DNA of 64,000 nt. Source: an uncultured Gemmatimonadales bacterium (GTDB lineage Bacteria; Gemmatimonadota; Gemmatimonadetes; JACCXV01; JAHWKZ01). The notes below the pieces were generated by a model. It saw only the letters and a program-made list of their open reading frames with translations. It ran no database searches and had not been told where the DNA came from. The stretch spans positions 62,001-126,000 of the forward strand of contig CAMYLR010000019.1 in assembly GCA_947259315.1 (NCBI GenBank), written 5' to 3'. The position numbers and the translations under genes are program-made. Positions 1 to 64,000 of this stretch are shown here, in pieces (the first letter of the stretch is position 1; each line of letters opens with the position of its first letter).

Positions 1-215
1 CGCGTCGAGCACGCGAACGCGAAGCGACGTGTCGAACAACGAGCCGAGCTGAGCGAGAAGTTGCTCACCACCGACTGCGACCACTCTCGGTTCACCGCTC
101 GCTGCCGGCGGCCCACCGTCCAGCAATGCCTCGTCGCAGGCTACGAACATGGCGAACGCGACCGCCAGAGCAAGCCAAAGGGGAAACCATCGCGTCGATC
201 GCTCCCCGCTAACCA
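1..215 (-). CDS. Secreted lipoprotein with Ig-like domain, 3' part outside window
   Basis: The first 71 codons of a leftward gene are visible and the rest lies beyond the window edge. The ATG at 215 overlaps the last codons of pilQ (ATGGTTAG), so the gene is probably translated with the pilus assembly operon. The N-terminus has basic residues, a hydrophobic stretch and a cysteine near residue 27 (sequence FVAC), which resembles a lipoprotein signal. The following segment (VVAVGGEQLLAQLGSLFDTS, then LRVRVLDA) follows the pattern of bacterial Ig-like domains that open with a GxxQxxxxGxxLxxxLxVxVxD strand. Its position after pilQ suggests an envelope or surface role linked to the pilus. The function is not known, and the Ig-like call rests on pattern only. 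Confidence 0.7.
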
Positions 216-2182
216 TTTGTTCCCCGAAGGTCAGACGAGAGACGGTATGGCTGGTACATGCCGCTGGCGCAAAGCGGCATGTAGACCTGAACTGCAGCGC
301 TTTCCACAGTGGTAAAGACCGGGACCCCTCGGTAGTTGCCGACCTTTACGAGACTGAGTGGATCGACCCGGTGAGGGGCGCCAAACTCGGTCCACCGATC
401 GCCGTTGTGGATGATTACCCGGTCGCTCCGATACCACGACTGATCTTCCAAACACACCTGGCTGATCACATCCGGGTCGGGACGCTCCACTGGGACGACG
501 TACGGAGTCACAAAGATCAGCAAGTCACGCTTCTCGTCGCGCCTGCGCTCCGTACGGAACAGGGCACCAAGCAGCGGTATGTCCTTGAGCACCGGCACAC
601 CGCTGCGCACACTCGAGTAATCCTGCACCGTAAGACCACCGATGACAGCCGTCTCGCCGTCGTCCACCAAGATCTGCGAGGTCGCTCGCTGGGTGTTGAA
701 CGTCACGCCGATCTCCGGGTCGGCGACCGCAACACCCGAACGCTCGGCCATAAGCTGCATCAGCACCTTGCCGTTGGAGGTGATATGCGGTGTGACCCGA
801 AGGATGATACCGGTCTCGATGAGCTCGACGCTGGCCGTGGCCTCTGGTGTATCTGCGCCTACGTCGAGGACGCGGATGGGTGTACGCTCCCCCACGAAGA
901 CTTCGGCCGGCAGGTTGTTGAGCACGGTCGTCTGCGGCTCAGCCTGAATATCCGCCATCTCCCGTTGCTCAAGCGCCTGCAGCAAGCCGCCGATATTGAG
1001 CCCAGAGGCCAGCGTTCCGATCGACAGATCGAGGAACGGATCGGCCAGCGTCCCCTCTGTATTTGCAAGCACGTGTGTGTCGACTGTCGGGTCGCGCAGG
1101 TTTTCGACGCGCCACTTCACACCCATCTCGCGCAGGTCGACTTTGTTGACGAACACGATCTTGGCCTTGATCGTGACCTGCGGGGTCTGGACATCGAGCT
1201 GTCCAACGATGTCCACGATCTTTTCGACACGATCAGGAACATCGGTAATCACCAACGAGTTCGTCTTGGCGTCGGCCTGGATGCTCCCGCGCTCCGATTT
1301 GAGCGGATCGACGACCAGAGCAACGTCACTCGCGGTGATGAAGTTGAGGCGCGAGATCACCGTCTTGAGGTCGACCAAGGCCTCGGTCGTGCGCAGATTC
1401 TCCACCGTATCAACGCGGATAATGTCGTTCTCGAGCCGGACCTCGAGGCCGTTTGCGTGCATGAGTGTGACTAGTGCCTCATCCCACGGCTGATCGCGAA
1501 TGTCGGCCGTTACCAAGACGTTCCTCACGCCCGATCCGGCGACGATCGACCGTCCGCCTATCTCTCCAAACGCCCGGATCACCGTGCTGATCTCGGTGTT
1601 CTGGAAGGCGAGCGTAACGCGCTCGCCGTTGATCCCTGACAGACCGAGTTCACCCCTTGGCTGGAACGGGTCGCCGATGGGTGTCGCGTTCTGAGCGATC
1701 ACCGCCCCCGATCGCGGTTGGGTCTGATCGTCGACCCTATCCGTGACGTAGGCCGAGAACGGCGCGCCGGGGTTTTCAAACGTCACGATCACGTCCGCTC
1801 CCTGCTGATAGATCGCGTACGACGTTACGCCATCCAGCGCGATATCGAACCGCACGCGATCTGGCGCCGGCGCACTGGTCACCACGTAGCGAATGCCCCC
1901 GCGGTAGATATCGTCATACTCCTTCAACGGGATCATCGCACGGGCACCCACGAGCTCGACCGTCAGCTTCGGTGGTAGCGGCTCGAATTCGTCTCGGTAC
2001 TGAACCGGTCCTGCCGAGTGAATCACGATGCGCGTGGCGCTACCGTCATAAATCACTCGGAATCCGACCACGTCGGTAGCCTGATTGCGTTCGACGGCGG
2101 TCCCAGCGGTCCGAGGACCGATGAGCCCTGCCGCAATCAGCGCGATAAAGACGACAGCACGGTACGTCATACGCACGATCAC
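209..2182 (-). CDS. pilQ: Type IV pilus secretin PilQ
   Basis: This is the outer-membrane channel through which the type IV pilus fibre passes. The 657-residue product has a signal peptide (about residues 1-30), an AMIN domain that would bind peptidoglycan (about 40-130), an STN/N0 domain near 190-260 (TLAFQNTEISTVIRAFGEIG), a secretin N1 domain, and the C-terminal secretin beta-barrel domain ending in VPVLKDIPLLGALFR and DLLIFVTPYVVP. About 85 residues follow the usual secretin end, a tail with several Cys and aromatic residues that is longer than in most PilQ proteins. The start ATG overlaps the pilP stop (ATGA), which supports translational coupling. Confidence 0.96.
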   Translation of the reverse strand: MIVRMTYRAVVFIALIAAGLIGPRTAGTAVERNQATDVVGFRVIYDGSATRIVIHSAGPVQYRDEFEPLPPKLTVELVGARAMIPLKEYDDIYRGGIRYVVTSAPAPDRVRFDIALDGVTSYAIYQQGADVIVTFENPGAPFSAYVTDRVDDQTQPRSGAVIAQNATPIGDPFQPRGELGLSGINGERVTLAFQNTEISTVIRAFGEIGGRSIVAGSGVRNVLVTADIRDQPWDEALVTLMHANGLEVRLENDIIRVDTVENLRTTEALVDLKTVISRLNFITASDVALVVDPLKSERGSIQADAKTNSLVITDVPDRVEKIVDIVGQLDVQTPQVTIKAKIVFVNKVDLREMGVKWRVENLRDPTVDTHVLANTEGTLADPFLDLSIGTLASGLNIGGLLQALEQREMADIQAEPQTTVLNNLPAEVFVGERTPIRVLDVGADTPEATASVELIETGIILRVTPHITSNGKVLMQLMAERSGVAVADPEIGVTFNTQRATSQILVDDGETAVIGGLTVQDYSSVRSGVPVLKDIPLLGALFRTERRRDEKRDLLIFVTPYVVPVERPDPDVISQVCLEDQSWYRSDRVIIHNGDRWTEFGAPHRVDPLSLVKVGNYRGVPVFTTVESAAVQVYMPLCASGMYQPYRLSSDLRGTNG

Positions 2183-2625
2183 TGCGCCCCTCCCGGTCGC
2201 ACCGCATTCAACGCTCGATCGCTATCCGTTCGGTCGAGTCGCAGTGACTCCAGCCGCACTGACCCGTAATCGTCGACTTCGAAGTCGGCCGACTCGGAGT
2301 GGATCGCCAGTAGCCGAGCATTACCGATCTTCTCGCCCACCCGCGCGAAGTGCCCGCGCCGCATCGGGTCCTCAAGAACGACCAGGCTGTTGCCCGGTGC
2401 GCCGAGGAAGATGCCGGTCAATCTGAGCGTCTCGAATCGCGGACCCTCGCCCGGATCGGCACCCGACGTAAGCGGAACGAACGGGTCGCGGCGACCGTCG
2501 TCGTGATAGCTCGCCGGTTCGACGCGCACCACGTCAAGCCCTTCCGGCGCGGTCGCTTCCTGACTGATCACCGCTCGCGGCGCGATCACCAGCAGAGCCC
2601 ACACGAGGAGACTCGCCCGGATCAC
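2179..2625 (-). CDS. pilP: Type IV pilus inner-membrane/periplasmic linker PilP
   Basis: PilP links the PilN/PilO inner-membrane subcomplex to the PilQ secretin. The protein has 148 residues, close to the family norm. It has an N-terminal hydrophobic signal (about 1-20) and the PilP hallmark YHDDGRRDPFVPL near residue 40. A beta-rich domain follows (LRLTGIFLGAPGNSLVVLED, then a VGEKIGNARLLAI segment). There is no clear lipobox cysteine, unlike proteobacterial PilP lipoproteins, so it may be secreted or anchored by an uncleaved signal. It overlaps pilO by 4 nt upstream and pilQ by 4 nt downstream. Confidence 0.93.
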   Translation of the reverse strand: MIRASLLVWALLVIAPRAVISQEATAPEGLDVVRVEPASYHDDGRRDPFVPLTSGADPGEGPRFETLRLTGIFLGAPGNSLVVLEDPMRRGHFARVGEKIGNARLLAIHSESADFEVDDYGSVRLESLRLDRTDSDRALNAVRPGGAQ

Positions 2626-3215
2626 GTTTGATCCTCTCTGTCTATCGGCCGTGCGAACGCCGACAAAACGATCGTTGCCACGACCTCGTGCTTTGGCTCC
2701 TCAAACGCTCTAGCTGGGGGAACGAGAACCCCCTCCAGTGAGACGATCATCGGCCGCACCATGCGGGGAAGATTGACGATTGCGGCCATGAATCGGCCGA
2801 CCTCGTGGTACCGACCTTGGACCTGTAGATCGTACGGGAACTCGATCAGATCCTCTCCGGCCCGCGCATCGAGCGGTGTGAATTGAACGATCTCGACGTG
2901 CTCGGTGAGCGCCGCCGAAGACACCTGGGCGAGCAACAAAGGAACCTCGGCCGCGCTGGGCAAGAGCTCGTCGTACGCCGCCATCGCGATTCGGTAGTCG
3001 GACTCACGCCGTTTCAAATCGGCTACGCGTTGCGGCTGCGTCACCGCGCGGGCTTGGCGATTGGTTTGCTCGATCAGGCTCAGGTGCTGTTCGGCTGCCA
3101 TCCGGTCCGACCGCAGCGGAGACCATTCGTACTGGTAGAACAGCACTGCAGCGCCGATGATCAACAGCACCGTTACGGCCGTTTTTTGCTGCCCGGGGTC
3201 GTCGAGTCCGAACAT
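2622..3215 (-). CDS. pilO: Type IV pilus assembly protein PilO
   Basis: PilO is a bitopic inner-membrane protein that pairs with PilN in the pilus alignment complex. The 197-residue product has one transmembrane helix near residues 12-27 and a coiled-coil stretch to about residue 80 (EQHLSLIEQTNRQARAVTQP). A ferredoxin-like periplasmic domain follows, with the family pattern FPYDLQVQGRYHEVGRFMAA and LPRMVRP. It overlaps pilP by 4 nt and shares one base with the stop of the Ig-like gene upstream, so it sits inside the same cotranscribed run. Confidence 0.93.
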   Translation of the reverse strand: MFGLDDPGQQKTAVTVLLIIGAAVLFYQYEWSPLRSDRMAAEQHLSLIEQTNRQARAVTQPQRVADLKRRESDYRIAMAAYDELLPSAAEVPLLLAQVSSAALTEHVEIVQFTPLDARAGEDLIEFPYDLQVQGRYHEVGRFMAAIVNLPRMVRPMIVSLEGVLVPPARAFEEPKHEVVATIVLSAFARPIDREDQT

Positions 3216-3739
3216 CAGTTGACCGTGAACCCGAGTTCGTCCAGAAAGATGGGGCCCAGATCGAACAGGCGTCCCGAACCGAGCGTCAGACCGCCCGATA
3301 TGAACGAAACGATGCTGCCCTGGTAGATCAGAGTCACGGCAGCATCGCCAAAGAAAAGTGGCGGCGGAAGATCGAGCGGATTCTCGGGGCCCATAGGTTG
3401 CTGGTCTCCGCCGCTGTTGTTGTTGTTTTGCTCGTTTTCGTCCTCAAAACCTGGAAACACGAGCGCGGTCGCCACCCCATCCTCCCCCGAAACACCGATC
3501 ACGTCCGGGCCACGATAGGGTCGCTCAGAATCCGGATCCGCCTCAACCACCATCCGAACTCCCGCCACCGGTACCTGGTTCGTGCGCGAAGCAAAGAACT
3601 GAGCACGGACGACAGCCTGATTGGAAGAGTTCTGGATCTCGTCCAAGTCATTCAGGTCACAGTTCGGAACCGCGATTGGCAAGACACCCAGTAACAGCGC
3701 GGTCAGCGAGTTCCTCATCCGATTCTGCATGTCAATCAT
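3215..3739 (-). CDS. Secreted Ig-like protein inserted between pilN and pilO
   Basis: This is not a standard component of pilMNOPQ operons. The 174-residue product has a signal-like N-terminus (about residues 8-26) followed by a Cys in the context VPNC; the Asn before Cys makes a true lipobox doubtful. Residues about 43-95 look like an Ig or carboxypeptidase-regulatory-type strand pattern (VPVAGVRMVVEADPD, GVSGEDGVATALVFPG). A low-complexity Asn/Gln/Gly/Pro linker follows, then a hydrophobic C-terminal domain with several predicted beta strands. The start overlaps the pilN end by 8 nt and the stop touches the pilO start, so it is translated with the alignment complex. A role as an extra periplasmic or outer-membrane pilus partner is inference. 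Confidence 0.75.
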   Translation of the reverse strand: MIDMQNRMRNSLTALLLGVLPIAVPNCDLNDLDEIQNSSNQAVVRAQFFASRTNQVPVAGVRMVVEADPDSERPYRGPDVIGVSGEDGVATALVFPGFEDENEQNNNNSGGDQQPMGPENPLDLPPPLFFGDAAVTLIYQGSIVSFISGGLTLGSGRLFDLGPIFLDELGFTVN

Positions 3740-4364
3740 CCTCCGGCTGCGGCGGCGCGATCACCACCGGCTCGTAGTCCTCAAAGCTCGCTACGAGCGT
3801 GAACTCCTGGATCCGAAACGAGTCGCGATCAGCACGCGACACCCCAACCAAATCGACATCATCGAGCGTCGAAGAAGCTTCCAAACCGCGCATGTATTCG
3901 GTCACCGCCGCGGCCGCGAAGGTCGCGCCTTCGATGCGGATTTGATTGGGCTGTAGCTCAGCCCGGTCGATCCGCTCCAGCCATGTGTACGGAGGCAATG
4001 ACGCTGAAACCGTCTCCATCAACGCCGGCCAGTAATCCCGTCCGTGTACAACGCCTTCCAAGCGCTCAAGCCGCAACGCCAGCTGCCGCTGCGCGTCCTC
4101 CATTGCACGAACGTTCACGAACACTTCGTGCAGCCGTATCGAGTCTGACTGAGCTTCCACGATCGCCGCTCGCGCTTGGGTCATCGCTCGCCGTTCTCCG
4201 GAGTACAGCAGCACCGCTGTCAGCAACAGCGCCACGCCGATTCCAACGGCGACTAGCGAAGGTGATTGGGGTACCCAATCGAACCGCAACTCGGGAATGC
4301 TCGGTCGACCGCCGATGTGCGTCTTGGGGCCCTCGGGGGCGGGGACAAGATTGATGCGTATCAT
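3732..4364 (-). CDS. pilN: Type IV pilus assembly protein PilN
   Basis: PilN is the inner-membrane partner of PilO, and its cytoplasmic tail binds PilM. The 210-residue product starts with the conserved INLVP motif (residues 3-7) used for PilM binding. It has one transmembrane segment at about 36-54 (LVAVGIGVALLLTAVLLYSG), then a coiled coil and a periplasmic ferredoxin-like domain with PYTWLERID and IRIEGATFAAAAVTEYMRGL. The spacing to pilM is 5 nt. Confidence 0.94.
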   Translation of the reverse strand: MIRINLVPAPEGPKTHIGGRPSIPELRFDWVPQSPSLVAVGIGVALLLTAVLLYSGERRAMTQARAAIVEAQSDSIRLHEVFVNVRAMEDAQRQLALRLERLEGVVHGRDYWPALMETVSASLPPYTWLERIDRAELQPNQIRIEGATFAAAAVTEYMRGLEASSTLDDVDLVGVSRADRDSFRIQEFTLVASFEDYEPVVIAPPQPEDD

Positions 4365-4369
4365 AAGCG

Positions 4370-5413
4370 CTACTCGGAATCGCCTCTCAGCCCGAGCCCG
4401 ATCGGAACCGCCAGCGTGGCGCGGTCCCTGGGCTCGATTGCGCTAGCCATCACGCTGGCGTCTTTCTCGAGGGTCCGGAATGGATCGAGATAGTCGACCG
4501 GCACCTGCAGGCTGTCGCTCAACGCGGAGCGCAGCCCGGGAATCCCAGCCCCCTCGCCGGACAGCACGACCTCGGTGAGGTCTTTGTCTTCCTCGCTGGT
4601 CGAAAGAAAACCGCGGGCGCGTTCAACTGGCACAACAACGGTCGCCATTGCAGCGTCCAGAGCCTGACGCGCGTCGGGACTTAGTTCGTGCCCTCCGCGC
4701 AGCAGATCCTCGGCCTCTTCAGACGTGATGCCCAGCGACGCCACGAGCGCCTCGATGAACTGCCGCTTGCCGTCACTGGTGTCACGTGTGAGGATCGGCC
4801 GACCGGCCTCGACGAGACTGATATTCGTGACCTCGTAGCCGACGTTTACCAGGCAATACACACCGCTGCCGGCGGTCTCGTAGTTGTGTTCGAACGCCGT
4901 CTGAACCGCGAACGCATCGATGTCGATCACGCCAGTACGAAAGCCGCTCTCCTCGAACAATCGGACCCGCGTTTCTACCAACTTCTTCTTGGCAGCCACG
5001 ATCAACACCTCCATCTGGAGGCCGTCGCCGTCGGGATCGAGGATCTCGAAGTCGAGACTCACATTGTCCATATCGAACGGCACGTGTTGCTCGGCCTCCC
5101 ACCGGATGACCTGACGAGCTTCTTGCTCCCGCATGCGGTCCATCTTGACGCGCTTCACGATGACATTACGGCCCGACACGGAGGTGACTGCCACACGCTC
5201 CTTGAGGCCAAGTCGCTCTCGGAGCGCCCTTAGCGACTGGACCACGAGGTGGTAGTCCATCACGTCACCAGCCACGATCGCTCCCGGCTCGAGCGGCTCA
5301 CGCTCTAGCGTCAACACCCGGGCACGGGGGCCGTCGTTCTCGATAGCTGCCACGGTGATCTGCCTCGAACCGAGGTCGATCGCCAAGCAGCCTCGCGATC
5401 GCCGAAGAATCAT
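4370..5413 (-). CDS. pilM: Type IV pilus assembly ATPase-fold protein PilM
   Basis: PilM is the cytoplasmic actin-like protein that forms a ring and recruits PilN. The 347-residue product shows the ASKHA-fold phosphate-1 motif AIDLGSRQITVAAIE near residue 11. It has the PilM-typical VKRVKMDRMREQEARQVIRW segment near 110 and a second phosphate motif YCLVNVGYEVTNISLVE near 190. Family length is normal. It is the first gene of the leftward pilMNOPQ run and is preceded by 385 nt of non-coding DNA with hairpins. Confidence 0.95.
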   Translation of the reverse strand: MILRRSRGCLAIDLGSRQITVAAIENDGPRARVLTLEREPLEPGAIVAGDVMDYHLVVQSLRALRERLGLKERVAVTSVSGRNVIVKRVKMDRMREQEARQVIRWEAEQHVPFDMDNVSLDFEILDPDGDGLQMEVLIVAAKKKLVETRVRLFEESGFRTGVIDIDAFAVQTAFEHNYETAGSGVYCLVNVGYEVTNISLVEAGRPILTRDTSDGKRQFIEALVASLGITSEEAEDLLRGGHELSPDARQALDAAMATVVVPVERARGFLSTSEEDKDLTEVVLSGEGAGIPGLRSALSDSLQVPVDYLDPFRTLEKDASVMASAIEPRDRATLAVPIGLGLRGDSE

Positions 5414-5798
5414 CGAACCCTCTGGTCGGGGTACCCATGGGGCCTCCGACCTGGCCTAGAGTCTCGATAACGCCCGGAAAGCCCTTTTCGGGGCCTTGCG
5501 GTCGCACCACAAAAACAGTCAAATGCGTGGCCTCAGCCACGCTTCGCTAGCGGATAGGGCGGGTTTTCAGCGGTATTGCCATGCAACTCCGGTGCCAGCC
5601 CCGAAGGCTCGCTCGGGCGACCCGAGGCCATCTGGCGATACGCCATGCACATACCAGGTTGTGGCGGATTGCCGTCGAACGGGCGATCGGGCCGCCAAAC
5701 CAGATTGTGTGTCTCGATACAGCCCCAAACGGCGCTTTTCGTTGGCGTTTATGGCGGAAAGCGGCGCGGTATTTGCGACCTCGATCGACGAGCCTGAA
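5414..5798. other. Divergent intergenic region between pilM and a pilin, with two hairpins
   Basis: No convincing gene is seen in these 385 nt. Two strong inverted repeats lie on the pilM side. One is 5478-5484 paired with 5491-5497 (AAAGCCC/GGGCCTT, one wobble pair, 6-nt loop). The other is 5525-5531 paired with 5536-5542 (GCGTGGC/GCCACGC, 4-nt loop). On the minus strand the second is followed by ATTTGACTGTTTTT, so either could sit in the pilM leader RNA. The right half presumably holds the promoter of the rightward pilin gene. Known riboswitch cores such as the c-di-GMP-I signature were looked for by eye and not found. Confidence 0.5.
5762..5777 (+). promoter_or_regulatory. Possible sigma-54 promoter for FimU-like pilin
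   Basis: The sequence has the invariant GG-N10-GC spacing (GG at 5763-5764, GC at 5775-5776) with a TTTGC -12 element. The -24 element is CGGCGCG instead of TGGCACG. The predicted start of transcription would be only about 12 nt before the ATG at 5799. The match is partial, and it is listed because two other sigma-54-like sites lie in the same locus. Confidence 0.3.
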
Positions 5799-6443
5799 AT
5801 GAAGCCTGATCGACGACCCCGCAGAGTGCACGCGAACCCACCTGGATCGAACAGCCGGCGGGTGGGTCGTCGTGGCGTGACGCTCGCCGAAGCGGTCGTC
5901 GTCATCACCTTGATCGGCTTGCTCGCGGGTTTCTCGATTCCGCGCTTCCTCGAGCCCACGCCGGCCTCTATCGTCACCGAAGAAGCGGACCTGCTCGCGT
6001 GGACCGTGCGTCTGGCACGTTACCGAGCGATCACGCTCGGCCAACGGATATACGTCGAGTTCGAGCCCAACGGCACGAGGAACAGTTACACCGCATACAT
6101 CTCGACCACCGACCCACCGCTACCCACGGCAGGCGGAGTGGCCAAGACGCGGATCCCGTTCCCTGACATCGTTGGCGGCATGTCCGGGCGCGCGTTGCCC
6201 GATCGACTGACGTTCGAGTCGCCGGAACACGGGATCACGCCACCAGCGGCAACAGGAATAGACCTGCTCGACAAAGGAGTGGGCTTCGATTCTCGTGGTC
6301 GGGCGTTCTGGCTCGGCGCGAGCGATGTCGGTCTCGGATTCGTCGTCGTTCGCCATCAAATGAGCAACGACGTTCGGGCGGTCACCGTGGCTCGGCAGGG
6401 CGAGGTGCGTGTGTGGAGATTAAACCAGTACGGCTGGCAGTAG
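5799..6443 (+). CDS. FimU/GspH-like minor pilin, rightward
   Basis: This is a type IV prepilin that probably joins the pilus tip or initiation complex. The 214-residue product (from this start) has a basic leader of 29 residues and a prepilin peptidase site RRG followed by VTLAEAVVVITLIGLLAGFS, with Glu at mature position 5. The globular part resembles GspH/FimU (AWTVRLARYRAITLGQRIYV, then EVRVWRLNQYGWQ at the end). The ATG at 5799 gives the shortest leader with an ATG; an in-frame ATG near 5754 is the alternative. It lies opposite to all other pilin genes and converges on the PilX-like gene with a 12-nt gap. A GC-rich 6-bp hairpin at 6450-6465 overlaps that junction. Confidence 0.85.
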   Translation: MKPDRRPRRVHANPPGSNSRRVGRRGVTLAEAVVVITLIGLLAGFSIPRFLEPTPASIVTEEADLLAWTVRLARYRAITLGQRIYVEFEPNGTRNSYTAYISTTDPPLPTAGGVAKTRIPFPDIVGGMSGRALPDRLTFESPEHGITPPAATGIDLLDKGVGFDSRGRAFWLGASDVGLGFVVVRHQMSNDVRAVTVARQGEVRVWRLNQYGWQ

Positions 6444-6455
6444 TTCGATAGCGCG

Positions 6456-7646
6456 CTAACGCGCTGACCACGACAATCGACGCGGTCCTCCCAACCCTCC
6501 CGTCGAGGTCTGAATCGCGGTACACGAGTATTGAATAAGCGTTTTGCCGGTAGCCACGTTGCGGCCGTCGTCGACCCGTCGCAGCATGACCACCGAACCG
6601 AAGATCTTGGTCTTGCCGGTCAACTTATCGATCCGATCGGCGATCACGATACCATTGAAAGTGCCCTTGTTGATATTCCCGAGCGTGGCCGGTGCGTACT
6701 GGGGATCGGCGGCCTTGACCGGGTCGTAGAGAGGATGACTCGGATCGTGCTCGCGCGGATCGTAGAGCGGGTTGTGGACGATGAGCACGCCCGACCCGTC
6801 GATATCGCCCGAGCCAGCTCCATTGGAACCGAAGTCATCGGTGACGTAGGTGACACCGGACAGTGTATCGGGAGGATCGGCGTCAAACTCCTGCCCGGTC
6901 TGCTGGTAGCCATCCAACGCTCCAGGGTCGAGCCCCAGGACCTCCTCAGGCGTGTTGAACGCGGTCGCCGGGTCGTGTCCGACATACGGCGGAACGCTAT
7001 CCGCGTAGGCCTCGTCGCCCTCGAACTCGACCGAGCCACCGCTATCGACATCGTGGTCCGGATCGGTCAGGACGACGGCCGGCTTGTCGCCGCCGCAGGA
7101 GTCATCGTCCGACGCATCGACTCCGGAGATCGTGACGTTGCCCCGAACCTTCATCCCCGAGCTGGACGTGAACGGCGCGGCGGCTTGAAACGTCCCACCC
7201 CCCACGCTCACCCGCAGCTCCTCAGAGGATTGGTAAGGTCCCCGGGTCGCCAACGAGCTCAATATCCAGACCGGCTGCCCATCATCGTCGGTGTTGTATC
7301 CCACCGCAGAGCTCCACGACACCGGCAGCTGGCCAGCCCCGAAATCGAATGAATCGCGGGTGATCTCGACGCCGTAGTCGTAGCCACCGATCGAACCTAC
7401 TACCGGCCATCCATCCTCTGGTCCACTTACGCCGAAGTGTGCTACGGCGTGCTCGAGTCCGCCATTGGCTGCGGCGCTGGCGCGGTTCGAGAGGTTGTAG
7501 AGCGCGGCGACCCGTACCTCGGTCGACGTCAGGATCGCGGCCGCGCTTCCGACCAAGGACAGCGCGACTAGCAGTGCGAGTACGGCTGGCAGCGCGAATC
7601 CCGCGTGGCCGAGTCTGCTCGCCGTCTGAGGCCGCCTGTGTGTCAT
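6456..7646 (-). CDS. pilX: PilX/GspK-like minor pilin (set B)
   Basis: This is a large minor pilin of 396 residues. The prepilin-like segment is HAG followed by FALPAVLALLVALSLVGSAA. It lacks Glu at mature position 5 (Ala instead), as is known for GspK-type tip pilins that head the fibre. A PilX-type N-terminal helix follows (AALYNLSNRASAAANGGLEH). The remainder is a long extracellular domain rich in Asp, Gly and Ser with many short Asp-rich stretches (for example SGVDASDDDSCGGDKPAVV), possibly Ca-binding. The start overlaps the PilW stop (ATGA). It is the last gene of the 9.1-6.5 kb minor-pilin run. Confidence 0.85.
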   Translation of the reverse strand: MTHRRPQTASRLGHAGFALPAVLALLVALSLVGSAAAILTSTEVRVAALYNLSNRASAAANGGLEHAVAHFGVSGPEDGWPVVGSIGGYDYGVEITRDSFDFGAGQLPVSWSSAVGYNTDDDGQPVWILSSLATRGPYQSSEELRVSVGGGTFQAAAPFTSSSGMKVRGNVTISGVDASDDDSCGGDKPAVVLTDPDHDVDSGGSVEFEGDEAYADSVPPYVGHDPATAFNTPEEVLGLDPGALDGYQQTGQEFDADPPDTLSGVTYVTDDFGSNGAGSGDIDGSGVLIVHNPLYDPREHDPSHPLYDPVKAADPQYAPATLGNINKGTFNGIVIADRIDKLTGKTKIFGSVVMLRRVDDGRNVATGKTLIQYSCTAIQTSTGGLGGPRRLSWSAR

Positions 7647-8206
7647 TCGTAGATAGCGTTCCGGACCGCAACCTGGGTCCGCAGCGCCCCTGGCATTGTG
7701 CCTTCGGGCATGAGATAGGTCATCGACACCGCAACCAACTCGATGCTCTCCACCGTTTGAGCTGTCGTTCCGTCGGAATCTGCGAAATACCCGAACGACA
7801 GGTCGGCCACGCCGTCCATCACCTCGATGTCCACCGCTTGCTCACGCCGAATCAGCGCCCCCGGATCGGCTTGGAAGAAGTACAAAACGTCCTCGGCTTC
7901 ATCGTTGAGGTCACCATCGGCATTCAGGTCAGCCGTCCATCCAAAGCTGTCGGCCGTCCAGTGCGTGATCGTCGCGCCCGTGATCCCACGCGGGTCGTAG
8001 CCGGCGTTTCTGGCCTCCCGAATCAGCATGTCGAATCCAGCGCGGGCGTTCTGTTCCGAGCGTACACCGTCGTTCTGGGCGACGTAAGCCTGGTGCTGGG
8101 CGACAAACTGGTTGAGTGCCGCGAGACCCAGAATTGCGATTATGACTAACGCGACCAGGAGCTCGATTAGAGTGAAGCCGGCGTTGGACCCGAGATTCGT
8201 CCTCAA
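7643..8206 (-). CDS. pilW: PilW-like minor pilin (set B), TTG start
   Basis: This minor pilin has about 187 residues. The start chosen is TTG at 8206, which overlaps the pilV stop (TTGA) and has GAGGAG just upstream; no ATG fits between the pilV end and the prepilin site. The prepilin motif is NAG followed by FTLIELLVALVIIAILGLAA, with Glu5 present. The PilW-type segment ARNAGYDPRGITG follows near residue 70. An Asp-rich strip (DLNADGDLNDEAEDV) could bind calcium. The 3' end overlaps the PilX start by 4 nt. Confidence 0.88.
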   Translation of the reverse strand: MRTNLGSNAGFTLIELLVALVIIAILGLAALNQFVAQHQAYVAQNDGVRSEQNARAGFDMLIREARNAGYDPRGITGATITHWTADSFGWTADLNADGDLNDEAEDVLYFFQADPGALIRREQAVDIEVMDGVADLSFGYFADSDGTTAQTVESIELVAVSMTYLMPEGTMPGALRTQVAVRNAIYE

Positions 8207-8592
8207 TCGCGACTCCTCATAGTGGCTGTCTGCACGGTGAACGTCTCGTCCCGCTCGCTCCACTCCGCCGCGATCTCGATCGTCGCCACGTTCTCCACCG
8301 GAACGTCGTTGGCCACCGTCCACGTTCGCGTGAAAATGACATCGCCAACCGAGGTTTGATCTGCCCCGCCCTCGATGGAGGCAAACGGCGTCGATTGGAA
8401 CTCCTCGACTTTTTCGTACAGCAGTTGGTCGGCACGTGTGCGATTGCTCGCGCTGCGGTTGGCGTGGATCACCGTCAGCAGCAGACCGGAGACCCCGAGA
8501 ATCCCAATCACGAAGATCACCAGCGCCACGGCGAACTCGACGATCGTGAAGCCGTCGTTCGAGCGTGCTCGTCCGAGCCTTGGCGTTCTCAC
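8203..8592 (-). CDS. pilV: PilV-like minor pilin (set B)
   Basis: This PilV/GspI-type pilin has 129 residues. GTG at 8592 overlaps the stop of the FimU-like gene (GTGA) and has GGAGG about 8-10 nt upstream; an in-frame GTG at 8610 is less likely. The prepilin site is NDG followed by FTIVEFAVALVIFVIGILGV, with Glu5. The helix continues LLLTVIHANRSASNRTRADQ, a typical PilV pattern. It is coupled on both sides to the other set-B pilin genes. Confidence 0.88.
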   Translation of the reverse strand: MRTPRLGRARSNDGFTIVEFAVALVIFVIGILGVSGLLLTVIHANRSASNRTRADQLLYEKVEEFQSTPFASIEGGADQTSVGDVIFTRTWTVANDVPVENVATIEIAAEWSERDETFTVQTATMRSRD

Positions 8593-9074
8593 GGGGTGGG
8601 CCCCTCCCACCGGACGAGACCGCTCGCGAGGATGCTGACGCGTTGATAAGCCCGCCCGTCATCCAGCGCGATCGCCGTCGGGCCTTCGACCCGACCGTGG
8701 GGCTTGAACACGATCTCACCGCTATCACCGCCCCCGATCGTCATCGCGACCCGATCGGGCAAGCTGACCGTTCGAAACGCGGTCCAACCCGCGCCGTTGT
8801 CGTACTGAACTTGATAAGTGTTTCCAGCCGAAACCGAGAACCGGTAATCGCGTTGTTCAGCGGTGGCCCGGCTGCGCGCTTCGACCAAGGCGGAGTGCGC
8901 GCGGCGAGCCTCCCGGACTACGTCATACGGTGAGGAGGAGGGGGCCAGGCTGGGGATCGCGACGGCCGCGAGGATCCCGATCAGAGCCACGATCGTGAGC
9001 GTTTCGACCAGCGTTATACCGGTTTCGCGCTTCACGACTTGGCCTTGGAGTGTCTTCCCACCTGAAAGATGCAT
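8589..9074 (-). CDS. FimU/GspH-like minor pilin (set B)
   Basis: This is the first gene of minor-pilin set B, 161 residues from ATG 9074. The prepilin site is RETG followed by ITLVETLTIVALIGILAAVA, with Glu5. The body matches GspH/FimU (AHSALVEARSRATAEQRDYR, then IVFKPHGRVEG near residue 125). GTG at 9035 would give a 6-residue leader and is a real alternative start. A sigma-54-like sequence lies about 50-70 nt upstream. Confidence 0.86.
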   Translation of the reverse strand: MHLSGGKTLQGQVVKRETGITLVETLTIVALIGILAAVAIPSLAPSSSPYDVVREARRAHSALVEARSRATAEQRDYRFSVSAGNTYQVQYDNGAGWTAFRTVSLPDRVAMTIGGGDSGEIVFKPHGRVEGPTAIALDDGRAYQRVSILASGLVRWEGPTP

Positions 9075-9125
9075 CGATCCCGAGCCTAGGTTGACGACTT
9101 AAATGCGATCCCGCGCTATGGAAGA

Positions 9126-9141
9126 TGCAAACTCCGTTCCG
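9126..9141 (-). promoter_or_regulatory. Sigma-54-like promoter before minor-pilin set B
   Basis: Read on the minus strand the site is CGGAACGGAGTTTGCA. GG and GC are separated by exactly 10 nt, the -12 element TTGCA is perfect and the -24 element matches TGGCACG at 5 of 7 positions. It lies about 40 nt before the predicted transcript start region of the FimU-like gene at 9074, and PilR, a sigma-54 activator, is encoded in the same locus. The functional link is inference. Confidence 0.5.
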
Positions 9142-9211
9142 ATGCTCGCTCATGGGCTCCAAATCTGTTCAATTGAAGGAGTTACGACCCGTGGTGGGGG
9201 TGTTTGGACGG

Positions 9212-9607
9212 TCACCGGACCTCCTGCCAAGCCGAAATCCGCAAGCTTCCCCCAGCATCGGACGAGATCCACGCCTCGACCCGCCGCTCGGCTGACCCCT
9301 GGACACCGGTCGCCACCACCCTGAAACCACCCGCAGCGGGTTCCCATCGTGCCTGGTACGTCGCCGACCCGATGGTGCCGCGGATGCTGTCGGGCGTCGT
9401 GGCACGGGCGGGTTGTCGTGCCACCGCTGCCAACGCTTCGGCAAGCCCAGCCTCGGCACCACCGAGGGCGGCGGCGAAATCTCGGTGATGAATGGCAAGC
9501 TTGAGATCTAGCACGGCGGTTACAAAGGCCGCCGTAGATAGGGCACCAAGGATAATCAGTGCCCATAACACCACGGGCAATGCGGTGCCGGCTCGTCGAG
9601 GGTTCAC
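9212..9607 (-). CDS. Short PilX/GspK-like minor pilin (set A)
   Basis: This pilin has 131 residues from GTG 9607, which overlaps the stop of the PilW-like gene (GTGA); GTG/ATG-type starts up to 9640 are possible. The prepilin-like segment is RAG followed by TALPVVLWALIILGALSTAA. Position 5 of the mature form is Val rather than Glu, as in GspK and in the set-B PilX. A helix FAAALGGAEAGLAEALAAVA follows, typical of PilX/GspK. It is far shorter than the set-B counterpart and has only a small globular part. Confidence 0.8.
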   Translation of the reverse strand: MNPRRAGTALPVVLWALIILGALSTAAFVTAVLDLKLAIHHRDFAAALGGAEAGLAEALAAVARQPARATTPDSIRGTIGSATYQARWEPAAGGFRVVATGVQGSAERRVEAWISSDAGGSLRISAWQEVR

Positions 9608-10182
9608 GGCGCTGGGCTGTTCCGACGCGCCACGCGCCACCCGACGACCACATCTGGATCGTGCCGCGGCGAAGCCAGCCGCGCACGTACCTCGAAGAGT
9701 CGAATCGCAGCTGGATCGGGCACCGCGCCAAGCTCGGCACCCAGACCATCGAAGTACCGGAAGCTGGCCGAATCAGGCCATGCGGCGGGCAACCGAGGGC
9801 CTCCGTTGACGCCCCGTTTCCACGTTCCCGGCCCGACCGCATACGCGATCCGCTCACTGGGGTTGCCAGCGGTTGGTATGACCGCACCGCTGGCGTTCCA
9901 GTCACCGGAAAACTCCAGCGTCTCGGCCCGTGCGCGGCTGATCCCGGCGCCCGCCATCGACGTCGGGTCGTAACCCGCTCCGCGCAGTTCCACCGTCAAG
10001 AGCGTCGCCGCGGATCGCGTCTCCTGCCAAGCACGTTGGGATTCGAGCAAATCGGCGACGATCCGGTTACCGGTCCAACAAAGCGAGATCGCCGCTCCGG
10101 TCACAAACAAACCCACGGTCGCCGCCACCAACAGCTCGATCTCGGTAAGACCCGCCCGCTTGAGGCGCGGCAGCATCAACAT
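9604..10182 (-). CDS. pilW: PilW-like minor pilin (set A)
   Basis: This PilW/GspJ-type pilin has 192 residues. The leader MLMLPRLKRAG precedes LTEIELLVAATVGLFVTGAA, with Glu5 present. The segment ELRGAGYDPTSMAGAG near residue 66 matches the GYDP motif seen also in the set-B PilW, so the two are paralogues. It overlaps the PilV-like gene by 7 nt upstream and the GspK-like gene downstream. Confidence 0.86.
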   Translation of the reverse strand: MLMLPRLKRAGLTEIELLVAATVGLFVTGAAISLCWTGNRIVADLLESQRAWQETRSAATLLTVELRGAGYDPTSMAGAGISRARAETLEFSGDWNASGAVIPTAGNPSERIAYAVGPGTWKRGVNGGPRLPAAWPDSASFRYFDGLGAELGAVPDPAAIRLFEVRARLASPRHDPDVVVGWRVARRNSPAP

Positions 10183-10550
10183 CCTGCCACCGACTCACGA
10201 AAACGGCGGGTTACGAGATTCGCGGTCGCCGGTGCTCTAGCCCCGGCCACGACTCGCACGCGAGCCTCGCTCAAACAGGGTGCCAACACCACCACACTCC
10301 ACTCTACGGTGCCGGTCACCGATCCCCACGCCACCGGTGCGGCGCCAAATCCCTCTCCGGCTGACCACGGAGCGGCGCGCCAAGCTTCGATCCACGACTC
10401 CGCTGCGCTCAGCGCGAGCGCCGATTTGAGCGCGCGTTCGCGGGCCCCGTACGCGTGAGTCGTGCTGCCGGCGAGTGCCAACCCGCCAACCGTGAGCAAC
10501 ACCAGCGCCACCGCCACTTCGACAAGCGTCCACCCGCCCGAACCACTCAT
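10176..10550 (-). CDS. PilV/GspI-like minor pilin (set A)
   Basis: This pilin has 124 residues. ATG 10550 overlaps the stop of the FimU-like gene (ATGA). The short leader MSGSGG is followed by WTLVEVAVALVLLTVGGLAL; Trp at mature position 1 is unusual, and Glu5 is present. The helix continues through AYGARERALKSALALSAAES. The C-terminal part is small and beta-rich, with Cys at residues about 95 and 124. Confidence 0.85.
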   Translation of the reverse strand: MSGSGGWTLVEVAVALVLLTVGGLALAGSTTHAYGARERALKSALALSAAESWIEAWRAAPWSAGEGFGAAPVAWGSVTGTVEWSVVVLAPCLSEARVRVVAGARAPATANLVTRRFRESVAGC

Positions 10551-10990
10551 CGATCCTCGATCGCACCAGAGGGCAGCACGCGAAGCCCGTACCAGCGTCC
10601 ATCCGGGTCGCGTCGCACACCGATCCATGTGGTGCTGTACAGATTGCTCGTGCCGCGCGGACTGAAGAGGATCTCTTGTCGATGTGCGGTCGTCTTCAAC
10701 GCCAACCCCGTTCGTAGCTCGCGACGCCGCAAAACCCGTCGATCGACATCCTCGACCTGGTACGCTGAAACGACCGTGTCGAGCACGACCCTTACCGTCG
10801 CCCCATCTAGGATGGCGTGCTGACGCGCTCCGGTGACGTCGCTGCGAAACGTGTTGGCCGCGACATACGCTCCCAGCCGGCGCTCGACGCGAAACACGGC
10901 TGGTATAGCGAGCGAAAGCAATATCGCCGCGACGATCGAAGCCGCGACGAACTCGAGAACGGTGACGCCAAGCCGGCTGCGAGTGACCAT
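10547..10990 (-). CDS. FimU/GspH-like minor pilin (set A)
   Basis: This is the first gene of minor-pilin set A, 147 residues from ATG 10990. A GTG at 11056 is in frame but would give an atypically long leader. The prepilin site is RLG followed by VTVLEFVAASIVAAILLSLA, with Glu5. The body fits GspH/FimU (TFRSDVTGARQHAILDGATV, EILFSPRGTSN). It lies about 200 nt downstream of pilA, beyond the pilA terminator, so it probably has its own promoter or relies on readthrough. Confidence 0.84.
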   Translation of the reverse strand: MVTRSRLGVTVLEFVAASIVAAILLSLAIPAVFRVERRLGAYVAANTFRSDVTGARQHAILDGATVRVVLDTVVSAYQVEDVDRRVLRRRELRTGLALKTTAHRQEILFSPRGTSNLYSTTWIGVRRDPDGRWYGLRVLPSGAIEDR

Positions 10991-11118
10991 CGACAGGGCG
11001 CCTACGCAAAACGAGGACCGGTGCCTATTCCCTGCGGGGTGGAGGGTCTGGGACACGAGAGAATTGGGCCGGAGTGTCGACAGCCCGACGTTTCAACGCG
11101 GGATCGCCCCAGACAGCC

Positions 11119-11157
11119 AAAAAACAAAAACGACGCAAGAGCCCAAGCTCTCGCGCC
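11119..11157 (-). terminator. Intrinsic terminator of pilA
   Basis: On the minus strand an 11-bp stem (11157-11147 with 11142-11132, two G-U pairs, loop TTGG) is followed by the T-rich run TTTTTGTTTTTT. It starts 33 nt after the pilA stop. Confidence 0.9.
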
Positions 11158-11189
11158 GCTTCCGTGGCCCGAAACTGACTGTTAGACGA

Positions 11190-11555
11190 CTACGGCGCGG
11201 CGACGCAGGCGCTGATCACGCCGACGCTCGAATCCACGCACCAGTCGTTGCTGCTCGAAGCGTGCTGCGCCGACATCGTGTAACCGGTCGCATCGCCCGA
11301 GTCGACATCCAGCGTCACACCCTGCGACGAAGTCTGGTTCAGATCGGCCGCGTCGGCGGCGTACGTCTGGTTTTCAGCGAAATACACTTCTTGCGACGTC
11401 ATGGCGTTCCTCAGGTCGCTCTTGGCTGCCGCGTCAAACGCCTTCTCCTTGGTGCTGGCGAAGCGCGGGATCGCGATAGCGGCCAAGATGCCGATAATCA
11501 CCACGACGATCAGCAGCTCGATTAGGGTGAAACCCTTGGTGTTCCGAATCCTCAT
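11190..11555 (-). CDS. pilA: Major type IV pilin PilA
   Basis: This is the structural pilin of the fibre, 121 residues. The leader MRIRNTKG is cut before FTLIELLIVVVIIGILAAIA, a canonical N-terminal helix with Glu5. Two cysteines near the C-terminus (about residues 107 and 117) frame a short D-loop (CVDSSVGVISAC). AGGAG lies upstream of the ATG. It is a single-gene unit with a strong sigma-54 promoter and a strong terminator, and it sits beside pilR/pilS. Confidence 0.96.
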   Translation of the reverse strand: MRIRNTKGFTLIELLIVVVIIGILAAIAIPRFASTKEKAFDAAAKSDLRNAMTSQEVYFAENQTYAADAADLNQTSSQGVTLDVDSGDATGYTMSAQHASSSNDWCVDSSVGVISACVAAP

Positions 11556-11641
11556 GTTCCTACGACTCCTTTTGCCTAGCAGCTCGTGTCAACTTTCCAA
11601 CGGTTCTGCTCCGTTGCTCTGCGGGGTCACCATCCCACTTC

Positions 11642-11656
11642 GCAAGACGGGTGCCA
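11642..11656 (-). promoter_or_regulatory. Sigma-54 promoter of pilA
   Basis: The minus-strand sequence TGGCACCCGTCTTGC is an exact match to the core consensus TGGCAC-N5-TTGC. It predicts a transcript start near 11631 and a leader of about 75 nt before pilA. PilR, a sigma-54-dependent activator, is encoded 146 nt further upstream, matching the known PilS/PilR control of pilA in other bacteria. Confidence 0.9.
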
Positions 11657-11801
11657 GACCGACAACGAGCCTGCTTGGTAGATCGTAACGTATTGTTGCA
11701 TAACGCTTTATGACAACGAAATGAGGGTGGAAAAGGGGTTCCTAGATCGGTTTCTCGACCCACCCGGCGGTGCGGCTGTCTTGCAGATTGCGACCGATCG
11801 C

Positions 11802-13235
11802 TTACGACGCGATCTGAATCCCGTAGCGATCGATCTTGCGGTACAGCGTAGACGGGTCAATACCCAGTATCTCCGCTGCGCGCGCTTTGTTCCCTTCGGT
11901 CTTGGCGAGTACCCACTGGATATACGCCTGCTCGATCGTTTCCATCGTCGGGGTGGGGACGGGCGAATCCGACACCAGTGGCTGTTCGGGCTTCTCCCTG
12001 ATCTTCTCGGGCAAGTCCGGGAGGTCGATCGTGCGGCCGGGCTGATCACCGCCGCTCCAACCGGCGAGCACGAGCAGTCGCTCGACGACGTTCTCGAGCT
12101 CGCGGACGTTCCCCGGCCAGTCGTAGGCGCAAAGCGCCTCCCAGGAGCGTTTGGTGAAGATCTTGTCCTGAGAGCGGTTTCCACCAGGCAGCGAATCCGG
12201 GAACCCGGCGCGTGTCAGCACGTGATCGAGCAGGTCGGGGATGTCCTCCGGCCGCCCCCGCAGCGGTGGAATCGTGATCGGGATGACGTTTAGCCGATAG
12301 AAGAGGTCCTGACGGAATTCTTCGCGCTCGACCTCTTTTTCCAAATCTTTATTGGTGGCCGCCAAGATCCGCACGTCAACCGGGACCGCTTCGGTCGCCC
12401 CGACGGGTATGATCTCCCGTTCCTGAAGCACGCGCAGGAGCTTGACCTGAATCGCTGGGCTCGTATCAGCGATCTCGTCCAGAAACAGAGTTCCACCAGC
12501 CGCGACTGTGAACAACCCTTCCTTGTCTCGGATGGCGCCCGTGAAGGAGCCCTTGACGTGGCCAAATAGTTCCGATTCCAACAATGACTCGGGGAGCGCT
12601 CCGCAGTTGATGGGCACGAAGGGCCCCTTGCCACGACTCGAGTGATCGTGGATGTACCGCGCGAACAGCTCCTTACCGGTGCCGCTCTCCCCCATCAGCA
12701 GCACGGTGCTCTCTGCCGGCGCGACTTGGGTGGCGATCTCGAGCACTCGTTGGAAGGCGATGCTTTGACCCACTGGTTCGACCTCTGCCTCACTCCCGGC
12801 TCGCCGTGCCAACGCTTGATTCTCGCGAGAGAGCTTGACGTTCCGCTCCTCCAGTGCGTGCATCTCGATCGCCTGGCGCGCGTTCAGAATCAACTCCTGG
12901 TTCTTGTACGGCTTTCTCAAGTACCGGAACGCGCCTTCGTTGCAGGCCTGCATGGCGAAATCCTCGTCACCCTGGGCAGTGATCAAGATCACTTTGGCGA
13001 GCGGATCCTGAGATCGAGCCTGCTTCAGGACCGCTATGCCATCGCGCCCTGGCAGGCGGAGATCGGTCACCACGAGATCGATGGGGCCGTTCTCTTCGAG
13101 CCATCCGACAGCCTCGTCACCGGTTCCGGTGGCGGTCACCTCGAAACCGTTGCGCTCGAACAGCACCGAGAGCGCTTCGAGCACGCTTGGCTCGTCATCG
13201 ACCAGGAGCACGCGTGGGGATCTGGACTTTTTCAT
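11802..13235 (-). CDS. pilR: Sigma-54-dependent response regulator PilR
   Basis: This NtrC-family activator probably switches on pilA and other pilus promoters. The 477-residue product has a receiver domain (about 8-120; acidic residues 13-14, phosphoacceptor Asp58, Lys near 107). The AAA+ domain follows, with Walker A GESGTGKE near 181-188, the sigma-54 contact loop as GSFTGA near 228-233 (Ser in place of the usual Ala) and Walker B GGTLFLDEI. The C-terminal Fis-type helix-turn-helix includes NKARAAEILGIDPSTLYRKI. It is preceded by pilS with an 80-nt gap. Confidence 0.93.
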   Translation of the reverse strand: MKKSRSPRVLLVDDEPSVLEALSVLFERNGFEVTATGTGDEAVGWLEENGPIDLVVTDLRLPGRDGIAVLKQARSQDPLAKVILITAQGDEDFAMQACNEGAFRYLRKPYKNQELILNARQAIEMHALEERNVKLSRENQALARRAGSEAEVEPVGQSIAFQRVLEIATQVAPAESTVLLMGESGTGKELFARYIHDHSSRGKGPFVPINCGALPESLLESELFGHVKGSFTGAIRDKEGLFTVAAGGTLFLDEIADTSPAIQVKLLRVLQEREIIPVGATEAVPVDVRILAATNKDLEKEVEREEFRQDLFYRLNVIPITIPPLRGRPEDIPDLLDHVLTRAGFPDSLPGGNRSQDKIFTKRSWEALCAYDWPGNVRELENVVERLLVLAGWSGGDQPGRTIDLPDLPEKIREKPEQPLVSDSPVPTPTMETIEQAYIQWVLAKTEGNKARAAEILGIDPSTLYRKIDRYGIQIAS

Positions 13236-13315
13236 CTTGCGCTTCGCCGTTTCATCACGCGGGTTGTAAGAGATTCGGGGGGCTCACCAATATACCGCGG
13301 CCGGGCATCCAACGC

Positions 13316-15019
13316 CTACGAACTGCGAGGCAGCGCGACTCGAAATCTCGACCCGCGGCCGCGATCGCTATCGGCCCAAACCATTCCCCCGTGTAGCTCT
13401 ACGATTCGGTGTACGATTGCAAGACCCATTCCGAAACCCGTCTGGCGGGTGGTAAAGAAAGGATCGAAGACCCGGTCTTTCACCTCGGGATCGATCCCCG
13501 GGCCGTTGTCGCGCACCTCCAGCGCCACGAAGGGCCCGGCGCCCTCCAGCTCTGGGAGCATCGCGTCGCCGCCAACTCGCACTTCAACCTGCGGGTCAGC
13601 CACGCCGTCGACCGCCGCCCTGGCATTGCTCAGCAGGTTGAGGCAAACCTGTTTGATCAGATTGTGATCGCCCTCGATCCGGTGGGGCGCCCCGGGTCGC
13701 ACAAACACCGTTCGCGGACCGCTGTCTCCGGCTGCCATGCGATCCACCTCGATCGCGTCCTCGACCACCGCCACGACATCCACCGGTTCGAGTTTTCGGA
13801 TCCTAACGCCAGAGAACTCCTTGAAATCATCGATTAGCGCGGTTAGCCGGTCGGTTTCACGAATCGTGAGGTTGATCAGCCGCGACTCATCGCGCTCACC
13901 GGCGCTGCCGCCAGCGCCCAATAGCTCGACAGCTGATCGGATCGCCGCCAGTGGGTTCTGAATCTCGTGTGCCAATCCAGCCGAGAGCTCGTTTACCGCG
14001 CGCAATCGATCCGCCTGCCGCGCGAGCTCCTCGAGACGCTTCACGTTCTCAACATCCCTGACGATCGCCGCCGCTCCGCGCCTCCCGCCGCGTGGATCGT
14101 ACAGTACAGTGGTAGTCACACCAACCGCTCGAGAATCGCCCTCCTCGTCGGCAAAGCTCAACTCTGTGTACTCGACCTCGCGCTCAGAGCGCAGCGTACC
14201 CAGCAGCAACCGATAGAGGGTCGCCAGGCCGGATTTCTCTGTTCGTTCTGGTACCGTCCCGCCCAGCGGAATGCCCTTGATTCCGAGTTGCGCGCGGGCC
14301 GTAGAGTTTATGAAATCGATCTCTTCACGGTCATTGATCGACAGCACGCCACTCTCGATCGTATTGAGCAGGTTTTCGACGTCAAGCGGGGATCGAGCGA
14401 GCTGCATTTCCAGCTCCATCAACCGATCGCGCTGCGCCAGCATCCGTCGTCCGACGATCCCGCTCGCCACACCGACGACTAGGAATACGATAACCGACAA
14501 AGCGAGGCTCCACAGGATCGTAGTCACCTGTCCGGAGATGTTCGGCAGTACGACCGCCCCCGATTCTGCACCCAGCTGGGGGGCGATCTGCCAATAAGCA
14601 GTGGCCAAGTACACAATCACCACGGTCACCGCGGTCACCATGGCACCACGAAGACCGAGCAGCAAACCAGCCGCCGCCACGAGCAGGATGTAAAACAGCG
14701 CGAACTCGCTCCCGACCCCACCGGTCAGGAGAACCGCGATGGTAATCAGTGACAGATCGTGAATGACCTGGGCGCCCAGGAAACGGGAGCCTGGCTGGTG
14801 GCTCTTGCCGTAAATCCAGGAAGCCAGGGTGAAAACGGTTGGTACACCCACGATCAGGAGGACCAGCGGGGTAGATGACGGCTCGGCAACGGTTGTCGTG
14901 CGAACGACCGTAGCCGCCAGCGCCAACGCGTACGCCACCGCCAGTCGGGCCGCATAGACCCCAGAGAGGAGACTGCGCTCGTCGAGCGTGCGAAGGGAAC
15001 TTTGGAGGGTTTGGGCCAT
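13316..15019 (-). CDS. pilS: Sensor histidine kinase PilS
   Basis: This membrane kinase is the likely partner of PilR. From ATG 15019 it has 567 residues; longer in-frame starts exist but add no domain. The N-terminus has about six transmembrane helices (residues about 20-190), like PilS. A PAS domain follows (ENLLNTIESGVLSINDREEI). The dimerisation domain carries the phosphoacceptor His near residue 350 (GLAHEIQNPLAAI), and the HATPase domain has LLSNARAAV, DNGPGID and GFGMGLAIV. In other species PilS senses pilin in the membrane; that is not shown here. Confidence 0.9.
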   Translation of the reverse strand: MAQTLQSSLRTLDERSLLSGVYAARLAVAYALALAATVVRTTTVAEPSSTPLVLLIVGVPTVFTLASWIYGKSHQPGSRFLGAQVIHDLSLITIAVLLTGGVGSEFALFYILLVAAAGLLLGLRGAMVTAVTVVIVYLATAYWQIAPQLGAESGAVVLPNISGQVTTILWSLALSVIVFLVVGVASGIVGRRMLAQRDRLMELEMQLARSPLDVENLLNTIESGVLSINDREEIDFINSTARAQLGIKGIPLGGTVPERTEKSGLATLYRLLLGTLRSEREVEYTELSFADEEGDSRAVGVTTTVLYDPRGGRRGAAAIVRDVENVKRLEELARQADRLRAVNELSAGLAHEIQNPLAAIRSAVELLGAGGSAGERDESRLINLTIRETDRLTALIDDFKEFSGVRIRKLEPVDVVAVVEDAIEVDRMAAGDSGPRTVFVRPGAPHRIEGDHNLIKQVCLNLLSNARAAVDGVADPQVEVRVGGDAMLPELEGAGPFVALEVRDNGPGIDPEVKDRVFDPFFTTRQTGFGMGLAIVHRIVELHGGMVWADSDRGRGSRFRVALPRSS

Positions 15020-15083
15020 GAGCTGTAAACATGACCCTTCAAGGTCTATGCCGACACCCCACCCCCAGGAGGCGCCTGCCGAG

Positions 15084-16412
15084 CTAGGCCAGCACTCCGC
15101 GGAAGCGTCGCGAATCGATGGTATAACCAGGGAAGACGCGATCCGTGTTGCGGGCACCTAGATGACGGACAACGACCTCACCGAAAACGTCGCGGAAGTC
15201 GGTCGTGATCGCCAAATCGCGCCGCTCGTAGAGCTGGCCGGCTTCGAGCCCGGGCCACGTGCCGAACACGCTACCGCCGGACACGGCGCCACCGAGGATC
15301 AGCATGCAATTGCCGTGGCCGTGATCGGTGCCGCCGCTGCCGTTTTCGGCCACCGTGCGACCAAACTCAGACATCGTGATCACCACCACGTCGTCCATAC
15401 GCTCGTCCAGATCTCCGTAGAGAGCCGCGATCCCAGCTGCGAGCTCGCGTAGCCGGTTGGCCAGCTGGCCTCTCGACCCACCCTGAGCCAAGTGAGTGTC
15501 CCAACCCCCGAGATCGGCGAACGCCACCTCGAGACCGACATCGGCTTTGACGAGTTGAGCGATCTGTTGAAGTGAACGGCCAAACGGCGTGCGCGGGTAC
15601 TCCACGCCATCCCGCGGTGAGTAGCGCGTCGGATCGGCCTGGCGCAGGAGCTCGATCGCATCAAACGACTGATCCGCGGCACCGCTCACGACATCGCCCG
15701 ATGAGCCGCGGTACAATTCCGAGAACGTCGTCTCGAGCGATCGGTCCCTCCCCCCCGCCACCCCAAACCGCTGCAGATCGGGGATGGCCAACGTCGGGTA
15801 GGCGCCACGCAGTGCCAACGGTAGCTCCGGGGCGATGGCGATACCGCGCAAGAGATCACTCGCCAGGCCTGCCTGCCCCGCGGCATGGTCGGCAGCGTGG
15901 GCGTTGCCACCGGCCAACGTGCGGCCGTCACATTCGACGCATCGATTCTCAGCAAGCAACCGGTTCAACCACCCGTCACGCGTCGTCTTGACCCCCGGTG
16001 CGGCCGTCTCCATGAAGTCTTGGGCTTCAAAGTGAGAACGCGTCGGGTGCGGTGATCCGCAGGCGTGAACCACCGCCAGCTCACCCCGCCGCCAGAACGG
16101 CAGAACCGGCTCAAGAGACGGATGGAGCCCAAAGAAGCCGTCCAGATCGAGCGCACCCTCTTCCGCGCTGGCGCGTGGTGGATCGATCGCGATTGATCGC
16201 CGCACTCGGTAATACGCTTTCTCGCCAAATGGCACGACCATGTTGAGCCCGTCGACAGCGCCACGCTGGAAGATGCAGATGAGCGTCTTCTTTCGAGTGG
16301 CGGCCGCCGTATCCGCCAGCAGTGCTCGGGTGAGGAACTCGGGTGGCATTCCTAAGGTCAAGAGCGCCAAACCGCTGTTTTTCAGAAACATCCGTCTCGG
16401 TATCGTGCGCAT
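15084..16412 (-). CDS. DUF1501 secreted protein with Tat signal
   Basis: The 442-residue protein from ATG 16412 is preceded by GGAGG at 7 nt spacing. The N-terminus carries a twin-arginine signal (RRMFLKNSGLALLTLG near residues 6-21). The DUF1501 fold is related to alkaline phosphatase/sulfatase-type enzymes. Visible family patterns are CIFQRGAVDGLNMVVPFGE, HACGSPHPTRSHFEAQDFME, the DLGGWDTH stretch, and MSEFGRTVAENGSGGTDHGH near residue 360. It follows the DUF1800 gene with a 22-nt gap; these families commonly occur as adjacent pairs in planctomycetes, Gemmatimonadota and others. The substrate is unknown, and its presence inside the pilus locus is unexplained. Confidence 0.9.
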   Translation of the reverse strand: MRTIPRRMFLKNSGLALLTLGMPPEFLTRALLADTAAATRKKTLICIFQRGAVDGLNMVVPFGEKAYYRVRRSIAIDPPRASAEEGALDLDGFFGLHPSLEPVLPFWRRGELAVVHACGSPHPTRSHFEAQDFMETAAPGVKTTRDGWLNRLLAENRCVECDGRTLAGGNAHAADHAAGQAGLASDLLRGIAIAPELPLALRGAYPTLAIPDLQRFGVAGGRDRSLETTFSELYRGSSGDVVSGAADQSFDAIELLRQADPTRYSPRDGVEYPRTPFGRSLQQIAQLVKADVGLEVAFADLGGWDTHLAQGGSRGQLANRLRELAAGIAALYGDLDERMDDVVVITMSEFGRTVAENGSGGTDHGHGNCMLILGGAVSGGSVFGTWPGLEAGQLYERRDLAITTDFRDVFGEVVVRHLGARNTDRVFPGYTIDSRRFRGVLA

Positions 16413-16434
16413 TTCTTCGCCTCCGGCGGTCCTG

Positions 16435-18063
16435 TCAGTGGTATTGAAAGTCCGGCGAACCGAGGACGAGACCGATCGTCCGCATGTTTCGCTCGCGAGT
16501 TGTATGGGCATTCATCTCGAGATCGGCTCGCACCACGGATTCAAGTTGCTTGGTGTCAGCCGCCGGCAATAGCGCATCCAGCACGGTCACCACCGGGTCG
16601 ATCGTCATCGCTGACTCGGCAAGGAGGTTTAGGTCGACGTTGTCAAACTGTCCGGCCGCCAACCCCAGCCCGAGGTTCAACCGCTGCAGCATGGCCCCGC
16701 TACTTACCCACTCTGGGTCGGTGTCGGGATAACCAGTGGGGGCGGGCTCTAAGTACGGCACGTGGTCGAGTTCACGCAGGGCACCAAACAACCGGCGCGA
16801 GGGTCCGACATCGGCCCCACTCATACGCAGTGCGCTTGCGATGAGCTCGAACGGCGATTTCACCTTGGCGTCGATGTAATCCCGATCGTAGAACTGCTCT
16901 GCAGTGAACAACGCTCTCGTGACGGCGCCAAGGTCGCCCTCGGTCTTGAGGTAGACCCCAGCGATCTCATCGATCAGGGCTGTTGGCGGGCTATCCGAGA
17001 CGAACGCCTGTGCCAGCTTTGTCGCGAGGTGACGGGCCGTGGACGGGTGGAGCGCCAACATGTGCAATACCTGTAGGCCGTCCTCGACGCCACGCCCTGC
17101 CGGCAAGGAATGCCCCAGAACGGTCTTCGAACCCATGTCATGCATCGGTGACCGAAACTCGAACTCTACCCTCTCCGGCATGCCACGCCGGGGCTGGTTC
17201 GGCTCGCGTCGCATGGTGCGTCCCCGTTCTCTGCCGTCATCCAGGGTCCAGCCAGTAAACGCGCGTGCCACCTCGACCACGTCTTCCTGCGTATACCCGC
17301 CTTCCACGCCCAGCGTGTGAAGCTCGAGGAGCTCGCGCGCATAGTTCTCATTCAGCCCCAACGTTCCTCCCCGGCGACCAACGAATCGGGCAGCCTGGGA
17401 CTCGGCGCCTGCCGACCGCCAATTGTCGAGAAAGATCAACATCGCGGGGTGAGAAGCGGTCGCTTGCAGCATCTCTTCGAACTTGCCGAACACATATGGT
17501 CGGATCGCCTCGCTCTCATAGTCACCGACCAGCCAACGGGTGGGGCCCTTGGCCCAAAAAACGTTGAAATGGTTGAACCAAAACTCGGTCATTACGGCTT
17601 CCAGCTGTCGTTCCGAATAGACGGCGCGTTGCAGACGCACGCTCGCCAACTCGCCCAGAATCCGACCGGGCGGCGAGACCCCGCGCTCCCGCATGAGCTG
17701 GCGAAGGCGCTCCGGGGTCAGCGAGTCCTCTGCGCCTAGTTGTTCTTGCAAGACTCGAGGTGGCGGGTACTCCGCTAGCAGCTCCGTTGGGGTCATCGTC
17801 GCTGCGTCGTAGGCGCTGAGCCGGGTCTCAAACACTGTGTCGTCGATATGTGTGGGACGCATCTGCGAATCGAGCCACGCCTCTGCGCCGATCTCCATCA
17901 CCTTCGCTATGTCATCGGGGCGGGGCCCGTACGTAGCCCGTTTGAGGAGGTGCACGGCTTCTGTCTCCGAGGTCTCGCTCTGCGCGACCGCAGGCCGATC
18001 CCATCCGAAGAGTGCAATGGTCAACATCAGCTGACCCAACACGAACCGATTCATTCTGACCAT
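16435..18063 (-). CDS. DUF1800 secreted protein
   Basis: The 542-residue protein has an N-terminal signal peptide (about 1-27, ending in AVAQ) and GGGAG 7 nt before the ATG. DUF1800 patterns are LLKRATYGPRPDDI near residue 40, TEFWFNHFNVFWAKG near 160, LNENYARELLELHTLGVEGG near 235 and GWTLDDGRERG. It forms a two-gene unit with the DUF1501 gene, which is known to be its usual partner. The biochemical activity of the family is not established. Confidence 0.9.
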   Translation of the reverse strand: MVRMNRFVLGQLMLTIALFGWDRPAVAQSETSETEAVHLLKRATYGPRPDDIAKVMEIGAEAWLDSQMRPTHIDDTVFETRLSAYDAATMTPTELLAEYPPPRVLQEQLGAEDSLTPERLRQLMRERGVSPPGRILGELASVRLQRAVYSERQLEAVMTEFWFNHFNVFWAKGPTRWLVGDYESEAIRPYVFGKFEEMLQATASHPAMLIFLDNWRSAGAESQAARFVGRRGGTLGLNENYARELLELHTLGVEGGYTQEDVVEVARAFTGWTLDDGRERGRTMRREPNQPRRGMPERVEFEFRSPMHDMGSKTVLGHSLPAGRGVEDGLQVLHMLALHPSTARHLATKLAQAFVSDSPPTALIDEIAGVYLKTEGDLGAVTRALFTAEQFYDRDYIDAKVKSPFELIASALRMSGADVGPSRRLFGALRELDHVPYLEPAPTGYPDTDPEWVSSGAMLQRLNLGLGLAAGQFDNVDLNLLAESAMTIDPVVTVLDALLPAADTKQLESVVRADLEMNAHTTRERNMRTIGLVLGSPDFQYH

Positions 18064-18158
18064 GTAATCGCTCCCATCGGATGTTCGAAAACTTGGACAC
18101 CGTCGACGGGAACTTTGTTAACCGGTGAGCAACCGGTATGCGCTCGGAAGGCGGTTAT

Positions 18159-19721
18159 CTAGCGGGTCAACGCCCGGATCTGGGTCAGTCCTTCCTCCGT
18201 CCACTCAGGGGGGCTCGCATCATCGGCGATCGCATGCGCGGTGTGGAAGATCAGCCGCGCCACACGTGCTGCCTTGTCGGCATCGATCTTATCCACTTCG
18301 TCCGAGGGCTGGTGGTAGTCCTCGTGCACGCCGGCAAAAAAGAACAAGGCGGGGATCTCTTTGCGGGCGAAGTTGAAGTGATCGCTGCGGAAAAAGAAAC
18401 GCTCCTCCGGCCACGGGTCGGGGACCACGGTGAGGCCCAGCGACGTATTCTCCGAAGCGACCGCACGCACGAGCGGTCCGAGCGACGAGTACTCCTGACC
18501 GATCACCACAACGCTGTCGGGAGCGTTGCGGGCGATCATGTCTACGTTGATGTTGGCCACGATGCTCTTCAGTGGCACTGTCGGATGATCGCTGAAGTAG
18601 CGTGAACCAAGAAGCCCCTTCTCCTCGCCGCTGACGGCCAGAAAGAGCAGCGATCTCGCCGGCGGTTCTTCGAGCGTCGCAAATGCCTCCGCAACCTCCA
18701 CCAGCGCCGCTGTTCCCGAGGCATCATCGTCGGCCCCGTTATAGATCGAATCCCCGGTTGCGTCAGCGGTACCGATGCCGACGTGGTCCATATGTGCGCT
18801 GAAGACCACGTACTCGTCGCGCAATTGGGGATCGCTGCCACGGATGACGGCTACGACGTTCGGTGGGCGGGAATCTTCAAACGTCGACGGGAAGGCTGCG
18901 AAGTGTGCTTCTATGCCCGCAATGGGCACCCCGTCCGCGTTTGGACTCGGCGCTGCAGTGAACTCAGCTCGGTCCAGAATACTAGTGGCGGCCGTATTCG
19001 AGACGTAGAACACGGGGATCTCATCGGGGTTGGCGAGTACCCGTCTCGGTTGAGCCGACAGTTCCGCCATGCGGCCGATCATCTCTGCGGGAAACTCGGC
19101 GCCAAGCATCAAGAGTAGCGCTGACGCGCCACCCTCCTCGGCTTGGCGTCGAGCGCTTGCCGCGCGGAGACGAAAGTCACGATCCGGAGCGCCGGGCAGG
19201 GACACAACCATGACGCTTCCTCGAACGTCGGCCGACGCGGGCAGTCCGGCTTCCGGCAAATCACCGAAATACACCAACGACCCGTGTTGCATGTCCTGCC
19301 CCACGCGATCGACCGCCGGCGAGGCGAAGAAGTCGACCCCATACTCCAACATCTGGTTGTTCGAGCCATCGGCGTTCACGACACCGAAGTGGACCGACTC
19401 CGTATCGAGCGCTCGCAGCGGCAGCGAGTAGCGTTGCAGGAAGCTCCCCCCGTCACCGCCGGGCTCGAGGCGCAACGCTTGGAATTGTCCGGCCAAGTAT
19501 TCAGCTGCCATCTCCAGTCCAGGGCTCGGGGTGTCCCGTCCAGCCAACTCATCGCTCGCCAGGTAGGCGATCCTGGCGCGCATGTCTTCCGCGGTAATGG
19601 TCGCCTCTGCGGCCCTGAGAAGGTCATGATCGGTGTTGGGCTCCGAATTAACCCCGGACCGGGTACACGCGCTCGACAGCGCCACAAGCGTGACCACAAA
19701 GAGGGTACGCGGGCGCATCAC
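18159..19721 (-). CDS. M28 family metallopeptidase lipoprotein with PA insert
   Basis: This is a zinc aminopeptidase-type exopeptidase of 520 residues. The lipobox LSSAC near residue 19 marks export and lipid anchoring. A protease-associated (PA) domain lies in the middle (about 130-260). The M28 catalytic domain shows the metal ligands in order: SAHMDHVG, NGADDDASGTAALVEVA, VSGEEKGLLG (Glu-Glu), NVDMIAR and EDYHQPSDEVDKID. The start overlaps the cupin stop (ATGA). A role in peptide scavenging outside the cytoplasm is inference. Confidence 0.92.
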   Translation of the reverse strand: MMRPRTLFVVTLVALSSACTRSGVNSEPNTDHDLLRAAEATITAEDMRARIAYLASDELAGRDTPSPGLEMAAEYLAGQFQALRLEPGGDGGSFLQRYSLPLRALDTESVHFGVVNADGSNNQMLEYGVDFFASPAVDRVGQDMQHGSLVYFGDLPEAGLPASADVRGSVMVVSLPGAPDRDFRLRAASARRQAEEGGASALLLMLGAEFPAEMIGRMAELSAQPRRVLANPDEIPVFYVSNTAATSILDRAEFTAAPSPNADGVPIAGIEAHFAAFPSTFEDSRPPNVVAVIRGSDPQLRDEYVVFSAHMDHVGIGTADATGDSIYNGADDDASGTAALVEVAEAFATLEEPPARSLLFLAVSGEEKGLLGSRYFSDHPTVPLKSIVANINVDMIARNAPDSVVVIGQEYSSLGPLVRAVASENTSLGLTVVPDPWPEERFFFRSDHFNFARKEIPALFFFAGVHEDYHQPSDEVDKIDADKAARVARLIFHTAHAIADDASPPEWTEEGLTQIRALTR

Positions 19722-20458
19722 TCAGCCCCCCCCGCCTCCCAGAGGATGAGGACGTCAAGATCACCCTCCAGCGAGTCGAAGGAGTGATCGGACCCGGCCC
19801 TCACAAACACGATCGAACCGGGTTCAACATCGATCGCGTCGTCATCGATGCGAAACCTCCCCTTGCCGTTCACTACGAAGTTCACCTCGTCGAAAGCGTG
19901 TACCAGCGTCTTGTCTCCACCGAGCTGTTCGGGCAACATGTACATCCCAAACCTGAGCGAAGGCAGATCGAGAAACAAGCTCCAGACGTTCCGCCCAGCG
20001 TCTCGGTCATCAACGATATCCGTCATCTGAAACCCCTCCCAAGCAGGCCCAGCCTCGGCCGGGGGACCGTTAACGAACACGACCAAGGTACGCAGGTCCT
20101 CGATGATCTCCACGAAGCGGTGGCTGGCCTCGGCCTCGACGTACACGATCGAGCCGGGCTCGATCGAGAACGCGTCGTCCTCCACTTCGATCACAGCTCG
20201 ACCGGAAACGACATAGTAGACCTCATCTCGACGATGTGGAGATTGTCGATCGATCGCGCCGGCGGGCAGGTCGTACAGCCCGACGCTGAACGAGGCACGA
20301 TCTACAAAGCTCAGGTAGTTGCGCCCGCTAGCCTCGCGCCGCTCGATCAGATCCGCCAGCCGATGCGCCTCCCAAGCCGGTTGCCCCTGTGCATGCGCCG
20401 TCACGGCACCGGAGATCCCCAGACACAGCGAGAATATTGCGGTCGGTAAGAAGCGCAC
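19718..20458 (-). CDS. Exported double-cupin protein
   Basis: The 246-residue product from GTG 20458 starts with a signal peptide (VRFLPTAIFSLCLGISGAVT, then AHAQ). Two cupin_2 barrels follow: SPHRRDEVYYVVSGRAVIEV with EPGSIVYVEAEASHRF, and LVHAFDEVNFVVNGKGRFRI with EPGSIVFVRAGSDHSF. The first His/Glu metal motifs are partly changed, so enzymatic activity is uncertain. No ATG fits; starts further upstream would destroy the signal peptide. It is coupled to the downstream M28 gene. No substrate can be named. Confidence 0.82.
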   Translation of the reverse strand: MRFLPTAIFSLCLGISGAVTAHAQGQPAWEAHRLADLIERREASGRNYLSFVDRASFSVGLYDLPAGAIDRQSPHRRDEVYYVVSGRAVIEVEDDAFSIEPGSIVYVEAEASHRFVEIIEDLRTLVVFVNGPPAEAGPAWEGFQMTDIVDDRDAGRNVWSLFLDLPSLRFGMYMLPEQLGGDKTLVHAFDEVNFVVNGKGRFRIDDDAIDVEPGSIVFVRAGSDHSFDSLEGDLDVLILWEAGGAE

Positions 20459-20565
20459 AGCAGCTAGGACGAGCCAACCCCGCTCCGCGCTCAATGCTAC
20501 TGTTGTCCCGAACTTCAAGGCGGCGATAGGCGACACGAGTCGAGGCGCTCGAGAAAGACAAGCGA

Positions 20566-20583
20566 GGCGTACCGAGGTACGCC
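20566..20583. other. Hairpin between pilC and cupin gene
   Basis: A perfect 7-bp inverted repeat (GGCGTAC/GTACGCC) has a 4-nt loop and sits in the 178-nt gap. On the minus strand it is followed by TCGCTTGTCTTTCTC, too weak for a confident terminator call. It may attenuate transcription from pilC into the secreted-protein genes. Confidence 0.45.
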
Positions 20584-20636
20584 ACAGCGCAGCCTGACGA
20601 GCGGAACGAAGACCCGTGCCGCCTTGCGCTGCCTCT

Positions 20637-21836
20637 CTACTGGACGGTTTTGATGAGGTCGAAAATCGGCAGATACAACGCCACCAGCATACCGCCCACA
20701 AGACCACCTAAGACAACGATCATGACCGGTTCCAGAATTGACGTCAGCCCAGTAACCGATGTCTCGACCTCATCGTCGTAGAAGTCCGCGATCTTTTCAA
20801 GCATCTCGTCGAGACCACCCGTCTGTTCGCCAACGTTGATCATCTGCACAACCATCGGGGGGAACACCCCACTTCGACCCAAGGGATCGGAGATCGTGTC
20901 GCCACCCGCGATCGACACTCGGCTCTCCATGACCGCGTTTTCGATCACGCGATTACCGGTCGTCCGGGCCGTGATCTCGAGTCCCTCCAGGATCGGGACA
21001 CCGCTCTGAACGAGCGTGCCCAGGGTGCGGCTAAAACGAGCGATAGCGGCCTTCCTCAGCACCGGACCCATCAGCGGTAAGCGCAACAAGAGCCGATCGA
21101 TGGTAAGACGTCCGTTCGAGGTCATGTAATAAGCGCGGATGGCGTAGCCAATCAGGGCCACACCAGCCAACAGTGCCCACCAGTAGGCGATGAGGAAGTC
21201 GGAGACCGCGACCAGCAAACGTGTCGGCCACGGAAGTGCTACGCCGGCACCGCTGAAAAACACCGAGAAAGTCGGGATCACGAACACCAGTAAGATGGCG
21301 ATCGCGATAACGGCGACGAGGATAACCACCGCCGGGTACAACATCGCTGTCCTGACTTTGCGCTTGAGGCGGCCAGCGGCCTCCATGTAATCAGCCAGTC
21401 GCAGCAGAATCGTGTCCAAAACGCCGCCGATTTCACCCGCGGCAACCATGCTGACGTAGATGTCGTTGAAGAATTCCTTTTGACGTCGCATCGCATCGGC
21501 GAGTGTCGTTCCAGACTCCACGTCCCGAAGCAGCGAACGAATCTGATCCCCCACCACGGGTCGCGTTTGCTGCTGAGCCAGAATGTCCAGCGACCGAACC
21601 AACGGCAAGCCAGCGTTGATCATCGTTGCGAACTGACGGGTGAAATGAATCCGATCCTTGGCGCGAATACGGTTTCCGAACGGGATCGCGATTTCCCGTG
21701 GCTTTGTTCTTACGCTAATGACGATCAGCCTGCGGCGTCGAAGCTGACCCACCACCTCCTGCTCGCTGGCGGCGGTCATCTCCCCTGACTGGCTCTCGCC
21801 GGTCACACTGCGGGCCTTCCACAGGTACGTTCTCAC
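20637..21836 (-). CDS. pilC: Type IV pilus platform protein PilC
   Basis: PilC is the inner-membrane platform on which PilB and PilT act. The 399-residue product has two repeated GspF domains: IHFTRQFATMINAGLPLVRS near 65 with transmembrane helix AVVILVAVIAIAILLVFVIP near 170, and RFSRTLGTLVQSGVPILEGL near 270 with a final helix near 375. Its length is typical. It lies 17 nt after pilT. Confidence 0.95.
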   Translation of the reverse strand: MRTYLWKARSVTGESQSGEMTAASEQEVVGQLRRRRLIVISVRTKPREIAIPFGNRIRAKDRIHFTRQFATMINAGLPLVRSLDILAQQQTRPVVGDQIRSLLRDVESGTTLADAMRRQKEFFNDIYVSMVAAGEIGGVLDTILLRLADYMEAAGRLKRKVRTAMLYPAVVILVAVIAIAILLVFVIPTFSVFFSGAGVALPWPTRLLVAVSDFLIAYWWALLAGVALIGYAIRAYYMTSNGRLTIDRLLLRLPLMGPVLRKAAIARFSRTLGTLVQSGVPILEGLEITARTTGNRVIENAVMESRVSIAGGDTISDPLGRSGVFPPMVVQMINVGEQTGGLDEMLEKIADFYDDEVETSVTGLTSILEPVMIVVLGGLVGGMLVALYLPIFDLIKTVQ

Positions 21837-21853
21837 GGCGAGTCCTTACGCCT

Positions 21854-22975
21854 CTATCGCCCGTTGCCCACAGCGGGCGCGTACTCGCCGATCAGGCGCC
21901 TGAGCTCATCCGGTTCTTCGCTCCGGCTCAAAGCCTCTTCCATCGTCACCGAACCCTGTCGGTAGAGTCCGAACAGCGCGTGATTCATGGTCTGCATGCC
22001 GTGTTTCGACCCAGCCTGCATCGCCGAGTAGATCTGATGGGTCTTATCCTCACGGATCATCGCGCGAATGGCGTTCGTCACCACCAGCACCTCGGCGGCC
22101 ATGATTAATCCGCCACCGACCTTGGGCAGCAACTGCTGTGTTACAACCCCCTCGAGCACGGCAGCGAGCTGAGTTCGGATCTGTGGTTGTTGGGTAGGCG
22201 CGAAGACATCGATCATGCGATCGACCGACTCGGCTGCTGAGTTGCTGTGCAAGGTGGCAAACACAAGATGCCCCGTCTCGGCCATTGTGATCGCGGCGGC
22301 GATCGTCTCCGGATCCCGCATCTCACCAATCAAGACGACATCTGGATCTTGCCGCAACGCGTACTTCAGCGCCGCGGTGAACGAGTTGGTATCCGTTCCG
22401 ACCTCGCGCTGATTTACCATACTCAGTTGATGATTGTGCACGAACTCGATCGGGTCCTCGATCGTCAAGATGTGGACCCTGCGTTCGCGATTGATTTTGT
22501 CGATCAGCGCGGCAAGTGTCGTCGATTTGCCTGATCCGGTCGCTCCGGTGACGAGTACCATCCCATTTGGTCGGCCGGCAAAATCAGACACGTGAAAGGG
22601 GAGCCCGAGCGATTCGAAGCTCGGGATCCCGAACGGGATCGTGCGAATCGCCACGGCCGTTGCGCCGCGCTGGCGGTACACGTTGGCCCGAAACCGCGCC
22701 AGGCCTGCGATCCCGAACGAAAAATCGAACTCCGAGGCCATATCAAACTGTTCTCTTAGCTGGTCGGTTAGCAGCGCGTCTGTTGCGGCAACCGTATCCA
22801 TCGGCCCTAGCACCGAGCGCCACACAGCGCTGTCTTGCAGCACACCTTGGATGCGCAGCTTTGGTGGCTGACCAACCGTTAGGTGGAGGTCTGACCCGCC
22901 CAGCTGAACCAGCTCTTCGAGCAGGGCTCGGACATCGAGCGTGGCACTTTCATCACTGCGCTCTTGGAAATTCAT
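21854..22975 (-). CDS. pilT: Pilus retraction ATPase PilT
   Basis: PilT is the hexameric ATPase that depolymerises the pilus and drives retraction and DNA uptake. The 373-residue product shows Walker A GATGSGKSTTLAAL near residue 135, the Asp box ILTIEDPIEFVH, Walker B DPDVVLIGEMRDPET, and the His box ETGHLVFATLHSNSA. The C-terminal segment has RGSVTMEEALSRS-like PilT features. The start codon overlaps the pilB stop by one base (TGATG). Confidence 0.95.
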   Translation of the reverse strand: MNFQERSDESATLDVRALLEELVQLGGSDLHLTVGQPPKLRIQGVLQDSAVWRSVLGPMDTVAATDALLTDQLREQFDMASEFDFSFGIAGLARFRANVYRQRGATAVAIRTIPFGIPSFESLGLPFHVSDFAGRPNGMVLVTGATGSGKSTTLAALIDKINRERRVHILTIEDPIEFVHNHQLSMVNQREVGTDTNSFTAALKYALRQDPDVVLIGEMRDPETIAAAITMAETGHLVFATLHSNSAAESVDRMIDVFAPTQQPQIRTQLAAVLEGVVTQQLLPKVGGGLIMAAEVLVVTNAIRAMIREDKTHQIYSAMQAGSKHGMQTMNHALFGLYRQGSVTMEEALSRSEEPDELRRLIGEYAPAVGNGR

Positions 22976-24768
22976 CAGACGAGCGCCGTTTCTCGAAGAA
23001 CTTCGTCGAGCGTTGTCATCCCCTGCATCATCTTCGCTAGACCGTCTTCGCGCAGCGTGACCAGGCCGTTCTTGAGAGCGTGAGCCCGGATCTCGTCAGT
23101 GGTGGCGTGATTGGTGATCAGCTGCCGGAGTGGACCGGTTATTCGCATGACCTCATACAAACCGATCCGGCCGCGATAGCCGGTATCGTCGCATTCGTCG
23201 CAACCCGCCCCTTCGTAATAGACGGCATCGAGTCCTGGGCCCTCGATTCCAGCATCCTCGAGCGCTTCGCGGGCGTACTGATGCGGCTTCTTGCAAGCCA
23301 GACAGATCTTGCGCACGAGTCTCTGAGCGACGATGCAGCGCATCGCGGTGGCCACCAAGAATGGTTGCATGCCCATATCGACCAGACGGTTGACGGTCGA
23401 AGGAGCGTCGTTGGTATGAATCGTAGACAGCACGAGGTGACCCGTCAGTGCGGCTTTGATGGCTATCGATGCGGTCTCGAGGTCCCGGACCTCGCCAACC
23501 ATGATGATGTTCGGGTCTTGTCGTAGAAACGCTCGCAGCGATTGCGCGAAATCGAGGCCTATCTCTTCTCGAATCTGGACCTGGTTAATTCCCTTGAGGT
23601 TGTATTCAACCGGGTCCTCTGCCGTCATGATGTTGACCCCCGGTTGATTGAGACGCGTCAGTGCCGAGTACAAGGTGGTTGTCTTTCCCGAGCCCGTCGG
23701 GCCGGTAACCAGGATGATCCCAAAGGGGGCCTCGATCGAATCGAGAAAATCGTGCAGCGCCTCTACCGGGAACCCGAGCCGCTCGAGATCGAGCGTGAGA
23801 TTCCCCTTATCGAGGATCCGCATCACGATCTTCTCGCCAAACAACGTGGGCAGCGTAGATACGCGAAAGTCGATGACTCGTTTCGCCATCCTGAGCTTGA
23901 TTCGACCATCTTGAGGCACGCGCCGTTCGGCGATGTTCAAGTCAGCGAGGATCTTGATGCGGGATATCAAAGCCGCTTTCATGCGCGGCGGCGGGGAGAT
24001 CATTTGGCGCAACACCCCGTCGATGCGGTACCGAATCCGTAGTTCGTCCTCATACGGTTCGACATGGATGTCCGATGCCCCGCGCTGAACAGCGTCCGCG
24101 AGCAACGAATTGATGAACTTGACAACCGGCGCGGCCTCGACTTGCGCCGCCAGTACGCCGAGGTCTTCGTCCTCCGGTGTCTCTTCGATGACCTCGAGCT
24201 CGAACTCGCCGAGATCCTCGAGCAACCTGCGATAGGAGCCCTCGCCTTCCTCGTCGTAGTGAGTATCGATCGCCTCGAGAATCGAGTACTCATCGGCGAC
24301 TCTCGGCTCGATGTCGTAGCCGGTGAGGAACTTGAGATCATCGATCGCCGTCCACTCCCTAGGATCGGTCATGGCGAGCACGATCATGCTGCCGTCGCGG
24401 CTTACGGGGAACACCTCGTACTTTCGAGCGATTTCCGGCGGGATCAACTTGAGCGCGGATGGATCGATCTCGACGTCAGCGAGGTCGATACCATCGATGC
24501 CAAACTGGCGCTCGAGAAGTGTGGTAATCGTTTGTGGCTCGACGTAGCCAAGCTCGATCAGATTGTAACCGAGTCGGTGACCACTCGTTTTCTGCCTGGC
24601 GTGGGCCTTGGATATCTGCTCGGCAGTGACAAACCCCCCGCGAAGCAACATCCCGGGGATCGTCTCACCGCTCTGCAGACGAGCTTCTACGTCCGGTGAT
24701 CTCTCCTCATCCGTGGTTCCCGAGTCGGGGTCGGACGCCTTGTTGGCTCGAGCCGAGGCACGCATCAT
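22975..24768 (-). CDS. pilB: Pilus extension ATPase PilB with MshEN-type N-terminus
   Basis: PilB powers pilus assembly. The 597-residue product has an N-terminal MshEN/GspE_N domain (about residues 35-180), with HRLGYNLIELGYVEPQTITT and an LLERQFG continuation that fit the RLGxxL...LxxxLxxQ c-di-GMP-binding pattern. The catalytic part has Walker A TGPTGSGKTTTLYSAL near 355, Asp box, Walker B DPNIIMVGEVRD and His box LTGHLVLSTIHTND. The tetracysteine zinc motif is CLACKK and CDECDDTGY near 495-530. Regulation by c-di-GMP is inference from the motif. Confidence 0.95.
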   Translation of the reverse strand: MMRASARANKASDPDSGTTDEERSPDVEARLQSGETIPGMLLRGGFVTAEQISKAHARQKTSGHRLGYNLIELGYVEPQTITTLLERQFGIDGIDLADVEIDPSALKLIPPEIARKYEVFPVSRDGSMIVLAMTDPREWTAIDDLKFLTGYDIEPRVADEYSILEAIDTHYDEEGEGSYRRLLEDLGEFELEVIEETPEDEDLGVLAAQVEAAPVVKFINSLLADAVQRGASDIHVEPYEDELRIRYRIDGVLRQMISPPPRMKAALISRIKILADLNIAERRVPQDGRIKLRMAKRVIDFRVSTLPTLFGEKIVMRILDKGNLTLDLERLGFPVEALHDFLDSIEAPFGIILVTGPTGSGKTTTLYSALTRLNQPGVNIMTAEDPVEYNLKGINQVQIREEIGLDFAQSLRAFLRQDPNIIMVGEVRDLETASIAIKAALTGHLVLSTIHTNDAPSTVNRLVDMGMQPFLVATAMRCIVAQRLVRKICLACKKPHQYAREALEDAGIEGPGLDAVYYEGAGCDECDDTGYRGRIGLYEVMRITGPLRQLITNHATTDEIRAHALKNGLVTLREDGLAKMMQGMTTLDEVLRETALV

Positions 24769-25487
24769 CGTTTCCCTTCGGGGTCGGAGGCCCTCGCTCG
24801 AGACGAGATGGCCAACCGGGTGGCGCGTTGCAGGATGCCCAGCTTTGCTGGCCCAATCCCTTGGATAGCAAGGACTTCGCCCCAGTTGCGAAAGCCCCGC
24901 TGCCGTATCCGTTCGCGTACTATTGACTTAGCAAGTTTCGGACCGATCCCAGGCAACGCCTCCAGGAATGCACCGTCGACCCGGTTCAAATCGGGCTGAA
25001 GCTGGCGATCAGCGGCCCCCGGCGTGACGCCCTCCATGGGCCATTCCAGGTACGGTTGCAGCCGATCCAGCGTCTTCGGCCCGATACCCGGCACCGCCAG
25101 CAAGTCGTCTGCGTCGTCAAACCGACCGTGGCGAGTCCGGTGTTCCAAAATCGCCGCCGCCGTCTTCGGCCCGATGCCCGGTAGCCGGTCCCAAGCCACT
25201 TGATCGGCGAGGTTCGGGTTGATCAGCTCTGGCGGTGCGTCGGCCAGCTTGCGCTCGGCTCGCAGCTCGAGCGCCGCGGCGTAAAGCTGAGTCAGCCAAT
25301 CGTCGGGTCCCAACCGAGCGGCTACCGCTTCGATCGATGCCAACGGCGGATCGAGCTGCCGCTCGACGAATTCGACCAAAATCGAAGGCCACGCGGCCCA
25401 CCCAGCCACCACACCAAGACCCCATGCCGACACGATGAGGGTTAGCGCGCGCTGCTCGACAGCCGTCAAGCGGTGTTGAAATCGCAT
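24765..25487 (-). CDS. ComEA-like membrane protein with tandem helix-hairpin-helix domains
   Basis: This is a probable DNA-binding protein for natural transformation, 240 residues. The N-terminus has one transmembrane helix (about 15-35). Two ComEA-type (HhH)2 domains follow. The first is near 87-145 (INPNLAD, LPGIGPKTAAAIL, VPGIGPKTLDRL) and the second near 165-225 (LNRVDGAFLEALPGIGPKLA, IQGIGPAKLGIL). Most ComEA proteins carry one such domain. It is the first gene of the pilB-pilT-pilC run and overlaps pilB by 4 nt, which ties DNA binding to the pilus machine. Confidence 0.85.
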   Translation of the reverse strand: MRFQHRLTAVEQRALTLIVSAWGLGVVAGWAAWPSILVEFVERQLDPPLASIEAVAARLGPDDWLTQLYAAALELRAERKLADAPPELINPNLADQVAWDRLPGIGPKTAAAILEHRTRHGRFDDADDLLAVPGIGPKTLDRLQPYLEWPMEGVTPGAADRQLQPDLNRVDGAFLEALPGIGPKLAKSIVRERIRQRGFRNWGEVLAIQGIGPAKLGILQRATRLAISSRARASDPEGKR

Positions 25488-25612
25488 CCGTGTGCAGGTG
25501 TCATATAATCGACGATTCGTTCCTCTTGGTGCTCTCCGTGTGTCAAGATTCGAGCCACGCGACGTCTGTTCGTGTTCGGGCCAGCAGCTGCGCGCTAACT
25601 ACATTCCTGACG

Positions 25613-26335
25613 ATGAAGAGTGACGACACCCCGGTCGCTCAGCACAACAGCGATCGATCGTGGAGAGGTTTCTGGGAGTCGGCGAGCAGCTGCCGGTTGA
25701 ACCACGCCGAGGCCGAGCACTTCATCGAGGCCCTGCAGCAGCATGTCGGTCTTGAGCCCACCTGGCGCGTGCTCGACTTCGGCTGTGGCTTCGGCTTCAC
25801 AGCCGGCTTGATGGCCCCGAGGGTGGCATCGGTCTCCGTCTGGGACTCAGCCGCCAATATGCGTGCGCACGCCCGCGATCATCTCGCCCCGCATGGCAAT
25901 GTGAGTTTTCTCGATCTCGGGACCGGAATCGCGCTACCCAACGGGGTGCGCTTCGATCTCATTGTCGTAAACAGCGTTGTCCAGTACATGTCCGCGGACG
26001 AGCTGGCTGGCTGGCTAACCGCGTGGCGCGACGGATTGGCTCCGGAGGGCAGGCTCGTTCTGTCGGACTTGATCCCGCGCGGGTACGATGTCCGCCGCGA
26101 CATTCCAGCGGTGCTGCTGTTCAGCTTGCGCCGTGGAACGCTGTTCCGCGCCTTGATCGAGGGCGTGAAGGAGTGGCGCCGCTATCGACAGGTGCACCGC
26201 TCCGTATCACTGTTGACGATCGCCTCGGAGGAGTTCGCCGAGCAGGCGAGGGGGCTCGGACTTGAGACCGAGGTTCTGCCCGCGAACCTGAGTCCGCATC
26301 CGGCTCGGGTGAGTCTCGTTTTGACCCCCGGTTAG
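25613..26335 (+). CDS. SAM-dependent class I methyltransferase
   Basis: The 240-residue protein from ATG 25613 has SAM-binding motif I VLDFGCGFGFTAGLMAP near residue 50. An acidic residue follows beta-2 (SVSVWDSAANMRAHA), and the later strand reads FDLIVVNSVVQYMSADELAG. The C-terminal part is rich in Arg and hydrophobic residues. A TATAAT hexamer at 25504-25509 could be its -10 element, but no good -35 is seen. The substrate is unknown. It precedes the NADH dehydrogenase gene by 7 nt, so the two are probably cotranscribed. Confidence 0.85.
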   Translation: MKSDDTPVAQHNSDRSWRGFWESASSCRLNHAEAEHFIEALQQHVGLEPTWRVLDFGCGFGFTAGLMAPRVASVSVWDSAANMRAHARDHLAPHGNVSFLDLGTGIALPNGVRFDLIVVNSVVQYMSADELAGWLTAWRDGLAPEGRLVLSDLIPRGYDVRRDIPAVLLFSLRRGTLFRALIEGVKEWRRYRQVHRSVSLLTIASEEFAEQARGLGLETEVLPANLSPHPARVSLVLTPG

Positions 26336-26342
26336 CGCCGAC

Positions 26343-27608
26343 GTGGCCCGCCATCATGACCGGGCGAGACCCAAGGTAGTCATCGTTGGCGCCGGATTCG
26401 GCGGCCTTCAGTGTGCACTCCGCCTCGCCAGTAAACCCGTTGACGTCTTGCTGATCGATCGAAACAACTACCATCTCTTCACCCCGTTGCTGTATCAAGT
26501 CGCGAGCTCGCTTCTGAACCCTAGCGAGATCGCGATCCCCGTGCGGTCAGTCGTGAGCCGAGCACGAAACGTGCGCTTCCGACTGGGAAACGTGACCGGC
26601 GTTGACTTCAAAACCCGACGCCTACAGATCACCGACGGAGCCGACATCGCCTACGATTATTTGGTGCTCGCCGTCGGGTGTGCCACCAATTACTTCAACC
26701 TTGACCCCCAACGGGATGGCCTTTCGGGGGTCAAGGACTTACCCGAGGCACTGGCGCTTCGCAATCGAGTGCTCGAACAATTCGAGATCGCTCTGACGGA
26801 ACCGGACGAGGAGAAGCGGACTAAGCTGATGAGCTTTGTCATCGTCGGTGGAGGCCCAACCGGCGTCGAGTACGCAGGTGCGTTAGCCGAGCTCTTCCGT
26901 CGTGTGCTGGTTCACGATTTTCCCGATCTCGACCTGACCCGAGCGCGGGTCGTTCTCATTGAAGGCCGAGATCGATTGCTGATCGATTTCCCGTCGCCTC
27001 TCGGGAACTATGCCCGCGAGCGGCTTCAAAAACTAGGCGTCGAAGTTCGTCTCGGGTCACTCGTTCAGGGCTACGAAAACCGATTCGCACATCTCGACAA
27101 TGGCGAGCGGATTCCGGCTGGTACTCTGATCTGGGCGGCGGGGGTTCAACCAACCGGTCTCACTCAGCATCTGACAGTGCCTCGTGCGACAGCCGGCCGC
27201 GTAGAGGTCGACGATTTTCTACGAGTCGCTGGCCAGGATCGCGTTTACGCGATCGGGGATATGGCAGCCGTGCGCGATGCGAGTGGGCTTCTTCCCATGA
27301 TGGCCCCGCCTGCCATGCAAGCTGGGCGGCATGCGGCGGACAACATCCTGCGCGACGTTCGCGACCAGCCCGCACAACGATTTCGATATCGAGACAAGGG
27401 GATCATGGCGACAATCGGGCGCAACGCGGGCGTAGCCCGTATCGGGCGGTTAAGGCTCAAGGGGTTTGTCGGGTGGGTCGCGTGGTTGCTAATCCACTTG
27501 TATTTCCTCATCGGGTTTCGGAATCGCGTGGCGGTGTTGCTTCAGTGGGGGTGGAACTACTTCAAGTACGATCGCCCGATCCGAATCATAACCCGCAGTG
27601 ATAACTGA
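26343..27608 (+). CDS. ndh: Type II NADH:quinone oxidoreductase
   Basis: This is a single-subunit, non-proton-pumping NADH dehydrogenase on the inner face of the membrane. The 421-residue product (GTG start) has an FAD-binding Rossmann motif VVIVGAGFGGLQCALRL at residues about 12-28. The second dinucleotide motif is SFVIVGGGPTGVEYAGALAE near 163-182, and the flavin contact VYAIGDMAAV is near 300. The quinone-site region is LLPMMAPPAMQAGRHAADNI. C-terminal amphipathic/hydrophobic helices (GWVAWLLIHLYFLIGF) match membrane attachment in NDH-2. Confidence 0.93.
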   Translation: MARHHDRARPKVVIVGAGFGGLQCALRLASKPVDVLLIDRNNYHLFTPLLYQVASSLLNPSEIAIPVRSVVSRARNVRFRLGNVTGVDFKTRRLQITDGADIAYDYLVLAVGCATNYFNLDPQRDGLSGVKDLPEALALRNRVLEQFEIALTEPDEEKRTKLMSFVIVGGGPTGVEYAGALAELFRRVLVHDFPDLDLTRARVVLIEGRDRLLIDFPSPLGNYARERLQKLGVEVRLGSLVQGYENRFAHLDNGERIPAGTLIWAAGVQPTGLTQHLTVPRATAGRVEVDDFLRVAGQDRVYAIGDMAAVRDASGLLPMMAPPAMQAGRHAADNILRDVRDQPAQRFRYRDKGIMATIGRNAGVARIGRLRLKGFVGWVAWLLIHLYFLIGFRNRVAVLLQWGWNYFKYDRPIRIITRSDN

Positions 27609-27614
27609 TTACCG

Positions 27615-28565
27615 TTATTGACCGCCCTGGCGCCGGATCATCGTCAGCACCACGTCGCCAACGATTTCGAGTGTGGCCGAGGAGACTTTGTCGAGGGTGT
27701 CTTCGGGGGTATGCCAGAACGGGTAGTCGAAGTCGATGATGTTGATCGTGCGGATCCCGGCCTCGTTGAGCGGCACGTGATCATCGGTGATCGGCTGTCC
27801 CGGGGGACTCGCAGGGAAGACTGCCGCGTACCCCAGCTCGTGTGCAAGATCCCACACTCGGTCCACGACCTCGGGTGCAAACTGCAAGCTGAAACCCTCC
27901 TTCGGGAACCTCGGGTCCTGGTCACCGACGAGGTCGAGCAAGATCCCGTAGAGTGGCCGATACGTATCGCCGCGAATCTCGGCGAAGTGTCTTGCGCCTA
28001 AAAACATATCGGGCGTAAAGGTGGCCAGCGTGACGGGATCGTGACCCCAATCCTCTCCGTCCGTCAACAACAAGTCGACACCGATCTCGGGTGGCCTTTC
28101 CGCCAACGCATCGGCGATCGCGAGAACGATCGCCACTCCCGACGCTCCATCGTTGGCACCCGGTATCGGATTGTCACGGTCGGCGGGATCTGCCGCCCTC
28201 TCGGCCACTGGTCGAGTATCCCAATGGGCAAGGACCAATACGCGCGACGTCGCTTCGGGCTTGAAGCTCGCCCAGACGTTCGTGAGCGACAGCGTTTCGC
28301 CCTCCTGCGTTACGTGCGTGAACCCCATCTGCTCGGTGACATCTGCACGTGCTTCCAGAAACGTCGTCATCCAAGCCAGTGCTTCGGTGTGAGCAGTGGT
28401 GCCCGGAACCCGCGGTCCGAATGCTACCTGACGCTGAACGAGCGTGTCCGCGAGCTGGCGGTCGAACTCCATCGTGCGACCCGACGGCGTGGGCCCCCCG
28501 TCACAGCTTCCCACTACCAGCACTAGGACAAGCACACGCAGGAGCCCAACGAGCCGGTTCAACAT
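27615..28565 (-). CDS. M28/glutaminyl-peptide cyclotransferase-like lipoprotein
   Basis: From ATG 28565 the product has 316 residues with a lipoprotein signal (VLVLVLVVGSC). An in-frame ATG at 28607, 9 nt from the sprA stop, is an alternative that makes a long signal. The M28 fold shows LAHWDTRP, GANDGASGVAIVLAIADAL, TDGEDWG and HTPEDTLDKV, the pattern of the glutaminyl cyclase-like subgroup (Trp after the metal His, TDGED). It could cyclise N-terminal Gln of exported peptides or act as an aminopeptidase. It lies directly after sprA and may act on the same secreted proteins. That link is inference; notably, glutaminyl cyclases modify many periplasmic proteins in Bacteroidota. Confidence 0.87.
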   Translation of the reverse strand: MLNRLVGLLRVLVLVLVVGSCDGGPTPSGRTMEFDRQLADTLVQRQVAFGPRVPGTTAHTEALAWMTTFLEARADVTEQMGFTHVTQEGETLSLTNVWASFKPEATSRVLVLAHWDTRPVAERAADPADRDNPIPGANDGASGVAIVLAIADALAERPPEIGVDLLLTDGEDWGHDPVTLATFTPDMFLGARHFAEIRGDTYRPLYGILLDLVGDQDPRFPKEGFSLQFAPEVVDRVWDLAHELGYAAVFPASPPGQPITDDHVPLNEAGIRTINIIDFDYPFWHTPEDTLDKVSSATLEIVGDVVLTMIRRQGGQ

Positions 28566-28615
28566 GACAGCGTTGCTTGACAATCGCGGTACAATAAGAT
28601 CAGTCATTCTCCCAC

Positions 28616-31600
28616 CTAGAAAAGAAAATCGAGAAATGCCTCCATTCCCACCGTTGTATTCCGTAGATCTCGTTTTCGATCATCTCGCGACAGGTAGCTG
28701 ACCGCAAACCCCGATACCACCCGTCCAAACTCATACGCCACCGAAGGGCGAATCTCCGTCGTCAGTGTTTCGACGTTCAAGACTGGTTCTTCTTCGCCCG
28801 CCAGCACGGTTGAGTCCTCTCGGAAACGTCGGTTGAACGACACCGATGTCAACAACGGCTGTCTCAGCTTCGCCTTCCACAGTGTCGGAAATGGAATGTA
28901 CAACGTAGTACCAGGACGGATGTTGTAGTTGAAATTGACCGAGAAATCAGTGGACAATTTCTCCCGACGATTGTCCACCTCTTCACCCCTGATCGCTGCA
29001 GTGATCGTCTCACTGTGCGAAGCGCGAAAATCGGTCGACATCCCATTGACCCACGTGAGTCGAACCGCAACCACCGGATCCCACAATCGACGATCGACGT
29101 CACCCAGCAGTTGATCATTCGAGGTGTCGCTAGTCGTTCGACGCTCGAAGCTGGACGAAATCGTTGCGCCCGCGATCGTCCTACGTACCGGGCCCGGTAA
29201 CCAGAGATCGGTCCATCTGACGCTAACATCGGGCCAAGTGCGCACCGATTGCTCGTTCACGCCTTGTAGATATCGACTGACATTGTCCGTCTCTCGATAA
29301 GCTCCTCGAATTTGAAGGGTCCGTACCGGCTGGAGCGTAGTAGAGAGACCCCAGTCATCGCTCTCTGTGAAACTCTGAGGTTCCTCGGCGCTTTCGTTGT
29401 CAAGGCTCCCGAAGCCCCACCCGAAGCCAAAACTGGGGTCATCCTCCTCCTGCACGTACAACACGCTCTCGCGCTGGCGACGATCAAAGCGGATCGGTCC
29501 CAAGAATCGGCTCCACCAAGCGGTCCGAGAGGGGGCAGGTGTAGCGCTCCCTTCCCCGGACGACCCCAACGCCTGAATGAGTCCAACGACTTGGAACTGT
29601 ATCGAAAGAGACCTGTTTCTCGTCGCCGCGAAGTCGCGAAGATCAAGACTGTCGAGGCTTCGACTGGCGGCACGAGTGTGATTCCTGTTCGACGTCGTTC
29701 GGTAGCTGTAGCGAGGCGTGAGCCAACTCGCGATCGGAATCGTCCAGTCAAAGTCGAACGACTGGCCGCGCAGTGCTTCCACCCCCAGCGTCTCTCTCGA
29801 GATTACCGTTTCCGGGAACACGAGATCACGCGTTGTGTCCCATCTGAGACTGGTCCGCATAGATGAAAACAGCTGGAAGTCTATCTGGGCGTTGCCGGTC
29901 ACGTTCTGCGTCGTATCGGCGGTGAAATCAGTCCCACTCGCCAGGAACTTGTTACTGTTGCGTTCCTCGAACAGGGTCCTGGTGCTGAGCGCGACAGTGG
30001 CCGGGACGAGGTTCAGATCGGCTGCGGCCAACTTTTGAAGCGCTTCGCTGCCCTTGATCGCTTTGGGGAATGGCAGTTTCGCTATCCAGCCCAAGCCGAG
30101 CGGAAGTCCCCGTTTCCTGAACCCGCTCCGATACGCAACCAGGGTTTCCCACCGTTTGCGGTCCGTGTCGAGATCCACAGATTTCGAATCTTCTCCTCGG
30201 AAAGTCAGGCGAGCCTCTAACTTGTCCAGTGTCGCAGCAACAATCGGATTTGAAGATCGTCTCGTTCGGAAGGCACGCAGTGAAACGATATCGCGGGTAC
30301 TCGTTCGCTCCAGCGAGTCTTCCTGCGCGCTGGTGGTAACGAGGATATCAGACCCCACCGCGTACAGCGGGATGTCCTTTGTTCCGAAGTGATCGTACGC
30401 GAGGGGCAAAGCGATGCCCCATGACTCCGGAAACATCTTCTCAAGATCTAATGTCATACTCAGATCAAAGTCGCCGCTATCGAAGTTATTGCGAACCGCG
30501 TTTAGATTGCGATATCGACCATCGCGGGTCTCAAACGTCAGGTTGACGCGCCCGAGATCGGCAAACACCGCCCGGGCGCTGATGAAACCGGCCCCGCCCC
30601 CCTCTCTGAGCGGTGCCGTTAGCCGCCACTCGTCGATCCAGAATGAACCGGTGACGGGAGACCCGGTCGTGTTTTCGACTCCGATCGTGAGTTGGCTCAC
30701 TTCGGTGATCGTCGGGGCTGGCGTTGTCGATGATGCGATGCGGACACGGTAGCGGCCGTCATCTGATACGGCGCTTCCGGTATCCGCTCCCACCGTGGCA
30801 AGGCTGTCGAGCAAGGTTCGCTTCAGCTCGGTAAAGATATCAAAGTCGATGATATGTTCTTCCCAATCGAGATCACGCAGAGGGGCGGTGTACTCGTAGG
30901 CATTCAGCGTGTCGATCCCAAACGCAACGAAAAAATTCGGCTGTTGCCCAGTATCGACATCACGACCCTGAACCCAAAGCCGCATTTCCTCGTAATCGAT
31001 GTAGGACTCTCGATCGAATAACGGCCGGAAGATCGTTCCACGTGCGCCCATCGGAAGTCCGCGGTACCCGAACTCGAGCGACTGCTCGCGGACAATCGTG
31101 TTGACCCCAGCGATCTCATCAGCCCTGTCTTGCTGCGCGATTACTCCCGGAGGACTCCGATACTCGGGGTTCTCGACATCGTTGATCGCGGTGATTTGAA
31201 GGCTGTCACTATCCTGGCCAGCGATCGGAAAACCATCGGCGTCGACAATGCCGCGCTGCAGAAACGTCGACCCAACGATCTCGAGGTTGACGATCTCAAA
31301 CTCGGTTGGACTCTCGACACCGGTAAACGTCAGCCTGATGGCGCGCACATTGCGCAAGTCCGGAGACCCGATCGACTGATCGGGAGACACGAGCGGCAGC
31401 CGAATGCGACGGAACCCAGTCGCAGGGTTTCGGCTACCTGGCACCTCGAACCGATCCCCGGACAGGTCGAACTCCCAACGGATGATGTCTTCCTGCCGGT
31501 CGAGAAGACCGTTCAGGTTGTTGTCCTCGGTATCGAGAATCGAGTTGTCCTCGGTTCCGTTAGGATTGGCTGGGAAATTGCCGGCGCCGAAAGACTCGTT

Positions 31601-34411
31601 GAAATCATCTGTCCCATCATCACCGGCAACATTGATGAAGTCGTTTCCCTCGATTCCATCCAGGCCGACGTCCTCCTCGAAATCCAAGTTGTTGTCTCGC
31701 GTATTCGGGTCCGTCTCCTCGGTATCCAAGACGCCGATCCCAACCGGAACCCCGTCGCGGTCGATCCGAACCGTGTCCTCATCGATCGTGCCGAGATCGA
31801 CGATCATCGTGCCCCGGTTTCCGCGCAGGAAGAACTCGACAAACTTCTGCCGGGTCAGATCCTCGCCGGTGGTGGAGACGAGGGTCTGAATCGAGCGCCA
31901 AGAAGAGGACCTTTCGCCGGGTGTTTCACCCCGCGGCTCGAGAAGCACAACGAATTCACTGTCACCAACGTCAACTCCACGCACGGTGCCTGTCACCTGC
32001 TGCTGGTCGATCGCGAAGGTGAACCACCGGGCGTCTGCGTACTCAGCCAAGCTTAACGTGGTTTGACTCGGTACCGACGCGAAGGTCCACGCACGGAAGA
32101 ACAGGTTCAGCCGTTTCGCCACTTCGATGTTCTCGAAATCGTTCAGGAAGACTTCCCCATCGGTATTTGGATCGGGATTGCTCCAGGCGAGCTCACCACG
32201 CAAGGTGAATGTCGACTGTTGTGCACCATCGACACCGGGTAGCCCGTCGAGCCAACGACTCATGAAGGGCATCCTGCCGGTGTAGACGCCGTCCACCGCT
32301 CCGATGACCGTTTGGAACGGTTCGGCTCCGAGAATCGGTCGGTTGGCCAAGCTCTCCTGATTCTGCACCATTAGGGTCGAGTTGATCGTCATGTTGGGAG
32401 CGGGCGCGTACGACCCCGCCGCGCCGTATAACGTCGTCGGAGCCAAGTTGAACAAGGGAGCGACCTCGAAATTGATGTCTAGCCGGTCGTTCGGATATCG
32501 CTCGGCGAGCCCAGCGGGATCAGTCAGAACGACGCGCCCGAAATCGTAAAAGATCTGGTAGTCCTCCCCGCGGGTGAGCACCTCTCCGCCGATCGTGATT
32601 CGCTCTGAGCCATCGATCAGATTGGCCGCTCCGAGCTCGATCTCGCCGGTCAACCCACCGCGAGAGAGGTAAGTCGCCTCGATGAAGTAGACCTGATCGT
32701 TCAGCGCCGTCCGATTGGGATCGCTGTTGAAATACAGTTGTCGGTTTGGACGCTCGATCAGAATCGGTGTACCGATTTCGTCGGTAGGCTCGAAGAACGG
32801 TCGGATATTGGGCAACACGAGATAATCCGGGCCCCCGAAAGGATCGCGTAGGATCCGTGGCACGCTCACGCGTTCATTCACGTCGGTCACACCGAAGATC
32901 TCTGAGTATTTGCGTGATTCACCGTCGATCGTCTCAAACGTCTCTTTGAGATCCTGAGCGCCGCGGTAGATCGTCAACTCTAGAGCGCCCAGCTGAATGT
33001 TCGGCTCCCGCAGCGAGTAGACATTTCTGAGCGTGTAATCCCACGTGAAGTCCAGCGTGTCGGGATTGATCGGTTTGATCAGTTTGAGGATTTGATCGTC
33101 GGCCTCTTGCGGTGTCCCCACCTCTGTCCCATCCGTTGTCACGTAAGCAACGGCTAGGACCTCATTGTCGTTGAGCTGCCGACTCATCTGGATAATGACA
33201 CCGTCCGAGATGACATAATCGTCCCCCTCGATCAGTAGATCGAAGAACCCGGCATGCGATTGATCGGCGAGTGTGTCGGGAAGCGTGGGATTGATGAACG
33301 CCGTTCCCGGCTTCGAAGCCAGCTCGCGGTTGTTGCTAAAGTTCCCGTCGTCCAACCACACGTTGAAAGAGCCGAGCTCGGGCAGCGACGAAGGGGTGAG
33401 CAGAGACGTCCCCGCGCTTGGATACAGGATCCGACCAGGAACGAGGGAGTCTGGGTGAAACAAGAGAAAGAACCGGTCATTCTGAAACTGCGTGTCTTTG
33501 ATGTCGAGGCTCACCTCGGATAGGACGCCATCTCCGCTGGGCTCGATCGAGAGGGACCGCGTGGTCGTCTGTCCCTCTTTGCGGGAGCCGAGAACTCGCA
33601 GATCGACCGGGCCAAGTTGAGCCACCGCTTGAGCTCCGAATGTTCCCTGTGCAACACCGCTCCCCAGGAATCGAGACGGCGGCAGCGCAACCCGTATGTC
33701 CCCAACATCGACCTGTTTGAAGATCTCGTCGTCCGTCCCCGCGTACGCAAGCGAGATCAGCTGCTTGGATTCCAGCTCACGCTGTGAGTTGAAGTCGACG
33801 GTTACGTCGAGCTTCGTTCCAACGGTCCCCAGGATCTTGAGATCAAGTGTTTGATCCAGATCGAGATCGAAACCGCCTGCCGCTCGCCTAAGGAGCTCGG
33901 GACGGATATCGGGGTCTTGAGTACTGCGCGATCCGAGCGCACCTAGGTGCAGCTTGCCCTGCACATCGAACACCGACCCCTCACCAAATACAGCCGCTAA
34001 CGGGGCCGGGACCCTGAGCGGATTTTCCAGCTCGGGTATCAAACCTTCGGCAGCCTGGGACCGGCCGGAGAGCCGGCCGACCACGATGCTCGCCCATAGC
34101 TCCTCACGCGCACGAGCCTGGGCACGTCGTGTGTAGGCATCGAGGCTGAAGCCCATGGCGGCTGGACGGCGCGCTCCAGCGGAGGGCACATCGGCACCCT
34201 GCGGAACGACAGAACCCAACCGCGGATCAAACTCGAGCAGGCTGTCGGCCGGGAGACGCACCACGCTGGGCTGCCAACGCTCCGTTCGCCAGACAAGACC
34301 AGGGGTCCGTTGCTCTTGCTGCGCAGATAGTGGGCTGGCGACCGCCACTGCCAGGGCAACGCCCCAGATCAGGCGGGTCACACATCGAGTCGGGGGAGCA
34401 GTCAGACTCAT
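28616..34411 (-). CDS. sprA: Giant outer-membrane protein SprA/Sov
   Basis: SprA is known in Bacteroidota as the 36-strand translocon of the type IX secretion system. From ATG 34411 the product has 1,931 residues, somewhat shorter than the roughly 2,400 of Flavobacterium SprA. It has a signal peptide ending in PLSAQQ. The SprA family features are the repeated LKILGTVGTKLDVTVDFNSQ segments, EIFKQVDVGDIRVALPPSRF and the YNRGAQ-like LELTIYRGAQDLKETFE. A central Asp-rich block has the DTEDNNLNGLLDRQEDI pattern (about residue 970). The C-terminus is long and aromatic/Arg alternating, with Phe at the very end as in barrel proteins. No other T9SS gene is in the window. Confidence 0.92.
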   Translation of the reverse strand: MSLTAPPTRCVTRLIWGVALAVAVASPLSAQQEQRTPGLVWRTERWQPSVVRLPADSLLEFDPRLGSVVPQGADVPSAGARRPAAMGFSLDAYTRRAQARAREELWASIVVGRLSGRSQAAEGLIPELENPLRVPAPLAAVFGEGSVFDVQGKLHLGALGSRSTQDPDIRPELLRRAAGGFDLDLDQTLDLKILGTVGTKLDVTVDFNSQRELESKQLISLAYAGTDDEIFKQVDVGDIRVALPPSRFLGSGVAQGTFGAQAVAQLGPVDLRVLGSRKEGQTTTRSLSIEPSGDGVLSEVSLDIKDTQFQNDRFFLLFHPDSLVPGRILYPSAGTSLLTPSSLPELGSFNVWLDDGNFSNNRELASKPGTAFINPTLPDTLADQSHAGFFDLLIEGDDYVISDGVIIQMSRQLNDNEVLAVAYVTTDGTEVGTPQEADDQILKLIKPINPDTLDFTWDYTLRNVYSLREPNIQLGALELTIYRGAQDLKETFETIDGESRKYSEIFGVTDVNERVSVPRILRDPFGGPDYLVLPNIRPFFEPTDEIGTPILIERPNRQLYFNSDPNRTALNDQVYFIEATYLSRGGLTGEIELGAANLIDGSERITIGGEVLTRGEDYQIFYDFGRVVLTDPAGLAERYPNDRLDINFEVAPLFNLAPTTLYGAAGSYAPAPNMTINSTLMVQNQESLANRPILGAEPFQTVIGAVDGVYTGRMPFMSRWLDGLPGVDGAQQSTFTLRGELAWSNPDPNTDGEVFLNDFENIEVAKRLNLFFRAWTFASVPSQTTLSLAEYADARWFTFAIDQQQVTGTVRGVDVGDSEFVVLLEPRGETPGERSSSWRSIQTLVSTTGEDLTRQKFVEFFLRGNRGTMIVDLGTIDEDTVRIDRDGVPVGIGVLDTEETDPNTRDNNLDFEEDVGLDGIEGNDFINVAGDDGTDDFNESFGAGNFPANPNGTEDNSILDTEDNNLNGLLDRQEDIIRWEFDLSGDRFEVPGSRNPATGFRRIRLPLVSPDQSIGSPDLRNVRAIRLTFTGVESPTEFEIVNLEIVGSTFLQRGIVDADGFPIAGQDSDSLQITAINDVENPEYRSPPGVIAQQDRADEIAGVNTIVREQSLEFGYRGLPMGARGTIFRPLFDRESYIDYEEMRLWVQGRDVDTGQQPNFFVAFGIDTLNAYEYTAPLRDLDWEEHIIDFDIFTELKRTLLDSLATVGADTGSAVSDDGRYRVRIASSTTPAPTITEVSQLTIGVENTTGSPVTGSFWIDEWRLTAPLREGGGAGFISARAVFADLGRVNLTFETRDGRYRNLNAVRNNFDSGDFDLSMTLDLEKMFPESWGIALPLAYDHFGTKDIPLYAVGSDILVTTSAQEDSLERTSTRDIVSLRAFRTRRSSNPIVAATLDKLEARLTFRGEDSKSVDLDTDRKRWETLVAYRSGFRKRGLPLGLGWIAKLPFPKAIKGSEALQKLAAADLNLVPATVALSTRTLFEERNSNKFLASGTDFTADTTQNVTGNAQIDFQLFSSMRTSLRWDTTRDLVFPETVISRETLGVEALRGQSFDFDWTIPIASWLTPRYSYRTTSNRNHTRAASRSLDSLDLRDFAATRNRSLSIQFQVVGLIQALGSSGEGSATPAPSRTAWWSRFLGPIRFDRRQRESVLYVQEEDDPSFGFGWGFGSLDNESAEEPQSFTESDDWGLSTTLQPVRTLQIRGAYRETDNVSRYLQGVNEQSVRTWPDVSVRWTDLWLPGPVRRTIAGATISSSFERRTTSDTSNDQLLGDVDRRLWDPVVAVRLTWVNGMSTDFRASHSETITAAIRGEEVDNRREKLSTDFSVNFNYNIRPGTTLYIPFPTLWKAKLRQPLLTSVSFNRRFREDSTVLAGEEEPVLNVETLTTEIRPSVAYEFGRVVSGFAVSYLSRDDRKRDLRNTTVGMEAFLDFLF

Positions 34412-34606
34412 GCAGGGTATACGAATCACAGTGGTCCCGCAGGCGCGGGGCAAGACATCAATATTACTTTGGCCTTGACTCTAGCGCCGAAACAGAGTCG
34501 ACACCTGAGATTCGCGCGACAGTGGGTTGGCAGACGTGCACACTTTTGAATATAGATCCAGCCGTTTAGCGGGCCACTTGGCGCCCACAGCTTGAGGACC
34601 CCCTTT

Positions 34607-35998
34607 ATGAGCCGTTGGCAAGAGTGGATCAGCGCCCGCACGCTGTCCCTGTACACGCTTCGCGAACACCTCGGTCCGTTCGTCTTCGGGCTCGTCATTT
34701 TCACGTTTATCATGCTCATGAATCAGGTGGCCCGGCAATTTCAGTCGCTCGCCGGCAAGGGATTGGGTGCCAAGGTGATCATCGAGATCTTCCTACTCTC
34801 GATTCCGCTCACGGTAGCTGTGACGATCCCTATGGCCGTCTTGGTCGCCACGATGGCGGCCTTTGGAAGGCTGGCCGGCGACAACGAGATCACCGCGATG
34901 CGGGCCAACGGGGTTGGCTTTCACCAGATATTGATGCCAACGATCATGGCTGCCCTATTGCTCTCTTTTGCAACAATCTGGTTCAACGACACCATCTTGC
35001 CAGATAGCAACCATCGCTTGAGTCGACTCATGCAAGACATCCAGCGTACGAAACCCACCGTAGTCCTGGAAGAGAAACGGTTCAACGATCCGACCGGTTT
35101 GGGAGATTACCGGATATTGCCAGACCGGCTGAACCGTGAGACCAATATGATGTACGGACTCAGAATCCTCGACATGTCGGACTTGAGCGTGCAGCGCACC
35201 ATCTTCGCCGACTCGGGTCGACTCGACTACACAACCAATCAAGAAGATGCTGTCCTGACACTATGGGATGGCCGGGTCCACCACCGCGATATTACTCAAC
35301 CTGGCGAGTACGAGATGCTCGACTTCGAGCAACAACAATTGGTCATGCGTGGTGTGTCGTCGCGGCTCGACCGCGCCCGCGAAGACTCCGGCATGCGCAG
35401 CGACCGCGAGATGAATCTCGGCACACTGCTGGAGAACGTCCGTGTTGAACAAGCGAGAATCGACACCGCACGCCAGGAACTGAGTGGAGTGGTCACTGCC
35501 CACGTGGCCACTCTGATCGGAGACACGCTTGTGCTAGCGGCCAAGGACACCATCGGTTTTGGAGCCCTAAGAAGCCAGGCACCGATTGATCAGGAACGCT
35601 TCCGGGCCAACACTGTGGAGCGACTGAGCCAGGGGGTCGACTACGCATTGCGCCAGCGAAGCAAGTACCTGGTCGAGTACCACAAGAAGTTCGCCATCCC
35701 TTTCGCTTGTTTGATCTTCATTCTGGTTGGGGCCCCCATCGGAGTGCGCGCCAAGCGCGGGGGGTACGGTTTCGCAATGGGTTTGAGCACGTTGGCATTT
35801 GTCTTCTACTACATGGCGCTGACTGGTGGCGAGGATCTAGCCGATCGGCGCCTTTTGCCTCCGTGGTTGGCGATGTGGTTGGCCAACATCGTGTTTCTCG
35901 CGTTCGGGATTTGGCTGTTTAGTCGCGCGTCCCGGGACGCAAGAACGCACAAGCTCAGGTTGCCCAAGTGGTGGCCCCGGAGAAAGTTGACGGCATGA
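34607..35998 (+). CDS. lptF: LPS export permease LptF
   Basis: This is one of the two inner-membrane permease subunits of the LptB2FG LPS transporter. The 463-residue product has an N-terminal YLxREhlgPF-type start (YTLREHLGPFVFGLVIFTF). Three N-terminal helices contain LLSIPLTVAVTIPMAVLVAT with the GRLAGDNEITAMRANGV coupling helix. A periplasmic beta-jellyroll (about 140-330) and three C-terminal helices follow (IPFACLIFILVGAPIGVRAK). ATG 34607 has GAGG about 10 nt upstream. It is divergent from sprA and overlaps lptG by 4 nt. Confidence 0.92.
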   Translation: MSRWQEWISARTLSLYTLREHLGPFVFGLVIFTFIMLMNQVARQFQSLAGKGLGAKVIIEIFLLSIPLTVAVTIPMAVLVATMAAFGRLAGDNEITAMRANGVGFHQILMPTIMAALLLSFATIWFNDTILPDSNHRLSRLMQDIQRTKPTVVLEEKRFNDPTGLGDYRILPDRLNRETNMMYGLRILDMSDLSVQRTIFADSGRLDYTTNQEDAVLTLWDGRVHHRDITQPGEYEMLDFEQQQLVMRGVSSRLDRAREDSGMRSDREMNLGTLLENVRVEQARIDTARQELSGVVTAHVATLIGDTLVLAAKDTIGFGALRSQAPIDQERFRANTVERLSQGVDYALRQRSKYLVEYHKKFAIPFACLIFILVGAPIGVRAKRGGYGFAMGLSTLAFVFYYMALTGGEDLADRRLLPPWLAMWLANIVFLAFGIWLFSRASRDARTHKLRLPKWWPRRKLTA

Positions 35999-37119
35999 TT
36001 TTCATGCGTCGCCTCGACCGGCACGTGATGGGAGAGTTCCTCAAGATCCTCGGTCTTGCGTTGTTCGCGTTCACGGCAATTTTCGTAATGATTCACTTGA
36101 TGGATCACATCGACCTCTACCTCGACCAGGAAGCTCCCTGGAGCGCGATCAGCAAGTACTACTTCTACCAAACTCCATACAACCTGTTGTTGACGCTTCC
36201 AATGGCGATGTTGGTCGCGACGATCTTGTCGATCGGCGATTTGGGTCGACACGGTGAACTGACAGCCATGAAATCGAGCGGGCTCAGCCTCTATCGGATC
36301 ACTCTACCGGTGATTCTGTTCTCATTTCTCGTCAGTCTCGCTGGTCTCGTCTTTGGTGAAACCTGGATTCCGGTCTTGAACGCCAGGGTCAACGATGTTT
36401 ATGAGGAGGAGATCATCGGCGAGGGGCCCAGGCGCGACGACTATCGCGGCAACTTCGTCTATCAGAACGAGCAGGGTTACACGTACATCGTGCGAGCGCT
36501 GTTCGTCGAAGAAGGCGACACGATTCAAACCGGAGCATCAGCTGACCAGGTCGAGATTCAGCGCCAGTTCAAAGACGGAACGTTCCTTCGTATCAACGCG
36601 CCACAAATGGTATGGGAGCCACAAACCGAAACGTGGGTGCTCCAACGTGGAGAGATGCGCCTGTTTCCAGCCGACGGCGACGAGCGGATGTTCACGTTCT
36701 CGCTACTGCGATCGCCGGAGTTTGTCGATCGGCCCGAAGAACTTCTAGCAGAAGACAGGGAGCCCGAGGAGATGGGCTACGCGGATCTCGATGCATATAT
36801 CGCCAAGCGACGTCAACTCGGCGCTGATACACTGGAAGAAGAAGTCGATCTCCAGATGAAGCTGTCGTACCCGTTCGCGAACTTGATCATCGTCTTGTTC
36901 GGAGTTGCGCTCGTCGGGTCCGCTGCCCACACGAGTCGACACGGAGGAGCGATGGGTTTCGGCATCGCGCTCTTTCTGACGATCGTATTCTGGGGGTTTC
37001 TGCGGGTTGGGCAGGGGATCGGCTACGGGGGCGGATTGGGGCCGGTGTGGGCGGCATGGCTTGCAAACGGCGTGTTCTTCGTGGTCGCTCTGATCTTGCT
37101 GTCGCGGGCTCGGACCTAG
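35995..37119 (+). CDS. lptG: LPS export permease LptG
   Basis: This is the second LptB2FG permease subunit, 374 residues from ATG 35995, which overlaps the lptF stop (ATGA). It shows MRRLDRHVMGEFLKILGLAL at the N-terminus, the helix LLLTLPMAMLVATILSIGDL followed by RHGELTAMKSSGLSLYRI, a periplasmic jellyroll, and C-terminal helices starting KLSYPFANLIIVLFGVALVG. Its stop overlaps the stop of the convergent downstream gene (shared CTAG). Confidence 0.92.
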   Translation: MIFMRRLDRHVMGEFLKILGLALFAFTAIFVMIHLMDHIDLYLDQEAPWSAISKYYFYQTPYNLLLTLPMAMLVATILSIGDLGRHGELTAMKSSGLSLYRITLPVILFSFLVSLAGLVFGETWIPVLNARVNDVYEEEIIGEGPRRDDYRGNFVYQNEQGYTYIVRALFVEEGDTIQTGASADQVEIQRQFKDGTFLRINAPQMVWEPQTETWVLQRGEMRLFPADGDERMFTFSLLRSPEFVDRPEELLAEDREPEEMGYADLDAYIAKRRQLGADTLEEEVDLQMKLSYPFANLIIVLFGVALVGSAAHTSRHGGAMGFGIALFLTIVFWGFLRVGQGIGYGGGLGPVWAAWLANGVFFVVALILLSRART

Positions 37120-37823
37120 CGCGTCTCCAACCGCGCTGTGAGCCGCGCTTGCACGGTGCGCGCTTCATCGGTCGCCGCCTGCATCAGCTCACGTGTTGCG
37201 TCATCAGCCGCCGGATGGCTCCAGAGCGCATTGGATTCCGAGGCTGCCTCGGTTGAGCCTCGCGAGCCATAGACAACGCGCCAAGCGTTCGCGTAATCGT
37301 TCCACGGACCCCGCGGGTCGATGCGGGCAGCTGGTATCAGCGCCAACGGCACGATGACCGGCCAAGCCAGGCCACCCACCTCGCCTAGCCTCCCCCACGG
37401 TCCACCGTCGCCAAACTCCTGGTCGAGCGCATCCATCACGATCTCGAGCCGATCAGGCCCGAGCGACCCCAGCGCCTCATGAGCGGCGGCCACTAAACCA
37501 TCCGCCGCGAGCAGCGTGCCGGCCGCGCCGTCGACCGCTGTACCGGGTGTTCGACCTACATCTACACCCGACGCAATGCTGGTGCTGGCGCCTTCCAGAC
37601 CACCGGCCAGCGCTCCGACGGCGATCCCCCAGACCAGCGATTCAGAGTCCCCCCATCCAGACCGTCGTGCCGCTGTGCCGCCGATCGCGGCTGGCCACGG
37701 TGCGCCGCCAGAACAAACGTCCGCCATCTCGCCGGCCAGCGATTCAGGCAGCGTGAAGCTGGTCAGCCACTCGCTGAGTGCCACCGCGAAAGAGTCGACC
37801 TCGGGTGGGCGAGTCTGGTTCAA
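37116..37823 (-). CDS. Uncharacterised Ala/Gly-rich protein after alaS
   Basis: The family is not recognised. The 235-residue product is alpha-helical by composition and has no signal peptide. It contains SGGAPWPAAIGGTAARR near residue 38, ESLVWGIAVGALAGG near 62 and a central TAVDGAAGTLLAADGLVAAA helix. These resemble helical isoprenoid-synthase-type bundles only in composition; the DDxxD motifs of that fold are absent. The start codon overlaps the alaS stop by 4 nt, so it is translated with alaS. Codon use looks like its neighbours. Confidence 0.7.
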   Translation of the reverse strand: MNQTRPPEVDSFAVALSEWLTSFTLPESLAGEMADVCSGGAPWPAAIGGTAARRSGWGDSESLVWGIAVGALAGGLEGASTSIASGVDVGRTPGTAVDGAAGTLLAADGLVAAAHEALGSLGPDRLEIVMDALDQEFGDGGPWGRLGEVGGLAWPVIVPLALIPAARIDPRGPWNDYANAWRVVYGSRGSTEAASESNALWSHPAADDATRELMQAATDEARTVQARLTARLETR

Positions 37824-40423
37824 CCGCGAACCAGCGAGGCCACTATTGCCGGCGCTTGCTCGAGCGCTGCATCGATCTTCTCGACGTCCTTTCCCCCGGC
37901 CTGCGCCATGTGTTTCTTGCCCCCACCGCGGCCTCCAATCAACGGCGCCAACTCGCCAATCACTTGGGGCGCATCGAGCGTGCCGGCTTCGATCAGATCG
38001 TCGGTGACGACCGTCAGAAGGTTGGCCTTCCCCTCCAGCGCAGCGCCAATAACCCCGACCCCCGAGCCGATTTGTTCACGAACGGTGTCACCGATCGTTC
38101 GCAAATCGTCCATCGAGACGGGTTCGGCTCGGAGCGTCACCACTTCAAACCCGTTCACGGTCGTTGAGCGCTGAGCGAGTCCGCTCGTTCCGCCCCGCAT
38201 CGCCTGGCGCCGAGCAGCCTCGAAACGCTTTTCGATCTCGCGCTTCTCTTCGACCAAGCGATCGATACGAGTCGGTAGCTCTTCTTGGGACACTTTTAGC
38301 CGTTGGGAAGCCTCGGCCAGTAGCCGCTCGGCTTGCCTGAATTCTTCGAGCGCGCGGAAGCCGGTAACCACCTCGAGACGCCGGATGCCACCGGCGACGC
38401 TCGACTCGGAAAGGATCTTGACCGCTCCGATCTCACCTGTTCGCGCGACATGGCAACCTCCGCACAACTCGATCGATTCATCGTCACCGATCGCAACAAC
38501 TCTCACCCGGTCGCCATACTTCTCGCCGAAGAGTGCGATCGCACCGCGCGACTTGGCGTCGTCAAACCCCATGATCGCCTTATCGACCGGCAGATCGGAT
38601 AAGACCCATGCGTTGGCCTCATCCTCGATCATGCCGATCTCCTGCGTCGTCAGTGCCTTGGGGTGCGAGAAATCAAATCGCATGCGGTCGGGCGCGACCA
38701 GCGAGCCTTGCTGCCGGACGTGTCCTCCGAGGCGATTCCTAAGGATCGCGTGAATCACGTGTGTCACCGTGTGATGGCGCTCGGTGTCACGGCGTTGTGC
38801 TTCGTCCACCATTGCGCGCACCGTCGCACCTACGACGACATTGTCGGCATCACCCTCGACGACCTCGGCCACAGGCACAAACACTTCACCGTGCCGCTCG
38901 ACGTCGCAGACAGCCAGCCCAAACCCTTCCCCATCGATCACGCCGGTATCGGCCACTTGTCCACCACCGGTCGCGTAGAATGGGTTCTCGCGCAAAACCA
39001 ACCTGAGACGATCACCGTCTGGTTCGACGTGCTCGATGGTCGTATCGACCTCAAGCCGATCGTAGCCGACGAACTTCGAGTCTGCCTCTAGCCTCGGACC
39101 CACCGCGTCAACGTCTGCTGTTTCAAAACCGCTCGCTTTGCGAGCCCTCTCGCGCTGCTCCATCATGCGCTTCTGATAGCCTCGGTCATCGACACCGTGA
39201 CCTCGCTCTCTGGCGATTAACTCGGTCAGATCGGGTGGAAAACCGTAGGTGTCGTAGAGCGTAAAGACGTCATCGCCGGGTACATCGGTACCTGCCGGCG
39301 TCGTCGCCAGGAGCTTGTCCAGAATCTCCATCCCCTGATCGATCGTCTGAAGAAAGCGTTCCTCCTCGGCTTCGAGGATCACCCGGATCTGTTGTTCATG
39401 GGTTGCCAGCTCCGGGAACGACGCGCCCATTTCAGCGACAACCGTTGGAACGATTTCGTGGAGCACCGGCCGATGAACGTCGAGCATCCAGTAGTGGCGC
39501 ACGGCTCGACGGATGATCCGCCTCAGGACGTAACCGCGACCCTCGTTGGTTGGATACACACCATCCCCGATTAGAAACGCCGCCGCGCGGCCGTGATCGG
39601 CGAGGACCCGAAATGAAACGCCGACCTCGGTGTCCGGCTCGTACGTCCGATCGGTCTTTGATGCGATCGCCGCGAGCAAGGGTGTGAACAGATCGCTGTC
39701 GTAGTTCGAGTACACGTCTTGAACGACGGCCGCGATCCGTTCCAGCCCCATCCCCGTGTCGACAGACGGTCGCGGCAGATCGATTCGCGTGCCATCGGCC
39801 CGACTCTCGAACTGCATGAACACCAGATTCCAGATCTCGAGGTACCGACCCTCGTTGTCGGCTGGCGTGCCATCGCCGTACGCGGGGCCGAAATCCCAGA
39901 AGATCTCCGAGCAAGGACCACAGGGGCCCGTGTCTCCCATCGCCCAGAAATTGTCTTTGTCGCCCATGCGCAGAACTCGCTCCGCAGGGATCCCGGCGAC
40001 CTGGGGCCAGAGATCAGCCGCCTCATCGTCGCTCTCATGGACGCTGGCCCAAAGTCGATCCGCCGGCAACTCGAGATCTTGGGTGAGGAACTCCCACGCC
40101 AGCGCGATCGCCTCGCGCTTGAAGTAGTCACCAAACGAAAAGTTCCCCAGCATCTCAAAGAACGTATGGTGCCGCGGCGTATATCCCACGTTTTCAAAGT
40201 CGTTGTGCTTGCCCGATACCCGGAGACACTTCTGTGATGACACTGCGCGTGCGTAATCGACCGAGCGCTGACCGGTGAAGATGTCCTTGAACGGCACCAT
40301 GCCCGCGTTCACAAACAACAACGTCGGGTCGTCCTCAGGCACAAGCGGCGCCGAGCCTACCTGCTCGTGGCCGTTGGCGACAAAGAAATCGAGGAATCGC
40401 TGGCGGAGTTCGTGACCGGTCAT
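37820..40423 (-). CDS. alaS: Alanine--tRNA ligase
   Basis: This enzyme charges tRNA-Ala. The 867-residue product shows class II motif 1 and 2 features (FFVANGHEQVGSAPLVPEDD, SSQKCLRVSGKHNDFENVGY, HHTFFEMLGNFSFGDYFK) and WAMGDTGPCGPCSEIFWDFG near 165. The editing domain has metal ligands HHTVTH near residue 547 and CGGCH near 653. A C-terminal DHHA1-type domain ends with GGRGGGKKHMAQAGG. Family length is normal. Confidence 0.97.
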   Translation of the reverse strand: MTGHELRQRFLDFFVANGHEQVGSAPLVPEDDPTLLFVNAGMVPFKDIFTGQRSVDYARAVSSQKCLRVSGKHNDFENVGYTPRHHTFFEMLGNFSFGDYFKREAIALAWEFLTQDLELPADRLWASVHESDDEAADLWPQVAGIPAERVLRMGDKDNFWAMGDTGPCGPCSEIFWDFGPAYGDGTPADNEGRYLEIWNLVFMQFESRADGTRIDLPRPSVDTGMGLERIAAVVQDVYSNYDSDLFTPLLAAIASKTDRTYEPDTEVGVSFRVLADHGRAAAFLIGDGVYPTNEGRGYVLRRIIRRAVRHYWMLDVHRPVLHEIVPTVVAEMGASFPELATHEQQIRVILEAEEERFLQTIDQGMEILDKLLATTPAGTDVPGDDVFTLYDTYGFPPDLTELIARERGHGVDDRGYQKRMMEQRERARKASGFETADVDAVGPRLEADSKFVGYDRLEVDTTIEHVEPDGDRLRLVLRENPFYATGGGQVADTGVIDGEGFGLAVCDVERHGEVFVPVAEVVEGDADNVVVGATVRAMVDEAQRRDTERHHTVTHVIHAILRNRLGGHVRQQGSLVAPDRMRFDFSHPKALTTQEIGMIEDEANAWVLSDLPVDKAIMGFDDAKSRGAIALFGEKYGDRVRVVAIGDDESIELCGGCHVARTGEIGAVKILSESSVAGGIRRLEVVTGFRALEEFRQAERLLAEASQRLKVSQEELPTRIDRLVEEKREIEKRFEAARRQAMRGGTSGLAQRSTTVNGFEVVTLRAEPVSMDDLRTIGDTVREQIGSGVGVIGAALEGKANLLTVVTDDLIEAGTLDAPQVIGELAPLIGGRGGGKKHMAQAGGKDVEKIDAALEQAPAIVASLVRG

Positions 40424-40607
40424 GGGTACCGTCGGAAATACGAAGGGGCGGCATTACCCGCCCTGCTATGTGGTTGCTGCATGGGGACTTGACTCAAGAT
40501 ACAGGCCACCTTGCGAAGCTGCAAAGGGCACCTACACAAATAGTCGGTGTATCGCGGGTACATCAACTCAGGGTCAACAAGAAAGCAACGCTTCAAGAGA
40601 GGAAACC

Positions 40608-41210
40608 ATGTTCGCTCAGTACTCAGCCCGCAAGCTCCACCCCTTTGCTTACGCCGCCGGGTTTGGACTCGCCCTGCTGATCGCGTTCGTACCCAGCGCC
40701 AAAGCCCAGGGTGACCCCGACCGGCCGGTCATCACGGGTCGTGTTCCCACACCACCGACCGCCGCCGTCGATATGTACATCAAGCTCCCCGACATCGATG
40801 GCGAATCCGTGGACGAGAATCACGATAAGTGGATCGACGTTCTGTCGATCGACTGGGGAGCGCACAAGCCCGGTGCGACAAATGACGCGGCACGGCGCCG
40901 CGGCGATGTGAAGCTCGGAGACATAACCATGACGAAGGGATACGACGCCTCATCCCCGAAAATAATGTTGGCGTGTGCCAACGGGACGCATTTCCCGAGC
41001 GTCGAGCTCGAGGCGCCGGAGCGCCGGGGTGCCCAGGCGACATACATGAAGTACAAGCTCGAGAACGTCATGATCACGAGCTACAGTATCGACGCCACCG
41101 GCGAGCGACCGATGGAGACGATCACGATGACGTACGAGAAGGTCGAGGCGGCCGCGATCGACGAGAGCTCTCGGGTGAAAGTGAGGCAGAGCTGGGATCG
41201 AGACGACTAG
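40608..41210 (+). CDS. Hcp-fold (T6SS tube-like) protein with a Sec signal peptide
   Basis: The 200-residue product from ATG 40608 (AGAGGA upstream) has a clear signal peptide: basic start, hydrophobic FAYAAGFGLALLIAFVPSAK, likely cleavage after AKA. The rest is an Hcp/DUF796 domain: VDMYIKLPDIDGESVDENHD, WIDVLSIDWG, GDVKLGDITMTKGYDASSPK, KYKLENVMITSYSIDATGE and METITMTYEKVE. Classical Hcp proteins of type VI secretion are cytosolic and have no signal peptide. No other T6SS gene is nearby. It may be an exported tube- or ring-forming protein. It stands alone between alaS and tag. Confidence 0.88.
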   Translation: MFAQYSARKLHPFAYAAGFGLALLIAFVPSAKAQGDPDRPVITGRVPTPPTAAVDMYIKLPDIDGESVDENHDKWIDVLSIDWGAHKPGATNDAARRRGDVKLGDITMTKGYDASSPKIMLACANGTHFPSVELEAPERRGAQATYMKYKLENVMITSYSIDATGERPMETITMTYEKVEAAAIDESSRVKVRQSWDRDD

Positions 41211-41217
41211 GCCTTGG

Positions 41218-41796
41218 CTAGTCCCGCTGAGCCAGGGCCGCGCACTCAGCGTGGCGGTAACAATCCACGGTGTGATCGTTGACCATGCCAGCGGCCTGCA
41301 TAAACGCATAACAGATGGTGGGACCGACGAAACCAAAACCGCGGCGTTTCAAGTCCATGCTCATCGCTTCAGACTCGGCGGTCTTGGCTGGAATTTGGGA
41401 TAGCGTTCGCCACTCGTTCTGGATTGTGTCGCCACCGACGAACTGCCAGATGTAGGCGTCAAACGTTCCGTACTCGGCCTGAATCTCCAGGAACGCGCAC
41501 GCGTTCTTGACTGCTGACGCGATCTTCTGACGATTGCGAACGATACCCGGGTCACTGAGTAGCTGTTTTGTTTTCTCGTCGTCGTATCGAGCGATCGTCT
41601 CGGGCGCGAAATCATTGAATGCCCTTCGATAGTTCTCGCGCTTCTTCAAGATCGTCTCCCATGATAGACCGGCTTGTGCGCTATCGAGCAGCAGAAACTC
41701 GAATAACCGGCGATCATCGTGAAGTGGAACACCCCACTCTTCGTCGTGATAGACGATCATCAGATCCGACCCTACCCAACCGCAGCGCCGCTTCAC
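41218..41796 (-). CDS. tag: DNA-3-methyladenine glycosylase I
   Basis: Tag is a base-excision repair enzyme removing 3-methyladenine. The 192-residue product has the family signature RCGWVGSDLMIVYHDEEWG at the N-terminus (Cys5 and His17 as zinc ligands). The catalytic Glu-bearing segment is AGLSWETILKKRENYRRAF, and the second half reads GFGFVGPTICYAFMQAAGMV. The C-terminal zinc ligands lie in HTVDCYRHAEC. It overlaps the upstream alcohol dehydrogenase gene by 4 nt. Confidence 0.96.
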   Translation of the reverse strand: MKRRCGWVGSDLMIVYHDEEWGVPLHDDRRLFEFLLLDSAQAGLSWETILKKRENYRRAFNDFAPETIARYDDEKTKQLLSDPGIVRNRQKIASAVKNACAFLEIQAEYGTFDAYIWQFVGGDTIQNEWRTLSQIPAKTAESEAMSMDLKRRGFGFVGPTICYAFMQAAGMVNDHTVDCYRHAECAALAQRD

Positions 41797-42881
41797 GGCT
41801 CGACAACCGCCTTGACGACGCGTCCGTGTTCGACATCACCAAGAGCCTCGTTCATCTCATCCAATCGATAGCGGCGCGTAATCATCCGCTCCCAATCGAA
41901 CCGGTCCCCGTGGCGGTGGAGGATCCCGACCATGCGATAGAAGTGGTTGAAGTCGGCGCCCCAAGCACCACGGATCTCGAGGTGCTTCAGGTTGATATCG
42001 GTGTGCGGGTTGATCGTCGCTTCACCAGCATCCGTGTAGTGACCAACGATTACGTAGCGTCCCGCATCGCGCGTCATGCCGAGCCCTTCGCGAACGGCTG
42101 ACGGTACGCCCGTGGCCTCGATCGTCACGTCGGCGCCGCGCCCACCCGTCAACTCGCGAACCGCCTCGACGCGCTCGGTTGGAGACGTCTCCGACACCGA
42201 TATCACGTGATCCACTCCGAACGCACGGGCGGTTGCGAGCCGTTCGGCCGGGTCACCAACGACGATCACCGGATCGGCGCCCGATAGCAGCGCCAGAATC
42301 GCTGCGCCAAGGCCAACGGGTCCGCTTCCTTGAACGGAAACCGCATCGCCGACTCGAATCCCTGCGCGGTCGACGGCGTGAATCGCGGTCGCCAGCCCAC
42401 AGCCGGCCGCGATCAATCGGTCTGGTGACACACTCTCCGGCAGGGGAATCACCTTGACACCCGGCTTGAGATAGATCGATTCGCTCCACCCACCGAGCAA
42501 TCCATCTTCAGCGCCATAGGTAACTCCGTACACCTTACGGGAAGGGCACCGGTTGGGGGCCCGAGCGACCTGACAGTACCAGCACGCGTGACATGTCTCG
42601 TGCACGTCATGAAACGTTGCGACGTCGCCCTCGCGAACCGAGTGCCCATCGATGTCGACCACCTCGCCCGCGACCTCGACCACGCGACCAACCGACACGT
42701 GGCCGGGAATGATCGGATATGGCACACCAGCCAAGCGGCCATGATGGAGATGCACATCGGTGCCGCACACTTCCGAGTAGATCGTCTCGAGAAGCACAGA
42801 TCCCGGCTCTAAATCGCCGGCCGGCCGATCTTGCACTTCGATTGGCCGTCCGGGACCGGTCATAATCGCCGCGCGGGGCAT
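41793..42881 (-). CDS. Zinc-dependent medium-chain alcohol dehydrogenase
   Basis: The 362-residue product from ATG 42881 starts 2 nt after the recX stop. The catalytic zinc ligands are in SEVCGTDVHLHHG and PIIPGHVSVGRVVEV. A four-Cys structural zinc site lies in ETCHACWYCQVARAPNRCPS. The Rossmann motif is VQGSGPVGLGAA near 180, with LTGGRGADVTIEATGVPSAV after it. It belongs to the threonine/sorbitol dehydrogenase-like branch; the substrate cannot be named from sequence. Confidence 0.9.
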   Translation of the reverse strand: MPRAAIMTGPGRPIEVQDRPAGDLEPGSVLLETIYSEVCGTDVHLHHGRLAGVPYPIIPGHVSVGRVVEVAGEVVDIDGHSVREGDVATFHDVHETCHACWYCQVARAPNRCPSRKVYGVTYGAEDGLLGGWSESIYLKPGVKVIPLPESVSPDRLIAAGCGLATAIHAVDRAGIRVGDAVSVQGSGPVGLGAAILALLSGADPVIVVGDPAERLATARAFGVDHVISVSETSPTERVEAVRELTGGRGADVTIEATGVPSAVREGLGMTRDAGRYVIVGHYTDAGEATINPHTDINLKHLEIRGAWGADFNHFYRMVGILHRHGDRFDWERMITRRYRLDEMNEALGDVEHGRVVKAVVEP

Positions 42882-42883
42882 AG

Positions 42884-43348
42884 CTAACCCTCCGGCTCCG
42901 GTAGAACCTCGCGGCAAACGTCGTAGATCAGCATGTTGTCAAATCCGCGCCGTTGGAGGTATCCAGCCAGCCGTCGCCATCGTGCTGCGTCGGGTTTGTC
43001 GTAAAGGCGGGGCAAGTACCGCTCGGCCACGCGCCGTGCGAGATCACCGTCATCGACGTTTTCATCCGAGAATACCTCATCGACCGCCTGCGCAGCGGTC
43101 CGCGCCGGAACACCCTTATCGACCAGCTCGCTCACGACCTGCCGCCGAGCCCGGGGCTTGAGCCTTACACTATCCAACGTGTACGCCGACGCGTAGCGAA
43201 GATCCGAGACCAACTCCTTGCGTGCCAACTCGTCGATGACCGATCGCACAATAGACACATCGACGTCACCGCCGCGACTCAACTTCTGACCGAGCTCTTT
43301 GACCGTGTGCTCGCGGCGCGCGAGCAGCCGCAACGCCCGCTCCCGCAC
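42884..43348 (-). CDS. recX: Recombination regulator RecX
   Basis: RecX modulates RecA filaments. The start chosen is GTG 43348, preceded by GGAGG about 11 nt away. The open frame continues further upstream through msrA but contains no family sequence there. The 154-residue product has three-helix repeats: ALRLLARREHTVKELGQKLS, ELARKELVSDLRYASAYTLD, RRQVVSELVDKGVP and RRLAGYLQRRGFDNMLIYDV. It starts 20 nt downstream of the msrA stop. recA itself is not in the window. Confidence 0.85.
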   Translation of the reverse strand: MRERALRLLARREHTVKELGQKLSRGGDVDVSIVRSVIDELARKELVSDLRYASAYTLDSVRLKPRARRQVVSELVDKGVPARTAAQAVDEVFSDENVDDGDLARRVAERYLPRLYDKPDAARWRRLAGYLQRRGFDNMLIYDVCREVLPEPEG

Positions 43349-43367
43349 TCGCTGGATCGCCTCCGGC

Positions 43368-43868
43368 TCAGTCGTGATCGTCGTTGCTCGCCGGGACCGT
43401 GCATTGTGCGAGCCCGCGCTTCTCCAGGTATCGCTGGTGATACTCCTCGGCTCGATAAAATGTCGCCGCAGGCTCGATCTCGGTTGCGATCGGATGCTTG
43501 AATCGGCCTGCGCGCTCGAGTTCCGCCTTCGATCTCCGGGCAGCGTCCTCCTGCTCAGGCGAGTGGAAAAAGACAGCCGACCGGTACTGGGTTCCAACAT
43601 CGGGGCCCTGGCGGTTGACCTGGGTCGGGTCGTGTGATCGCCAGAACACGTCCAGTAACTGCTCGTAGGAGACCAACTGCGGGTCAAACTCGACTTGAAC
43701 GACCTCGGCATGCCCCGTCGTGTCGGTGCAGACATCTTCGTAGGATGGATTCTCGGTCTTCCCACCCATAAAACCGACCGCCGTTCTGGTCACGCCATCG
43801 ATCTGGGCGTAGGTGACCTCGATGCCCCAAAAACAACCCGCCCCGAACGTCGCCTTCTCCGTTTGCAC
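43368..43868 (-). CDS. msrA: Peptide methionine-S-sulfoxide reductase MsrA
   Basis: MsrA repairs oxidised methionine (S form). The 166-residue product has the catalytic motif GAGCFWG with Cys12, and the family segments GYxGG-like [32 protein letters not shown] and [15 protein letters not shown]. The GTG start is preceded by an excellent AGGAGG. It is probably cotranscribed with recX downstream. Confidence 0.96.
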
Positions 43869-43901
43869 GTGCTACCTCCTATACGATGTGAGACAACTTC
43901 G

Positions 43902-46214
43902 TTATGGCGCCGTCTCGCCTGCGCCCAGGATCGAGCTGATTTCCCGCCTCATTGGTCCCGGTTTCACATGTTGCTTCAAGTAGCGGGTCAACAGCGAGTA
44001 CAAATGAAGGGTCGTGTTCTGGCCCTCGAAGATCCCGTGCGATCGATTTGGGTAGACCATGACACTGAACGGCTTGTTGGCCTCCACTAGTGCGTTGATT
44101 AACCGTTCCGTCCCTTGATAGTGAACGTTGTCGTCACCGGTCCCGTGGACGAGTAGGAGATTGCCTTCCAACCGGTCGGCAAACGTGAGCGGCGAGCTAC
44201 TCTCGTACGCTTCGGGCTCGTCCTGAGGGAGACCCATGTACCGCTCCTGATAGATCGTGTCGTACAAGCGGATGTCGGGGACGGGTGCGACGGCCATCGC
44301 CGTCCCGAAGATATCTGGGTAGCGGAAGATCGCGTTCAGGCTCTGCGAGCCACCACCACTCCACCCCCAAGTCGCGACCCGCGACGGGTCCACGTAGGGT
44401 TGTGCGAGTATCTCTCTGGCACCGGCGGCCAGATCGGCCGACGTCAACGTTCCGAGGCGTTTATAAATCGTCTTGCGCCACTCCCGACCCCGCGGTGCGG
44501 GCGTGCCACGCGGATCGAGGCTGGCGACGAGATACCCTTGTTGCGTGAGCATCAAGTGCCACAAGTAGCGACCACCGCCCCAGACATCGCGGACGGTCTG
44601 ACCCCACGGTTCGCCATACACGTAGAACAACACGGGGTATTGTTGCCCGGGATCGAAGTCGGGCGGCTTCATGATCCATCCGTCGAGCGTGACGTCACCG
44701 GCATCGACTTGGAAAAACTCCATCGGCCCGCGATCGAGCCCCTTCACGTAGGCTCGCAGCTCCGCGTTGTCGACCAACGTACGCGCGGAAGTATGATCTG
44801 GAAGATGGACCAGATCGGTAACGGGAGGATTCCCAAACGACGACCACGTGTGAAGCGCCCATTCGCCGCCTGGAGCGACGTCATAGCGGTGCGAGCCCGG
44901 CTGATCGATTGGAGTCAACCGTTCGGGCGCGCTCGAGCCGTCCAGAGCGACACGAAACAAATATCGATGCACGGCGTCGTCTGGCGAGGCCAGGTAGTAA
45001 AGCCAGCCGCCTTCTACATCGATCTTCTCGACCGTGATGATGTCCGTTGGGCCCGGGGTCAGTGTGCGTACCACAGTGCCATCTCGTGAAATCACGTGCG
45101 CGTGACGCCAGCCATCGATTTCGCTGATCCAAACGAACTCCTGGCCACCGGGCAACCACGCGAGTGCGTTCTCGCGCATATCGACCCACGCACTATCGCG
45201 CTCCGTGTAGACCGTTCTGACTGAGCCATCGGCAGATTGACCGAGCATGATCTGGAGTGTGTTCTGCAACCGATTCAGGTGTTGGATCACGACCTCGTCC
45301 GAGTTGGCAGCCCAATCCATTCGGGCGATGTAGTTGTTTCGCGGGTCGCCGGGAACATCCAACCAACGCGTGGATTGATCGTCAATGCCCACGACTCCGA
45401 CGCGGGCCGCCGAGTTGGTGGAACCCGCTTTCGGGTACTGGATCGGGATCGTGTATGAGTACAGCGAGTCCGTGTTGTTGATGAGCAGGAAGTCGCGCAC
45501 ACCCGAAGCGTCGAGTTGCCAATACGCGATCTCTTGGCCGTCGGGGCTCCAACGCCAGCCGTCTTGCAGGTCTAACTCTTCCTCGTAGACCCAATCGAAG
45601 GTGCCATTGATGATTGTGCGTGAACCGTCCGTCGTGAGCTGTGCGATCTGGCCAGTAGCCAACGTCTCGACGTAAACGTTGTTCTCGCGGACATACCCGA
45701 CCCGGCTGCCGTCGGGTGAGAACTTGGCGAACATAAGGGTCGACGGCTCGGCATCACCGCCGAGCTGGATCAGCTCGCCGGTCTCGCGATCGAAAACCCA
45801 GAAATCGCCGCGCGTGTTCTCGCGCCACACCCGGCGCGAATTGGTGAACACCAGCAGCTTCCGAAAGTCGTCAGACCACGTATAGCCTTGAACCGCCAAC
45901 GGAAGATCGGCGTCCTCGGGGACTAGATCTTTGGCTGATATCAGGACTCTGCTCTCACCAGTGCGGGCGTCGTGCTGAACGATATCGCGTCCGTCGGCTA
46001 GGTCCGGAGACGGCTCGACGGTCGTGTAAGCGGAGCCGTTGAGCCACTGCACGGGGCCAAGGAAGTCTCCATGAATCCTGTCCTCTCCAAACAGGCGTTC
46101 GAGCGTGACTAGGGACGGATCGGCAGCATCAACGGCTGGCTCTTGACCAATCGTGGGCGCCGGGATCGTCAACGAAACGAACCCGAGCAGTATGATCGAG
46201 ATCAGACGTCGCAT
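43902..46214 (-). CDS. Dipeptidyl-peptidase IV-like S9 peptidase
   Basis: This is an exported serine exopeptidase of 770 residues from ATG 46214, with a signal peptide (LISIILLGFVSLTIPAPTIG). An N-terminal DPP-IV beta-propeller (about 30-500) includes FDWVYEEELDLQDGWRWSPD, whose Glu-Glu pair binds the substrate N-terminus in this family. The alpha/beta-hydrolase domain has the nucleophile in WGWSGGG near residue 617, Asp in GTGDDNVH near 693, and His in SHGIFEG near 725. It probably removes X-Pro dipeptides from peptides in the periplasm. Confidence 0.94.
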   Translation of the reverse strand: MRRLISIILLGFVSLTIPAPTIGQEPAVDAADPSLVTLERLFGEDRIHGDFLGPVQWLNGSAYTTVEPSPDLADGRDIVQHDARTGESRVLISAKDLVPEDADLPLAVQGYTWSDDFRKLLVFTNSRRVWRENTRGDFWVFDRETGELIQLGGDAEPSTLMFAKFSPDGSRVGYVRENNVYVETLATGQIAQLTTDGSRTIINGTFDWVYEEELDLQDGWRWSPDGQEIAYWQLDASGVRDFLLINNTDSLYSYTIPIQYPKAGSTNSAARVGVVGIDDQSTRWLDVPGDPRNNYIARMDWAANSDEVVIQHLNRLQNTLQIMLGQSADGSVRTVYTERDSAWVDMRENALAWLPGGQEFVWISEIDGWRHAHVISRDGTVVRTLTPGPTDIITVEKIDVEGGWLYYLASPDDAVHRYLFRVALDGSSAPERLTPIDQPGSHRYDVAPGGEWALHTWSSFGNPPVTDLVHLPDHTSARTLVDNAELRAYVKGLDRGPMEFFQVDAGDVTLDGWIMKPPDFDPGQQYPVLFYVYGEPWGQTVRDVWGGGRYLWHLMLTQQGYLVASLDPRGTPAPRGREWRKTIYKRLGTLTSADLAAGAREILAQPYVDPSRVATWGWSGGGSQSLNAIFRYPDIFGTAMAVAPVPDIRLYDTIYQERYMGLPQDEPEAYESSSPLTFADRLEGNLLLVHGTGDDNVHYQGTERLINALVEANKPFSVMVYPNRSHGIFEGQNTTLHLYSLLTRYLKQHVKPGPMRREISSILGAGETAP

Positions 46215-46472
46215 TCTGCATCCTGTCGGAGATTGTCCGAATATCTCACGCCCCACTCACGCTATCGCAGTAGAAATTCCTCGGCCAGCGGACTCGAACC
46301 GGAAACTGCGTTCCGATGAGACTCTCGATCGTGATTTACTCTTCGGCTGGGAGCCCCGCGCGAACTCACCTTCAACAAACACGCAGACGTTACGACTATC
46401 GACGTCACCCGCCTCGATGCGCTCAACAAAGATCGTCCCGTACAGGAGATCAATGCCAAGCGACGGCCGCGC

Positions 46473-49313
46473 TCAAGTACGGTTGTCTACAGAGCCACCC
46501 GAGTCAACGTTGGCGTGCGCCGCGGCTAGGCGGGCCACGGGGATGCGTGGCGGTGAGCACGAGACGTAGTCGAGCCCGATCTCATGACAGAAGCGAATGG
46601 AATCCGGATGGCCGCCATGCTCGCCGCAGATCCCGACCTCCAGGTCGGGCTGCTTCGATCTCCCCCACTCCACTGTGAGCGCCATCAGTCGACCCAAGCC
46701 CATGCGATCCAAAACCTCGAACGGGTTGTCCTGCAAGATCTCTCGATCATTGTAGAGGGGTAAGAACTTCGTCTCTGCGTCTTCGCGGCTGAAGGAGAAC
46801 GCCGCCTGTGTCAGGTCGTTCGTGCCGAAGGAAAAGAAATCCGCTACCTCGGCTAGGCTCTCCGCGCGCAAGCAAGCGCGGACCACCTCGATCATTGTGC
46901 CAAACGCGAAGTCGACCGCCACGCCATACTCCTTCCGCACCTCGGCTTCCGCTTCCTTGACGTACTCTTTGACCCGTGTCAGTTCCTGTGACGTGCACAC
47001 CTGCGGGACCATAATCTCCGGGCGCACCCGAACGCCTTCCTTCAGGCACTCAGCCGCAGCCTCGAGCACGGCCCTCACCTGCATCTTGTAGATTTCGGGA
47101 TAGGTGAGCCCGAGCCGCACCCCCCGGTGTCCCAGCATCGGATTGGTCTCACGAAGCTCCTGGGAGCGTCGCAGCATCGCTTCCTTGCGCGCGATCACGC
47201 GGTCGACGCGTCGCACGTCTGCCAGCTCTTTAGCAGCGTCGGAGAATCCGTTATCGGTCTTGGGGGCTCGATCCTCCAGAGACTTCATGGTGCTCGTCAG
47301 CACGTCCATCCCCCGCAACGCATCTCGGAGCCGGTGGAGCTGGTCGATTTCCTCCTCCAGGCGCGCCCGCGCCGGAAGGAACTCGTGGATCGGCGGATCA
47401 AGGAGCCGGATGATCACCGGTCGGGGCGACATCGCCTCGAAGATCCCCCGAAAATCGGCCCGCTGCATCGGCAGCAAGCGACCGAGCGCTGCCGCTCGCT
47501 GCTCGTCGTCCTCCGCGATGATCATGTCCACCACGATCGGCAACCGCTCTGGCGCGTTGAACATCCGCTCGGTGCGACAGAGCCCGATGCCCATCGCTCC
47601 GTAGCTGATCGCTCGCAACGCGTCCTCGGGCGTGTCCGCGTTCGCCATCACCTGGAGCCGGGCTGCACCGTCGGCCCAGGTCAACAATGTGTCCAACTCG
47701 TCGAAAAACTCGGCCTCGACGGTAGGGACGTCGCCCAGGTAGATGTGACCGGCCGCCCCGTCGATCGTGATGATGTCGCCTTCCTTCACCACGACTTCAC
47801 CGCTTATCGCCTGCGCGCGATCCTCGTCCACCATGAGCCCTTCAGCTCCGACGACACACGGCTTGCCCATTCCTCGAGCGACAACCGCGGCATGGGAGGT
47901 TCCGCCTCCGCGGCTCGTCAGAATCCCCTGAGCTGCAAAAAAGCCATGGATGTCCTCCGGCTTCGTCTCTTGACGCACCAGGATCACGTTGACACCCTGC
48001 CGCCCCAGCAACTGGGCCCGATCGGCGTCAAAGATGACCTGCCCGCAAGCTGCACCCGGCGAAGCGCCGAGCCCGCTAGCGAGAGGGCTGCCGTCAAAGC
48101 TGGGATCGATCCGCGGGTATAGGATCTGCTCGAGATCGTCTGGTGTCACGCGCAAAAGCGCGCCTTCCCGATCGATCAGCTCCTCGTCGACCATCTCGAC
48201 CGATGTCTTGACACGCGCGACCGCATTCATCTTCCCGTTGCGCGTCTGCAGACAGTAGAGAGTGCCGCGCTCGTTCGTGAACTCGAAGTCCTGCACCTCG
48301 CGGTAATGCTCCTCGAGCTTCCTGCTGAGCTCGAGCAGCTGCTCGTACATGCTCGGCATCTCCTCAGCCATCTCCCGAATCGGCTTGGGGGTTCGAATCC
48401 CGGCCACTACATCCTCGCCCTGAGCGTTCACCAGGTACTCACCGTACAGCACGTTCTCCCCGGTTCCAGGGTCTCGGGTGAAGGCAACCCCCGTGCTGCT
48501 GTCCGGCCCCATGTTGCCGAAGACCATCGCGACGACGTTGGCCGCCGTCCCGTGAGCCATCTCGGAAGTAATTCCGAACTCGCGTCGGTACTCCACCGCG
48601 CGCCGCCCCATCCAGGACCCAAAGACAGCCTTGATGGCGATCTCGAGCTGGTCATAGGGATCACTCGGGAATGGACGACCGGTGTGCTTACGCACGACCT
48701 GAAGGAAGCGGCGGACTATTTCCTCGAGATCTTCAGCCTGCAGATCGACGTCAGACTCCACGCCCGCCAGCTCCTTCACCGACTCGAACTGCTCATCGAA
48801 TTTTTCATCCGGAATGTCAAAGGCGACCTTGCCAAACAGCTGGATGAGCCGGCGATACGCGTCGTAGCCGAACCGCGGATCGCCGGTTTGCGCGATCAGC
48901 CCGGCGAGGCTGTGCTCATTGAGACCGAGGTTGAGGATGGTGTCCATCATCCCCGGCATCGACAGGGCGGACCCGGAGCGTACCGAGACCAGCAACGGAT
49001 CATTGGGGTCCCCAAAGCTCTTTCCGGTCGCTGCTTTGAGCCGTGCCATCTCGTCCCGCGCTTGCTCCATTACCCCAGCAGGTAGGTCACCCTGGGGAGA
49101 TTCCAGGTAGGCGAGGCAGGCCGCCGTGGTGACGACGAAGCCTGGCGGCACGTTGATGCCGATCTGAGTCATCTCACACAGGTTGGCGCCCTTCCCTCCC
49201 AGAAGTCGCTTGTCCTTTCCGTCGCCTTCCGCGAAGGACCAAACCCATCTCGTGCCCTTGGTCCCCGCCCCTTCGTCCGAGGTCACTCTCGGTTTGGCTA
49301 TCGGCTTGCTCAT
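46473..49313 (-). CDS. ppdK: Pyruvate, phosphate dikinase
   Basis: This enzyme interconverts PEP and pyruvate with ATP/AMP and phosphate. The 946-residue product from ATG 49313 (AGGTG upstream) has the nucleotide-binding domain (KRLLGGKGANLCEMTQIG, SGSALSMPGMMDTILNLGLN). The phosphohistidine domain contains the catalytic His near residue 473 in GGGTSHAAVVARGMGKPCVV. The TIM-barrel PEP domain has FSFGTNDLTQAAFSFSRED and the catalytic Cys near 894 in CGEHGG. It is slightly longer than most homologues (about 880-900). Confidence 0.97.
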   Translation of the reverse strand: MSKPIAKPRVTSDEGAGTKGTRWVWSFAEGDGKDKRLLGGKGANLCEMTQIGINVPPGFVVTTAACLAYLESPQGDLPAGVMEQARDEMARLKAATGKSFGDPNDPLLVSVRSGSALSMPGMMDTILNLGLNEHSLAGLIAQTGDPRFGYDAYRRLIQLFGKVAFDIPDEKFDEQFESVKELAGVESDVDLQAEDLEEIVRRFLQVVRKHTGRPFPSDPYDQLEIAIKAVFGSWMGRRAVEYRREFGITSEMAHGTAANVVAMVFGNMGPDSSTGVAFTRDPGTGENVLYGEYLVNAQGEDVVAGIRTPKPIREMAEEMPSMYEQLLELSRKLEEHYREVQDFEFTNERGTLYCLQTRNGKMNAVARVKTSVEMVDEELIDREGALLRVTPDDLEQILYPRIDPSFDGSPLASGLGASPGAACGQVIFDADRAQLLGRQGVNVILVRQETKPEDIHGFFAAQGILTSRGGGTSHAAVVARGMGKPCVVGAEGLMVDEDRAQAISGEVVVKEGDIITIDGAAGHIYLGDVPTVEAEFFDELDTLLTWADGAARLQVMANADTPEDALRAISYGAMGIGLCRTERMFNAPERLPIVVDMIIAEDDEQRAAALGRLLPMQRADFRGIFEAMSPRPVIIRLLDPPIHEFLPARARLEEEIDQLHRLRDALRGMDVLTSTMKSLEDRAPKTDNGFSDAAKELADVRRVDRVIARKEAMLRRSQELRETNPMLGHRGVRLGLTYPEIYKMQVRAVLEAAAECLKEGVRVRPEIMVPQVCTSQELTRVKEYVKEAEAEVRKEYGVAVDFAFGTMIEVVRACLRAESLAEVADFFSFGTNDLTQAAFSFSREDAETKFLPLYNDREILQDNPFEVLDRMGLGRLMALTVEWGRSKQPDLEVGICGEHGGHPDSIRFCHEIGLDYVSCSPPRIPVARLAAAHANVDSGGSVDNRT

Positions 49314-49336
49314 CGGCACCTCATCGCGATTGTCAA

Positions 49337-50176
49337 TCAGCACCCTCGTGAATGATACCACACCCAGGGCCCTCTCTCGGGCCCTCGCCAGCGTACCCAC
49401 CCCTCATCGACACGCACCTCGGGCGGGTTCCAGCAGTGATCAGACGGTTGTTTGACGCGAACCCGCATCCAGTCACCCCGAACCTCGAGCGGCTCGAGCA
49501 GGTACTCGTGTTTGGCAACCGGAATCCAAAGAACGCGCTCACTTTCAGCGGCCGGTTGAGACCGTAGGGCGTGTCGCACATCGGTTCGAAAATAGAGTGG
49601 CCATCCATCGCGCATGAACCAATCGGCCCACCGCACGTACTCGACCGGTAGCCGCCCGCCTGCCAGTTGACAAGGGTGCACCCAGGCAGTCCCGTCACGA
49701 GAATCGGTGGCGGTCGCGTAGCGGAAACGCAACCAGCCGTCACCGCGTTCTTCGAGTACGATGAAACTCGGTATCTCATAGCCCGTCTCGACCATCCCCG
49801 AGGCGTCGATCGCGAGGGGTTCCACCCCCGGCCTTTCGGTCTCGACCAACCACCCGTTTGCCAACCACGCCCACGGCACCTCACCGGGCCGCTCCGTGAG
49901 CGGAAGCCAAACGGCATGGTGCCAGAGCCACCACTCGGGCAGCGTATTGACTGCCAGCATGAGATGCCCAACGCCTAGATTCGCGTCGCTAAACCCGTGC
50001 ATCGGCAAGTACGTCGGGTCAGCCGGGGGCTTTTCTGGAGCCCCGGCCGGTGGATTCAGTACGGCGATCGACCGATCAGCGCACTCGAGCGGACTCCATT
50101 CCTGAATGGCGGTGGCGTGATCCACCGCCATGACACCAATGACAGCAAAAGCGGCAAGGGCCCGCGTCGATTTCAT
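49337..50176 (-). CDS. Secreted protein of unknown function, coupled to lat
   Basis: The family is not recognised. The 279-residue product has a signal peptide (STRALAAFAVIGVMAVDHAT). The mature part is rich in Trp, Pro and Arg and has three segments like SH3-type beta barrels: LANGWLVETERPGVEPLAI, GDGWLRFRYATATDSRDGTA followed by WVHPCQL, and RGDWMRVRVKQPSDHCWNPP. Four Cys could form disulfides. The start overlaps the lat stop (ATGA). Peptidoglycan or matrix binding is possible but not shown. Confidence 0.75.
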   Translation of the reverse strand: MKSTRALAAFAVIGVMAVDHATAIQEWSPLECADRSIAVLNPPAGAPEKPPADPTYLPMHGFSDANLGVGHLMLAVNTLPEWWLWHHAVWLPLTERPGEVPWAWLANGWLVETERPGVEPLAIDASGMVETGYEIPSFIVLEERGDGWLRFRYATATDSRDGTAWVHPCQLAGGRLPVEYVRWADWFMRDGWPLYFRTDVRHALRSQPAAESERVLWIPVAKHEYLLEPLEVRGDWMRVRVKQPSDHCWNPPEVRVDEGWVRWRGPERGPWVWYHSRGC

Positions 50177-51489
50177 TCCACTTCGCGTGCCAAGACCCCG
50201 CGCAGAATCGTCATCGCTCGCTGGGCGTCGACCTCGCTGAACGTCAGCGTCGGTCTGAACCGGAGCGACCTGGGTCCACACGCCAGCGTGGCCAACCCCG
50301 CTTCCCAACACGCCTTTCGCACTCGGCTCCGGTGCGCTGTGTTCGGGAGGTCGATCGCCAACAGAAAACCTCGACCGCGGGCATTCGTCACTATATCGAA
50401 CTCGGCCTCGATCGCCTGGAGTCCCTCTAATAACACCTTGCCGACCCAGGCCACATTCTCGACGAGCCGATCTTCCTTGATGATCTGCAGGTAGCGAGCA
50501 CAGCGGACCATATCGACCAGGTTGCCACCCCAGGTCGAGTTGATACGGGACGACACCTTGAAGACGTTGCTCTCCACATCGTCGATTCGACCGGTGCTCA
50601 TCATCCCGCATACCTGACTCTTCTTGCCGAATGCGATGATATCCGGGATCGGTCCAAGCTGCTCAAAAGCCCACATCGTTCCGGTAATCCCCATCCCAGT
50701 CTGGACCTCGTCGTAGATCAAGAGGGCCTCATGATGGTCGGCCAACCCCCGCAACCGGTGGAGGAAATCCGGGCGAAAGTGATTGTCCCCGCCCTCACTC
50801 TGAATCGGTTCGATCAGAATCGCCGCAATTCCGTGAGGATCACGCTCAAAGGCAGCCTCGATCTCGGCAACCGACCGATCTTCAGCGGCGGCGACTTTCT
50901 GTTCGTCGATGGGGAACTCGATCTTAGGATTGGAGACGCGAGGCCAATCGAACTTCGGATAGTCGTCAGTCTTTGTCGGGTCGGTGTTTGTAACGGTTAG
51001 CGTGTAACCGCTGCGGCCGTGGAACGCGTCACGAAAGTGTAGGATCTTGTCGGCGCCGCCGTCGATTCCCTTGTCGCGGTTTTTCTGCGCTTTCCAATCA
51101 AACGCCGCCTTCATGGCGTTTTCGACCGCGAGTGTCCCACCCGCGATAAAAAACAAGTGCTCGAAGGTCTCGGGAACCGCGATCTCCCGGAATGTCTTGA
51201 CGAACCCGGCATACTCTCTGCTGTACACGTCGCTGTTGGCGGGGTTGGCGAGCGCGGCCCTCAAGAGCGAGGCCTGAAAGCCCTCGTCTTTCATCTTCGG
51301 ATGGTTGTGTCCGATTGGCAGGGTCGCGAAGTACGAGTAGCAGTCGAGGTACTCCTCCCCAGTAACGGCATTTACCATCGTCGTCCCGTGGGAGTTCTCG
51401 AGATCGATGACGAAATGGAAGCCATCCACCAGAATGTTGCTTCTGAGGATCGGGAAGACCTGGTCTGCCGGTACCGTGATCTCTGGCAT
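50173..51489 (-). CDS. lat: L-lysine 6-transaminase
   Basis: This PLP enzyme moves the epsilon-amino group of lysine to 2-oxoglutarate (lysine to aminoadipate semialdehyde route). The 438-residue product from ATG 51489 has GGAGG upstream. It shows the Lat-type start PITVP-like EITVPADQVFPILRSNILVD and the HFRDAFHGRSGYTLTVTNTD segment. The class III motif is LIYDEVQTGMGITGTMWAFE, and the PLP lysine lies in IAFGKKSQVCG near residue 287. The close match to the Lat subfamily rather than general ornithine/GABA aminotransferases is judged from these motifs. Confidence 0.92.
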   Translation of the reverse strand: MPEITVPADQVFPILRSNILVDGFHFVIDLENSHGTTMVNAVTGEEYLDCYSYFATLPIGHNHPKMKDEGFQASLLRAALANPANSDVYSREYAGFVKTFREIAVPETFEHLFFIAGGTLAVENAMKAAFDWKAQKNRDKGIDGGADKILHFRDAFHGRSGYTLTVTNTDPTKTDDYPKFDWPRVSNPKIEFPIDEQKVAAAEDRSVAEIEAAFERDPHGIAAILIEPIQSEGGDNHFRPDFLHRLRGLADHHEALLIYDEVQTGMGITGTMWAFEQLGPIPDIIAFGKKSQVCGMMSTGRIDDVESNVFKVSSRINSTWGGNLVDMVRCARYLQIIKEDRLVENVAWVGKVLLEGLQAIEAEFDIVTNARGRGFLLAIDLPNTAHRSRVRKACWEAGLATLACGPRSLRFRPTLTFSEVDAQRAMTILRGVLAREVE

Positions 51490-51799
51490 ATCGCCCTCCG
51501 CTAGCTGAGTTGGACCAAACGCAACAAACGAATCGCGGCGACTGGCCAGCGTAAGGGATCGTTCGGCTACGCTGGCGGGCTCGTGGGCGCCGCGCCTTGG
51601 CCCACGTTCGGGGGCGCAAAGATCGCCGGACGCGCTTCCGAGGGGAGGAAGACTCGGCCTAGGGAGAGGGTTTTCGGCACGTGCTTCACGATAGAAACCT
51701 ATCATCGACCGGCCGAGATTGGTAGCCCCGTATCGGACCCGTTAGGTTCAGCGTTACCTGAGGGTCAGAACTAACAAACAAAGCAACAAGGAGCAGATT
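51490..51799. other. Divergent intergenic region between lat and kbp-like gene
   Basis: No gene is seen in these 310 nt. It must hold divergent promoters. A 7-bp inverted repeat (CGTGGGC at 51582-51588 with GCCCACG at 51600-51606) could form a hairpin in the lat leader. The last 20 nt carry the AAGGAG ribosome site of the rightward gene. No clear -35/-10 pair was identified. Confidence 0.5.
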
Positions 51800-52267
51800 T
51801 TGGGCATCTTCGACTTCGTAAAGGAAGCCGGTGAGGCGATCGGCATTATCAAGGACAAGGAAAAAGAGGCCCGCGAGGAAGCGGCCGAAGAACGTGGCAT
51901 AGCCAACAAACTCACGCAGGTCGTTGTTCGTCTGGGCCTCGACATCAAGGATCTCCGGATCGATTTCGACGACGCCGTGGCAACGATTCATGGTACAACC
52001 GAGACGAACGCTGAACGCGAAAAGGTCATCCTGGCCGTCGGAAACAGCAGCGGCGTGGCGAAGGTCGATGACCGCATCCAGGTCGTGGCGCCCGAGCCAG
52101 AAGCCACGATGTACACGGTTGTCAAGGGAGACACCCTCTCCAAGATCTCGAAAGATCACTACGGTGACGCGATGCAGTACAGCAAGATATTCGAAGCCAA
52201 CAAACCAATGCTGACCAACCCAGACCTCATCTACCCGGGTCAGGTGCTGCGAATCCCGCCCGCGTAG
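51800..52267 (+). CDS. kbp: BON-LysM protein of the Kbp/YgaU family
   Basis: The 155-residue cytosolic-type protein has a TTG start with GGAG 6-7 nt upstream. The N-terminus (GIFDFVKEAGEAIGIIKDKE) matches the Kbp family start. A BON domain (about 35-95) follows, then a C-terminal LysM domain (YTVVKGDTLSKISKDHYGDA, PDLIYPGQVLRIPP). E. coli Kbp binds potassium; the same role here is inferred. It is a single-gene unit followed by a terminator-like hairpin. Confidence 0.9.
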   Translation: MGIFDFVKEAGEAIGIIKDKEKEAREEAAEERGIANKLTQVVVRLGLDIKDLRIDFDDAVATIHGTTETNAEREKVILAVGNSSGVAKVDDRIQVVAPEPEATMYTVVKGDTLSKISKDHYGDAMQYSKIFEANKPMLTNPDLIYPGQVLRIPPA

Positions 52268-52291
52268 AAAGCGAGCGCAGTACAGTGTCGG

Positions 52292-52322
52292 AGGGGCCTC
52301 TCGGGTTCCGGGGGGCCCCTTT
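52292..52322 (+). terminator. Terminator-like hairpin after kbp-like gene
   Basis: A 7-bp GC-rich stem AGGGGCC/GGCCCCT (52292-52298 with 52314-52320) is followed by a short TTT. The short T run makes this a moderate call. It ends 12 nt before the amgK-like start. Confidence 0.6.
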
Positions 52323-52334
52323 GATCAATCGCGA

Positions 52335-53786
52335 ATGCAGAACCGACTAATAATTCTCTTCGAGACCCAATTCGGCGCCCGACCCGAAGCCGTACTCCCA
52401 GTGGCCGCAGATGGCTCGGAGAGGACCTATCACCGGTTGGTGGCACCCGACGGGCGCACCGCGATCGGCGCGTTCGGGCCCGACCACGAGGAGAATCGGG
52501 CTTTCCTTTCGTTTTCGCGTGCCTTCAACCGGGCTGGGCTCCCGGTGCCAGAGCTCTATGACGACGATGAAGAAGCTGGTGTCTGGCTGATCGAAGACTT
52601 GGGCGACACCACGCTGTTCCGAGCTCGGCAAGAGGCTCGCGAGGGTGGTCACGAGTTCGACCCCGCGATCCTCGATGCGTACCGCCGCGTGGTGGAAATC
52701 CTCCCGCGGTTCCAGGTCGAGGGCGACAAAATCGTCGACTATTCAGTGGCTTACCCGCGGGCTGCATTCGACCGGCAATCGATCATCTGGGATCTCAATT
52801 ACTTCAAGTACCATTTCCTCAAACTGGCTCAAATACCGTTCAACGAAGCCAAGCTCGAGAGGGACTTTGATACATTAGCGACGTACCTACTCACGGCTGA
52901 CACCGAGCACTTTCTTTATCGTGACTTTCAGTCGCGAAACATCATGCTTCGCGATGGCGAGCCATGGTTCATCGACTACCAGGGGGGGCGTCGGGGGGCG
53001 TTGCAGTACGACATCGCCTCGCTGCTATATGATGCCAAAGCGGACATCCCCGAAACTGTTCGAGCCGAGCTGCTCGACCATTACCTATCATCCTTGGCGC
53101 AACACCTCGACTTCGATCGAGCGACGTTCCTGGAGCAATATCACGGGTATGTGCTGGTACGGGTCCTTCAGGCGATGGGCGCATACGGTTATCGCGGTTT
53201 TTTCGAACGCAAGCCGCGCTTTCTTCAGAGTGTTCCCTACGCGGCTCGTAACATCGAACGAATACTGGACGAGGGCATGCCGATCCCACTACCGGAGATG
53301 GAGCGGGTCCTGCGCAGCATTATCGCCGAGTGGGGTGATGCCAGCAGCGAGCCCGATAGCGCTCAACTCACCGTGTACGTCTACAGCTTCAGCTATCGAC
53401 GTGGTTATCCCCAGGATCAAGGGGGGCACGGAGGAGGGTTCGTCTTCGACTGCCGGGGACTGACGAACCCGGGTCGCCTGCCGGAGTACGTCGCGCTCAC
53501 CGGACGCGATTCGGAAGTTGCCGACTACATCGCGGGCCTGAGCGAGCTCGAGCCATTCTGGGAGAACGCTCGCGCGCTGACCGAAGCCCACGTCGAGGCC
53601 TACGAGCAGCGGGGCTTCACCAGTCTGAGCGTCTCTTTTGGGTGCACCGGCGGACAACACCGCTCGGTGTATCTGGCTGAGAAAATGGCGGGGCATCTCG
53701 AGGCTCGTTTCCCAGAGATTCGCGTTCGGCTCCTTCATCGCGAGGAGCCGAGCTGGCCGCGGATCGCAACGACTCCGGCGGGTTAG
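52335..53786 (+). CDS. amgK: AmgK-type sugar kinase fused to a RapZ C-terminal domain
   Basis: The 483-residue product has two parts. Residues about 1-335 form an aminoglycoside-phosphotransferase-like kinase of the AmgK type (WLIEDLGD near 88, the catalytic loop FLYRDFQSRNIMLRDGEPWF with a metal-binding IDYQGGRRGALQYDIASL after it). AmgK phosphorylates the anomeric position of MurNAc/GlcNAc in peptidoglycan recycling. Residues about 345-475 match the RapZ C-terminal domain (SFSYRRGYP, HGGGFVFDCRGLTNPG, SVSFGCTGGQHRSVYLAEKM). In E. coli this region of RapZ senses glucosamine-6-phosphate. The fusion and the adjacent murU-like gene suggest recycling control. Confidence 0.88.
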   Translation: MQNRLIILFETQFGARPEAVLPVAADGSERTYHRLVAPDGRTAIGAFGPDHEENRAFLSFSRAFNRAGLPVPELYDDDEEAGVWLIEDLGDTTLFRARQEAREGGHEFDPAILDAYRRVVEILPRFQVEGDKIVDYSVAYPRAAFDRQSIIWDLNYFKYHFLKLAQIPFNEAKLERDFDTLATYLLTADTEHFLYRDFQSRNIMLRDGEPWFIDYQGGRRGALQYDIASLLYDAKADIPETVRAELLDHYLSSLAQHLDFDRATFLEQYHGYVLVRVLQAMGAYGYRGFFERKPRFLQSVPYAARNIERILDEGMPIPLPEMERVLRSIIAEWGDASSEPDSAQLTVYVYSFSYRRGYPQDQGGHGGGFVFDCRGLTNPGRLPEYVALTGRDSEVADYIAGLSELEPFWENARALTEAHVEAYEQRGFTSLSVSFGCTGGQHRSVYLAEKMAGHLEARFPEIRVRLLHREEPSWPRIATTPAG

Positions 53787-53791
53787 AGATC

Positions 53792-54544
53792 TTGGACGCC
53801 ATGGTACTCGCCGCCGGACTCGGTACACGCCTGAGACCATTCACCAACGATACGCCGAAGGCGCTGATCGAGGTCGATGGCGTTCCGATCCTCGAACGAA
53901 TCATCCGTTATCTCACGGCGGCAGGGGCCGATCGGGTCATCGTCAACACGCACCATCATTCCCACCAGATAGAGCATTACGTCGCCGATCGAAAAGACCG
54001 CGAAGTGGAAATCCTACTGTCGGCCGAGCCCGACCGGCCGTTAGGAACCGGGGGTGGCTTGTTGAACGCAGCATCGTTCTTTCGGCGTGACGAGCCATTC
54101 GTGCTGTACAACGGGGATATCATTACCGATCTCGATCTCGTGGCGATGAACCGCGCGCACCAAGCCGATGATCGGCTGGCCACTTTGGCGGTCAATCGTC
54201 GAGAGACATCTCGATGTCTGCTCTTCGACGACGAAGGTCTGTACGGGTGGGCAAACCTATCGACTGGTGAGTCGGAAACGTCGCGTCCGACGTGCGGCGA
54301 GAACCGCTCAATCCCGTTCGCGGGCGTTCACGTCCTCTCTCCAAGGATCTTCGACTTGATCAGTGAGCGTGGCGCCTTCTCGATTATCCCGGTCTACCTT
54401 CGACTCGCGCAAGCTGGGTATCGTATCCTACCACACGATGTTAGCGCCGCGTTGTGGCTCGAGATCGGCAACCCAGAGCGGCTCGAGACAGCGCGCCGCG
54501 TACTCTCGAAGCTCAAGGATCGAAACGGTCTTTCTCCAGAATAA
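53792..54544 (+). CDS. murU: MurU-type sugar-1-phosphate nucleotidyltransferase
   Basis: The 250-residue product (TTG start at 53792; ATG at 53801 possible) has the nucleotidyltransferase signature MVLAAGLGTRLRPFTNDTPK and the metal-binding FVLYNGDIITDLDL near 107. The RPLGTGGGLLNA loop and the WLEIGNPERLE end are also present. With the AmgK-like kinase 5 nt upstream it would convert MurNAc-1-phosphate to UDP-MurNAc, the recycling route known in Pseudomonas. Substrate assignment rests on this pairing. Confidence 0.85.
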   Translation: MDAMVLAAGLGTRLRPFTNDTPKALIEVDGVPILERIIRYLTAAGADRVIVNTHHHSHQIEHYVADRKDREVEILLSAEPDRPLGTGGGLLNAASFFRRDEPFVLYNGDIITDLDLVAMNRAHQADDRLATLAVNRRETSRCLLFDDEGLYGWANLSTGESETSRPTCGENRSIPFAGVHVLSPRIFDLISERGAFSIIPVYLRLAQAGYRILPHDVSAALWLEIGNPERLETARRVLSKLKDRNGLSPE

Positions 54545-54869
54545 CTGCGCCTGACTCGCCACCGAACGTAAACACCGATCTGAACGTTCCCTCAACACCG
54601 ACCTCGGCACCCTCACGTGGAGCTCCCAACTCCCGACTCACCACGTTCATCGTTCCGGTACCGTCGTCGATCCGGTAAGCACCCTGCCCAAGAGCGCCAA
54701 ACGCGCGCGTTACTTCACCCTTCACGCGCACCGTTTCGCCCTCGTAACGGCCGGGATCGTCGAGCAGAGACTGGATCGACATCGTGCCGCGACAAGCCGA
54801 GGTGAGCGCGGCGCCGGCGGCCACCGCGCCAACCAACAACATGGTACGAGATCGAACTGGAATGGACAT
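54513..54869 (-). CDS. OB-fold lipoprotein, overlaps murU end
   Basis: The 118-residue product has AGGAG 6 nt before the ATG and a lipoprotein signal with lipobox LTSAC (Cys26). The mature part is an OB-fold-like barrel: SIQSLLDDPGRYEGETVRVK followed by GEVTRAFGALGQGAYRIDDG and a TGTMNVVS strand. The 3' end overlaps the convergent murU gene by 32 nt. The function is unknown. Confidence 0.8.
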   Translation of the reverse strand: MSIPVRSRTMLLVGAVAAGAALTSACRGTMSIQSLLDDPGRYEGETVRVKGEVTRAFGALGQGAYRIDDGTGTMNVVSRELGAPREGAEVGVEGTFRSVFTFGGESGAVILEKDRFDP

Positions 54870-54931
54870 CGCAGACTCCTGGTTGAGGCTTGATGTTTTG
54901 CTACGATTCCGACGGAGGATAGCTTTTTAGC

Positions 54932-55429
54932 GTGACCGATTCCACGACCGCCAGCAACCGCATTCAGATCGTGACCTACCGTGATGAGTTCCAGCCGGCG
55001 TTCGAGTCGCTCAATCTCGACTGGATCGAAGAGCATTTCTGGGTCGAGGAGATCGACCGCCAGGTGTTGAGCGATCCCAAGGGCACGATCATTGACCGTG
55101 GCGGAGAGGTTTTCTTCGCCCTCAAAGACGGAAACGCCATTGGAACATGCGCGCTCATCCAGCATGATAATCGAGTCTACGAGCTATCGAAGATGGCGGT
55201 TCACCCGTCAGCTCAAGGACAGGGTCTGGGAAACCTACTGATGGATGCGATGATCGCGTGGGCTCGGCAGCGTCACGCAAAGCAGATTTTCCTCGAATCC
55301 AACACCGTTCTGGGGATAGCCATCACGCTGTACGAGAAGTACGGGTTTGAGACCACCCGCCTAGGCGAGGGGGACGAGTACGAGCGCTCCAACATCCGGA
55401 TGACGCTCGCGCTTTCCGAGCCGACTTAA
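54932..55429 (+). CDS. GNAT family N-acetyltransferase
   Basis: The 165-residue product has a GTG start. The acetyl-CoA binding motif A is VHPSAQGQGLGNLLMDAMIA near residue 90, preceded by the beta-4 strand VYELSKMAV and followed by TLYEKYGFETT. The substrate is not predictable. It stands alone between the OB-fold lipoprotein (divergent) and the Asp/Arg repeat gene. Confidence 0.9.
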   Translation: MTDSTTASNRIQIVTYRDEFQPAFESLNLDWIEEHFWVEEIDRQVLSDPKGTIIDRGGEVFFALKDGNAIGTCALIQHDNRVYELSKMAVHPSAQGQGLGNLLMDAMIAWARQRHAKQIFLESNTVLGIAITLYEKYGFETTRLGEGDEYERSNIRMTLALSEPT

Positions 55430-55498
55430 CATTTGCGTCCCTCCTTCGTCCGACTCTGTAGACGGAAGGTCTGACACGACACGGATAGAGGAGGCATG

Positions 55499-55855
55499 AT
55501 GTTTCGCTTGAGAACGTTGGTCCTGGCTACTGCGGCGCTGCTACTCATTGGGGCCCCGGCTCGGGCACAGGACGACGGCCAGGTCGTCATCGACAACCCC
55601 GGCGACAGACTTGAAGATTTCTGGGATCGACGCGAAGACGTCAGGGACCGACGTGAGGACCGCCGGGACCGGGCCGAGGACGTGGCCGACCGGCGCGAGG
55701 ACATTCGCGACCGACAACACGATGGCGGAGCGCGTGATCGCATCGAAGACCGGATTGACCGACGCGAAGACTATTTCGATCGGCGTGAGAATCGGCGGGA
55801 TCGACGCGAAGACGTTCGCGACCGGCGCGAAGATCGGCGCGATCGGCGCACCTGA
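55499..55855 (+). CDS. Secreted Asp/Arg heptad-repeat protein
   Basis: The 118-residue product from the second of two adjacent ATG codons sits at better distance from AGGAGG. It has a signal peptide (LRTLVLATAALLLIGAPARA, cleavage before QDD). The mature part is almost wholly built of DRREDxx-type heptads (about 10 copies) made of Asp, Glu and Arg. The alternating charges predict a single stable alpha helix or coiled coil. No enzymatic domain is present. It may be a periplasmic spacer or a polyampholyte that binds the cell wall or polyanions; this is inference. Confidence 0.8.
   Translation: MFRLRTLVLATAALLLIGAPARAQDDGQVVIDNPGDRLEDFWDRREDVRDRREDRRDRAEDVADRREDIRDRQHDGGARDRIEDRIDRREDYFDRRENRRDRREDVRDRREDRRDRRT
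55625..55852 (+). repeat. 21-bp coding repeats (DRREDxx heptads)
   Basis: About ten degenerate 21-bp units such as GACCGACGTGAGGACCGCCG encode the heptads of the secreted Asp/Arg protein. Units differ mostly at third codon positions and at heptad positions 6-7, which suggests old duplication with selection on the charge pattern. Confidence 0.8.
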
Positions 55856-55864
55856 TCATCAAAG

Positions 55865-56350
55865 CTAGGAGGGGTTCGCGCCGGCTCCGTTTCCTCGGAA
55901 GGACGCGAACCACTCCGCGCGCGGGAAAGAGAACACCATCCCAGCCAGCATCAAAACAACCGCCGCAACCAACATGCTTCGCTGTCCCGTCAGCAGCGCG
56001 ACCGTGACACCGAGAAGCGCCGCCCCTTCGAGCATCGCCCACGCAACGATGAGCAAACGAATCACTCGTTCAGGCCCTCCGGTCACCGGGCGCGACGCGG
56101 GCGAGTCGGTGTGGCACGTCGCCTTGCGCCACACCACGTACCAGCCCGCCACCAAGATCGCGGCCACGCCGTACCAAGGCTTGACCAGGAACTGCCAATC
56201 TCCCTCGCTCCCATCGATTGGAGAACCGGATCCCGTCACCACGTAGACGACCCCCGCGAACAAGAGCACGCCCAACAAAAGCGAAATCGCCAGTATCCGA
56301 GAAACACGTAATGCCTGATCGGCGTCTATCCCAGTATTAGCCACGCGCAT
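55865..56350 (-). CDS. Four-helix inner-membrane protein
   Basis: The family is not recognised. The 161-residue product from ATG 56350 overlaps the end of the cupin gene by 14 nt. Four transmembrane segments are visible: SRILAISLLLGVLLFAGVVY, YGVAAILVAGWYVVW, VIRLLIVAWAMLEGAALLGV and RSMLVAAVVLMLAGMVFSF. The overlap with the cupin gene suggests coexpression. No function can be inferred. Confidence 0.72.
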   Translation of the reverse strand: MRVANTGIDADQALRVSRILAISLLLGVLLFAGVVYVVTGSGSPIDGSEGDWQFLVKPWYGVAAILVAGWYVVWRKATCHTDSPASRPVTGGPERVIRLLIVAWAMLEGAALLGVTVALLTGQRSMLVAAVVLMLAGMVFSFPRAEWFASFRGNGAGANPS

Positions 56351-56690
56351 AATCCTCAGCGCCCATGAAGTGCAGCGACACGTAAGGCTCGTCGCCCTCG
56401 ACCCAGCTGTCGTGGCCGGGGGGAATGGCACACAGAACCCCGGGGGTGATCTCAAACTCAGCACCATCGTCCATCCGGACCTTGGCGCACCCACTCACAC
56501 CCAGAACCACATGGGCAACCTCACAGGTCGTCTGACCCAATCCCGGGCCAACGTGCCGGGACCATTTCCACCCTGGCTGATAGGTGGCCCGACCAACTGT
56601 AAGCTCTCCGACCTTCACCAGCTCGAAGGTCCCTTTTTCGAACGCGCGCTTTTCGTCCGGCGAGTCCAAGCTCTTCGTGATCAGATCCAT
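56337..56690 (-). CDS. Small single-domain cupin
   Basis: The 117-residue cytosolic protein has a cupin barrel: GWKWSRHVGPGLGQTTCEVA, HVVLGVSGCAKVRMDDGAEF and ITPGVLCAIPPGHDSWVEGD, then VSLHFMGAEDYARG. Conserved His and Glu positions for a metal are present in part. It may be a ligand-binding or isomerase-like protein; the substrate is unknown. It lies between a lipoprotein gene (6 nt) and a membrane protein gene (overlap). Confidence 0.83.
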   Translation of the reverse strand: MDLITKSLDSPDEKRAFEKGTFELVKVGELTVGRATYQPGWKWSRHVGPGLGQTTCEVAHVVLGVSGCAKVRMDDGAEFEITPGVLCAIPPGHDSWVEGDEPYVSLHFMGAEDYARG

Positions 56691-56696
56691 ATCACT

Positions 56697-57164
56697 CTAC
56701 TGGCCGCGATAGGCACGCATGGCATTCGACATGACCATGACGAGCTCTGGGTCAGTGGAGATTCGGACCATCTCCTTGCCCAGCTCAGCCGTCAATTGCG
56801 TGACCTGAGAGTGCTCGTCCATGAACTCGCTTCGCAACTCCGCCGGATCGATGCCGCCCAGAGCCTCGCCAAGCTCGTTTAATTCTTTCGCCTTTTGCTC
56901 AAAAACCGGCGCGTTCTCTTTGGCCGTGGCTTCATCGGTTATGTTGCGAGCGATCTCGACCAGCTCTTCTAAACTCACCAGGTATATCTCGATCGCCTCC
57001 GCGGCATTTGATGGCGCGGGGTTTGTTCCACCCGATCGGTCCTCGCTGATCTCGGTCTGATCGTTGCTCGAAGCGCCAGTGTCGCTCTCGCTTTCGTTCG
57101 TTGAGCAAGCGCCTGTCAACAGCACCGCCAGCCCCAAAACCAAGTGACTCCCCCACTTGTTCAT
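56697..57164 (-). CDS. Helical lipoprotein of unknown function
   Basis: The 155-residue product from ATG 57164 has a lipoprotein signal with lipobox LTGAC (Cys20). A Ser/Asp/Asn-rich linker (about 21-50) leads to a helical domain with AAEAIEIYLVSLEELVEIAR and EQKAKELNELGEALGGIDPA, probably a three-helix bundle. No family is recognised. It starts the leftward lipoprotein-cupin-membrane protein run. Confidence 0.75.
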   Translation of the reverse strand: MNKWGSHLVLGLAVLLTGACSTNESESDTGASSNDQTEISEDRSGGTNPAPSNAAEAIEIYLVSLEELVEIARNITDEATAKENAPVFEQKAKELNELGEALGGIDPAELRSEFMDEHSQVTQLTAELGKEMVRISTDPELVMVMSNAMRAYRGQ

Positions 57165-57325
57165 AGGGTTCCCCCAAACAATTAGAGTGCGCTGATATGA
57201 CAATGGCGGACTCCAAAAGGTATCTACGGGAGACGTGAGTGGCGAACAGCGCTTGACGGATGGCATTCGTATCTGCAGACTCACCGCCTCAGTTGTTTCC
57301 TCACCTATTCCATGGAGGCATCCCT

Positions 57326-57922
57326 GTGGGCTCAATCGTCGAGATTCTGATGCAACAACTGGCCGGTAGCGCTTCTAGTGATATCGGAAAATCGTTGGGT
57401 ACTAACCAGCAGACGACTCAGACCGCGATCGCGGCCGCGTTACCCCTGTTGCTTGGCGCATTGGCCCGAAACTCCGACGATGCCCAAGGCGCCGAAGCTC
57501 TCCACAGTGCACTAGCCAAAGATCACGACGGAAGCGTATTGGACAACCTCACCGATTACATCGGGGCGCCAAACCTCGATGACGGCACCGGCATTCTTCG
57601 TCATGCGTTTGGAGATCGTCAGGCTGCGGTTGAGCGTGGGGTCAGCAAGGCGAGCGGTCTTGATACGGCCAACGCCGCGAAGTTGCTCGCCGTCCTAGCC
57701 CCGGTCGTCATGGGGATGCTCGGACGCAATCAGCGCCAACAGGGACTGAACCCGACGGGATTGGCCGAACTTCTGACTGGTGAGCGCAAGCAGGTCGAGC
57801 AGCGGGATGCCGCAGCAGCCGGCCTTGGTCGGTTGCTCGATTCCGACGGCGACGGAGACATCAGCGATGATATCGCCAAGCTTGGCAAGGGACTGCTCGA
57901 GGGATTCCTGAGATCCCGCTAG
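57326..57922 (+). CDS. DUF937 protein with EF-hand-like loop
   Basis: The 198-residue product from GTG 57326 has GGAGG 7 nt upstream; longer starts lack a ribosome site. The N-terminal DUF937 domain reads QQLAGSASSDIGKSLGTNQQ and ALPLLLGALARNS. The C-terminal part has a DSDGDGDISDDI loop (about residue 180), which looks like a calcium-binding EF-hand/dockerin-type loop and is common in this family. The function of DUF937 is not known. Confidence 0.85.
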   Translation: MGSIVEILMQQLAGSASSDIGKSLGTNQQTTQTAIAAALPLLLGALARNSDDAQGAEALHSALAKDHDGSVLDNLTDYIGAPNLDDGTGILRHAFGDRQAAVERGVSKASGLDTANAAKLLAVLAPVVMGMLGRNQRQQGLNPTGLAELLTGERKQVEQRDAAAAGLGRLLDSDGDGDISDDIAKLGKGLLEGFLRSR

Positions 57923-57925
57923 CGC

Positions 57926-58663
57926 TCAGCGGTCGGGTGTGACACCGAGAGCGTAAAACGCGGCTGCCACGCTGGTGGCAAGGTTCAAACTCGACACGCC
58001 TTCTCGCATGGGGATCGCCAGGCGCTGATCCGCTCGTCCGAGGAGTTCATCGCTCAAACCGCTGCGCTCGGACCCAAAGGCCAGGATCACGTCGTCCGGT
58101 ATGGTGGCGGTACTCAATGACTGACCGCAGGGGTCCAGAGCGACGATCGGTCGATCAGCCGTGAGAAGCGCGACCGACCTGGCGATCGGCAGCGCGAACT
58201 GGAGACCCGCTCCACCACGCAGGGCCTCTGGGTGCCAGGGGTCGTGGGGTCCGATCGCAATGACACCGGCCGCTTTCGCAGCCGCGGCGACTCGGATGGC
58301 AGCACCGAGGTTGCCCAACCGGGAGGGGTTTTCGAGCAGTACCACCCGACCCGGCTGAGCCAATACTTCCGCCGACGTCGATATCTTGCGGCGAGCGATA
58401 GCAACGATCGGCGTGGCGGGGGGCGTCGGAACCAACCGGTTGAAAACCTCCCCGCTTACGACCGTAGACTCTGCATTCAAGAACTCGATGACATCGGGCG
58501 CCAGCGCGGTCGCAAGATCAACGAGCGCGTCGGGGTCATCAACCGCGATCGCCACCAGTTCGGCTTCAAAACGGATCGCGTGCTTGACGGGATGAAATCC
58601 TTCGAGGACCGCGAGGCGCTCATCGGTACGGGCGCGCCGAAACTGGTCGACCAAATCCTTCAA
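57926..58663 (-). CDS. SpoU/TrmH-family RNA 2'-O-methyltransferase
   Basis: The 245-residue product has the knotted SpoU domain in its second half: NPSRLGNLGAAIRVAAA near 112, FGSERSGLSDELL near 195 and PMREGVSSLNLATSVAAAFY near 215. An N-terminal substrate-binding part precedes it. It would methylate tRNA or rRNA; the target base cannot be fixed. The ATG overlaps the metallophosphoesterase stop (ATGA), at the end of a leftward operon. Confidence 0.88.
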   Translation of the reverse strand: MKDLVDQFRRARTDERLAVLEGFHPVKHAIRFEAELVAIAVDDPDALVDLATALAPDVIEFLNAESTVVSGEVFNRLVPTPPATPIVAIARRKISTSAEVLAQPGRVVLLENPSRLGNLGAAIRVAAAAKAAGVIAIGPHDPWHPEALRGGAGLQFALPIARSVALLTADRPIVALDPCGQSLSTATIPDDVILAFGSERSGLSDELLGRADQRLAIPMREGVSSLNLATSVAAAFYALGVTPDR

Positions 58664-60105
58664 GCGTCAGTTTGCAGTCGATCGAGCTCTCGTCGCCGCT
58701 TAATTCGACGATGCAACGACGCACCCAGATCGTCCCAAACAGCAGCCCGGTTGGTTCGATCGACGCCCCCACGCAACCGCTCTTCCAAGGTCGCACCAAA
58801 CGCGCTGCCACCGGGCTGCCCCTGGGCATCGTGGACGTCAAGCAACACCGTGCCGCCGCCGGGACCGTCGTTGTAAATCCGCAGCGAGGCGACGTCGAGC
58901 GCGTCGTTCATAAACACGATCGCGGCTCCAATCTGTTCGAACGGACGCCGCGAATCGATCGTCCACCCACCGGTGTTAAAAACCTTCACCTTGCGCTCGA
59001 CACCCTTCGGGGACACGATGCTCTCGAACGGTTTATGGGTATGGCCAAACACGACTGTCAGGTCCTCGGGAACGTGCCCGATCGCCTCCTCCAACTGTCG
59101 GAATGACGGCCCAAACACGTACTTCTGTAGTCCCTTCATCGTGCTCTTGGAGTACGGTCCGTCGCGAACGAATCGCTCAGTGACGAACCGCCCAGCATAC
59201 CAGTCGAGACTCTTCTTGATCACCATGCGTTCGAGCCGTTCCGACGGCAGTAATGGAAGGTCGAGTGCCTTAGCCATGCGCGCTGCAAGCTCGCTGGCGC
59301 GAGCCCGAACGTGGTCGGGATTTCGAAGCGTCAGGAACAAAGCCTCGAAGTCCCGGCCGGCTGCGCCCGAGCGCCCCAGCAACGACCAGACGAAATCGAC
59401 CCATGCGTAGTTCTCGTTCTCGATCTCCTCGACCGTCGCTGGTTCCGGACGTCCAGGAAAGAGCGCACGTCGCGCGATGCTGAAGAACCGGTAGACGTCT
59501 TCGGCATAATGTCCGTGGTGAATCAGCACGCACCGATCGCTCGACTCTCGCACCAGTGCCAGATTCGGGTAGATCACCTCGACGCTCGTGACCGGCTTCT
59601 CTCCGCCACCGATTCGAGTGGCCAGACTATTCAACAAGTCCGACGGCAATCCCGCACTGAGCAGTGGGGACGTGACATGCGACGATGGCGGAAGAGCGCG
59701 TTGTTTGTCGCTGTCCCCGACCTGGCGCGCGTAGCCGGCTTCGCGTGCGAGCTCCCAGATGTGATGATCGTGATTGCCGGGGATGTACACGATCGAGTCA
59801 CACAGCTCGGCGCCAGGTTTGAACAGGCTTTCCATGAGGAAGCCAAATAGCGTAAGCGTCTCCTGGTAGGACCCGAAGGCGAGCCCGAGCCCGTCGCCCG
59901 CTACGATCAGCGTCGGGAGCTGATCACCTTCGTTTTGTTCTACGAGGTGCCGCAAACACGTAGCCAACCGCTCCAACATGGGTGCGGCGGTGGGCACGCC
60001 GTTCCCGGCACCTGGTGGTTTGAGGGGTGTCAGGACGCTCTCCTGCTCCCCCAGATGGAGGTCCGAAAGGCACACGTAGCGAATGTCGTGGCCTGGGGCT
60101 GGCAC
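58660..60105 (-). CDS. Calcineurin-like metallophosphoesterase
   Basis: The 481-residue product from GTG 60105 overlaps the VOC gene stop by one base; TTG 60123 is an alternative. The five metallophosphoesterase motifs are CLSDLHLG near residue 13, VAGDGLGLA near 65, IPGNHDHHIW near 105, LIHHGHYAED near 190, and VFGHTHKPFE near 350. It is larger than UDP-2,3-diacylglucosamine hydrolase and has a long insert between the last two motifs. The substrate is unknown. Confidence 0.88.
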   Translation of the reverse strand: MPAPGHDIRYVCLSDLHLGEQESVLTPLKPPGAGNGVPTAAPMLERLATCLRHLVEQNEGDQLPTLIVAGDGLGLAFGSYQETLTLFGFLMESLFKPGAELCDSIVYIPGNHDHHIWELAREAGYARQVGDSDKQRALPPSSHVTSPLLSAGLPSDLLNSLATRIGGGEKPVTSVEVIYPNLALVRESSDRCVLIHHGHYAEDVYRFFSIARRALFPGRPEPATVEEIENENYAWVDFVWSLLGRSGAAGRDFEALFLTLRNPDHVRARASELAARMAKALDLPLLPSERLERMVIKKSLDWYAGRFVTERFVRDGPYSKSTMKGLQKYVFGPSFRQLEEAIGHVPEDLTVVFGHTHKPFESIVSPKGVERKVKVFNTGGWTIDSRRPFEQIGAAIVFMNDALDVASLRIYNDGPGGGTVLLDVHDAQGQPGGSAFGATLEERLRGGVDRTNRAAVWDDLGASLHRRIKRRRELDRLQTDA

Positions 60106-60476
60106 TACTCGTGCTGTCGACAAACGGCTTCTACGTTATTGCCGTCGGGATCCAGAACGAACGCGCCATAGTAGTCGGGAGAATACATCTCGCGAATCCC
60201 GGGCGGGCCGTTGTCCTCGCCACCGGCCGCGATCGCGGCCGCGTAGAACGCGTCTACAAGTTCCCGATTCGGACAACCAAAGGCGACGTGGACTCTCGTG
60301 TGAAGCGGCTCGCGCTGAACGACCCAGAAGTCGGGCTTCCCCGTCTCCTTGTGCCCAAACCCGGCAGCCACGAGAAACTCTTTCACAACCTCGTACCCGA
60401 GCGGGGCTAAGGCCCGCTCGTAGAACAATCGACTTCGAGCCAGGTCAGTTACGTTCAGAGTTACATGATCGATCAT
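60105..60476 (-). CDS. VOC (glyoxalase-fold) protein
   Basis: The 123-residue product from ATG 60476 has the vicinal oxygen chelate pattern: MIDHVTLNVTDLARSRLFYE at the start, HVAFGCPNRELVDAFYAAAI in the middle and YYGAFVLDPDGNNVEAVCRQ near the end. His4 and Glu115 correspond to metal ligands of the family. A glyoxalase or dioxygenase role cannot be chosen. It sits 1 nt after the small lipoprotein gene. Confidence 0.9.
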   Translation of the reverse strand: MIDHVTLNVTDLARSRLFYERALAPLGYEVVKEFLVAAGFGHKETGKPDFWVVQREPLHTRVHVAFGCPNRELVDAFYAAAIAAGGEDNGPPGIREMYSPDYYGAFVLDPDGNNVEAVCRQHE

Positions 60477-60477
60477 C

Positions 60478-60822
60478 TCACTGCTCCGTGGTGTGGGACC
60501 AGACAAACCCTTCTTGTTCAGGATCGTAGATCCAGATCTTGTGCCAAGGTTCGCCTCGTGCCTCGCCGCCTAGCACTCGAAGGTCCGGGTGACCGTCCCC
60601 GTCGACATCAGTCAACTCAGTAGCGCCTGGTTCCGACGGATTGATGCTGTTGCGAACCTCGATGATCTGAACGACGGCCCGGTCTTCCTTCCGAATCACA
60701 TCGAGCTCGTAATTCATGTCTTGCTGGTGGCGCACCTGGATCTCGTGACTTGGCTGATTCACGCCGTCGGTACAATCGATGGCTAACAGAACCGCGCATA
60801 TCGTCAACGCCTGCCTATTCAT
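60478..60822 (-). CDS. Small exported protein with FG-GAP-like calcium loop
   Basis: The 114-residue product from ATG 60822, preceded by AGGAAACGGG, has a hydrophobic start and Cys near residue 17 (AIDC, a poor lipobox). The mature part contains LTDVDGDGHPDLRVLGGEAR, an FG-GAP/VCBS-type DxDxDG loop, then IWIYDPEQEGFVWS, resembling XAC2610-type repeat proteins. Its ATG overlaps the TGA of the AhpD-like gene, so the two are coupled. The function is unknown. Confidence 0.75.
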   Translation of the reverse strand: MNRQALTICAVLLAIDCTDGVNQPSHEIQVRHQQDMNYELDVIRKEDRAVVQIIEVRNSINPSEPGATELTDVDGDGHPDLRVLGGEARGEPWHKIWIYDPEQEGFVWSHTTEQ

Positions 60823-61415
60823 CCCGTTTCCTTTGGCGTGCCACCCCACGTAGGAATAAACGTCTCCGCCTCGACGCCCAACGCGTCGGCGATGCGGCTG
60901 ATGTAGTTGAAGTAACCGATCACTTGGACCGCGTCGTGTATCGCATCATCACCAAGTCCGTGCTCCCGCAGCGCATCCAGGTCCGCGGGTGCCATATCGT
61001 GTTGCTGGTGGGTCAGCTTGGTCGCGAACACACAAAGCTCGCGATCAACTTCTGACAACCGAGCTGAGCGCCAATCTCTCGCTACCGCATGCACGTAGGC
61101 ATCGGCCTCATCTCCCGCCGTGAACTGATCCGCGATCTCTTCCCGGAGATCGTTGGCATGGGCTTGCGTTCAATAGTGACAGTCGAGCTCGGAGGAAACA
61201 ACGGTCGCCAAGAGCTCTCGCTGTGCGCGCGTTAGCGGCGACCGGCCGCGCATTATGTCGATGTACAACCGCATGCTCGACTCCAGTACGCGCGGGTTGA
61301 GGCTCATGATGTGAACGATGTTCCACACCCGACCGGCACGACGGATGGCGGCATCGAAATGCTCGCGCAGCCGACCGGTAGCGTGGTCGATCGGAACTTG
61401 GTGAATCCAAGGCAT
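60819..61415 (-). CDS. AhpD-like peroxidase-related protein, probable selenoprotein (CxxU)
   Basis: The frame runs from ATG 61415 to the TGA at 60819, with one internal in-frame TGA at 61170-61172 read here as selenocysteine (198 residues). The N-terminal half (NIVHIMSLNPRVLE, LTRAQRELLATVVSSELDCH) and the C-terminal half (GLGDDAIHDAVQVIGYFNYI, then SRIADALGVEAE) are both typical of the peroxidase-related AhpD/CMD family. In that family the active site is CxxCxxxH. Here it reads Cys79-His-Tyr-TGA82-Thr-Gln-Ala-His86, so the TGA replaces exactly the second redox Cys. A 7-bp hairpin follows at SECIS distance. No frameshift or other damage is seen. A nonsense mutation is the alternative. SelA/SelB/tRNA-Sec are not in the window. 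Confidence 0.82.
61133..61152 (-). promoter_or_regulatory. Bacterial SECIS-like hairpin
   Basis: On the coding strand, 17 nt after the in-frame TGA, CGATCTC (61152-61146) pairs perfectly with GAGATCG (61139-61133) around the loop CGGGAA. The loop begins 24 nt after the TGA and has G at its second position. Known bacterial SECIS elements have the apical loop about 16-37 nt after UGA and a G among the first loop bases. The stem also codes for conserved residues, so chance pairing cannot be excluded. Confidence 0.75.
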
Positions 61416-61424
61416 GCCTGTTCT

Positions 61425-62981
61425 CTACTTTCGCGGGTCGATCGGTGTCAACACACCGAGCTCGTTCTCGATCGCCTCGGCGGCGTCCAAACACAAGTCC
61501 TCCCGATAGAGCGGGCCGATCACCTGAACGGCCTGCGGTAGCCCGTTAGCGAGTCCCACTGGCACGGCGGCCGCCGGAAGCCCGAGCAAGTTCGCGGTCA
61601 CGACAAGCCGCATCGAGCGAAGTAATAACAAAACGGCGTCCGTTCCCCTCAGATCAGCACCGACGGCGAACGGTTGCTGGGTGGAAACGGGACCCAGAAC
61701 CAACGGATACTCCTGCGCGAAGTGCGTCCACTGGCGCGCGATCCCGTTTCGATCCGCTAACGCGCGCATGTAGCCGCGCAAGCTCAACTCGGGCACCACC
61801 GAGAAAAAGTCGTCCAGCATCCTGTACGAATCCCGAGCCAAGAGTTCTTGCACCGCGGGTACGAAATCGGTACTCAGCTCGGCTGCCACCAAGCGAGCCC
61901 AGAGAGCAGCCGCTTCATCGACCGCCGGCAGATCCACCTCCTCGACCGCATAGCCAGCGTTCGACAACACGTCGGCCGCCTTTCGCACACCATCGGCGAT
62001 GTCCGGATCGGTTCCCTGTCCACCCGGATCCGTCGTCACCGCCACTCTGATCGGACCACCCACGGACGGTCCCTCGAGCGGGGCCGGGACCCACCAGGGA
62101 TCCCGTGGGTCTGGCCCGCTCATCGCGGCAAGAGCGACCCGTAGATCGCGAACGTGGCGTGCCATCGGCCCGTTGGTCGCAAACAGCTGAATGGTGATCG
62201 AAAACTCGGCCGGCGCCATCGCTGACCTGTCGGGAACGCGCCCCCGCGTAGGCCGAATCGAGCACACCCCGCAACATTGAGCTGGGTAGCGAAGCGAGCC
62301 GCCGTAGTCGTTTCCGACACCCAGCGGGGTCATTCCCAACGCCAGAGCGACGGCCTCACCGCCACTCGATCCGCCAGGAGTCCGCGTGCGGACCCACGGG
62401 TTCGCCGTCGCCCCACGCAGCGAGCTCTTGGTATGCCACCGCAACGCGAAGTCAGGCATATTCGTGCGCGCCAGCGGGATCGCGCCGGCGGCCTTGAGCT
62501 GGGCGACGAGCGGCGCGTCAACCGGCGGAATTTCTCCTTCAAGTCCAAGAACACCCATCGTCGTCGCCGACCCCGCGACATCGATGTTCTCCTTGATCGT
62601 GAACGGAACACCGTGCAACGGACCGATCTCTTTCCCGAAGTCGATGGCCCGGTCCGCTTCTTCTGCGGCTCGCATCGCTGGTTCCTCGAGCACCACCGTA
62701 ATCGCGTTTACCGCCGAATTGACCTTCTCGATCCGCTCCAGGTGGGACTCTACAACAGCTCGGCTGGTGATCCGGCGATCGCGGATCGCAGCCGCCAATT
62801 CGGATGCCGACATTACCCACGGCTCATCGCCCATCGTCGGCGTGGGTTGTGGAACTCGAGCAGATTGCGTTGTAGTCGCCCACAGCTCATCCAACCGCAA
62901 ATCGGGGATGAGCGCCGCGGTCGATGATGCGAGCCCGTAACCGAGCAGCGCACGACGGGAGATCGGACCCTTGATATCCAT
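61425..62981 (-). CDS. Exported amidase-signature hydrolase
   Basis: The 518-residue product has a Tat-like signal ([20 protein letters not shown]). The Lys-cisSer-Ser triad is visible: Lys near 129 in [11 protein letters not shown], the Gly/Ser-rich [18 protein letters not shown] near 200, and the nucleophile in [12 protein letters not shown] near 228. Amidase-signature enzymes hydrolyse amides; a GatA role is unlikely because of the signal and the lack of gatB/gatC. It starts the operon whose second gene, 9 nt downstream, is the AhpD-like selenoprotein. Confidence 0.92.
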
Positions 62982-63073
62982 GATGGCGCTCCAGTTTGCT
63001 GGATGATTCCAGATCGCGCGTACGGATTGACCAAACTCAATAATAGATGCGAAATGCCCGCTCGGCAGCGGAC

Positions 63074-63109
63074 AAAAAACGCGCGCCCGACGAACGGTCA
63101 GGCGCGCGC
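63074..63109 (-). terminator. Intrinsic terminator of the right-edge gene
   Basis: On the minus strand CGCGCGCC (63108-63101) pairs with GGCGCGCG (63087-63080) and is followed by TTTTTT (63079-63074). It lies 27 nt after the stop of the gene ending at 63136 and separates it from the amidase operon. Confidence 0.92.
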
Positions 63110-63135
63110 CTAGAAGGACCGCTGTTCGTGCAGTC

Positions 63136-64000
63136 TTAGAAGAGGATACCCAACAGAATGATCAATCCTACCGGGGCCGTGAGATCGCCGAACAGAGTGA
63201 ACAGATCCTCGGCCAGATCGTAGATCTGAAAGAGAACCAGGAACTCCTCCGGCGTTAGTGGTTCACCATCGGCGCCCAAGATCGAAGGATCATCGGGATC
63301 GCCACTGGCGGTCGCGAACAGCTCACCGTTGAGATAGAACTCCGCTTCCAGCGAATCATCTGACCCCTCGATCTCGATCGTGACCGACTGGTCCCCGTAG
63401 TGCACTTCGAGTCCGATCTCGCCCGCGTCGAGCTCACCATCGATCGACGCATCAACGCGAAAATCGCTGGACGCATTCTCCACCTGGACGTCGAGCTCGA
63501 ATCCCTCGATGTCACCTTCAGCTGCCAGGTCGAAGTCGAGCCGATCGTTATCACCCTGAACAAAGCCCTCGATACCGATCGAGCCAGATCCGTTGTCGCC
63601 CTCGGCGCGAATCGAGTAATCGAGGAACGTCTGCCCTTCATTGACGACCTCGAACCTGAGATCGATCCCATTCACACCCGCACCGTTGTCGATCAAGTCA
63701 GCGTGACCTGTTTCCTGCGTGACATCGGGCTCACCGATTGAGGTCGTCGCGTAGAGGATCAACCGGATCCCATTTGCGGGAGCACCGGTACGCAACGGAT
63801 CGGCGACGTACTTGTTCTGGGCTGGATCGTAAACAAACGTCATGCCGAGCGAACTATCGGAAATCAGTTGATCGGCTCGGATACCACCGTCGATCAAACC
63901 ACGCATCGCTCGAATCGTTCCGGCCCGAGCCTCGGACCGTTCCGGCGACCCGACCAACGCTTCCAACGTGCTCGGCTCGATCAAGAAACCAAAATCGCCC
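63136..64000 (-). CDS. Acidic beta-rich protein, 5' part outside window
   Basis: The open frame continues to the right edge, so the start is not visible. The 288 visible codons encode an acidic protein with repeated short beta-strand patterns (GIDLRFEVVNEGQTFLDYSI, FDLAAEGDIEGFELDVQVEN, GEIGLEVHYGDQSVTIEIEG). It ends in a short hydrophobic C-terminus (TAPVGLIILLGILF). The segment TFVYDPAQNKYVADPLRTGA precedes. No family is recognised. The composition suggests an exported or surface beta protein. Confidence 0.7.
   Translation of the reverse strand, partial: GDFGFLIEPSTLEALVGSPERSEARAGTIRAMRGLIDGGIRADQLISDSSLGMTFVYDPAQNKYVADPLRTGAPANGIRLILYATTSIGEPDVTQETGHADLIDNGAGVNGIDLRFEVVNEGQTFLDYSIRAEGDNGSGSIGIEGFVQGDNDRLDFDLAAEGDIEGFELDVQVENASSDFRVDASIDGELDAGEIGLEVHYGDQSVTIEIEGSDDSLEAEFYLNGELFATASGDPDDPSILGADGEPLTPEEFLVLFQIYDLAEDLFTLFGDLTAPVGLIILLGILF

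Follow-up and report, generated by a model that had tools for sequence, protein, structure and literature searches.

Within the window, the 64,000-nt stretch of DNA analysed here, we found a gene for an AhpD-like protein (198 residues; TIGR01926, PF02627) on the minus strand at 60819-61415. The gene runs from an ATG at 61415-61413 to a final TGA at 60821-60819 and, when TGA is read as selenocysteine (Sec), comprises 198 codons, of which just one, that of residue 82, is an in-frame TGA (61170-61172, minus strand). This codon occupies the second CxxC position (CHYU) of the sequence DCHYUTQAHAND, giving a CxxUxxxH motif at residues 79-86 (C79-H-Y-U82-T-Q-A-H86); it is conserved in TGA-bearing relatives, and Cys stands at its place in distant ones. 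A preliminary description of this DNA had reported one continuous frame with a single TGA at the second Cys of CxxCxxxH; both statements hold, and the strand, which it did not give, is now specified as minus. Read on the plus strand, in the frame as given for 60819-61415, the interval contains many stops and is non-coding. The expectation that gene callers would split the gene was also correct: ordinary calling yields pieces of 81 and 91 aa.

Upstream lies an amidase gene (PF01425; 61425-62981, minus strand), whose stop codon is 9 nt before the AhpD-like start, and the two genes are probably co-transcribed. Downstream, the ATG of a small lipoprotein-like ORF (60478-60822, minus strand; no Pfam match) overlaps the AhpD-like stop codon (ATGA). 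Among 19 relatives examined, the upstream amidase and a downstream VOC-like gene are kept only in a same-genus genome, and we rejected a conserved operon because neighbours differ outside the genus. The operon context, offered in the preliminary description as an argument for novelty, is therefore a weak one, as these neighbours are shared with only one species of the same genus; their confinement to the genus also means that the neighbourhood says little about function. When the window was scanned for further in-frame TGAs within redox motifs, with a filter for 90 open codons upstream, only unconvincing frames came back; since this filter would miss the AhpD-like gene itself (81 residues upstream), the scan is no negative for short genes.

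Family assignment and predicted fold

Profile searches support the earlier placement of the sequence around the TGA in the AhpD/CMD family: the protein scores 120.4 bits against TIGR01926 (peroxidase-related enzyme; cut-off 81.8) and 44.8 bits against Pfam CMD (cut-off 23). All 26 members of a homologue alignment (A1) likewise match TIGR01926, and E67, C79, Y81, U82 (written C) and H86 are invariant in these 26 homologues. In line with the family criterion, Glu stands 12 residues before and His 4 residues after the CxxC, here CxxU. The protein is also homologous to NF041238 (AhpD_rel_CFYUT, alkylhydroperoxidase-related (seleno)protein), with which it shares the CxxU motif region; it is nevertheless a non-member, as only the second half of that model is matched, at 76 bits vs a curated cut-off of 175.

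The AlphaFold model, in which Cys was written for Sec, is predicted confidently, with a pLDDT of 89.5, and consists entirely of helices, as the criterion for the AhpD fold asks. Its best PDB match is 6k40, the AhpD-like protein DR_1765 of D. radiodurans (TM 0.81/0.86), and further matches are other 'peroxidase-related' structures. DR_1765 resembles the protein here in fold, length and the place of CxxC, with 34% identity in the structural alignment, but has Cys at the second CxxC position where the gene here has Sec; D. radiodurans tolerates H2O2 less well when this Cys homologue is mutated (PMC8945050). M. tuberculosis AhpD, although distant in sequence, spaces Glu118, Cys130, Cys133 and His137 as E67, C79, U82 and H86 are spaced here, with Sec replacing Cys133 and Tyr81 replacing His132. 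The same spacing as E67-C79-Y81-U82-H86 is found in the proton relay of the AhpD protein PA0269, Glu36-Cys48-Tyr50-Cys51-His55 (PMC3141380).

Selenocysteine machinery and conservation of the TGA

The genome containing the window is a draft of 2.4 Mb in 33 contigs, 96% complete. The preliminary description had made its reading depend on selA, selB and a tRNA-Sec gene being present and had proposed a search for these and selD; our search recovered every one of them: the tRNA-Sec scores 75 bits and has a UCA anticodon by ARAGORN, and selA (472 bits), selB (372 bits) and selD (366 bits) each exceed the curated cut-off. Neither selA nor selB contains an internal TGA. The selD gene (G000:C6:214406-215329, minus strand) encodes a selenoprotein too: its own in-frame TGA falls in CAGUASKLSP, at what we take to be the position of the catalytic Cys/Sec of the SelD family. 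Sec decoding is common in the class, selB being found in 36 of 41 relatives, and many genomes of the class hold two TGA-containing AhpD-like genes. Here the second AhpD-like gene (G000:C31:85203-85739, minus strand) has its in-frame TGA at the same motif, in NDCHYULLHH, and carries a SECIS-like hairpin unlike that of the window gene, ACGGAG-CGGGU-CUCCGU; a third CMD-family gene of the same genome (G000:C3:48161-48394, minus strand) has an in-frame TGA in CPFUIDINAA, that is, CxxU with Asn for His.

We found the TGA at the identical position in 54/54 TGA-bearing relatives inspected (same class and MAGs). In an alignment of 34 rows, made up of the window gene, 32 relatives (three MAGs from an independent collection are included) and the second copy from the same genome, it occupies the same column throughout (34/34), which bears out the earlier argument that an ordinary nonsense mutation would be unlikely to hit this codon by chance. 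At 21 further loci the TGA was read by motif and lies in the same one; because some of these loci were found by the TGA-containing motif, they are of more use to the comparison of hairpins than to the codon test. The unbiased count is a class-wide search of 394 genomes (E below 1e-40), which gave 73 matches with the TGA in all but one, the exception being a fragment whose first residue is 83, directly past the codon. The comparison with Cys-containing homologues that had been proposed placed Cys at the TGA site in more distant genes of the class, as CTYCTLHH (two genomes) and as CAYCLASH and CDYCLAHH (others).

Relative to the same-genus gene (86% identity), dN/dS is about 0.06 before the TGA and about 0.11 after it. 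By these ratios, the sequence is under purifying selection upstream as well as downstream of the TGA, and the low value after it therefore indicates that the downstream part is translated.

A SECIS-like hairpin downstream of the TGA

A SECIS-like hairpin, CGAUCUC-CGGGAA-GAGAUCG (61133-61152, minus strand), begins 17 nt after the TGA. Published criteria for bacterial SECIS elements (bSECIS) comprise a loop of 3-9 nt, a stem of 4-16 bp, a G in the first two loop positions, a distance of 16-37 nt from the UGA and an energy of -7.5 kcal/mol or lower (PMC13188914). The hairpin agrees with this model in each respect, with a 6-nt loop (CGGGAA), a 7-bp stem, an apical loop 24 nt after the TGA and an energy of -8.4 kcal/mol when folded alone; -7.5 kcal/mol is reached by 41 of the 47 homologue hairpins.

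Some folds of the single sequence count against this reading. The hairpin lies within the predicted structure when 40-54 or 70 nt are folded, and at 60 or 87 nt it is 0.6 kcal/mol above the optimum. Over the 60 nt after the TGA, the fold is no stabler than shuffles (z -0.10) and the hairpin is absent from the best structure. Single-sequence folding was therefore replaced by a comparison of 47 close homologues, on which we rely. All six core pairs form in 46 of them, the best result when stem position and loop size were varied over 513 combinations; the next-best position, leaving aside the same stem shifted by one base, reached 6/47. As the homologues are related and hence non-independent, these hairpin counts are descriptive.

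One pair, which joins the third, silent position of the Asp89 codon to the first position of codon 94, covaries from T-A to C-G; its T-A version occurs in the window's genus and in another clade, and the pair is broken (C-C) in a single sequence. Codon usage in the hairpin is also constrained. The Leu90 codon is CTC in 47/47 homologues, whereas at other invariant Leu codons of the same genes the commonest codon accounts for only 35-54% of sequences. Arg91 is encoded by CGG or CGT only and never by CGC, the window's commonest Arg codon, which fits the bacterial SECIS model of G followed by G or U in the loop (PMC13188914). An Rfam search of the window gave no match, a result that carries no information on bacterial SECIS here.

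In distant members, including the second copy in the same genome, a hairpin of the form ACGGAG-NGGNU-CUCCGU lies nearer the TGA. Given this difference in register between the distant subgroup and that of the window, the SECIS-like element seems, from the sequences compared, to have moved within one family.

Interpretation and relation to known AhpD-like selenoproteins

Taken together, the Sec machinery in the genome, the conserved TGA, the SECIS-like hairpin and the purifying selection on both sides make it highly likely, on sequence grounds, that the gene encodes a true selenoprotein in the AhpD-like, peroxidase-related family (TIGR01926, CMD superfamily). The same four observations lead us to reject a pseudogene, a sequencing error and a general code change. 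A nonsense change of TGC or TGT, by error or by mutation, needs a single base, and Cys relatives do exist, but we give this explanation almost no credence: an error or a recent mutation would not occupy one column class-wide, the same TGA recurs in dozens of separately assembled genomes, selection persists downstream of it and the hairpin is conserved. Equally implausible is that this organism reads TGA generally as a sense codon; nothing speaks for this beyond the in-frame TGA. Of 33 long, non-overlapping ORFs mechanically called in the window, 12 end in TGA, as does the AhpD-like gene itself; the interiors of selA and selB are TGA-free, and in close relatives this one codon alone is TGA, save in a few where another lies at the frame's very end.

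The function of a Sec-inserting gene leaves more room. By analogy with its characterized relatives, the product is very probably a Sec-containing AhpD-type peroxidase or reductase. A role other than peroxide reduction, for example as a selenol-dependent reductase or dehalogenase-like enzyme, is a less likely but appreciable alternative, to which several points lend themselves: the superfamily includes the debrominase Bmp8, whose structure (6ohi) also turned up in the fold search as a weaker match (E 1.6e-5), the neighbours (amidase, VOC protein) are not antioxidant genes, and little is known of what AhpD-like proteins act on (PMC3141380). Against it stands D. radiodurans AhpD (6k40), which of the characterized relatives is the closest in both structure and sequence; cells that lack it become more sensitive to H2O2 (PMC8945050). 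Within the sampled class, all close homologues that cover the codon have Sec and Cys is absent from them, a pattern that would point to a substrate poorly handled by a thiol; that the protein is the Sec enzyme of a clade-specific redox step other than peroxide defence nonetheless appears rather improbable to us.

For the favoured Sec-containing peroxidase or reductase, we propose that SelB with Sec-tRNA(Sec) would bind the hairpin and insert Sec co-translationally at UGA82, and that the protein would fold as an all-helical AhpD domain. The U82 selenolate and C79 may then form a redox pair, present as a selenenylsulfide when oxidized and assisted by E67 (at the proton acceptor position), Y81 and H86. 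Judging from Cys relatives, the substrate that the enzyme reduces might be a peroxide or a partner protein, for instance a peroxiredoxin or an OsmC-like one.

AhpD-like selenoproteins with CxxU were reported from the Sargasso Sea in 2005 (27 sequences, COG2128; PMC1088965), from genomes in 2006 (PMC1794560) and from GOS data in 2008 (299 AhpD-like 1 and 70 AhpD-like 2 sequences; PMC2398784), and a review of 2026 also includes TIGR01926 with CxxU (PMC13188914). TIGR01926 and COG2128 are treated here, as taken from these papers, as the same group. The gene matches this family (COG2128 / TIGR01926; Sargasso AhpD-like, GOS AhpD-like 1) in scoring over the model's cut-off, in the Sec position and in the downstream bSECIS-type hairpin, and differs from it in lineage and locus; we found no difference in kind. 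Of the 'probable new selenoprotein' in the preliminary description, the selenoprotein therefore stands, and the novelty does not, as a kind, given that the CxxU AhpD-like family has been described since 2005; the gene is a well-supported addition to a known family. Knowledge of AhpD-like selenoproteins as a kind is thus unchanged. What the locus provides is a Sec gene that standard calling splits, in an uncultured lineage where Sec decoding is common, which helps to correct annotation, and a deep, clean alignment of a bacterial SECIS that displays both silent-site constraint and covariation.
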